Shown in pieces: positions 1 to 60,000 of a stretch of 60,000 bases of DNA (its first letter is position 1; each line of letters begins with the position of its first letter). The notes beneath the pieces are model-generated. The model was not told where the DNA came from. It ran no database searches and saw nothing but the letters and a program-made list of their open reading frames with translations. The DNA comes from Bolinopsis microptera (Eukaryota > Ctenophora > Tentaculata > Lobata > Bolinopsidae), in assembly GCF_026151205.1 (NCBI RefSeq), contig NC_087072.1, forward strand, positions 21,296,103 to 21,356,102, given 5' to 3'. A program made the translations under genes and the position numbers.

Positions 1-1169
1 AACAGATCAGTGTCGTCTGCAAAGAGACTCTGTAGAATTTCCACACCCGATATGTTAATACCCTTGATATTAGGGTTGATCTGAAGTTTATTCGAGAAAG
101 TTTGAGCCACAAGTAGAAATAGAATAGGAGAGAGTGGGCTACCCTGATGAAGACCTCTGAGGAGATAAATAGGTGCGCTTAAAAACCCATTAATATTTGC
201 GTAGCTAAAGCACGCTTGAAAAGCCACTTTAATCAACTTAATAATATAATCACTGAAACCTAATTTTTCAAGCGTACTGAAGACAAAGTTATGTTCTACC
301 GAGTCAAAACATTTTTCAAAATCAATCTGTAAAAGGAGACCCTCTTGTTCCGAGTCGTTGTTAAATGATTCCAGAACCATTGACATGAGAATAAGATTAT
401 CTGCTGTACTCCTGCCTGCTTGAAAGCCTGACTGGGTTTTGCTGATTATGCTGGGGATAGCTTTCATAATCCTATTCTTAGCTATATGTGTGAAGATTTT
501 ATAGTCAATGTTAAGCAGAGTAATAGGTCTCCAATTTTTCATGTAGTTAAGTTCCACTGGGCTTTTAGACTTGGAAATAAGAGTAAGAATACCTATTCTC
601 TGCAAAGGCGACAGGCATCCACTGTCAATAGATTCTAGATAGCAGTCGTAAATGATCTGCCTGATATCCAACCAAAAGGTTTTATAAAATTCAGCAGATA
701 ACCCGTCCCAACCTGGGGATTTATTGTTTGTTAACTTGTTCACAATAGCATCCATTTCGTGTAACGAAATAGGTCCCTCCAGAGTTTCAGTAATTTCCTG
801 TGGGATTTGCTCAAGCTCGCTGCTGGTTACATAATTATCTATCTCAGTGGGAGATGGGTTAGTTGAGTTATACAGATTCTGATAAAAGTTAACCACGTGA
901 CTAGAGATGTTATCCTGGTCCGTTAGTTCATTTCCGTCGTTGTCTATCAATTTACTAATACATTTTTTCTTGCCGTTTGATTTTTCAAGTCCAAAAAAGT
1001 ATTTAGTCGAGCGCTCCCCCTCCTCTGTCCATTTCACACGTGATCTGGTAATCGCACCTCTCACCTCCTGATCTATAATATGATTTAAATCCAACTCTGC
1101 TTCAAATAATTTCTTCTGTAGTATCGTACAGTTTACTAGATTCGAATCGTTTTTACAGACTTCAATCGT
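1..1169 (-). pseudogene. LINE reverse transcriptase fragment, cut by window edge
   Basis: An open minus-strand frame runs from a stop at 1170-1172 to the left edge of the window. Read on the minus strand it shows the usual RT blocks in order: NWRPITLLN, then SGFQAGRSTADN, IDFEKCFDSVEH, LHQGSPLSPILF and FADDTDLF at the window edge. These identify an APE-type LINE ORF2, most like the L1/Tx1 style, though the clade is only inferred. Upstream of the RT, residues such as STKYFFGLEK match the linker usually found before RT in those elements. No endonuclease is present on the 5' side, so the copy is 5' truncated. The RT part seen here has no stop or frameshift, which suggests a fairly young insertion. 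Confidence 0.85.
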
Positions 1170-1455
1170 TTATAAAGAACCAATTTTAAAGTTGCCATAC
1201 TAAAACTTTTAGGTCCAAAAATATACCCATTATGCTCACTTAAAAACAACTCTAAATTAGTAGGCTGTCACTCTATTAATGCACCACACCGCTACCTCCA
1301 CTGCACTAAAAATTACAATAAATTCAACAATCCTAATTTTGAATCGTGATGGAGACCGGTGTCCATACAAAACATTTACTAGGTTGCCGTTTGGTGTGAG
1401 CAATAGCAAACAGCACGCACACTCCTTTGCCCCGTCAACCTATAGGTATCTAATC
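1170..1455. other. No gene recognised
   Basis: AT-rich sequence between a LINE fragment and a hairpin-ended element. I see no convincing coding region or RNA gene here. Confidence 0.5.
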
Positions 1456-2318
1456 TACCTTACTCGGGAGTATTATAACCGGGATAAAGTGGTGGGTTTT
1501 GGAAGATTCCGCCATATTTTTCCCGGTCAAAAATTTTACCAGTCATAAAAAAACCCGCCGACTCAGATAATGGGGTTCCAAGGGGGTGGTGATCATCATA
1601 TTTTACCTGAAGTCTCATATATGCTAGAGAAGACTTTTGAAGCAGTGGATGGAGGGCTGTAACTTTATTGGCGGTTGCTACCATAATTTCGGTATAAAAA
1701 CCACAATTTGGTTATAGAGATCAGATTTCAGGGTGGACCACATCCCGCTAGAAGTGAGTAAACTGTGCCACTATTTCATGGTCCACGGTGGATTGATTAC
1801 TGGAGCAGTTGAAAATGCAAAGCCAAGACGTTCCCCAATACCAAGCGGTGGGCAGGAAATTAAGCTCCGGCTGACCTTCAGAGCAGTAGCCCCATTAGCG
1901 GACAAAATGAAAGTCTTGTTAAGACAACAATACAACTTCGAATTTGACGGTCAGCAGCAGGGGGATATCAATAATGATAATGGAGGTGACATTAGTGATA
2001 ATGAGAATGAGAATACGCTTTAATGAAGATTTGACTTATTATTGCTTAGATTTATTTTCCTTTAAATAGACGTGTCTTTTTTTCTATTTCTGAGTAATAT
2101 CAATAACTGTAAATTGAAATAACTTCTTTAACAAGTAACAAAAACAGAAATTTCGGTTGAAAATTTGTTGACCTCTGAAAAAAAACTTGAAAGGTCGGCC
2201 ACCGGTAAATACATGACCGGGATAATTTGGCGGGTTTTGGGAAATTCCGCCATATTTTTCCCGGTCATTAATTTTCCCAGTCATAAATTAACCCGCTATA
2301 ATATTCCCGAGTAAGGTA
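1456..2318. mobile_element. Non-autonomous element with TIRs and subterminal hairpins
   Basis: The ends form a 22-bp inverted repeat with one mismatch (TACCTTACTCGGG.. at 1456-1477 and its reverse complement at 2297-2318). Just inside each end, about 80 bp recur in direct orientation (about 1478-1560 and 2217-2300). Each copy is itself a weak hairpin built from ATGACCGGGA..TCCCGGTCAT. The outermost TA may be a target duplication, which would suit a Tc1/mariner-like mechanism, but the palindromic end makes that ambiguous. No transposase is encoded. Confidence 0.55.
1733..2023 (+). CDS. Unidentified ORF or exon fragment inside the TIR element
   Basis: The frame follows a good splice-acceptor-like sequence (TTTCAG, then GGTGGACC) and has no ATG near its start, so it looks more like an exon or exon relic than a full gene. 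The middle reads KLCHYFMVHGGLITGAVEN and then a GGQEIKLRLTF segment. The tail is acidic and Asn/Asp-rich and ends at a TAA. I do not recognise the family. The HGG..GG.EI..L.F layout resembles ORFs often associated with invertebrate mobile elements, but that is an impression, not a match. Confidence 0.3.
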   Translation: MDHIPLEVSKLCHYFMVHGGLITGAVENAKPRRSPIPSGGQEIKLRLTFRAVAPLADKMKVLLRQQYNFEFDGQQQGDINNDNGGDISDNENENTL

Positions 2319-2446
2319 TTTAAAGAGTGACAACCATACTACACATTGAATTAGGATTCCTTTAAATATCAAATTGATTTATTGTAAACTTGTTTACTCT
2401 GTAATAAATGGCAAAAAATTGAATTTTTGTTTAACTGAATTTTTGT

Positions 2447-3010
2447 TTAACTGATCACCGAACAGTACCCTGAGACAGTACTTCTGAGCAGTAAATATTG
2501 AGCTAATACGTTGCTTCGCGGCCCCAACCCATACAGATATACAGTAAGAAAGATGTGATTCAAACAGGGTATAATATAATTGTTGATGTAGAGATTCTGG
2601 AAGAGAGTAGGGAAGTCTACATAGGTGGATGTGGAATGATTTAGAGTTCGCTTAAGGGCTTTACTGTGATCTTCCCATGATAGGTTCTCGTCAATTATAA
2701 CACCTAGAAATTTTGCAGATGAAAAGTTGGAAAGTTTGGTGGGCTTGAAGTGTATGTAGCAGCACTTGGACATGTTTATATGTAACTAATTTGCTCTCAT
2801 ATAAGACTGTAATGATGACAAAAGCTTATTTCCTTGTTCATATACCTCACGTTTTATTTTGCCAACAACAAATATATACCTGTATCATCAGCAAAGTTAA
2901 CAAATGATCCTAGTTTAGAATTGTTTGTGATGTCGTTCATATAAAGAAGAAATAGGAGAGGTCCAAGTATTGAACCTTGAGCTGCGGAACACCAAATTGA
3001 ATAGATAGGG
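2447..3010 (-). pseudogene. LINE reverse transcriptase relic (jockey/CR1-like)
   Basis: On the minus strand, about 3000-2870 encodes QGSILGPLLFLLYMNDI followed by FADDTGIY. After a frame change and an in-frame TAG, about 2773-2450 encodes KFLGVIIDENLSWEDH, which is typical of the region after the RT catalytic motif. It is a decayed internal piece of a non-LTR retrotransposon, different from the one at the left edge. Confidence 0.75.
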
Positions 3011-3189
3011 TATCTGATAGGGTAGGTCAATGAATATTCTTAAAACATGATTCTTAAGTTTATGAGATTTTGTAATTAAAACTACTGAGTAATTAACTGC
3101 ATTAGATGTAGAGTGGGATTTCTTAAATCCAAACTGTGTCTTCGATATATGACTCCCTGAGAGCTAACAATTCCATAATTATTAGCTAT

Positions 3190-3830
3190 TTTTGATTTAA
3201 TAATAATAATAATATTTAGTTTATTCTTCACTGGATACTGTAATAAACACTTTTTACCTGGTCCTCTTATATCTCTTCCCTTGCTATGCAAGCCCTGTTT
3301 CTTGTTTATACAATTTTTAACCCGTATATTGGGTAGACTGTGTATTTGTTATGTATTTTATATTATACAGTTTTGTGTACAAGTAATTATTGTTATTTAC
3401 TGGACTAAGGGGTATACATGTGTTGGAGTTTTTCTCTTATTTTTCTTCTCTTGCTCTGCATGCCCTGATTCTTGTATAAACATGATGTTTGTTTAAATAT
3501 TGTATATTCTTGTATTGATTGTGGTATTTTGTGGGTCAGATTCAGCAATACCCAATGGGTACTTGCTGAATCACTGTTTTATACACTCTGTAGCCAGTCC
3601 CTGTGTTCCGTCCCTTGCCCTGCAAGCCCTGTTTCTTGATTATACAGCATTTATTTATCGTGTATTACATTGTAGTATGTAATAAACATTTGTAGTAGTG
3701 TAGGATTGTTTGAATTTCTTTTTGCTAGGTTTTATAATATTTATTTGTATAATTTGTGATTGTTTCTCCCGGTTTTCTTCCCTTGCGTAGCAAGCCCTGT
3801 CTCTTGTAAAAACAACCTCGAAAGATTTGT
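3190..3830 (+). repeat. Diverged ~167-bp tandem repeat
   Basis: A landmark resembling TTGCYCTGCAAGCCCTG recurs at about 3281, 3451, 3615 and 3783, giving spacings of 170, 164 and 168 bp. A second landmark (TGTAATAAACA) recurs near 3240 and 3680. This is a short array of roughly four diverged units of nucleosome-like length. The small ORFs in it are incidental. Confidence 0.6.
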
Positions 3831-3902
3831 AGATACACATAGTCTCTACACCTTTACCCTCTGGTCCCTAGGGTCAGCTGATCCCGGGCCAGAGGATAAC
3901 TA

Positions 3903-4034
3903 CCGACTGCCAAGGTTTGACGCCCAGGCAGTCGAGACCTCTTATTGAGACCCTTTATAATAATATTACCGATTGCCAAGGTTTGATGCCTAGGCAGTCG
4001 AGACCTCTTATTGAGACCCGATATAATAATATAT
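3903..4034 (+). repeat. Two 66-bp direct repeats just before the LINE ORF
   Basis: Copies start at 3903 and 3969 (CCGACTGCCAAGG / CCGATTGCCAAGG) and end in CTCTTATTGAGACCC. Each holds a potential stem, ACTGCC..GGCAGT. They run directly into the RT reading frame, so they could be 5' monomers of that LINE or its target sequence. Confidence 0.6.
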
Positions 4035-6137
4035 ATACTCACCACAATATATACTCACCACAATCACAGACATTACCCTGAACCACCAGATCTGGACATC
4101 CTAAACAAGCCCATATCTGATTCTGAACTTACTTCCGCAATCAAAAAGCTCAAAAAGGGTAAAAGTTGCTCAAATGACTTGATCTCAAACGAGATGCTTC
4201 AGAGCCTAACTCCGCTTTGTTTCCAAGTCATCCTCAAAACATTCAACCACTCTCTGGTCTCAGGCTACTATCCATGGCATACCAGTATTATCACTCCTAT
4301 CTATAAATATGGCAACCCCTTCAGCCCAGACAATTACAGAGCAATAGCAGTTGGCAGTTGTATGGGTAAGCTGTTCTCTAGCATCTTACTTGAACGTCTG
4401 TTACACTTCAAAAAGCTCTACTGTCCTGACCCAAAAGAACAGCTTGGATTTTCAAAAGGTGCCCAAACTAACGATCACGTTTTCACCCTCAAGACAGTAA
4501 TTGACAAATACACAAAAGCTAAAAAGGCTCGTATTTATGCATGCTTTGTTGATCTAAGAAAGGCCTTTGACACTGTATGTAGGGACCTCCTTCTGCACAA
4601 AATTACATGCCTTGGAATAACCGGTAACTTCTTCAACTGCTTAAGTGATATGTACAAAAACTCTATTGCCCATATAAAAATTTCCAAACTCTTGTCGCCT
4701 AAAATTGATATTGGCAAAGGAACGGAGCAAGGACACCCCCTATCGCCAGACCTCTTTAAAATCTACATTAATGACTTTTCATCTCTCCTGAAATCTGTTG
4801 GTGACTATCCAGTTCTTGCTGACGTTCTGATATCACATCTGCTGTGGGCTGACGATCTTGTCCTTCTTGCTCTAAGTCCCGAGGCCTTGCAAGTCAATAT
4901 CAACATTCTATTTGATTTCTGTAACTCCATGGGCCTTGAAGTAAATATTAAGAAAACTAAGATTGTAATATTCAGCCCTCCCAAACGAAAGCAGTCCTAT
5001 GAAACATTCACATTGGGAGGTCAGCCCATCCAGCACACCGATAAATACTGCTATCTTGGCATAATATTCCACAGAAATGGATCGTTTACAGCAGCAAATA
5101 CTGAGCTGAGGGCCAAGGCTCTCCGTGCTCTCTATGGCCTCAAAGGCAAAATAGTTAAGGATGCCCTCTCACACCGTGCCCTTAATATTCTATTTGACTC
5201 CTTAATAAAACCAATCCTGCTTTATGGCTGTCAAGTCTTATGCCCCCACTCAAAAACCATGAGATACCTTTCAAAAATAGATGACAAAGCCAACCCCCAG
5301 CATACCTTGAAGTACATTGCACAAGACCACTATGAAAAATTCCACCTAAAGTTTATCAAGTGGTCTTTGTCTGTACATTCAAAAGCATCAAATATAGGTT
5401 GCTGGGGCGAAAGCGGGCGCCACCCTCTATTCTTTGAAGCCTGCAAACTTGCAATAGATTACTATAGTCGCCTTGAAAACACTGAAAACGAACTACTCTG
5501 TGCTGCATTTCACGAACAAATCATGTTGGGACTTCCTTGGTATACCAACATCTCAAAGCTTCTCACCAAATACAACTTCACCCCCTCATCTTCCTCAAAA
5601 TCTAAGCTCTCCACCCAAATCAGTCATAACATGAGGGAAGAATTCGTGAATACCTGGAGAGCTGCCAAGGCCTCCTCACCAAAACTAGAATTCTATAACC
5701 TAATTAAACATGATTTCGAACCAGAGGCATACCTACGAATTATCAAAATACCGGATGTTCGAAAAAGTCTGACAAGGTTTCGTATCAGCTGCCACAACCT
5801 CTACATCGAAAGGGGCAGATACGAAACCCCCCTTGTACCAAGAGAAGAACGTTGGTGCACCTACTGCTTTTTCAGCAAAGGGCTCAAGCCTATTGAGGAC
5901 GAAAGTCACGTATTGATTGACTGTTTGCTCTACTCCTCAGTTAGGGAAAAATTCAATTTCCATCCCCTAAACATTACTGACCTAGTCGGTTTGCTCTCCA
6001 ACAAAACTCTAGATCCTACCACACTCACTGCCACAGCAAGAGCAATCCATTCAATTCTCTCTGTGAACGAAAATTATACAGCCTACTATAATAGCCCAGA
6101 TTTCCACTCAAATACTGGCAAGTGCATAATGCTATAG
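4011..6137 (+). CDS. LINE reverse transcriptase ORF, 5' truncated
   Basis: A frame of about 700 codons encodes a non-LTR retrotransposon RT. Motifs in order: CSNDLISNEML, DNYRAIAVGS, QLGFSKGAQTNDH, FVDLRKAFDTV, GTEQGHPLSPDLF, WADDLVLLA in the catalytic position, CYLGIIF, then a long C-terminal region with a Cys/His cluster (CTYC, then H and C within ESHVLIDC). No apurinic-type endonuclease precedes it and the frame has no ATG before the RT domain, so the 5' half is missing. The intact frame implies recent insertion. The octamer repeat tail downstream favours a CR1/L2-related clade, by inference. Confidence 0.85.
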   Translation: MRPDIIIYILTTIYTHHNHRHYPEPPDLDILNKPISDSELTSAIKKLKKGKSCSNDLISNEMLQSLTPLCFQVILKTFNHSLVSGYYPWHTSIITPIYKYGNPFSPDNYRAIAVGSCMGKLFSSILLERLLHFKKLYCPDPKEQLGFSKGAQTNDHVFTLKTVIDKYTKAKKARIYACFVDLRKAFDTVCRDLLLHKITCLGITGNFFNCLSDMYKNSIAHIKISKLLSPKIDIGKGTEQGHPLSPDLFKIYINDFSSLLKSVGDYPVLADVLISHLLWADDLVLLALSPEALQVNINILFDFCNSMGLEVNIKKTKIVIFSPPKRKQSYETFTLGGQPIQHTDKYCYLGIIFHRNGSFTAANTELRAKALRALYGLKGKIVKDALSHRALNILFDSLIKPILLYGCQVLCPHSKTMRYLSKIDDKANPQHTLKYIAQDHYEKFHLKFIKWSLSVHSKASNIGCWGESGRHPLFFEACKLAIDYYSRLENTENELLCAAFHEQIMLGLPWYTNISKLLTKYNFTPSSSSKSKLSTQISHNMREEFVNTWRAAKASSPKLEFYNLIKHDFEPEAYLRIIKIPDVRKSLTRFRISCHNLYIERGRYETPLVPREERWCTYCFFSKGLKPIEDESHVLIDCLLYSSVREKFNFHPLNITDLVGLLSNKTLDPTTLTATARAIHSILSVNENYTAYYNSPDFHSNTGKCIML

Positions 6138-6307
6138 GACCTTAAAATAAGATTGAACCATACAAACTCGATTTATCTATTTTTCTAAAACTAGCATTAT
6201 ACAACATTTCTAAATTATCCCTACACATTTGTAAATAATTAGAATTGTGTAACTTAAATTATTTCAGAATTACAACTATTGTGTACTCAATAAAGTAATT
6301 ATCACTT

Positions 6308-6388
6308 TTGTATCCTTGTATCCTTGTATCCTTGTATCCTTGTATCCTTGTATCCTTGTATCCTTGTATCCTTGTATCCTTGTATCCT
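6308..6388 (+). repeat. Octamer (TTGTATCC)n LINE 3' tail
   Basis: About ten tandem copies of TTGTATCC lie some 170 bp after the RT stop codon. Short 8-bp repeats at the 3' terminus are characteristic of CR1-like non-LTR elements, so this most likely marks the 3' end of the preceding LINE. Confidence 0.75.
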
Positions 6389-6412
6389 ATACAGGTGTTA
6401 TTTAACCGGTTT

Positions 6413-6985
6413 TCAGGACATCAGGAAATATATATATATATAATTGAAGTCATTCGATAATACAGCTGCAATTTCATGAGATGACTTTTTTACTGCGCTT
6501 ATGGGAATGTCACTAGCATTTTCAAACTCGCTTATAATTTTTTTTTCGATGACAGTAGCCCAATTCCCACGACAGGCAGGTGTAGACCACAAATGTGCAC
6601 AATACTCCAAGTGGGTCTTATTATAGTTTTATAAACATTTCTCATAACATTAATTTCTCTTATAATGAGATTCCTTGTAACCCATGCAATCATACTGTTT
6701 GCTTTACTAATACAACTTTTAATTTGTTGAGACCATTTCAAATCGGAAGAAGTTAAAACTCCAAGATCTTTCTCTGCTTCAATACATTCAAGTGTAACAC
6801 CACTAAAAACATAATCTTTAAGGGGATTTTCATCGAATGGAACATGCATTACTTTATATTACATTTGCTAGGATTAAACTTTAACAGCCACATATTTTGT
6901 CAGTTTTGCAAGCTTTCTAACATATTTAAAGTGCTTTCAATGTCATTGGCATCCATAATAACTTTAAGATCATCTGCAATGATGA
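6413..6985 (-). pseudogene. LINE RT/C-terminal relic
   Basis: Minus-strand reading gives IIADDLKVIMDAN near 6985-6940, then EKDLGVLTSSDLKWSQQI and NLIIREINVMRNVYKTIIRP, and after a frameshift near 6610 YCAHLWSTPACRGN. This order (catalytic ADD, then LGV, then YCAHLW) is typical of jockey/CR1-type LINEs. The copy is frameshifted and truncated at both ends. Confidence 0.75.
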
Positions 6986-7137
6986 AACAAAATTAGAACA
7001 TATTATACAATTTTGTCCAATAAAGCTTTCGACTAGCGGGTTTCTAGTAATATTTGCACATATATATATGCAGAATAAACTCATAACTAGAGACTTGACT
7101 AAGCTTCACTTCATAAGTTGAAATAAAAAACTTTGCC

Positions 7138-7275
7138 TTACAGAACATATGCAAGGAAAATTACCACGATCGCAAGCCCAGACAAAATAATGACAGGTAG
7201 AAACCCTTTCAGTACAGCTTCCCTGACAAATACGATCCTTGTGGAGTAGGCAGTCCAAAGAAGTAGCAGAAGGAT
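7138..7275 (-). CDS. Possible terminal exon with membrane segments (tentative)
   Basis: After an acceptor-like ..CCTAG on the minus strand, a 45-codon frame starts ILLLLWTAYSTRIVFVREAV, continues with a second hydrophobic segment (PVIILSGLAIVVIFLAYVL) and ends in TAA. It looks like the end of a membrane protein, but no partner exon was found, so it may be chance or a relic. Confidence 0.22.
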   Translation of the reverse strand: MLLLLLWTAYSTRIVFVREAVLKGFLPVIILSGLAIVVIFLAYVL

Positions 7276-7740
7276 CTAGGTTCGGAGTTAAGGGACCCAT
7301 AGATCACCCGAAGCAACAGCTACTATAACCTGGAAATGGATCAAATAAAATTGCATGGCCATTAATCTGAAATGAAGGTCAAACCTTGATTACGTAATAT
7401 TAGTATATAGGGGGATTCGGTCTTGATTACGGTTAATTAGGGAGGGGGTCAAAATTGCCAAAATATTGATTACGTAATATGTGAACGCTCAGCACTCAGA
7501 AGCGAAGGTATTATTGTATTATATGTGAAGGACCGAATTTTTCAAAAAATGGTTCAAAAATTCAATAGGAACCATTTTTGCTTAATGCTTGTGTTTGGTG
7601 TTCAGGTTTTTAAAATTTTGAAAATAATGTTCCGTTTAATTTTAGATATTTTTAAGATATTAATTGTTAATATGGAAAGTTTTGTCTCGCTTAGCTGATT
7701 CGACTCCGCATGTACACTTTATTTTTAATTTTAAACTTGA
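7276..7740. other. Non-coding, short direct repeats
   Basis: TTGATTACGTAATAT occurs twice (about 7388 and 7468) around G-rich sequence. No gene is visible. Confidence 0.45.
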
Positions 7741-8677
7741 CGAAATTGTAGGTTTATATAATAACCTACCAAGACACGCGCCGAGTTGGACTCGTCGACG
7801 GTCTAGGTTTTGACCATTGTTAATAGTTTGGCCCGGCGCGCGCTACTTCGTAGCTGGTAGCACTTGCCATTTCGAGAGAAAAGCGGCGCGCTCTACTTCG
7901 AAGAAATTTATGATTTAGACGAGTAATATCCGCGCCGTCAATCTTAAATCTAGGTCTTGATATAGATATTTGAAACAAATATTTTTCGAGTATCACCCGT
8001 TAATAGTAATATCACCCGTTAATAGTAATATAATAGTACAGTACAGAGCTAAATGATAAAAAGAATATATATATATATATTGACTATCATATTGTATATC
8101 CATATTATTTAGGTACCTCAGGCTTTTGAGTTTTTTCTTTTGTGTTCATAAACACCAAAGGGCCCATTTACTTATAGGACGTCCGTCAAATAGGGAGCCC
8201 CGCCCTCCCCCTTTCTGGATTTGTCCGAAATTTCAAAGCCACCCCCTCCCGGGAGAATTATCGAAAAGTCCCATTTATTTCAACTCTTTGAATTTTATTA
8301 AAGTTGGTTATCAAATTGAAATTTGAGTTGGTTTTATTTGTACTTTTAAGAATAACTGCAAACTTGAAATCCGGGTGAGGTTTTGAAAATTCGGACACAC
8401 CCGGACAGATCTGCGATTTCGGCGACGTCCTTACTTGATTCACGATGTCAATCCTTCGCAGCTCGGTGAGGCATGCACAGTGGTGCATCTCGCCGATCTA
8501 CCGCGAGATCTATGCGAGAAGCATTATTTGATGCGCGCGCGACCCAGTAGTGCATCGCGCTACAACGTCCTTACTGTCACCAAGATGTAAATCAGATCGA
8601 ACGAGAAATTAGATCGAACGAGAAATTAGATCGAACGGCGTCTCAATTCGATCTGATTTACATCTTGGTGACAGTAA
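7741..8677 (+). repeat. Interspersed repeat, inverted counterpart at 28.5-29.2 kb
   Basis: Segments around 7741-7790 (GAAATTGTAGGTTTA, CCTACCAAGACACGCGCCGA), 7987-8010 (CGAGTATCACCCGTTAA) and 8430-8563 (GATGCGCGCGCGACCCAGTA, TGCGAGAAGCATTATTTGAT) reappear reverse-complemented and in mirror order at 29087-29165 and 28527-28620. The simplest reading is one diverged dispersed element present twice in opposite orientation, with internal deletions. No coding capacity is apparent. Confidence 0.6.
8571..8677. repeat. Perfect 30-bp inverted repeat hairpin
   Basis: Arms 8571-8600 and 8648-8677 are exact reverse complements (TTACTGTCACCAAGATGTAA..). The 47-bp loop contains two copies of a 17-bp unit with GATCGAACGAGAAATTA. 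The transcript would fold into a strong stem. Confidence 0.85.
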
Positions 8678-9039
8678 GTATATTTATATAGTATTTAGAT
8701 GGCCCCAAATTGATTTGATTGGAGATATGGTAGAATGACACTGACATGCTGAGCGCCGCCCAGAAAATGGGAGACTGATATAAGATACATTTTTTGGGGC
8801 ATGGACAATGGAAGACTCTCGCTAGACATCCAATAATTGAGTATATTGCAATACGCAGTGAAATTTTCAGATCGATACAAGTACAACCGAAGGTGCGATA
8901 GTTACAACCAGTGCAGGGTTCGTACTCAAATTCTAAAACGTTTTCCTGGTATTCCACGCTTAGCATGGCTTGTTCGCTAATTGTAGTTCTGGCGCCAAGC
9001 CCTCTCATTGGCTGGATGATCAACCAATTGAGGGGGCAT

Positions 9040-9950
9040 ACACCAAACCTTGACTTACTCGACTTAGGGCGGCTTCAACGTCCGAACAGAGATAGTTTTT
9101 TCCAAATATGTCTATCCAGCATGAGTTTGTTAATCTCCTTGCTGTCGTTGTTGTTGTTGTATGATAAATGCAACTACATTACTGCAGTTGCCCTGTCTGG
9201 ACTGCGCTAGTAGTCGGGGACTAACTAGGTAAGAGTCACAGCATACAGGTCCCGGTATCCATTGCAGGAAAGTGATCATGTCAAGGGTTGGTTGCACCAG
9301 CGCTTGTGTGAGACGGGGAGCAGAGCTCACTCCGAAACAGGGACTGACATAGTTGTTATCCTCCACAAGACACTAAACCTCACATTCTTCAATGGAAATG
9401 CAGGAATTTATATCGCGTAGGGGTTTCGTTAGCCCCAGGCATCCTCCATCACCAATCACCATACCACACAGAATTGCGAGCCCAGAGCACACTATTTAAA
9501 CCCGAGGGTACGCGTGCGATTGTGCGATACAGCTAAGAGAGATACCCTAGGACATCCTTGACCGCCCAGACTGGCACCCCTAATGGCCAACAACATTGCA
9601 GTGCGGCTGTAGCCCATACAGCATTGAATCTACTGCAGGGCTGTAATAAAAAGCACACAAAGCTTCAATTTACCCCTGTTAGCAACGTCACATCTATGGT
9701 AGATGACTTGCTGTCGTCAAACCCCGTGTTACTGGGCGGCGCTCAGCCTGTCATTCCGCCGAATCTTTATTATGAAGATAATAGCCTGGGGTTATGTTAG
9801 GTCCCCAGGTAAACCCAGTGTCCTTCCGAAGGATGTCAATATATGTGAGGTGTGGTCTTCCCCTTCGACGATGTCCTTGAAGGGGTTCCCAGAAGAGAAG
9901 TTGATGACTCAGAAGTTCTTCATGTCTGACCAAACCTGTCCAACCCAAAT
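9040..9950 (-). pseudogene. LINE C-terminal relic split by an insertion
   Basis: Minus-strand sequence at 9948-9790 encodes RHEELLSHQLLFWEPLQG followed by RRRGRPHLTYIDILRKDTG, the C-terminal signature seen in many LINEs (GRPR..Y.D.L..DTG). The expected continuation, INKLMLDRHIWKKLSLFGR, lies about 660 bp further on, at 9125-9065. The intervening 9126-9790 is probably an insertion. Confidence 0.6.
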
Positions 9951-10242
9951 TACCTCATAGGCAGTTCAGTAACCATCTAGCGCACCGTTTCCACATTTAA
10001 AAAAATTATTTTGAGAATACCCATTTTTGTAATAGAGCATTTCCTGATAAGGGTAACATTTTCGGAAAAACACAATTTGTTTTATGGAGAGGCTATAAGT
10101 TAATCATTTCTTGCGGTATCGGGTTGAAGTTTTGCTCGCCGTCTAGTACACTATTCACATCTATTTCAAGGTGTGTGTAAAATCTTGATATCGTATCTAA
10201 AAAGACTGGTGTGTTAACCACTGTTTTGGTGTATGCCCCCTT

Positions 10243-10297
10243 AAGCCGTAGTACATACAATTACATATTGCAATATGTACTATGGCTTTAGGAGTAA
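10243..10297. repeat. Short hairpin, 16-bp arms
   Basis: AAGCCGTAGTACATA and TATGTACTATGGCTTT form a near-perfect stem around a 16-base loop. It follows GGTGTATGCCCCCTTA, which also occurs inverted near 9032-9046, suggesting pieces of the same small element. Confidence 0.55.
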
Positions 10298-10322
10298 GTA
10301 TATAATAGACTTCAGTATCATT

Positions 10323-10703
10323 GGGGGGGGGGGGGGGCCATGACTACCAATGGAGACTTTTGGGGACTAATGGGGACTAAAAATCATGGGGACTAGAGGT
10401 CAACTCGTTGACGTAATTCACCATTTGTCCCCATAAGTCCCCAGAATTTTTGACAGTTATTTATGGTTTTCAAGTTAGTTTAATAACGATACGATCGAGA
10501 TGTTTTGTCCAAGATAAGAGTAGGATAAATCTAAATGGAGACTAATGGAGACTTTTGGGGACTAAAAATCATCTAAATGGGGACTAATGGAGACTTTTGG
10601 GGACTAATGCAATGGGGACTAAAAATCATGGGGACTCGGGGTAAAATCGTTGACGTAATTCCCCAAGTCCCCAAAAGTAGTCATTGGCCCCCCCCCCCCC
10701 CCC
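10323..10703. mobile_element. MITE-like element with poly-G / poly-C ends
   Basis: The element begins with 15 G and CCATGACTACCAATGG and ends with TAGTCATTGG followed by 16 C, so its inverted ends include the homopolymer itself. Inside, GGAGACTTTTGGGGACTAA and TCGTTGACGTAATTC each recur in direct orientation, so an internal segment has been duplicated. There is no coding capacity. Other elements here share the poly-G end design (21243-24552, 21323-21587, 38186-38299). Confidence 0.65.
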
Positions 10704-11162
10704 GTCTCATTACGTTATTTATTTTTCAGAAGAAAACGCTGAATTAGAGTTAATGAATGTTAAAATTAATAAATTACGATAAAATATAGCTTAATTAAAG
10801 TAAAAAACCGTGTAGAAGTATTATTCATGATGTATATACTCGAATTGAGCGTCAGAATATTTCAGAAGGTTGAATTCATCATAACCAGACGCCTGAAAGG
10901 GCTATATGTTTAGTGCTTACTGCTTACAGACTACAGAGCAATCCGTTTAGTGGCATTTAAACTCTTTAGTGGCATTTAAACTCTAGACAATCCCAGCCGA
11001 TGGTTTGCAGACATTAACCTCACTAAACGTGCCCACAGTGGCCCGTGGGTAAAAAAGCTTTTAAAAAATGGGTATCAAACCCGGCAGAGGAATTGCGCAG
11101 ACCTCCCAGAAGTTAAATGTTCCGATTTGTTAAAATGTTCTGACCTCATACAATTTAAAGTT
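10704..11162. other. Intergenic, 3' side of NHP2
   Basis: AT-rich. TTAGTGGCATTTAAACTCT is tandemly duplicated near 10948-10985. No gene seen. Confidence 0.45.
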
Positions 11163-14100
11163 TCAACAGTAAATATTTGGCAATTCTTTGATCCCTTTCA
11201 CGCATTCTTTATATTTGTCTTTGTATTCTTCGCCTTTCTGTATGAGTAACACCGAACATGGTCTGAAAAATCAAATCGTAAAATACAACACCAGCATTAA
11301 ATTTAATAAGCCAGTCGATGTTTAGGCTGAAACAAGGGTTAAAATGTAAATATTTTATCATTTTTAAGGATGTGACCTTTGAAGGATGTTGACAAAGGAC
11401 GTTGTTGGGCACGGCTTCTCAATAGTTCAAATGATCTAGAGGCAAGAAAGTTGTCCCTAGCAGCGAAATACATCAATATCGAAAAATATATTTCATTTAA
11501 AGAAAAAAGAATGAAGTAGTAGCAGTACATTCTGATACTTAACTAGCTTACGTAACTACCTTAACTTAACAAGAGTAATAAGAAAACTAACGTGTTTGAG
11601 CCAATAGCAGCACCGAGATCAGCTCTGGCGGGAACATAAACATAGGGCACTTTACTTTCCTCACACAGCACTGGGAAATGGGATATCACATCTGAAATGT
11701 TTAATTGTTACCGCTGAGGGACAAACAGGTTGACTTTTCTACTTCAAATATTGTCAATCTCAAAAATATATTACAAATATATTGTATAAAATAAGGGAGA
11801 AATTAATAAAAGAGGCGCCAGTACCAAGAGATTAAACCTTTCCGTTATCCAGGTCCTTGGTAAATCAGGAGAAATAAAGGATAAAGGAAAAGAAGAAGAA
11901 AAATGTCTAAGTGGACATCATCAGCAAATGACTTGGCTATCGGTTTCTGTACCGATATTAAATTGCCAAGCCCCCCTAGCAATCACTCTTGCTGAGCTTA
12001 TTAGTTTCAACTTATCTAAGTTTTGTTTAAGCTTTGGTACAACATTCGATAACGTACCCGACCAAGGTGAGATGAAGGTGTTAAAATAAGATAAGAGCGA
12101 ATGGTTTATTTCCCGTAAACTGTTTGTTTCTTTTTCTATTTAGCTGAAGTATAACTGCGCTTACTACTTTACTAATTAAAGGAGACGGCGGTCATGTTTA
12201 TTTCCTGTCTAAATGCCCATGCGACCAGAAGTTGAGGAATAAATGGACATGCCCCCCCCCCCCCCCCTTCAAACCACTGATTAAATCATCAGGTCATCCA
12301 TTATCAACCCACTAACCAGTGGCCGCGTGAAATATCTTTTAGCATGCATTATGTTAAGTTATATAACTTAAATGCGGTCCGTTTGAATGTTGTGTGGCAA
12401 CGCAAGGTGAACCACATTGACTCTCTCGGCAGATCAATCAAATATTATTTCTTTTTGGCAGAATTAATATTTCTTTATAGTTTCTATAATCCATATCGTT
12501 CAAACTTTCAGTGAGCTTAAACAACATCTCAAAGCTGGACTATCTTAATGCCCAAAATATGACTATCTTAGCCAGGAATCAAGCCAGAAATACTGGCTTG
12601 ATTCTTTTCTACAAGAGGGCCTATACTATCCTTGTAAAAAAATAGTATATTTTTCAAAGTGTGCCTTATACATTTCAAAGTTGCTCATCAGTGCACAATA
12701 TTTCCGGAATATGTAGCTCAAATTATCACCTTAATGAAGATGTCACGGAACATGGGATTATCAACCAGTCAGATGGGATCAACATGCACAGGGCCCCTTT
12801 GTAGACACATTACTAAAATTAATGCATATGAGACTAGTTGTCTCCAACGACAACACAGTGTTTGGGAGTGATTCATTATAGCTGCACAGCATCATGTTTA
12901 CAGTTACCCTGCTATTGTTTGTGCTCACACCTGATCTTGTGTTTGGAAGTGAGGTTGTTATTGTTCCCCTAGTGGAAAGTGGTCAATGTAACACTGAGAT
13001 TGTGGCGGATGAGGGCGACATACTGGTCAGCGAGACGGTACGTGTTATCAGTTATATTCTTGTCAGTATTGGGATTTATAGGTACTTTAAAATTGACATG
13101 GCAGTAGATGTAATGCGTCCTACTCATTAATGGCAAGTTGAACTGCTTCAGGTAAAGCGAGAATTTGGCAAGATGGAATTCTCACTATTTTGCCCGCAAC
13201 GATATCTCCCTAAAACGTGCCACATTTGCGGTTTTGGTACGAAATTGAAGGGTTTAAAGCTGTTTGTGGCCAAGACCTCGGAGGAAAATGAGGAATTAAT
13301 AGCAGGATGCAGTACTCGGATAGTGAACATAAACGACAACCCTCTTAAAGAGCTCCCAATGACAGTTGTGTGTTCTCCGAGAGCGATACCAGATCCCTGC
13401 AACCTGGTGAAGTCAAACTCAATACAAGCTCACCATGTTCACTTCATGCGGAGTAGGACAGCTACTGTACAGTGTAACCCGGGTTTTGTTATGCAGTCCT
13501 GTGCACTTTCTATCATTGCTCCTACTATGGATTGGATACAGATGGAGCTAAATGATGATACAGGTTAGTAAGGACTAGTTTATCAGATTCTACTTATTTA
13601 TACACCCTACCTACAAACACAAATGTCCCTGTACCAGGTACCTGTCCAAAATAGAGATAAGAAGTAGTATACATGGTATAGGATGTGAAATGTACAATCT
13701 TTGCTATTCGAATTTTGTCATTCGAATTTTAAAAATATAACACTGCAGCTCGAAACTCTACGCTCGAAACTCTAATGAATGATCAACGATTCTTCAAGTT
13801 GTTTACTCTCTTATTAATATTGCGACTTTCTCGAAACTCGCTATTGTATGGTTTTATACAGGATTCATGAAATGATTTCCCCAACAGGACTGCTACCAAT
13901 TGTAAACAACAGTTGCTCGATAAAGGATTGTGTCTACGAAGGAGCAAACGCTCGGGGAGTACCTCATGACTGCGCTATTCAAGCGGTTTGTCTCCCAGAC
14001 AAAGACAACCCCACAGCTATGTGCACTGCGTGTGATGAGGCGCAGTGCGCGGCTCAGAACCTCACGTGTGGCAGAGTGCCAGTTAAACAGAACGGTCACG

Positions 14101-16386
14101 TGCTAATGTGCGTAAACGAGACAACTATTTGCAACCCAGACTCTTTATTTGGGTATAACTGTGCGTTCTGTTTGAGAGGCATACCAGTGTATTGTACGGA
14201 TAAAGACGAGTGCAAAGAGAATCCTGGTATGTGTGGGGACGGCGAGTGCACGAACACAGACGGAGGGTACCAGTGCGAGTGCAAAGAAGGACCGTGTCAG
14301 AGTGAGGGGTGCACTGATGCTTTGTGTGGCAACAACAGTTGTTATCAGCAGACTAACGACACGGTCACGCACACTGTATGTGGGGAGGAGAGTGCACTTA
14401 TTGTAGTAAAGGAGGTAGGGGACATGGCAGTGCTGGAGTGTACTGGTCTGCTTTACATGAAAATAGACGCTTGGTTTGTAGGGGAAAAGAAGCTAAGACA
14501 AGCAACGGCTACCACTAGGACACATGTAATAAACAGAAAAAAGCTCAAAGAGGAAACCATGGTGACCTGTCAGCTACGATCAAGATGGTTTGGAAAGATC
14601 GTAAGACATTCTGTTCTTGTTCAACCGATAATTAAAAGGGATAAGGAATCAAAAAATAAGAAAAAGTCGGATACTGGCAAGAAGAAAAAGAAATCGGATA
14701 ATAGAAAGAAAAAGAATAAAGAAAGCAAAGGAAAGTCAAAGGGTAAGAATTCGAAGAAATCGAAGAAAGGAAAAGATTAGTTGGAGTACAGTATGAAGAG
14801 GCGGACCTTCTGTTCTTTAGAGATATAAACCTATATTGTTATTGAGTGCAATCCGGGACTTTCAAATACTTATTTCTTCAACCACTTCAATGATTACAAT
14901 TTAAAGCGAAAGACATTTTCCAAACAACTTGATGAACAAGTAGATTGTAGAGGTTGTTTTTCTAAGAATTTTAGAGGTATTTCAGACGGGACTGAAATCT
15001 GTGTTCAATTATAACGGTGTTAGGTGGTAAATTTAATGTTTTTAGGTGGCCCAAACCTTGGAGTGTCACGATAAAGTTATTCAGAGTTTTTTGTCTTCTC
15101 GCTATCTTTGTTCTTTCAAATAAGAAAAACAATAAGAGACAAAAGCTCAAGTCCCCCCCCCCCGCCCACTTACGTCGTGTAACTAAATAATTGGAGTTCA
15201 GCAGCTTTACACTCACAATATTTACTTAAATTTAGGTTATACAAATATGCTTAAATTTGTTCGGATGTTCCACTTTAGCTAATGCGTTTCGTGCGAGCTG
15301 GTTTAGATTGTAATATTATTAGTTACTCCAGTCTTCAAAGATTCGGCATTTTCCTACTTTTAAGATTTTAGGTGCTCTACTTGTAGCTAGTTGTGCCCTG
15401 AACTCGTTTATGAATTTTCATCAAGATTAGACAAAAAATGACTGAGTTATGAGCCAAAAAACCATATGCCCATATTTGGACATATGCACCGAATTTGATC
15501 GATTTTGGCCCATAAATTGGTCAAATATCAATATTTTTAACTGAAACCATACCATATGAACACTTCCATACAGATTAAGCTATCAAAGAACACAGTACAC
15601 ACTAATATTTAATCAAATATCTACTGGTCCGTTACCTAATAATGTTTACCATTTCTCCCTTAAATCATTGTTCTCCCTTAAATCATGGTTTTAAGCATGA
15701 TTCATGCTGCATGATACAATAAATGAGGAGAAAAATGAAAATTAACATAATTGCCCTATAGAAGGGTCCTGATCCTGATCCTACTGCGATACTGTCAACA
15801 TATTTATACTGAGAAACATCTTATCTCTGTTTATGCTTTAGAACTGCATAGAAAATTAAATAGTTAAAACCGCCATATCTAACAGGATGATTATACACTA
15901 ACCTATGGGTGAGATGTCTCCAGCGATGATAACGAACCCTTTTTCTCCCTTCCTCAGCGACTTTCCAACTTCCTTGGTCCCCCTCCTTATTGACTTTGCC
16001 TGAAAATTGATTCCTGTTATTAGTTAATGGTATATACAGTAGTTAATGCCGAGAATTCATTTCTGTAATTTATATAGCAGACGAATGGTTAGATTGTTTG
16101 CGTTTTGGAGAAATTCGAGAGATGTTTTGATTTATTACCATAAGCTTACTAAAATACGGTATAACTTTAAATCATGAAACCTATAACAGTACGCAAACAA
16201 TCTAACCATTCGTCAACTCACCTTGCTAGCGATTTTACAGCATTTGTACAACTTCTTGCTGAGCTTTCTAGTGGCAAGCGGCTTCGCAATGGGGATGGTT
16301 AAAGCACATTTTGCTTCATAACTTATTTCCATCTTGTCTACAGAAGTGGTTTCGGTCGCAGCCTGCTCTTCGATTATTGATACCAT
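11163..16386 (-). CDS. NHP2: H/ACA ribonucleoprotein subunit NHP2 (L7Ae family)
   Basis: Four exons with consensus splice sites and matching phases give a 153-aa protein, the usual NHP2 length: 16386-16222 (start ATG), 15999-15903, 11691-11592 and 11262-11163 (TGA). Exon 1 includes PIAKPLATRKLSKKLYKC, exon 2 IRRGTKEVGKSLRKGEKGF and IAGDISPI, exon 3 DVISHFPVLCEESKVPYVYV then ADLGAAIGSNT, exon 4 a short KGEEYKDKYKECVKGIKEL tail. These match the L7Ae/NHP2 RNA-binding fold. NHP2 is a core protein of nucleolar H/ACA snoRNPs, which guide pseudouridylation of rRNA, and of the telomerase RNP. Intron 2 is 4.2 kb and contains a complete gene on the opposite strand. The sequence is fairly divergent, but the reading frame is intact. 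Confidence 0.92.
12894..14780 (+). CDS. Secreted Cys-rich protein with EGF-like domain and basic tail
   Basis: Three exons (12894-13037, 13152-13563, 13888-14780), joined at GT..AG sites in phases 0 and 1, encode 482 aa. The N-terminus MFTVTLLLFVLTPDLVFGSE is a good signal peptide. Exon 2 holds a Cys-rich region ending in VQCNPGFVMQSC, faintly sushi-like. Exon 3 has a run of cysteines, then a calcium-binding-type EGF domain (DKDECKENPGMCGDGECTN..GGYQCEC). It continues with a possible Ig-like segment (VLECTG..AWFVGEKK..VTCQLRSRW) and a Lys/Ser-rich C-terminus of about 50 residues (KKKSDTGKKKKKSDN). An extracellular or matrix-associated role is inferred, and the basic tail could bind heparan sulfate or other polyanions. 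The whole gene lies in NHP2 intron 2 on the opposite strand. No named orthologue is recognised. Confidence 0.75.
15360..15565 (+). repeat. Dispersed copy of the 21.2-24.6 kb element arm
   Basis: This stretch in NHP2 intron 2 (GGTGCTCTACTTGTAGCTAG, then GATCGATTTTGGCCCATAAA) matches the arms of the large foldback element at 21717-21905, with substitutions. Confidence 0.75.
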
Positions 16387-16858
16387 ACCTTAAATATGTT
16401 AAATATAATACGATGTTATTTGAATAATTAATTAGTTTCTAATGGATTAAATAAGAGCTTTAAAATTTACATGGAATGTAAAACGATGTAGATCAAAAAT
16501 GCACATTTGAGAGAAAGGAATCTTTACTCGTTGATTTGATTGGGACTAAAAGCCCGAAAACGAATAACACAGCTAACTCATCAAATGGCTAAGTTAACTT
16601 TTTTAGTAATGAAACAAACTGAATTAAGACAAACTTTAATTTTACAAGTCAATCGATACATATTGGACTATCATAAGTATTCATATTTAATTGCAATAAA
16701 TTAACTTAGGTATAATTCTCATTTTGCTTCCAATTTTTTTCTAATTCTTTCTCCCAAATATTCTGACAACTTTACTTCACAATTCTGCATCACATATCAT
16801 ACTGAATTCACAAATTATCAAATACTAAAAGACAGGATGTCTGCAATCTACCCACAGT

Positions 16859-17583
16859 TCACCGTTTCTTCTTTGAGCTTGATTTGGAATGTTCCAGAGC
16901 GGACACACCGAGTGAGAACGAGTTTAGCGTCTGAAAATCGTCCATAACACCTTTCTTGGTCGCGTACCTGAAAATCAGGTACAAGATTAATGAGCCATAA
17001 GCTGGGTTGTTTTCTATTTTCTCAGCCACAAAGCAAAACATGCGCTATGGCACCATGAGGCATCTTTTTAGATAATATAATTGTGTTTAGACTGAGTTAT
17101 AAATAAGATATCTTCTTTCCAGCGAGTTACAGTTATGAATCACTCATTGACTCATCTTCCTGCATGCAGCGAGCAATCCCAAAGGCACTGTCTCGTTGTA
17201 AATCAAATACATTGACCTTCTAAACATCATTATGTCATTATAAACGAAGTCATTTTTAGAAAACGCTCGCCGATTTTTTCAGACTGCCATTTACCAGTAT
17301 AGTAATATAAATACGTTGCTGGCGCGTGATAACTGATAGCTTAAATTCTACGTCAGACCAGATTATCAGTATTTAAGAGATGTCAATTCACTTGGAGGCA
17401 AGTTGTCGGAGATTCACTCTAGACGATACAAATTGTTGAGCGCTACAGATAACACTAGTAATTAGTATATCACCTACCTACTCTACCTGCTATATTATCT
17501 ATATCTTTAGTCACGCTACACGGGAGATGGACTATCACATTTTGGTCGAACTTCGCAATGTTTACGACCTCGAACGTCGCCAT
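16859..17583 (-). CDS. Probable small two-exon gene, unidentified
   Basis: Exon 1 (17583-17487) starts MATFEVVNIAKFDQNVIVHL and ends at a GTAGAG donor in phase 1. Exon 2 (17013-16859) follows an AATAG acceptor and runs ENNPAYGSLILYLIFRYATK, then VMDDFQTLNSFSLGVSALEH and a Lys-rich end before TGA. The joined product would be 83 aa. Codon pattern and residue composition look genuinely coding, but the acceptor lacks a strong pyrimidine tract and the exon could instead begin at the better TTTTCAG further in. No family is recognised. It lies about 470 bp upstream of NHP2 on the same strand. Confidence 0.4.
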
Positions 17584-17766
17584 TTCAAGTTTCATTGATT
17601 CCGTTCGCATTCGTTCGTATTATATGGTAATATTGCAGAATTATGAATAGACTAGTGTAACCCGTGCCTACGGCCGGGACTTCACTATCGCAGTTGAAAT
17701 GCAGAAGTATAAAGCCGCCTATCATATTTGAAAACACGCATAACATTTTCGTATGAAAGTATGAAA

Positions 17767-17767
<1 letters not shown>

Positions 17768-17812
<45 letters not shown>
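17768..17812 (+). repeat. Poly-G tract, about 45 bp
   Basis: An uninterrupted G run. The reported length may be unreliable because such runs are hard to sequence. It could form G-quadruplexes. Confidence 0.9.
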
Positions 17813-17814
<2 letters not shown>

Positions 17815-17877
17815 ACCATATTAAAGTATATTAAAATATACATTAAAAAAAATATGTGAAAATTTTGTTTTATTTAA

Positions 17878-17975
17878 TGTATAGATTAGATTTACCTTTC
17901 ATGTAAAGTTAGTCTTGTTCAAAGATATTGATACTTGACCGATTTATGAGCCAAAATATATGAAGTATGAGTTCA
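17878..17975 (-). repeat. Inverted fragment of the foldback element arm
   Basis: ACCTTTCATGTAAAGTTAGT and the following TTGATACTTGACCGATTTATG match the arm at 24145-24200. It is a short diverged solo copy. Confidence 0.65.
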
Positions 17976-19100
17976 GGGGACTAGCAACTGGCTTATCTTC
18001 TAACCTACTAATTGTAGGTATATTAAAGTTTATTAAAATGTAGGTTTTTTCCGATTTTGACCCGGGGAATGATTGCGTTATAGACTCTAAAGTTTTGAAA
18101 CATGGTGAGCGGTTTTCTCCTCTCAAAGGGCTGGCAGCTTGTTGGTTAGTTGGACAGGTGTTTTATAGCCAGCCAGCTGTGGGCTTATGAGAGGCTCTTT
18201 GTACCGATATCTTGATCATTGTAAGCTGCTCAATGCCAATTGCCAGGGTCATCTTCATGGAAACGTTTAACATATAAATGATTCGATCAAAAAGAATCCG
18301 TTTGTAATATGCTAATATAATATTATACTACATAGTATACAATCGTTATGCTGTCGCTGCCATAAAATTAGCTTTCAAGTTACTCTACATAGCTACTTGG
18401 TTGGAGCAGAGATCTGAGCTGGTCACGTGCTGGGTACCGTGATCAAATTCTTGCTTCAATTGAGGAGCAGTTCATTGTCGAGGAGAGTTTGCGTTTGGGC
18501 CGTCTACTTAGAAGGTCCGCCAAAATCTCGGATTTTCAGACCGCCTGGCACGTCACGAATTTTGTATCAGATACAATATTCGTATCTGATTAAGTTATCG
18601 AAACACTCTTTAAGAGAATGTCGAGGAGCAGAAGGTCCGGTGCTATTATGAGTGAAGACATGATTGATTGGGAACCAGTTTTGTTAGGGGCACTTGCCGG
18701 GGCCCAATTTAAAATTTACTTCAAATAGTGTGTTCTCATCACAAGAGGAACATAACAGTTATCTGCTGCTTCTTACCACATCAAAAACCATCCTTTCTAG
18801 CCTATGATATAGGAAAAATAATTTAATGCATACTAATGCAGTTATTCAATAGAAAAGATAATAAACTACCTACTGTTTTTTATCGCATCAAAAAATATTT
18901 TTCGTAGCCCGAGTTATTGTCAATTTAAATAAGTTCGTAATATGAGTTCATAATACATGCTAATAATAAAACAAGCTAGTACGAGCCTCAAGCCTGGTTC
19001 CAGGACCAAGGTAATAGTTATGTGTAACGGTTCCAAGGCTCGGATCCAAGGCTCTGGATCCTGAAACTGACAAGCTCGTGTTTCATTTCTGTGGTTGTGG
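17976..19100. other. No gene recognised
   Basis: Non-coding sequence with short local repeats, such as GGTTCC/CCAAGGCTC motifs near 18980-19060. The small ORFs have no recognisable domain. Confidence 0.4.
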
Positions 19101-19102
19101 AG

Positions 19103-19306
19103 CAAATATGGGGAAACTTAGTGGACATTGGCTAACTTGTTCAAACTTGCGTTAAATTTTGCCAGTGAAACTTGTGATCACTATCAGTGGTTAATCTTTA
19201 GTGGTACTGCCATGAATTTTACAATATATGCAAATAAATGTCTAATCGTTCATGTCTGGTGGTAAACAATTGGTTAAGATAATTGGTTACGTGTATTTAA
19301 CCACAT
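19103..19306 (+). repeat. Dispersed repeat, second copy at 31387-31556
   Basis: Both copies start CAAATATGGGGAAACTTAGT and end near ACGTGTATTTAACCACAT, in the same orientation. The second copy has a short internal deletion. Confidence 0.75.
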
Positions 19307-19399
19307 GTCAAATAATGATTTTTCTTGAAGATGCTCCCGCCGATTTCGAAATATAGTACTCGGTAGAATACAGTATTCTACCAAGTATTTCTGAATACT

Positions 19400-21141
19400 A
19401 TTCTGACCCCGCTGCTCAACGAAAACGATGGGGTGAGCACTTCGCTGAACTACTAAACCCGCAGATAGGAGACGTGGACCTTTCAGACCTAGACAGTCTA
19501 GAGGTCGCACCATGTTTTCCGTATCTGAGTGATAGTGATATACCCCCTAGCAGAACAGAGATCTCTGAGGCTTTAAAGAGTCTGAAGAATCACAAGAGCC
19601 CTGGAATTGATGAAATTTCCAACGAACAGCTGAAGTATGGGGCTCCTGGTCTTTTAGACAGGCTTGAGAAACTGTTTGCACGTGTATGGGAGACAGAGAA
19701 TGTGCCAGAGGATTGGGTTAAGGGTATCATTGTTATTGTCCCGAAAAAGGGTGATACATCACACTGCTCGAACAACAGGGGCATTACCCTACGCTCCACG
19801 GCATCAAAACTCTATCAGATAATAGTGTTGCGACGGATGAATGCGGGGCTTGAAGAACTGCTCCGAGAGAATCAGTGCGGGTTCAGGAAAAACAGGTCTT
19901 GCATAGATCAGATTTATTCGCTCCGTACTATTATTCACAACAGCATTGAGTTTAATCTCCCCCTTTACATAAATTTTGTTGACTTTAAAGCTGCATTCGA
20001 TTCACTTAATCGGGAGTTTATCTGGAAAGCTTTCAGTCATTATGGCTTGCCTTGTAAATACATTCGCATAATGCAAGCATTCTTTTGCGGCACCGTAAGC
20101 GCTGTCAGACATAATGGCGAGCTCTCTGAGTGGTTTGACGTTACATCTGGTTCTGGGCAGGGGGATATTCAGGGTCCACCTATCTTTAATGTTTGCATCA
20201 ACCTGCCTGCGCAGCGGGCTGAGGATAACAAAGTGTTGTCACACGGGGCAGTGCTGCAGAGAGCTACCACCAGCTCTGGTCAGGATACAGTCGTCCTGGA
20301 TACTGACTATGCAGATGATTTGGCTATCATGGACAACACCAAGGACGGTCTCCAGGAGACGACTGATCTTTTATGCAAGTATGCGGCTCAGGCTGGCCTC
20401 AGAATCAATGCGAAGAAAACAGAGGTTATGGCCATCGGCAAGAATACATCACAGAGGCCGTATACTGAAGCATCAACGGTGGACATTACAGTAGGAGACA
20501 CGGCTATCCAGCAAGTCAGCAACTTCACTTACCTTGGGTCGATTATATCAAGTGATGGGACTATTGACCGGGACTTGTCTGCACGGATCCAGAAAGCCTC
20601 AGGAGCATTCAATCAGCTCGGTAATATTTGGAAGAATCGCAATATCCAAACTAACACCAAAATACGGATATATGTTGCAGCGGTTCTAACAATATTACTT
20701 TATGGAAGCGAAGTCTGGAACACTACTTCAAAGCAACTACATCGCTTCGAAGTTTTTCATCAAAACTGTTTGAGGAGAATCCTTCGAATTAAGTGGTTCC
20801 ACCGGACGAGCAATGTTCAAGTGTTGGAGCGGGCAAGAATAAACCCGGTTATAACCTACATCAGTGCCAACCGTCTTCGCTGGTTTGGACATGTTTCTAG
20901 AATGCCGGACACCAGGCTACCAAAGTATCTACTTGACTGGACACCTGCTCACGGCCGAAGATCACGTGGGCGGCCAAGAAAGAATTGGCGAACCTGTGTC
21001 CTAGAAGACGCAGTAACATTCACAGGAGATCCAGACATTGTATTTGATAAGGTCCGAGAGTTGGCAGGAAACCGAAAGCACTGGAGAGAGATGATACGAC
21101 ATAAGCGGCAATTCCTTGGTGCAGGCCACTCGAATGATTGA
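19400..21141 (+). CDS. LINE reverse transcriptase ORF, 5' truncated
   Basis: The frame is open from the left junction to TGA at 21139-21141 (about 580 codons) with no upstream ATG. Motifs: HKSPGIDEISNEQL, NNRGITLRSTASK, ENQCGFRKNRSCIDQI, FVDFKAAFDSLNR, GSGQGDIQGPPIF, TDYADDLAIM (catalytic), FTYLGSIIS, then LRWFGHVSRMPD and RRSRGRPRKNW near the end. This is a non-LTR RT of the type carrying the RGITL motif. Endonuclease is absent owing to truncation. The GQGDIQGPP block departs from the usual GVRQG..SP pattern, and about 30 extra residues precede YADD, so activity is doubtful. The frame is otherwise intact. Confidence 0.85.
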
Positions 21142-21167
21142 GGAGACCTTATCAAGTAAGTAAGTAT
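19400..21167 (+). mobile_element. LINE insertion with target-site duplication
   Basis: A 5'-truncated LINE is flanked by CAAGTATTTCTGAATACT (19382-19399) and CAAGTATTCTGAATACT (21168-21184), a 17-18-bp target duplication with one indel. The 3' end carries a short AAGTAAGTAAGT tail. Target and duplication both belong to the local satellite. Confidence 0.8.
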
Positions 21168-21322
21168 CAAGTATTCTGAATACTGAGATATCAATCGTTT
21201 CCTTCAGTCGATTCTTCTTAGACTTTCGGATATTGTTTTTAAGGGGGGGGGGGGGGGGGGGGGGGGTTCACCCTAATTTTTTTGTGAAACTTGGTTTCCA
21301 GATAGCAGTTGACCAACAAACT

Positions 21323-21587
21323 AGGGGGGGAGCCAAGTGGATATTTGTAGATATTTGTAGATTAATGTAGAATGGATAATTCACGAAAATTCTACAAATT
21401 CTACAAATTTATACATTTATCTCCAAAAATTCAGTAGAATTTCTGGGCACATATTTGAGATATACATTTTTTGTAGATAAATGTAGATATTTGTAGATTA
21501 TTGTCAATGGATATTATGGACAATTCACGAAAAAAGTGGATGACATTATCCAAATATCTACAAATATCCACTTGGCTCCCCCCCCCT
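21323..21587. mobile_element. 265-bp MITE nested in the left arm
   Basis: The inverted ends read AGGGGGGGAGCCAAGTGG and CCACTTGGCTCCCCCCCCCT. The element is flanked by CAAACT (21317-21322 and 21588-21593). The uninserted right arm of the host element contains a single copy of the site (CAAACTAGGACCAG), confirming the insertion. Because of the AG/CT ends, an 8-bp duplication CAAACTAG is equally possible. Inside, ATATTTGTAGAT is repeated. Non-coding. Confidence 0.8.
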
Positions 21588-22082
21588 CAAACTAGGACCA
21601 GTGACCAAACTTTTGAGGGGGTCCCGGACCACAACCGCCAAACGGTGCCCGCGGGCAGCCACGCCCATATTTGGTCCAAATCAGGCCCAATTTAGCCAAA
21701 TACCCTGAATATGACCAAAACGCAGATTTTAGGTGCTTTACTTGTAGCTAGTGGTCCCCTGAACTCGTATATGAAGTTTCATCAAGATTGGACAAAAAAT
21801 GACTGAGTTATGAGCTAAAAACTATATGCCCATATTTGGGCATATTATGCACTAAATTTGATCGATTTTGGCCCATAAATTGGTCAAATATCAATATTTT
21901 TGAATGAAACTAACTTTATATGAAAGGTAATCCTAAACTACACATTCTCTATGATTATCAGCTCAATATCTACCTAACTGTGGATTCTGTGTTCAAATAA
22001 TCGCAAAAAATGAACAAAATCGCCCATATCTCAGTTCGCGATATTTGCAAAACTGACTTCGCTCAAAACAATAGAACTCAAT

Positions 22083-22337
22083 AGGGTTTCAATATTTTTT
22101 CATGAAATTTTCAGAATCAACGTAGAATTGTCTCATGACCTTAAGTTTTGGGACAGAATTTTGAGTTAGGCCTTTAAAAAAATTTGGCGGCCAAATTCTA
22201 AAATTTGCCGGGCATTTTTCAGAATTTGGCCGCCAAATTTTTTAAAGGCCTAACTCAAAACTCTGTCCCAAAACTTAAGGTCATGAGACAATTCTACGTT
22301 GATTCTGAAAATTTCATGAAAAAATATTGAAACCCTA
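22083..22337. repeat. Large palindrome, about 115-bp arms
   Basis: From TAGGGTTTCAATATTTTTTC to GAAAAAATATTGAAACCCTA the sequence is almost self-complementary, centred near 22205 (TTTGGCGGCCAAATT..AATTTGGCCGCCAAA). A third, unpaired copy lies at about 23135-23247. These belong to the interior of the foldback element. Confidence 0.8.
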
Positions 22338-23420
22338 CGGGTATATGGCCCCCAGAATATAGGTGGCCCCCAAAATATAGGTCATGTTAGTGGATACAGT
22401 TCTAACCAAGATAAGCGATACTAATGGGATCTGTTACTGCTAGGTTGGAGTAAAGCATGTAACTAATGTTTCTGGATAAGAATTTTGGACCTACATGAGG
22501 TATTTTGGTATATTTGGTCATGACAGCGAAAGATTTAAACGATGTTGTCATTTTCTAGAGGAGTAAATATGGCGAAAAATTGTCATGACAAAAATCTGTC
22601 CAACACATGCCATTAAGACTACTGGTATGAGTATAAGTATTATTTTAAGCTATCTTTTCATCGAGACATCTGCAAACTGACAATTTGGAAAAAAGTTATG
22701 GCCACCACAATTTTACGGGCCCCCAGAATATAGGTCTATACGACCCCCAGAATATAGGTTGGTCAAAAACCCTGAACATGCCCAAAACCATGCTTTGGGA
22801 TGCTCTACTTGTAGCTACTAGTCTCCTGAACCCACATATCAAGTTTTATCAAAATTGGATAAAAATTGGCCGAGTTATGGGATAAAAACAAAAACCATAT
22901 GCCCATATTTGGGCATACGCACCAAATTTGATCGATTTTGGTCCATAAATTGGTCAAATATCAATATTTTTGAATGAAACCAACTTTATATGGAAGGTAA
23001 GCATATACTACACATTCTCTATGATTATCAGCTCAATATCTACCTAACTGTGGATTCTGTGTTCAAATAATCGCAAAAAATGAACAAAATCGCCCATATC
23101 TCAAACTGACTTCGCTCAAAACAATAGAACTCAATAGGGTTAAAATATTTTCTTATGAAATTTTTAGAATCAACGTAGAATTGTCTCATGACCTTACGTT
23201 TTGAGGCAGAATTTTGAGTTAGGCCTTTAAAAAAATTTGGCGGCCAAAAATGTCTGATTTACAGTCATTGAGGTGCACATTGTATTGATACAGATAAAAA
23301 CAGCCCCCCTCAATCATATCTAGGGACACTCCTTCAATCTTATTTAAGTATTTAGTTAAGATCCCTACTAAATGATTGCATGAAAGCTTTTTAACTAGTA
23401 AAATTAAAGATTTTACTCAT

Positions 23421-23990
23421 TACGGGTATATGGCCCCCAGAATATAGGTTTTAAAAAAAAATAGCGACCAAGATTCTGCATTTTCTCTGTCACCCTGAGC
23501 ATTGAGGAATGTGGGGTAGTGATGAGAAACAGTTAAAGAAGATATGCTGAAGAGATGGCATCATCAAAATGTATGAAGATGGAGTATTTGAGGACGATTT
23601 TTGCATACCTATATTCTGGGGGCCGTAGTTTTTGGTTTTTTGCTATTAAGTATACTCTAAACCATTTCAATTTAGTATCTGGAGCGATTGGCATCATCAA
23701 TACAGTCTCAGCAACATATTCTGACTGCATATAACTGTCTGTGACAATTTTAGAAAAACTTAGGAACAGATGTTTGGACCTATATTCTGGGGGCCCTGTT
23801 AAAAAATGGTATTTTTACAGGTGAAAAAAAAGTACACTTTAAAACCTAATAATTATTTTCAACTACCCAAGAAACATTTAAAGGGTTATTATGTACATAT
23901 TTACACCCCTAAACATGCTTAGAAGTAGTTTTAACACCTGTTTCTAAGTGCTCAAAAAGCGACCTATATTCTGGGGGCCATATACCCGTA
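23421..23990. mobile_element. 570-bp TIR element, CCCCCAGAATATAGG family
   Basis: The left end (23421-23449) and right end (23962-23990) form a 29-bp perfect inverted repeat beginning TACGGGTATATGG and ending AGAATATAGGT. The CCCCCAGAATATAGG core recurs at about 22349, 22721 and 22744, and reverse-complemented near 23608 and 23778. A variant sits at 22368. Several ends of one short-element family are therefore clustered here. No ORF is present. Confidence 0.7.
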
Positions 23991-24925
23991 TTGAGTTCTA
24001 TTGTTTTGAGCGAAGTCAGTTTTGCAAATATCGCGAACTGAGATATGGGCGATTTTGTTCATTTTTTGCGATTATTTGAACACAGAATCCACAGTTAAGT
24101 AGATATTGAGCTGATAATCATAGAGAATGTGTAGTTTAGGATTACCTTTCATATAAAGTTAGTTTCATTCAAAAATATTGATATTTGACCAATTTATGGG
24201 CCAAAATCGATCAAATTTAGTGCATAATATGCCCAAATATGGGCATATAGTTTTTAGCTCATAACTCAGTCATTTTTTGTCCAATCTTGATGAAACTTCA
24301 TATACGAGTTCAGGGGACCACTAGCTACAAGTAAAGAACCTAAAATCTGCGTTTTGGGCATATTCAGGGTATTTGGCTAAATTGGGCCTGATTTGGACCA
24401 AATATGGGCGTGGCTGCCCCGCGGGCACCGTTATGCGGTTGTGGTCCGGGACCCCCTCAAAAGTTTGGTCACTGGTCCTAGTTTGTTTGTCAACTACTAT
24501 CACGAAACCAAGTTTCACAAAAAAAATCAGGGTGAACCCCCCCCCCCCCCCCTTAAGATACTCATGATTGGATTGAAATGATTACACAGTATCGTTTGAC
24601 CTTAGCGGTTTTCAAACACAAGAAAAGGATTTTTAAATTTTACACTGGATTAATCGATGATTGCGATATTTGATTCAGTTCATTCGGTTAAAACTTTCGT
24701 ATATTGTTTCTAGTACAAGTATGACGGACTGGGACCATTAAAAAACAGTAGTAGTTGAGCTTAATTGTGTTCAAACACAACAAAAAGTTTTCAAAATAGT
24801 ACCCGGTGGTAGAAACCGTAGAATACTGAGAGATCAATCGAGTTCCTTCGGCCGATTCTGCTAAAACCTTCAGGTATTGTTTTTAAAATACTAATGATGG
24901 ATTACACAGTATTGTTTGAACTGTG

Positions 24926-25220
24926 TATGGAGTAAGTTATTGTGTTAAGATTCATTACTTTTAACTTGCAAGTCGTCTTTTATCGACGAAAGCCTACCTA
25001 ACGGTATAGTACACCGGTAAGCGTGGCCAAAAAGAGGCGGCGGCGATGCAGAACACTGGTGCCTGGCACTTATATGTCAAATGGTATCCATATAGGATAA
25101 GAGCATGTTTCTCATTTCATTTCATGATTGCATTGATGTTCATAATGATATTGATTTCGATTTCACTGTAGTTCAAGATTATACTAATAACGTGGTATAT
25201 AACGAGATTTAATATGCCTG
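24926..25220. other. Intergenic, no feature seen
   Basis: No coding signal or RNA gene recognised between the satellite and the end of the helicase gene. Confidence 0.4.
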
Positions 25221-41043
<15,823 letters not shown>

Positions 41044-41240
41044 GGTGCTATAAGATACGGTTACGTTACAACTGCTTATGATATACAATATGCCAGAATA
41101 TAAATCCTTTTTGCTCAATTTTGTATAAGTGCTGCTCGAATATACTCCAATAAACACTATTTCATAATTAAATTTTGTAATAGATTTAACAAAGTAAGAC
41201 TCAGCAGATTGGTAAGATAAAAACAAGTTTGATCTATAAA

Positions 41241-42173
41241 TTATGCTACAAGAGCTGAGGCGGTGGCACTTTCGTATCTCCAGTTGGGTGGGAGGACTGA
41301 TTTAGTTTTGTAGTATCTGGCCAGTTTGTGAACTCGGCTTTCGATCAGAATCAGTCTGTACTTGGAGTCTTTGTCCTGTCTGTTCTTCTCCAGATGTTTC
41401 CTGATGGCCACTGCTTTCTTGATCAGATGGTACAGATCCTCTGGGATCTTGCTGGCCAAACCCTTCGCTCTCAGAATTCTCAGAATCTTCGTTCCAGTTA
41501 AATGTTTGATCTGAATTGGATTATGGATTATAGTGAAGTAGATAGTTAACATATTTCGTCTCTGATCGCCGAATCCATATATAAAATGCAAGTTAAATGG
41601 TAAATGCGACTATTAAATGCAAATGGTATAATTTCAATATGTAAGTAAACATGCAATATGCATTTAAAACGTTTAGTGTCAACCGAGAAATCAAATTGGA
41701 TCAATACTTTTGGAGGAAGTATTTTGATTTGTTATACCGGTTAATATATGTATAATCAAGAGAGAAATTCTAACCTGGTTGACACCATGAGAGTCCCTGA
41801 GGATGACACCAATTTGAGAGGGAGTCAGACCTTTCTTGGACAGTTTGTAGATCGTGTCTTTCACCTCGTCGGCTGTCAGTTTCTGCCAGGTAGGAACACT
41901 ACGTTTGTAGGGGAGGGCTGACTGGGCAATACCCTTTCTGAAAGTACCTTCGGTTAGGAGATTTTACTACGTACATGCTTATTTGGTTGCTGGAGTCAGC
42001 TGATGTACTGCGAGCCATAGCAGAGTTATTAAATTCGTCTCGACAAGGAAAGCAAACTTATCTTTTTCGTGTTAAAATTCCATAAAACTATGACAAAAGA
42101 GATAAAGCTTTGACAAGTGTAAAATTAAAGCTTTATAATGAATAACTTACCCGGGGGTATGCATACGAACCAT
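41241..42173 (-). CDS. RPS13: Ribosomal protein S13 (uS15), copy A
   Basis: Exons 42173-42151, 41937-41775 and 41510-41241 join in phases 2 and 0 to a 151-aa protein, the family length. It starts [20 protein letters not shown], contains [19 protein letters not shown] and ends [12 protein letters not shown] before TAA. uS15 binds 18S rRNA in the 40S platform. The usual MGRMHAPGKG start and VAQVRFVTG segment are changed to [10 protein letters not shown] and VNQIKHLTG, so the protein is divergent but complete. Introns are 213 and 264 bp. Two more copies lie upstream in the same orientation. The 245 bp between this start codon and the copy B stop must contain its promoter. Confidence 0.95.
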
Positions 42174-42418
42174 CTCGTCTGCTTTCTTGGCTAACAAAGT
42201 TTCTCAATTAGAAATCAGTTAATGAAATAACTTAAATTTCACCTCCATGAAAATTAATAATAACGAACTATAACACGACGAAGTAATCTGAATCCTTGAA
42301 AGTTTAGTGCAAAACGTTTTCTCGGTGATAATTTAGAATCATAAGTCAAATTAAGACAATGAAACAAGTGATTTCAAATAGTTAAAATGATAGGAAGTGA
42401 TTAGTGATCAGAGATAAA

Positions 42419-45400
42419 TTATGCTACAAGGGCTGAGGCGGTGGCACTTTCGTATCTCCAGTTGGGTGGGAGGACTGATTTGGTTTTGTAGTATCTGGCC
42501 AGTTTGTGAACTCGGCTTTCGATCAGAATCAGTCTGTACTTGGAGTCTTTGTCCTGTCTGTTCTTCTCCAGATGTTTCCTGATAGCCACTGCTTTCTTGA
42601 TCAGATGGTACAGATCCTCTGGGATCTTGCTGGCCAAACCTTTCGCTCTCAGAATTCTCAGAATCTTTGTTCCGGTTAAATGTTTGATCTGAATTGGATT
42701 ATAGTTAAATATAAATAGTTGACGTATTTTGTGACGATTCCGTTTAAAACGGATAAATAGGTGAATTAAACGACAAGGGGAGCGGTGCGGCGATGGCACT
42801 TTACTATTAAGAATTCTCACTATCTACGTTCCAGATAAATGATTTATCTGAATCTAAGTATTATTAGGCGAGTACATAGTTTACGTATTTCGTCGCCGAA
42901 TGATGGATCCGTTTAAAGCGGATAAATGCTCATAGATGAATTAAGCAACAAATGCCGAGACGATGGCATTTTCAAATTTCCAGTTGCTTTCAGAATTCTC
43001 AGAATCGTCGTCCCAGTTAAATGTTTGGTCTGAATTGGGGCAGATATGGAAAACATGCATGTAACACAAAAATACTTATTCATATAATAAGGATTTTGGC
43101 TTTAGGACAAGGTTTTTTTAAAGTGTCATTGATTTGCTGATTTTACCTTTTTCAAAGTAGAGTGAATGAGGAAAAAATCATAATGCTTTTTAAAGTGCGA
43201 CCATACATTTGTACATAGGATGAAGTGAAAATATTCAGCAGTTGTAATTTGAAAAAAAGAAGTTCCTGGCTCAAGAAGAATATGACGTATGAGCAATTTA
43301 ATTGAGTGCCAAAAATCTGCAAACCATTTTAACCTCCAAATGACTAATTTCATTGATTTCGTTACGTTTTGCTCAAAAATTGTTCACATTACAGTGGTAG
43401 ATAGAAGTGAGTAACTGTTTTCAGCATTTTAGTCATCATTAGCAATTCCAGTAGGTGACAGAATCGAGCAAACAGTCATTTTTATATCTGAATACGACTG
43501 CTCTATTGATGGTTCTTGTCAAAACATTAAAAAGATTAAGGCGTGACTGTGTTTTGTTATGGACAAGATAATGTTTGGTTGTGTCTTTAAACTAATTCCT
43601 ACATGTCTATGTGCCAGCTATCAGCAAAAAGTCACACATATATCAGCTTGAAATTTTATTTTGTTTAATTGATCAAATAAGTATCGAAATTTCAGTTCTC
43701 TTTTTCAGTCACTTCATTCACTTTTCTGTACTGCTTACACTTAATCATGTTCCCAGTGCCCAAATTCAGCATATAATCAGTCATATAGATGAATGATGTA
43801 AAAAGACAAAAATTGTCTAGTTCTTGATCCATGGGTATATTAGTATTAGTTTAAGCATCTATTTCGAAAAGTGATATGTTTATAATATAAAGGGGTCAAA
43901 AACAAATAATAATAATAATAATATTAGAGTGCCAATAATCAGCTGTTGTGACTGCTGCAGCCAACGTGGGAATTACCAACTAACAGAAATCTACTTCATT
44001 GTGCCACTAATCATCAAATAGTCATTTCTTTGAAGATTTTAAGCTCAAAATATTCTTTTAAAAATGACCTTATGCTGAATTACACACAATATTGTTAGAT
44101 GTTGTAAAGAAGGTGATATAAAGAAGGTGATATGCCACCAATGTTGGCACTACTATTGATATCTGGCAGCCTAAGCAAGTTCATCAATTAAATTGATGAA
44201 CTTGCTTATGCTGCCAGATATCAATAGTAGTGCCAACATTCAGCAAAGAGTCCTTTCTTTTGAATTTTGAATCGTGATGAATTCTTCCTAAAAATGACTT
44301 TTTACTGAAAACTGATACACTCTTAATTTGATTTTCGAACAAAATGCTGTTCAGCACACTTAATCCCGACAGTTTGGTTGAAATAAGTTATAATTTGTTG
44401 CTCGTGAGCTAATGCAATGTAAACAAATTCAATCGTAATTTGTAAGTGATATTTCACTGAATACAGGCACACAATAGGTTTTTCCTAGGCTAAATTATAA
44501 CAGACCAACGTTTCTTGAAAGTTGTTACAGTTAATTCACAAGCTTATCAAAAGTATGGGCCTTGTACAACCCCTTCATCTAAACTGAAGATTTTACCAAA
44601 TCAATGACTTTTTGCTCATTTTGCGCACAGTTGAAGTAGTCCGACCAAAATCTAAATAATTTTTGAATAATTCTGAGACACATTCTGAATATTAAATAGA
44701 AAAGTCGCAAAATTCAGTTCTTTATGGGCTTTTTAAACATTATGGCCTTTTTAAACATTATGAAATAAACAGGTTGTCGGTTCTTATATTTTTTTAAATG
44801 GTAATTCTAACCTGATTGACGCCATGAGAATCCCTTAGAATGACACCAATTTGAGAGGGAGTCAGACCTTTCTTGGACAATTTGTAGATCGTGTCTTTCA
44901 CCTCATCGGCTGTCAGTTTCTGCCACTGTAACAAAAATCTTACCAGATTGAGTTTATTATTCCTACAAGCGATGATATCACAAAACCATGATAACACACC
45001 TCTTGCACAGAAAATAAGTAACAAAGTTTACCGAGCAGAAAAGTATCTCACCACAGCAGGATCAGCTCACGACCTCGCAATAACGAAGGGGAGATAACTG
45101 AAAATACTGGAGGACGAGCAGAGAGCACGCTCTCAAATGGCTGCCCGAGACAACCACGCTCACCAAGGGAACAAAGCAAAGGAGAGTGTGAGGAGTGATA
45201 GCGAGACATGAATACTGGCATTTACTTGGTAGTCTCTTTTAAGTTTGCTGTGGGAGCACAGCCCCCATTTCTCATATCTAAGAAACAGGTGAATGTTTCA
45301 CTTCAGATAAAATTTGTTCTTCAATCCAGAGCTATTTATCTCTTTATCGGAGTTTGAAGACATGATAGTACACCAGAGACAAAAATTGTTTCAGTTTTTC

Positions 45401-45647
45401 AAAGTTGCTACCAGTGGTGCACAGTATTCATTTTACCTTCAAATGCTATCAAACATCACAATATTCACTCCTAAACTCCGAACTTTGGGTTCCTCATTGA
45501 AAGTTAGAACAAGGTTTTAAGAAATGTAAATAAATAGTATCAGGGAGCACTGAAGTGCACTGAGACACCACTAACCGTGGGGACACTGCGCTTGTAAGGG
45601 AGTGCAGACTGGGCTATACCCTTCCCGGGGGTGTGCATACGGACCAT
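42419..45647 (-). CDS. RPS13: Ribosomal protein S13 (uS15), copy B with shifted intron
   Basis: Exons 45647-45576, 44925-44812 and 42688-42419 give the same 151-aa protein as copies A and C. Here the first exon runs uninterrupted through [16 protein letters not shown] and the intron lies in phase 0 between Thr24 and Trp25. Copies A and C instead have a phase-2 intron in codon 8 and none at Trp25. The intron after Gln62 is shared by all three but is 2.1 kb here and contains decayed S13 exon copies and a palindrome. All splice sites are canonical (donors GTTAGT and GTTAGA). The gene appears functional, though expression of each copy cannot be judged. Confidence 0.88.
42755..43035 (-). pseudogene. 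Two decayed copies of RPS13 exon 3
   Basis: Within the copy B intron, 42755-42855 and 42930-43035 resemble both ends of exon 3 (GAATTAAGCAACAAATGCCGA, then AATTCTCAGAATCGTCGTCC and AAATGTTTGGTCTGAATTGG) with the middle deleted. They are relics of former RPS13 copies or partial duplications. Confidence 0.75.
43036..44811. other. Rest of RPS13 copy B intron 2
   Basis: AT-rich, with (AAT)n near 43906-43923 and a 99-bp palindrome described separately. No gene recognised. Confidence 0.5.
44141..44239. repeat. Near-perfect 99-bp palindrome
   Basis: ATGTTGGCACTACTATTGAT at 44141 is mirrored by ATCAATAGTAGTGCCAACAT ending at 44239, with arms of about 49 bp and at most one or two mismatches and almost no loop. 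It could be a small MITE or a hairpin RNA source within the RPS13 intron. Confidence 0.85.
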
Positions 45648-45859
45648 GATTAGATCGGTCTTAGCTACTGGTAATACTGGGTCAAAATCATTGTGGCAAT
45701 GTTGGGGTTATTTTCCACGCAAATCTTACGAAGTTATGAAAATTTAAAGGGAAATTGAACAGATTTAGGAGTACGAGAAGTGCTTTTCAACACGGAAAAG
45801 ATTCAATAACTAAGCATAGAGTAAAAGATCATTTAGATAATTTAGGTTTCATCAGATAT

Positions 45860-46638
45860 TTATGCTACAAGGGCTGAGGCGGTGGCACTTTCGTATCTCC
45901 AGTTGGGTGGGAGGACTGATTTAGTTTTGTAGTATCTGGCCAGTTTGTGAACTCGGCTTTCGATCAGAATCAGTCTGTACTTGGAGTCTTTGTCTTGTCT
46001 GTTCTTCTCCAGATGTTTCCTGATAGCCACTGCTTTCTTGATCAGATGGTACAGATCCTCTGGGATCTTGCTGGCCAAACCCTTCGCTCTCAGGATTCTC
46101 AGAATCTTCGTTCCGGTTAAATGTTTGATCTGAATTGGATTATAATAAAGTAGATATTTGACAGACACTGTTCCTAAGTATTATATTGCCGATAAAGTGG
46201 AACTATTTTAAAAATTGAAACATGAAACATCAGATAATTTATACGTTTTGCTTCAACCGAGGGAGGAATAATTTGGGATTGAGAAATCACGATAGAAATT
46301 CTAACCTGGTTGACACCATGAGAATCCCTGAGGATGACACCAATTTGAGAGGGAGTCAGACCTTTCTTGGACAGTTTGTAGATCGTGTCTTTCACCTCGT
46401 CGGCTGTCAGTTTCTGCCAGGTAGGAACACTACGTTTGTAGGGGAGGGCTGACTGAGCAATACCCTTTCTGAAAGTAAGGAACACTTATTTGTAGAAATA
46501 CAACCGATGAGACGATCAAGAACGAGTAACCGGTATGAGGTCGAAATAAACTAACAGCAAGTCTTAGCTTAGAGATAAATTATTAAGATTCTTTATAAAA
46601 ACAAGTGCAACTTACCCGGGCGTGTGCATACGAACCAT
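45860..46638 (-). CDS. RPS13: Ribosomal protein S13 (uS15), copy C
   Basis: Exons 46638-46616, 46468-46306 and 46129-45860 encode the same 151-aa protein, with the same intron positions as copy A. Introns are 147 and 176 bp. Intron 2 starts like that of copy A (GTTAGAATTTCT), so A and C are closer to each other in structure than to B. The stop lies 212 bp upstream of the copy B start codon, so the three copies form a tight head-to-tail array. Confidence 0.95.
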
Positions 46639-47579
46639 GGTGTCGGACTTGACTTAGCTATAAAATATGAATGGTTAGTCCGTTGGTATTGTTTTTCTGT
46701 TTCGTGTTAAATTGAATCGAATAAACCAGAGCTAAAGTTTGAAAATGTGAACCCGAACACGCAGAGATAAAATGCGCGCGCCGCGGGCTAAAATTTTTCT
46801 GAGCGCTTACAGCGCAGTCAACCCAGGAGGAAAATATAAGAAAACTAGCAATAGGAAATCCGCGAAATTGCAATTTTCTGTGTCGTGCGTCATTTGCTCC
46901 ACCAAATGCGAAGTGAATAGGATCAAATTTTCAGCACGGCGGGACAAATAGCCTTAATTCGTATACCGGCAGAATAAAATGAACCTTCAGAAGCTACCGT
47001 CGATCGCTCAAATTACAACTGTCAAGTGTCAGGCGTATTTCTGATACTATGCAATAAATTTTAACCTGATCGACACTTTGAGTCAATAGTGGGGCGTATT
47101 TCTACTATGCATAAATCAAAACAAAACTGAGCTATAATTTGTTTATTGGGTTTTATTTTATCAACTCATACCAAATTGATCAACTTACAGACAATCAAAT
47201 ATTTACAATTCAAAGCTGAATAGAACAAATATAGTGTTACACCTCTTTTATAACAAAGAAAATCTGAGGGTATTTAAACTCAAGTAGAAAAAGCATCATC
47301 GACATTAATTAATAAAATCGTCTATGTCACATTCTGGTGTAACTTCTGTTTTGGGTCACGATAATAGATTCTGAAAGTTGGTATCCACGACTCCCAGATC
47401 AAAATCAGATAAGTAAAATCGTCTTACACATTCAAAATGTTGTCCTCACTCATTTATATAAAAGTCACAGTAGAAAAGAAGCTAACTCGAAAACGATTTA
47501 AACTTTTTAATACTTTTAAATATTGTTTAATTGATATCAATTAAGTTAAGTTCAGAACATACTGTACTCATGTTAATGA
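46639..47579. promoter_or_regulatory. Intergenic region upstream of RPS13 copy C
   Basis: About 46760-46800 is the only CpG-rich patch here (CGCGCGCCGCGGGC). It lies 130-160 bp upstream of the copy C start codon and is a likely promoter element for that gene. The rest, towards the CISD gene, is AT-rich with no gene. Confidence 0.35.
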
Positions 47580-49574
47580 TTATTCTGACTTCTTGACAAC
47601 AAGTGGTCCCAAGTTGTCTCCAGTACGAGCATTGTGTGCGTTGTGAGCACCGTCGCAGAGTGGAAACTGAAACAATAAATTACTAAGCTTTCTGCTTTAC
47701 ATAAAACACTAAGTTACTAAACTTTATCTGAACCAAAAAGTAACTAAACTTTACATAGAATACAAACTTACTAATGTTAAGAGTGAACAGAAACTAAGAT
47801 TATATTTGGTAGAATTATATTGTGTTTAAAACAGAAACAGAATGTTTGTCAGCTAAATAAGTAGAATAGAAAGTTAACTGAAACATATAATAATATTGCT
47901 AGCCTGAAACATAATATTGCTAGGCTTAACTTAAATAGAAATGTACTAGAGCTAAAGGTTTCACTAAAACAAAAAGTAACTTGTATTGGGCTAAATTTAA
48001 ACATAAAATTAATAAGGTTAAACTAAAAGATAACTGATAAGGTTCCATATTGAAACGAAAATGGTACAAAGCATTCGAGCATTATGATGTTTCTCCAGTT
48101 TACATCCAGAAACAAACTATAAAAACAAATTCCTAACCTTCTTTGATTGCCAGCACCTGCAGTAACAAGTCTTTGCACCCAAGTCTTCCATATCGACAAC
48201 GTCTACAACCTGCAAATGATATGACAATTAGAAATTATTCATGTTGTACAAGAACAGTACCGAGATCACCAAGATTGTTGGGAAATGTTTTAATTTCTTG
48301 CAGGGGTTTAATAACATGTCCACATCTTTTTTAATATATGACCGATCCCTTTGAGCAATTAATAGCACCCCATGTATTAATTACCAAAATGGGACAAACA
48401 TGTGAACTGTGAAGTACAATACTTTCGGCTAAACCTAATGCTGATTTTTCTGGGGTCACGTTCTGCCAGCATCCTAGACTTGTTTGAGAACAGATGGGCC
48501 CACAACAACTGCCACATACATACCAGGAAGGAAAAATCCTTAGTTCAACTCTTAAAATTTCTAGAGTTGTGCTATCAGTTGTCAACCTCCAAATTCAAGT
48601 TAATTCAACCTACACGATTTAAGAAGTTTTATGCTAAAACAGGACACTGCACACTTAGCAGAATGCAGATGGAGAAACTGCAACATCAAGCATATACACC
48701 GAGTATATACTATATAAGTGGACAGGCTTCACGTTTTCAAGCAGTAGTTATTAAAAACCAGACTTTAAGATGAGTCCTTTTGAGAAGGAGCATAATTGGC
48801 CTATGGTCTGGGACGAGGATAACAGCACTGTTCCCCAGCACATCTTTGGCACGGCGGGGAGTTTGGGAGAAAGGAAAAAGCCACGGTAAATCAATACAAT
48901 ACAAGGTTTGCGGTAAATCGGGGTTATGATTGTTTACATTAGGTATGTTAAACCCTATTTAGCAGAAAGAAATTGGCACTGCACGGTAAATCGGGGTTTG
49001 CAGTAAATGGGGGCACGGTGAATCGGGGTTTTAGTATACTTTGGTGTGACTAAAAAAAACAGTGCTCCATGAGGTGGGTTTGGTTGCTCTCAATGCAAGT
49101 GTTCTTGTGCAATCTGGTTAGCAAGAGAAAACAAGAAGTGGAGTTGCTACAACATCGCACAAAGACCCACGGTTCTACCATCAACTGAGTGAGCCCTTAA
49201 AAGATGTTTAAAGCCTCACCTGTACCTTGGATCTTAAGTGCCAGGATCAGAGATGGAAGCTAAGCAGATGTATAGACGGAGTTGCTATCGAAAGATATAG
49301 AACTCAGGTATCCAACATCGTACCTTTGACTCCTTTGTAGTATTTTCTCATATTATACGCAATAAAAAAGCTAGCATTACACTAGTAAACAGGTTTTTTT
49401 AAAATCAAATAATGGAACTAATACCTTGTCGCAGTCTTTCTTGATTGTTGTGTTACAACATTGTTTACCAGAAGATCTTGTGCTCCATATATATCCAACA
49501 GCGACACCAAAGATAGTAGAAGCTAGACATACTCCAGCAGCTGTTAGATCAAGCTTACCCAATAGATCAGACAT
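47580..49574 (-). CDS. CISD: CDGSH iron-sulfur domain protein (mitoNEET/NAF-1 type)
   Basis: Exons 49574-49425, 48209-48138 and 47666-47580, all phase 0, give 102 aa. The N-terminus [20 protein letters not shown] continues into one membrane segment ([10 protein letters not shown]), followed by [17 protein letters not shown]. The CDGSH motif is complete, [16 protein letters not shown], giving the three Cys and one His that bind a 2Fe-2S cluster. The end is [15 protein letters not shown]1/2 proteins sit in the outer mitochondrial or ER membrane with the cluster facing the cytosol, and affect iron and redox balance. CISD1 and CISD2 cannot be told apart here. A possible 5' UTR acceptor (TTGTTCAG) precedes the ATG. 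Confidence 0.93.
48402..49040 (+). other. CISD intron: unrecognised ORF and CGGTAAATCGGGG repeats
   Basis: A 123-codon open frame (48402-48773) shows no known motif and may be chance or a relic. From about 48883, CGGTAAATCGGGG-like units recur five times at irregular spacing. Confidence 0.4.
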
Positions 49575-50167
49575 CCTGAACAATTTCTGTAATTAATAAC
49601 CATGTTACTGATGTGCTAAATAAGTATCATACAGACTACAATATACATGGCTAGATTTGAAATAAAATTGTAACATTATCACCAAATAAAATTAGAAGTT
49701 TACTAATTATAAAATATAATTTCAAACAGAAAACATTGAAAGCACTTTTCCTACAACGTTAGAAAATCGTAAATCGATATTGCTTACAATACAATGTAGT
49801 TGTACTGTAGAATGAAGTTGTACTGAAGGAAGTTCAAGAGCATGATTCATGGATATCGATATATAATGTTCAAGCTTTGTGGCCGCTAGGAATCAGTAGA
49901 ACAAACACTCTCAGCCTTCCTGCCCTAATTTTGCACAATCAAGCATAAACCTACATTTTTTGTTTGTTTTGTTGCAGGCTTTGATGCCCCTCTATGATAC
50001 AGTTCCCAGACCATGGTTGTCATATAGGACAATGAGATACCGTATGTGACCAAGCAGCTTATGGACAGATGGTCACCTTCTCTTTTAACAACCTGCTCTT
50101 AAAGTCTTAAAGCCACTGCTATTCTGACAATGATCTTTCTCAGTTTTTCCCTGATTCTCTCTGGAAC

Positions 50168-50355
50168 TTACTCGAAGGGAGCCTCCCCGGTCTCCTTATC
50201 ATGAGACACCTTATCATACAACAATCTTCGACATACATTGCCACTCGTTGTTCCTCCCTTTCCAGCAGATTCAGGAATAACTACCCCGAGACCTGTCCTT
50301 TCCTTCAAATGCTGCTGAACATCAGATTTTGCTTGTTTGATAAAAGCCAGGTCTC
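50168..50355 (-). pseudogene. ORF relic with GKGGTTSGNVCRRLL motif
   Basis: The minus-strand frame reads LAFIKQAKSDVQQHLKERTG, then VVIPESAGKGGTTSGNVCRR and LLYDKVSHDKETGEAPFE, then a stop. Some similarity to coding sequence continues after the stop (VPERIREKLRKI). It looks like a decayed exon of a mobile-element gene, but the family is not identified. Confidence 0.35.
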
Positions 50356-50587
50356 TCGACTCTCATGTTGGTAGACTCTGACCAGTGATTAAGTAAAACA
50401 AAATTTTAAGTAAAACAAAATTTAAATTTTATTGCCATTACAATGAATAATGATATCATAATAAATATAAGTAGACATCCGATAATAAACTTGTTAGGTC
50501 CAGTACAACCCAAGATGTCGGCCGACTAACAAAATAAAGAAATCTAGCATGTTCATAGTTTTTCTAACGAGCATACTTAGGCTGTAC

Positions 50588-51190
50588 GGAAATAATAATA
50601 ATAATAATAGGATTATGGCCACATAGCCATCTCGACAAAACTTGAAACCCAACTGCACTCTACGCTATTGCAGTTCGCACAATATTTTCAAAAAGAAAAA
50701 TGTTCCTATCCGGAACATGTAATGATTAATTATTTTAAGGACGTTAACATGTAGTTCTGAATTTAACAATCAAGATACATTGATTCCTCGGTATTTAGCA
50801 ATCAATGGGTTATTAGACATGAAATATGCATATGAATCATGCTCACATGTATTTATTTTTGACATCAAGGTTTCGCTGAGATCCCAGAAGTGACCCTTTG
50901 ACGATGCTCCACTCGCTATCAGTTCATTTTTATAACATTGAAGTCGAGCTTTGAATGCGTCTACTGAACTGGCTTCTTTAACCGAACTTGGTACTTTGTT
51001 CCAGTAATTGGCAACCCGGTTACTGAGGACCTGATTTCCTCTTTTATCTTTTAGGATCTTGGTACCACTACGTGATATCCTGAAAAGATCTTGTCCATAG
51101 TCCACTTTACCCGTCGTTATTTTAAAGGTTTCAATAAGATCACCCCTCATACGGCGCTCCAGTGCTTTAAATAGCTTTAATTCTACGTCA
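50588..51190 (-). pseudogene. 3' end of a CR1-like LINE
   Basis: The minus-strand frame from about 51190 to 50770 encodes KALERRMRGDLIETFKITTG, LFRISRSGTKILKDKRG and NRVANYWNKVPSSVKEASSV, then DAFKARL, the usual C-terminal region of CR1/jockey ORFs. The 3' side ends in an (AAT)n run at 50588-50612, probably the insertion tail. It is 5' truncated. Confidence 0.8.
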
Positions 51191-52505
51191 TATTAAAAAC
51201 TTTACATCATTTTTAAGATACAAAAATAAATTTTAAAATAAATAACACTTAGTAAAACAAAGTATTTTAGTAAAACAAAGTATTTGATTGAAATAAATAA
51301 ATTTTCGTGCACTGTATACAGAATGAATGGTTAATAATTTAATATATATGTAGACCAAGCTTAGCTCTGTGCACGGGATGCTTCCTGGAAGAATCCAGTT
51401 CTTTTAGCGGGGCACCCTACCTAAAGCCAAATTGAGATATAATAATCATATTCCTAGGGAAATAATCAGAAATCGAATACCAATCAAATAATATGATATA
51501 TAGGAGTAGTAACCATATTTACTATGCAAAATGCCCCAACCACATAGTGTAAATTTATATAGAATTCAAATTCCATATCATCATTAAACCTCAATAGTCA
51601 ATATAATAGCCCAAGCAAAATTAAATAACTTCTTATATACCTTACTGTCATACTACAAATTAATTAAACATTTGAAATCTGTTAACCAGAGAATAAATTT
51701 CTAAACCTAATGCAAGTGAAATAATTTAGATGCAATAATGAATGCCTAATGTGAGTATCATCTGTCTATTATATTTATTAGCAGTGCAATCAATTCATAT
51801 GATATAATCATAAGAATATAATAGTATGTCACACCTATTTAACTGTTACGTTTGAGTAGTCGTGCCATGGCTAAATCTAACTAGGACCAGTGGTGTCGAT
51901 TAACATTTAATAGGTGAGTCTAGGTGACACAAATGGAAAATTTTAAGAAAAGACGGATCAAAACACAGATCCAGGGCAAGGAGACCCCACTGCAGGACCA
52001 TACATGCTATTGGCTTGTGCATGGCCCAAAAGGTTCCAGTCGTCCAGGAAACTGTACGTAACTGGTCAACTAGTTTTGAATTCAGACTAGGCTTGATGAG
52101 TTCTGGGGTTTCTAGAGGTAAGATATAGGTATGTAAAATCATATCAATATAGAAATAGATCCAAAAATAGATCCAGCAAACTTTTGCTGCTTAGGCGCGG
52201 CACGCGCTTGACCCACATGCTATACAGCGTGTAGCAACACAGCACCGAAAACGAAGAAGCTATAAGCGGTGCGCCGCGCCTAAACCTTAAACCATAAACT
52301 CTAAATAATGTCAGATCAAGATAAACAAGTTTTGCGAGATAATTTAGCATGCTGACTTCATAGGATATTACAATTATACCCGTGCCAGTTCAAATGTGAG
52401 TCAGCGCTTAAACCAAAAGCAGTTGGCAAAAGGAGCCAGTTGCCTGCAAGAGCTTAACTAGCACCTGATTTACCACTTTTGGAGCACAAACTCAAACCTA
52501 AAACC
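51191..52505. other. No gene recognised upstream of the LTR element
   Basis: AT-rich, with one more complex stretch at 51370-51420 (GGGTGCCCCGCTAAAAGAAC on the minus strand) that may be older LINE sequence. No coding gene seen. Confidence 0.4.
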
Positions 52506-52822
52506 TGTTAGACTTAGCAGAATACTAATCATTATATATTCATAGTATGAGAACCGGTTGAAGTTTGTAGAAAGAAGATTAAGTTTGTAGAAAGAAGATT
52601 TATGTTATTGTAGAGTATCAACCGGTACGTATTCCTTTAAACTATATATTTACAATGATCTATATACTATTATATATTTACAATGGATAATTGGAACTTG
52701 ATATAACTATTTGAGTTTATATTATTGGTGTAATAAATCCTATTTATTACAGGTTCTGTTTCTATTTCAAACCCAGCGAGTTTCTCTTGTAAACAACTCA
52801 AGTCCTGTGAACACATATTAAC
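52506..52822 (+). repeat. 5' LTR
   Basis: It starts TGTTAGACTTAGCAG and ends ACACATATTAAC. It contains an internal direct repeat AAGTTTGTAGAAAGAAGAT and an inverted ACCGGTT..AACCGGT pair. AATAAA occurs at about 52733, a plausible polyadenylation signal. Confidence 0.92.
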
Positions 52823-52825
52823 AGT

Positions 52826-52841
52826 GGTAGCAGTTCAGTTA
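52826..52841 (+). promoter_or_regulatory. Primer-binding site (initiator Met tRNA type)
   Basis: TGGTAGCAG follows the 5' LTR by a few bases and is complementary to the CTGCTACCA 3' end of initiator tRNA-Met. Confidence 0.75.
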
Positions 52842-53093
52842 ACTTGTGAGAGACGACAGATCCACCGAAGAAGAACCAGAGGAAAGGAGAGAAAAGGTAA
52901 TTGGAAGAAATTGTTATAGACTGTTCAGTTAATTTAAAGAAGAAAGAGACTAACTAGAAAGTATTGAACTGATTCAAGTGTTGAAAGTAATTAAAACTCA
53001 GTGTTAGTTAGTTATAGTCAGTGTACATTTGTTTGTGTCAGTGTACAGTCTAATAGTTTTGTGTTTGTAGTAATTGTCACATTCATTCACATT

Positions 53094-56000
53094 ATGAGCG
53101 AGAAGATACCGAATTTAGAGGATGACAGCGACTACAGCCGTTGGAAGAAAGCAGTCAAAGTGTGGCAGTTGGGAACAACAGCAAAGAAAACTCAACAAGC
53201 CAGCCGTCTGATTGGATTCATGAATGGAAGAGCGTATGAAGCAGCACTACAAATAGCACCAGCAGAGTTAGGAGTTGAAACCGGAGTTGATAAGCTGATA
53301 ACAGAGCTGGATTCTCTGTTTCTAAAAGACGCCACACACGATCTGTTCATGGCAATTGAAGATTTCGAGCACTATAAGAGACCAGAAGGTGTAGCAATGG
53401 ACCTGTATGTGCGAGACTTTGAACAGAAAAGAAAGAAGATAGACCAACTGAGGGAAAAAGAAGTGTACGAGGATGGGGTGTTAGCGTATAAACTCCTCAA
53501 TCAAGCAAACCTTAACCCGGACCAGAAACGGCTTGTAAAAGCAACAATAACGAAGCTAGACTATAAAATGATGGTCCAATCGTTGAAGCAGACATTTGGA
53601 GATGAAGTACCATTTGAAAGTCCTACCCGGATAGAAACTGTTATTAAGGAAGAACAAGGCATCATGTTTACAGATCAAAGAAGTAGACAAAGCAGCAGTG
53701 CCAGTGGAGAAACTGCAGAAAGTGAAGATGAGGGTGTTCTTTACAATACCGGAAGGTTCAGGGGGAAAGGAAAGTTCAGAAAGTATGGTAATGGCAATGA
53801 TAACCGAACAAAGCAAACCAACCAAAACTACCAGGGTTGTTATATTTGCAAAAATCCAAACCATCGTGTAGCAAACTGCCCTCATAATACTTACAAGACT
53901 GAAGGTCAAAGAAATACTTATAAGACAGAAGGTCAAAGACAAAGGTATACATACCTGGCTGATATGACGAGAGAAGTAGTTCTACCTGAAAGAGACGAAC
54001 AGTATACATACTTCATAGGAGAAACTGTAAACAAAGGTTTACTAGACACAGGTGCGTCTGCAACGGTATGTGGAAAAAAGTGGCTAGAAGTCTACACAGA
54101 GTCACTCACAGGGGAAGAAGCGAGGAAGTTAAAGACAAAGAACAGTAAAGCAACATTTCGCTTTGGAGATGGTGAAAGCGTGGTGGCTAGAAAGCTTGTA
54201 ACTTTACCTGTGAAAATGTTTGGTAAGAACATAGTGATTAGAACACATGTTGTCGACACAGACATTCCGTTACTGCTGTCAAAACAAACCATGAATGAAC
54301 ACAGGTTTGTCATCGATGTAGGAAATAAGAAAGTGTATGCTCATGGCGGAGAAGAACCAATCCTTGACACAGCTTCAGGACACATGGGGATGTCAATCGG
54401 GAGAGGAGAGGATTCTAGAGTTGTACCGCCACATGATCAGGAAATGACAGTGAATAAAATGAGAGCTGGAGGAAAAGACCCTTATGATAAAGATGAGGAA
54501 GACACTGACAAGGACACTAAAGAAGAACTGACAAAGACTCGTAGCACGCGTGCTGGCGGGATTGCAGTTGATAAAGAACCCCGCACAAAGGCAAAGACCC
54601 GTGGTACTGACGGGAGCGGGAGGGTTGAAGAATTGAATCAACCAAGTCATGACAAAGAAGAACTGACAAAGACTCGTAGCACGTGTGCTGGCGGGATTGC
54701 AGTTGATAAAGAACCCCGCACAAAGGCAAAGACCCGTGGTACTGACGGGAGCGGGAGGGTTGAAGAATTGAATCAACCAAGTGATGACAAAGAAGAGCTG
54801 ACAAAGACTCGTAGCATGCGTGCTGGCGGGATTGCAGTTGATAAAGAACCCCGCACAAAGGCAAAGAACCGTGGTACAGACGGGAGCGGGAGGATTGTAG
54901 GACTCCAAGTGGGAGTGGAACAAAGGAATGTCACACGTGGGATCCGTAGACAAAGCGGAAGTCGTCTTTATGGAGAGATAATACTGAGCGACCGTGAGGA
55001 ATCTGAAGGAACAGAAGAACCAGTTGTGAGCAACTGTGAGGAGTCTGAAGGTACAGAAGAACCAGTGGAAAGCGACTGTGAGGAATCGGGAGATACAGAG
55101 GATCCTGTTGTGCAGGTGTTGAATGAAACTGAAGACAACACTATTAGTCGCGTGGTTGAAAAGAACTGGCCCAGTGTAGAGCCAGTGAAGATTGAAGGGA
55201 ACTGGAAAAGTAAAGAGCCAGTGAAGATTGAAGAGGACTGGACCAATGTAGAGCCGGTGAAGAATGGAGCTCTCAATCTCAAGAAGGATAATATAGTGAG
55301 ATTTAGAGGCCAAGAAACCGAAGACTGGACAAAAGGACTCGTGACAAGTCGTGCAGGAAAATCGACTGGTCAGTACAAGAATGAGTATAACTTGGAGAGA
55401 GAAGACGAAGAATCGGATGAAATGACTCGTGAGGTGTATTTGAAACCACCTGCCGATATCAGGAAGCAGGGTGTGATGTGGAGGTTAAAGAAACCGGAAC
55501 AGAAGAAACCCCCAGAGTCAAAGCTGACAGAAGAAGAAAAGAAAGTGTACCAGAAACAACTCGGGAGAATGTTGTGGCTTAGTGGCCAAACCCGTCCAGA
55601 TTTGAACAAAGTTACTAAGAAGATCGCAGGAGGACCAAAATCACTGTGTTTCAAAGGCTTGGATCTGCAGAGAGACAACATTTCGATCACATTCTACACG
55701 GATGCTAGTGTTGGAAACACGTTCACAGAGAACGGAAGACAGACACAGAGTGGGAGAGGTTACCTTGTTTTTCTAACTAACGGAAAAACGGCTAACTTAA
55801 TCGACTGGAGTTCTAGGAAGATAAAACGTGTCGTGCACTCGGCGTTTGGAGCCGAAACTCTAGCTTGCATAGATGCCATGGGAGCTGCAATCTATGTCCG
55901 ACAAATACTGTCAGAGATACTGTACGGAGATCCGAAGAGTGAAGTCATACCAATCAAAGGTTTCGCTGATTCTAAACAGTTACATGATCACGTTCATACA

Positions 56001-56234
56001 TCGAAGCAGTGTGAAGAAAAGAGACTGAGACTCGACCTAGCAGAACTTCAACAAGCACTCTCCAACAAGACACTGAAGTCATTAACATGGATACCTACTG
56101 ACATCATGTTGGCAGATTGTTTAACAAAGAAAGATGCAAACTGCGAGCAGTTGTGCACTGTGATCGAGAGAGGAGAGTTTCTGGAGATTAACTTTGTTTG
56201 TTTGAATAATTTATTATTTTTTAGCGTTTTTTAA
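53094..56234 (+). CDS. Copia Gag-protease-RNase H fusion ORF
   Basis: From the first ATG the frame encodes 1046 aa without interruption. It has a Gag region (DSDYSRWKKAVKVWQLG), a CCHC zinc knuckle (CYICKNPNHRVANC), a protease with the active site LLDTGASATVCG, then three 45-residue repeats and two sets of short acidic repeats. A linker follows (VRFRGQETEDWTKG, SRAGKSTGQYKNEYN) that normally lies after integrase, then an RT scrap (EVYLKPPADIRKQG, VMWRLKK). The catalytic RT core is skipped, and the protein resumes at LGRMLWLSGQTRPDLNK and a complete copia RNase H with TDAS, AET, FADSKQL and PTDIMLADCLTKK. Integrase and RT are thus lost in two in-frame deletions. It is non-autonomous, but the Gag, protease and RNase H parts look intact. 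Confidence 0.88.
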   Translation: MSEKIPNLEDDSDYSRWKKAVKVWQLGTTAKKTQQASRLIGFMNGRAYEAALQIAPAELGVETGVDKLITELDSLFLKDATHDLFMAIEDFEHYKRPEGVAMDLYVRDFEQKRKKIDQLREKEVYEDGVLAYKLLNQANLNPDQKRLVKATITKLDYKMMVQSLKQTFGDEVPFESPTRIETVIKEEQGIMFTDQRSRQSSSASGETAESEDEGVLYNTGRFRGKGKFRKYGNGNDNRTKQTNQNYQGCYICKNPNHRVANCPHNTYKTEGQRNTYKTEGQRQRYTYLADMTREVVLPERDEQYTYFIGETVNKGLLDTGASATVCGKKWLEVYTESLTGEEARKLKTKNSKATFRFGDGESVVARKLVTLPVKMFGKNIVIRTHVVDTDIPLLLSKQTMNEHRFVIDVGNKKVYAHGGEEPILDTASGHMGMSIGRGEDSRVVPPHDQEMTVNKMRAGGKDPYDKDEEDTDKDTKEELTKTRSTRAGGIAVDKEPRTKAKTRGTDGSGRVEELNQPSHDKEELTKTRSTCAGGIAVDKEPRTKAKTRGTDGSGRVEELNQPSDDKEELTKTRSMRAGGIAVDKEPRTKAKNRGTDGSGRIVGLQVGVEQRNVTRGIRRQSGSRLYGEIILSDREESEGTEEPVVSNCEESEGTEEPVESDCEESGDTEDPVVQVLNETEDNTISRVVEKNWPSVEPVKIEGNWKSKEPVKIEEDWTNVEPVKNGALNLKKDNIVRFRGQETEDWTKGLVTSRAGKSTGQYKNEYNLEREDEESDEMTREVYLKPPADIRKQGVMWRLKKPEQKKPPESKLTEEEKKVYQKQLGRMLWLSGQTRPDLNKVTKKIAGGPKSLCFKGLDLQRDNISITFYTDASVGNTFTENGRQTQSGRGYLVFLTNGKTANLIDWSSRKIKRVVHSAFGAETLACIDAMGAAIYVRQILSEILYGDPKSEVIPIKGFADSKQLHDHVHTSKQCEEKRLRLDLAELQQALSNKTLKSLTWIPTDIMLADCLTKKDANCEQLCTVIERGEFLEINFVCLNNLLFFSVF
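54519..54923 (+). repeat. 135-bp coding repeat, three units
   Basis: Units start at 54519, 54654 and 54789 and encode KEELTKTRS.RAGGIAVDKE followed by PRTKAKTRGTDGSGR. Nucleotide differences are few. They occupy the place where integrase would be. Confidence 0.92.
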
Positions 56235-56479
56235 CTTGTTAGTTACTTTTTTCCCTGACTACACGTTTTGAATAACGTATATTTTGGTGATTACACGTAT
56301 TGAATATGATTTTATTACGTGATTACACGTTTTGAGTAGCTTACTTACCTTATATTACTCATATTACGAGTATAGTTTACCTTACCGAATATAATTTCGA
56401 TTAGAATAATGTTGCAAAATCACCATTTCTACCCTAACATTTCACAATGACATTCATTCGAATTAGTATGTTAGTACAT

Positions 56480-59202
56480 TAGTACAGACAGATCCGTCTG
56501 AAAAAATCGATCTGCCGACACACAAAGCTTACAAAGGATTTTTGACGTTTTTGAGTCCTAATAGATGTCCTTTATGGCTGACCAACTTTTCCAAACTTTT
56601 CCACGTGTCTTAAGGCCACTTTTTGCCACTTTACCACTTTTTACCACCTTTCTTGTTTGTCGAATATCTTTAGTTGTGAACATCGTAAAAGGTTGCGGAT
56701 CAATCGAGTGTGTTCATATTACCATGAAGAAAAACTTTTGTTCGAACAATTTTTACGTCAGATTATCAGTTAATTGGATAATTATCAATTAGCTAATTAG
56801 CAAAATTCTAAAAAAATTTTATTGGCTCAAAATGATCGGAATAGCTTAAAACACGGAGAAAAGTAGTTTTTAGAAAAACTTTGAAAATTTTTCACTTACA
56901 TTTTTTTTCGAGACTTGGAAAAATTTCTAAAATTTAAAATATTTTTTTCCGCCAAAAGTGATCAAATCGCATGAAACGCGGAGAAAAATGCTTTTCAAAA
57001 AAATACTTAGTGAATTTTTCCTTTCAAGAATACTTAAATCACCAATATTAATGTAGTTGGAGTTCAGTAAATCGCGGCAGATTTTAATAATCAGGAATTA
57101 CTCAGTGGAAAGGTCTGAAACTGAAAAACGTTAACCATACGATATAAGAGTTTCATAACTAATTAAAATACAGCCTTATCAATTTTCACAGAAACTGCAC
57201 CAATGGCACAGTCAAGATCGAAAGACGAAACGATAGCCTGCTGTACTATCATTTTATTGATTTCAATGATGAATCAGTGGGGTTAAGATAATCACATTTG
57301 TAATAAATAAAACCTCTCTGCACCGTCAATTGTGCTAATCTAAACCGGCCTACCTGGATTACCAGACCTCTTCTTTTCCTCAACAATCAAGCCAAGTTGT
57401 TCATATCGCATTTGGTGGGCGATGTAAGTACATTATATCGAGCTGTATTCAATCACAATACGACACAATGCAATACGTGTATATTATATGATGGCCCTTA
57501 ATCGGTATGGAGAGGTTTTACAGTTTATCACGAAAACGTCTACTTAGCCTCATGACTCTTTGACAGCTCAAAGAAGGCAAGAAAAGACCAGAAAGCTTAA
57601 AATGTCAACTCGCTCTTTTCAATGCTCTTCGATCTGTCCCACATTAATCCCGAGCTGATCATCATGGGCCCCGAATATCCTGCGGGAAGAACCTGTATTT
57701 TTACTTCACAACGTCCAGATTTCAAATCAACATCCTCAATAACATTAACAATCCTTCCAGATCAGGATCTGTCTCTATTAGCAATTTCCAAAATATCCTG
57801 ACTCTCGTGGAACATTTTACTGAATGAATTATTACCGGTTCTTTACTACCCCTTTCCCGACGCTTGTATCTAAATCTTATCCTTGCCCGTATGTTACCCT
57901 TGTTGATTCTACTTTTAGCCGACCCTGACATATGGGGGTGATTTTATACCGCATAGCAAATGAAGCGGTATGCAGTACAATACAAAACAAGTCACAGTAG
58001 ATGTTGGAAGGTGTATTAACACTTGCTTCCTGGATCTGGCTGTTCCTTAGTTTCCCTGGTCTGTTCTTGCCTTCTTCGGACTGTAAATGAGCCATGAGGC
58101 CAAGTATACGTTTTCGTGATAAACTGTAAAACGTCTCTATACCGGGTTTCTCACGGTATTAACCGTTTAAGCGTTTCATAAACCTCATTAAGAGCCATAT
58201 AATATACACGTATTGTGTCGTATTGTGATTGAATACAGCTCGATATAATGTACTTAAATCGCCCACCAAATGCGATATGAACAACTTGGCTTGATTGTTG
58301 AGGAAAAGAAGAGGTCTGATAATCCAGGTAGGCCGGTTTAGATTAGCACAATTGACGGTGCAGAGAGGTTTTATTTATTACAAATGTGATTATCTTAACC
58401 CCACTGATTCATCATTGAAATCGATAAAATGATAGTACAGCAGGCTATCGTTTCGTCTTTCGATCTTGCCTGTGCCATTGGTGCAGTTTCTGTGAAAATT
58501 GATAAGGCTGTATTGTAATTAGTTATGAAACTCTTATATATCGTATGGTTAACGTTTTTCAGTTTCAGACCTTTCCACTGAGTAATTCCTGATTACTAAA
58601 ATCTGCCGCGATTTACTGAACTCCAACTACAAATATTGGTGATTTAAGTATTCTTGAAACGAAAAAATTCACTAAGTTTTTTTTGAAAAGCATTTTTCTC
58701 CGCGTTTCATGCGATTTGATCTCTTTTGGCGGAAAAAAATATTTTAAATTTTCGAAATTTTTTTAAGTCTCGAAAAAAAATGTAAGTGAAAAATTTTCAA
58801 AGTTTTTCTAAAAATTACTTTTCCCCGTGTTTTAAGCTATTCCGATCATTTTGAGCCAATAAAATTTTTTTAGAATTTTGCTAATTAGCTAATTGATAAT
58901 TATCCAATTAACTGATAATCTGACGTAAAAATTGTTAGAACAAAAGTTTTTCTTCATAGTAATATAAACACACTCGATTGATCCGCAACCTTTTACGATG
59001 TTCACAACTAAAGATATTCGACAAACAAGAAAGGTGGTAAAAAGTGGTAAAGTGGCAAAAAGTGGCCTTAAGACACGTGGAAAAGTTTGGAAAAGTTGGT
59101 CAGCCATAAAGGACATCTATTAGGACTCAAAAACGTCAAAAATCCTTTGTAAGCTTTGTGTGTCGGCAGATCGATTTTTTCAGACGGATCTGTCTGTACT
59201 AC
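56480..59202. mobile_element. 2.7-kb foldback element in the copia 3' region
   Basis: Arms of about 1.07 kb (56480-57552 and 58094-59202) are inverted copies with small differences. The outer ends read TAGTACAGACAGATCCGTCT. The spacer of about 540 bp (57553-58093) holds no recognised gene. The same 75-codon ORF occurs in both arms (56565-56792 plus, 58889-59116 minus), but it has no known domain and may be incidental. Possible target duplications are short (CAT or TA) and ambiguous. It lies wholly between the ORF stop and the polypurine tract. Confidence 0.78.
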
Positions 59203-59627
59203 ATGTCAGTACAAGTAGTTTCGCAGTTCATGGTACTAGTGTGGTTTATGTGACAGTAGTAATGTTCGTATAGAGTGTTACACTGAGACTGTGACATGAG
59301 TTGTGACAGATTATATTTAGTTACGATATGAAAGAGGTGAAAAGATTGGTTAATGGTTATTTACTGTGAATTTACCAGTAGATATTGTTAATCACACGTT
59401 TGCTACGTGTATGGCAGTCAAAATTTTCTGTCTGAGAGATTGGGACATTTTCTTTGTTTGAAGTAACTAACGACTAGCAATTTTCTAATATTGGATTGTG
59501 AAAAGTTGAAATATTTTTACCGCGCACGCGCGTTCTTTTAAGCAATTTGTAGAATTTAGGATGATTACGTGTCAAGTGTTTTTAAGTGTTTTTAAAGAGC
59601 TTCGAGCTATTTTCAAAAGTTTTTAAA

Positions 59628-59637
59628 TAGGGGGGAA
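59628..59637 (+). promoter_or_regulatory. Polypurine tract
   Basis: AGGGGGGAA directly precedes the 3' LTR, the expected primer for plus-strand DNA synthesis. Confidence 0.8.
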
Positions 59638-59954
59638 TGTTAGACTTAGCAGAATACTAATCATTATATATTCATAGTATGAGAACCGGTTGAAGTTTGT
59701 AGAAAGAAGATTAAGTTTGTAGAAAGAAGATTTATGTTATTGTAGAGTATCAACCGGTACGTATTCCTTTAAACTATATATTTACAATGATCTATATACT
59801 ATTATATATTTACAATGGATAATTGGAACTTGATATAACTATTTGAGTTTATATTATTGGTGTAATAAATCCTATTTATTACAGGTTCTGTTTCTATTTC
59901 AAACCCAGCGAGTTTCTCTTGTAAACAACTCAAGTCCTGTGAACACATATTAAC
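59638..59954 (+). repeat. 3' LTR
   Basis: Same length and, by eye, same sequence as the 5' LTR. Immediately followed by CTAGCACAAAGG. Confidence 0.92.
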
Positions 59955-59974
59955 CTAGCACAAAGGTAAGTTAT

Positions 59975-60000
59975 CAGTGGCGTAACATAGGGCCCCGCTG
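59975..60000. mobile_element. Start of a CAGTGGCGTAAC-type MITE, cut by window end
   Basis: CAGTGGCGTAACATAGGGCC matches the left end of the 38300-38586 element (CAGTGGCGTAACGAAGGGCC), so a second family member begins here. Confidence 0.75.

What the first reader, a model, noticed from the sequence alone, without database searches (positions are those of the whole stretch)
53094..56234. Compact copia element with Gag, protease and RNase H but no integrase or RT core
Two in-frame deletions remove integrase and the RT catalytic block while keeping one continuous 1046-aa frame, in an element with apparently identical LTRs. Retaining an open Gag-PR-RNase H frame in a recently moved copy suggests a successful parasitic derivative, not a random defective copy.
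Basis: partly seen in the sequence, partly recalled or inferred. Interest (0 to 1): 0.72.

Follow-up and report, generated by a model that had tools for sequence, protein, structure and literature searches.

The report
Pruned copia retrotransposon lineage still spreading
A jumping element that has lost its copying and inserting enzymes but keeps its capsid, protease and RNase H genes sits at several places in this genome with freshly made ends, so it kept spreading after the loss, most likely by borrowing enzymes from a complete relative.

Summary
The element spans 52506-59954, with LTRs identical over 317 bases, and includes a nested 2.7-kb DNA element. Compared with a coding-complete relative in the same genome (L015), its 1046-aa frame carries four deletions, not two: 1035, 429, 351 and 66 bp, all multiples of three. 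They remove the integrase core and the RT catalytic block. Ungapped genome searches found joints 1, 2 and 3 at the same five places, without mismatch; joint 4 is in four of these copies. The four siblings have private 5-bp target duplications and LTR pairs with 0-1 substitutions; the window copy has no duplication. The lineage therefore moved after the deletions. A sixth, partial copy shares joints 2-4. One sibling (L013) is a chimera: RNase H, 3' UTR and U3/R are L015-type, while Gag and the U5 end are deleted-type, in both LTRs. That is the expected trace of template switching between co-packaged RNAs and supports mobilisation in trans. Best reading: a Gag-PR-retaining, trans-mobilised copia derivative, like mouse IAP 1-delta-1 or cattle D-type ERVK in logic. 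It is a new variant of a known kind. Transcripts and proteins are untested.

The parts
52506..52823 (+). 5' LTR (TGTTA...TAACA)
   Evidence: identical to 59638-59954 over 317 bases; LTR alignment of the family
52825..52833 (+). primer binding site-like TGGTAGCAG just inside the 5' LTR (match to initiator Met tRNA 3' end recalled, not tested)
   Evidence: sequence; the same stretch follows the LTR in six of the seven other paired-LTR copies, in L014 only its first bases
53094..56234 (+). single ORF, 1046 aa: Gag - protease - repeat region - short RT-region remnants - RNase H
53094..53990 (+). Gag region with CCHC zinc knuckle at 53835-53885
   Evidence: Pfam zf-CCHC, E 0.006, below the curated cut-off; motif visible in the translation
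53991..54446 (+). protease region (LLDTGASA)
   Evidence: only weak Pfam hits below cut-off: Asp_protease_2 E 0.12, RVP E 0.16, and an unrelated model at E 0.016; DTGA motif visible in the translation (motif meaning recalled)
54449..54450 (+). joint 1: 1035 bp (integrase core) missing relative to L015
   Evidence: the L015 piece 2077-3129 around it matches Pfam rve, E 8e-11
54519..54923 (+). three in-frame 135-bp tandem repeats
   Evidence: unit counts in family copies
55412..55413 (+). joint 2: 429 bp (RT) missing relative to L015
55497..55498 (+). joint 3: 351 bp (RT catalytic block with VDD) missing relative to L015
   Evidence: the L015 piece 4012-4872 matches RVT_2, E 1e-28
55605..55606 (+). 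joint 4: 66 bp missing relative to L015; absent from L013
   Evidence: L009 and L012 show it with one mismatch beside the joint
55623..56174 (+). RNase H domain
   Evidence: 66% and 36% identity to the domain C-terminal of RT in two other copia families of this genome, acidic positions D, E, D kept; no Pfam hit
56480..59199 (.). nested DNA element with ~1-kb terminal inverted repeats, inserted in the 3' UTR; TSD TACAT (56475-56479 and 59200-59204)
   Evidence: empty site in the 7 other family copies in which this place was found; arms aligned
59630..59637 (+). polypurine tract GGGGGGAA
   Evidence: sequence
59638..59954 (+). 3' LTR, last base missing, no TSD

Best explanation
It is one copy of a non-autonomous lineage of a low-copy Ty1/copia family. 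The lineage's polyprotein was pruned in frame to Gag, protease, a repeat-rich linker and RNase H. Its RNA is made from its own LTR and packaged into particles. Reverse transcriptase and integrase come in trans from a coding-complete family member of the L015 type, and the product is integrated through LTR ends that the two types share. Shown by sequence: the joints, their sharing, the TSDs, the near-zero LTR divergence, the existence of a coding-complete relative, and a chimera with L015-type sequence. Inferred: packaging in mixed particles, trans-supply of RT and integrase, and that the element's own Gag-PR is made and useful (this last step is the weakest).
For: Joints 1-3 are nucleotide-identical in 5 copies; joint 4 is in 4 of these 5, in two of them with one mismatch beside it. 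All four siblings have private 5-bp TSDs and LTR pairs with 0, 0, 0 and 1 substitutions. L015 is open (1645 aa from the ATG, from the coordinates), has rve and RVT_2 in the pieces that the window lacks, identical LTRs and a TSD. L013 joins D-type Gag..joint 3 to an L015-type 3' part (2 substitutions over 1387 bp) and has L015-type U3/R with a D-type U5 end in both LTRs. Its distances switch accordingly: in Gag-PR 0.005 to the window and 0.029 to L015, in RNase H-UTR 0.005 and 0.001. In Gag+PR the D copies vary at 11 synonymous and 6 non-synonymous sites, against about 21% synonymous expected (p 1.3e-4; 0.0098 after dropping four sites of a likely recombined patch in L009). In another copia family of the same genome 18 of 20 near-complete Gag hits have RT nearby, against 2 of 8 here (Fisher p 0.0018).
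Against: No RNA or protein evidence. Only 2 of 5 D copies keep a complete frame: L011 has a 2-bp Gag deletion, L012 has frameshifts and an insertion, and L009 is interrupted by two insertions. RNase H variation is neutral-like, and the contrast with Gag-PR is not significant (Fisher p 0.12). If neutral synonymous sites were 28%, the reduced test gives only p 0.044; other sites where a D copy matches L015 were not dropped, and recombination breaks the independence of sites. The copy number is small. The window copy itself lacks a TSD. Joint 4 missing in L013 may be repair by recombination, so the order of deletions is not established.
Confidence: 0.82

Rival explanations
1. Single post-insertion decay: the window copy was full length and lost integrase and RT where it sits.
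For: Deletion is a common fate of copies; L010, L014 and L018 show other deletions or rearrangements in this family.
Against: The same joints occur at five places, four of them with private TSDs and LTR pairs with 0-1 substitutions.
Confidence: 0.02
2. The deletions are spliced introns: a spliced RNA was retrotransposed.
For: All four joints keep frame.
Against: No joint has GT..AG in any equivalent register; they show 1, 2, 1 and 4 bp of microhomology instead.
Confidence: 0.03
3. Passive passenger (not exclusive of trans-mobilisation): cis signals (LTR, primer site, leader, polypurine tract) alone allow mobilisation, and the open frame is recent and irrelevant.
For: RNase H varies as if neutral; 3 of 5 copies have broken frames; L014, with Gag inverted, also integrated with a TSD.
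Against: Four deletions all in frame (about 1/81); excess of synonymous variation in Gag-PR.
Confidence: 0.3
4. Mobilisation in trans by one of the other intact copia families rather than by L015-type elements.
For: 122 RVT_2 matches, many in open frames of about 1400-1560 codons.
Against: Recombination traces are with the L015 type; the LTR ends TGTTA/TAACA are shared with L015.
Confidence: 0.1

Closest known systems
Mouse IAP 1-delta-1 elements (PMC7411935, passages read)
   Same: A deletion in gag-pol leaves one fused Gag-Pol protein; needs full-length copies in trans; [quoted passage not shown] one coding-complete candidate master copy.
   Different: An endogenous retrovirus family, not copia; here the RT core and integrase are removed by three to four separate deletions.
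TR-GAG elements of plants (PMC8704663, passages read)
   Same: LTR elements with a Gag frame and no pol enzymes; one was shown there to transpose, with a highly similar, potentially autonomous relative.
   Different: Here protease and RNase H are kept in the same frame with RT-region remnants; the host is an unnamed 265-Mb genome.
Cattle ERVK[2-1-LTR] D-type elements (PMC10924933, passages read)
   Same: Defective subclade dominates insertions and recombines with the competent subclade; proposed as parasite of the parasite.
   Different: Those D-type elements lack functional genes; these keep Gag-PR-RNase H.
ONSEN family recombination in Arabidopsis (PMC5668417, passages read)
   Same: Chimeric LTRs consistent with the first template switch plus coding-region junctions, as in L013.
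   Different: Observed experimentally in new insertions; here inferred from one genomic copy.
Tos17 of rice (PMC3977881, abstract read)
   Same: A copia element that moves while lacking part of its genes.
   Different: Tos17 lacks gag, the part that is kept here.

Membership tests
Ty1/Copia superfamily | Domain order PR-INT-RT-RH in the coding-complete relative | tested here: met
   L015: PR piece, then rve, then RVT_2, then RNase H by alignment position
Ty1/Copia superfamily | RVT_2-type RT in the window copy itself | tested here: not met
   no RVT_2 match; deleted at joints 2-3
Ty1/Copia superfamily | 5-bp target-site duplication and TG..CA LTRs | tested here: met
   5-bp TSD in 7 of 8 paired-LTR copies, not in the window copy; LTR TGTT..AACA, with a TA start in L013
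Non-autonomous LTR derivative mobilised in trans | Shared deletion joints at independent insertion sites | tested here: met
Non-autonomous LTR derivative mobilised in trans | Movement demonstrated to need a helper | not testable with these tools
   inferred from loss of RT and integrase only
TR-GAG | LTRs and a single frame coding Gag alone | tested here: not met
   frame also holds a protease-like region and RNase H
TRIM / LARD (definitions recalled) | No coding capacity | tested here: not met
   1046-aa frame
GalEa clade of animal copia | RT/INT phylogenetic placement with GalEa | not tested
   no reference sequences held

The most novel reading that the evidence does not exclude
The lineage is not just a parasite but the family's Gag-PR supplier. 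A one-frame copia element needs Gag in excess of Pol (recalled), and the pruned frame, apparently under purifying selection in Gag-PR and outnumbering the coding-complete copy, would act as the structural half of a two-part retrotransposon whose parts recombine in shared particles.
Probability: 0.13. Interest if true: 0.72.

Novelty: new variant of a known kind. Interest (0 to 1): 0.46.

Why it matters
It is a compact natural case in which a coding-complete relative, the derivative, its deletion joints and a derivative-relative chimera can all be read from one assembly. That makes questions about trans-mobilisation of copia elements (which genes a derivative keeps, and whether it exploits or supports its helper) directly testable with RNA and particle data.

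Tried and rejected
Whole-ORF Pfam and PDB-sequence searches gave only weak, uninformative hits; pieces were then searched apart. A splicing origin was rejected. A stepwise order 'three deletions, then a fourth' was considered from L013 and withdrawn, because L013's 3' part, including the joint 4 region, is L015-type and may have overwritten the joint. A sixth copy (C7, L071) runs from about window 55315 to the 3' LTR, with no more of the element in the 5.4 kb fetched upstream, and shares joints 2-4; the ungapped joint searches miss it because of its indels. At first it looked old. Its 8 transitions against 47 transversions and 63 mostly one-base indel events look like sequence error in the assembly, so I draw no age from it. 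An AlphaFold model of the RNase H piece was unusable (mean pLDDT 32.9); no fold search was run. A scan of viral contigs with the protease piece found no relative. Literature searches: of which I saw the listings (20 of 137, 4 of 4, 10 of 10, 20 of 313, 10 of 10, 12 of 15, 12 of 63 and 6 of 6 papers). In these titles and abstract starts I saw none on a copia derivative with this Gag-PR-RNase H make-up. Rows dropped before counts: of 31 LTR matches, solo, partial and diverged LTRs (for example C3:17.48 Mb, C2:1.44 Mb, C11:0.92 Mb) were not counted as copies; of 11 Gag matches, 3 are fragments (two belong to copies already counted, one lies at C3:17.48 Mb). In the control family, 20 of 33 Gag rows (those covering at least 990 of 1200 bases) and 24 of 36 RT rows (those at 98% identity or more) were used.

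Full report
What is there. The window holds an LTR retrotransposon at 52506-59954. Its LTRs are identical over 317 bases. A primer site-like TGGTAGCAG follows the 5' LTR and a GGGGGGAA polypurine tract precedes the 3' LTR. One ORF of 1046 codons runs from 53094 to the stop at 56232-56234. Its 3' UTR is split by a nested 2.72-kb element with long inverted repeats (56480-59199). The seven other family copies in which this place was found (L009, L011, L012, L013, L015, L018, L020) are empty there, and the insertion is flanked by TACAT on both sides. The window copy has no target-site duplication and its 3' LTR lacks the last base.

The genome. The window lies in a 264.65-Mb, 232-contig genome without a name, rich in copia elements (122 RVT_2 matches, many in long open frames). 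The LTR has 31 matches. The Gag-PR region has 11 matches, which are 8 copies plus fragments. The missing integrase piece is found at high identity in L015, in part in L010, and as a 52-base scrap in L018; other matches are 67-74% identical and belong to other families. The RT piece is found in L015, L020 and part of L010.

The deletions. Compared with L015, the window lacks 1035, 429, 351 and 66 bp, all divisible by three, with 1, 2, 1 and 4 bases of microhomology and no GT..AG register. The 1035-bp piece, with a few flanking codons, matches the integrase core (rve). The L015 stretch 4012-4872, which holds the 429-bp piece and nearly all of the 351-bp piece, matches RVT_2, and the 351-bp piece holds the VDD motif (motif meaning recalled). 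What remains is Gag with a zinc knuckle, a protease-like region with DTGA, a linker with three 135-bp repeats, two short stretches of the RT region (28 and 36 residues), and RNase H. RNase H was recognised by alignment to the domain C-terminal of RT in other copia families of this genome, 66% and 36% identity. Pfam gave only weak or no hits for Gag, PR and RNase H.

Shared joints. Joints 1, 2 and 3, searched genome-wide with up to three mismatches and no gaps, occur at the same five places without any mismatch, and the reversed-pattern control has none. Joint 4, checked in fetched copies only, is in four of these five, in L009 and L012 with one mismatch beside it. The four siblings L009, L011, L012 and L013 lie on C13, C2, C11 and C9 with TSDs CGGAC, ACACG, CTAAG and AACAT, and LTR pairs differing by 0, 0, 1 and 0 substitutions. 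The deletions therefore preceded at least four independent integrations, all recent by LTR identity. A sixth, partial copy on C7 shows joints 2-4, but its stretch carries an error-like pattern of indels and transversions, so it is counted apart and not dated.

Frames and selection. The window and L013 (1105 aa from the ATG, from the coordinates) are fully open; L009, L011 and L012 are interrupted by insertions or small indels. Among the five copies, Gag plus PR varies at 11 synonymous and 6 non-synonymous sites, RNase H at 3 and 7. With 21% synonymous sites, 11 of 17 has p 1.3e-4. Dropping four sites where L009 matches L015/L010 leaves 7 of 13, p 0.0098; with an assumed 28%, p is 0.0018 and 0.044. 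Other sites at which L013 matches L015 were kept. The difference between domains is not significant (Fisher p 0.12). I read this as suggestive of constraint on Gag-PR, not proof.

Recombination with the complete type. The D copies differ from L015 by about 3% substitutions in Gag-PR, plus indels and greater divergence in the linker, but by only 0.1-0.6% for four of the five (1.6% for L012) in RNase H and the adjacent 3' UTR. L013 goes further. After position 4969 of L015 it shows 2 substitutions and one deleted base in 1387 bp. Both its LTRs carry the L015-specific U3/R haplotype with a 10-bp gap, while their U5 end is the D-type tail that L015 lacks. Such a split, copied into both LTRs of an insertion with its own TSD, is what template switching during reverse transcription of two co-packaged RNAs predicts. 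[quoted passage not shown] It is the best sequence evidence here that D and L015 RNAs met in one particle. It also means that joint 4 may have been overwritten in L013.

Is the family unusual? In the control copia family (L070), 18 of 20 near-complete Gag hits have an RT hit downstream on the same strand within 6 kb, against 2 of 8 in this family (Fisher p 0.0018; with the rearranged L014 left out, 2 of 7, p 0.0047). One control family is a small yardstick.

Mechanism and place among known systems. The simplest reading is a trans-mobilised derivative that kept Gag-PR. IAP 1-delta-1 (PMC7411935, passages), TR-GAG (PMC8704663, passages) and cattle D-type ERVK (PMC10924933, passages) work by similar logic. 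The difference is the make-up: three to four in-frame prunings that leave Gag-PR-RNase H in a copia frame. Whether the element exploits its helper, competes with it or supplies it with Gag is open.

Limits. No expression data; one assembly; few copies; genome searches score only the best candidates, so counts of repeats are lower bounds (stated); clade assignment was not tested.

Noticed in passing
56480-59199: Nested element without an ORF of 100 aa or more, with ~1-kb terminal inverted repeats and a 5-bp TSD TACAT shown by empty sites; a high-copy family (44 matches listed, only 40 of 1473 first-look candidates scored). No family assigned.
   Followed up: partly
L014 (C8:10588200-10591350): A 2.8-kb family member with identical LTRs and a TSD whose Gag segment is inverted between the LTRs, apparently a reverse-transcription rearrangement that still integrated.
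   Followed up: partly
L013 (C9:640600-645800): Both LTRs begin TA instead of TG, yet the copy has a clean 5-bp TSD.
   Followed up: no
54519-54923 and sibling copies: The 135-bp in-frame tandem repeat varies from 2 to 6 units among family members that hold it (window 3, L009 6, L011 5, L013 5, L012 3, L015 3, L010 2).
   Followed up: partly
G000 C6:11236050-11237249: In the control copia family, one near-identical Gag copy without an RT hit nearby, possibly a separate Gag-only derivative.
   Followed up: no
38599-38656: Rfam tRNA match on the minus strand (36.2 bits) not called by ARAGORN.
   Followed up: no
L071 (C7:18544800-18552800): Stretch with an error-like excess of one-base indels and transversions relative to family members, suggesting a poorly polished part of the assembly.
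   Followed up: partly
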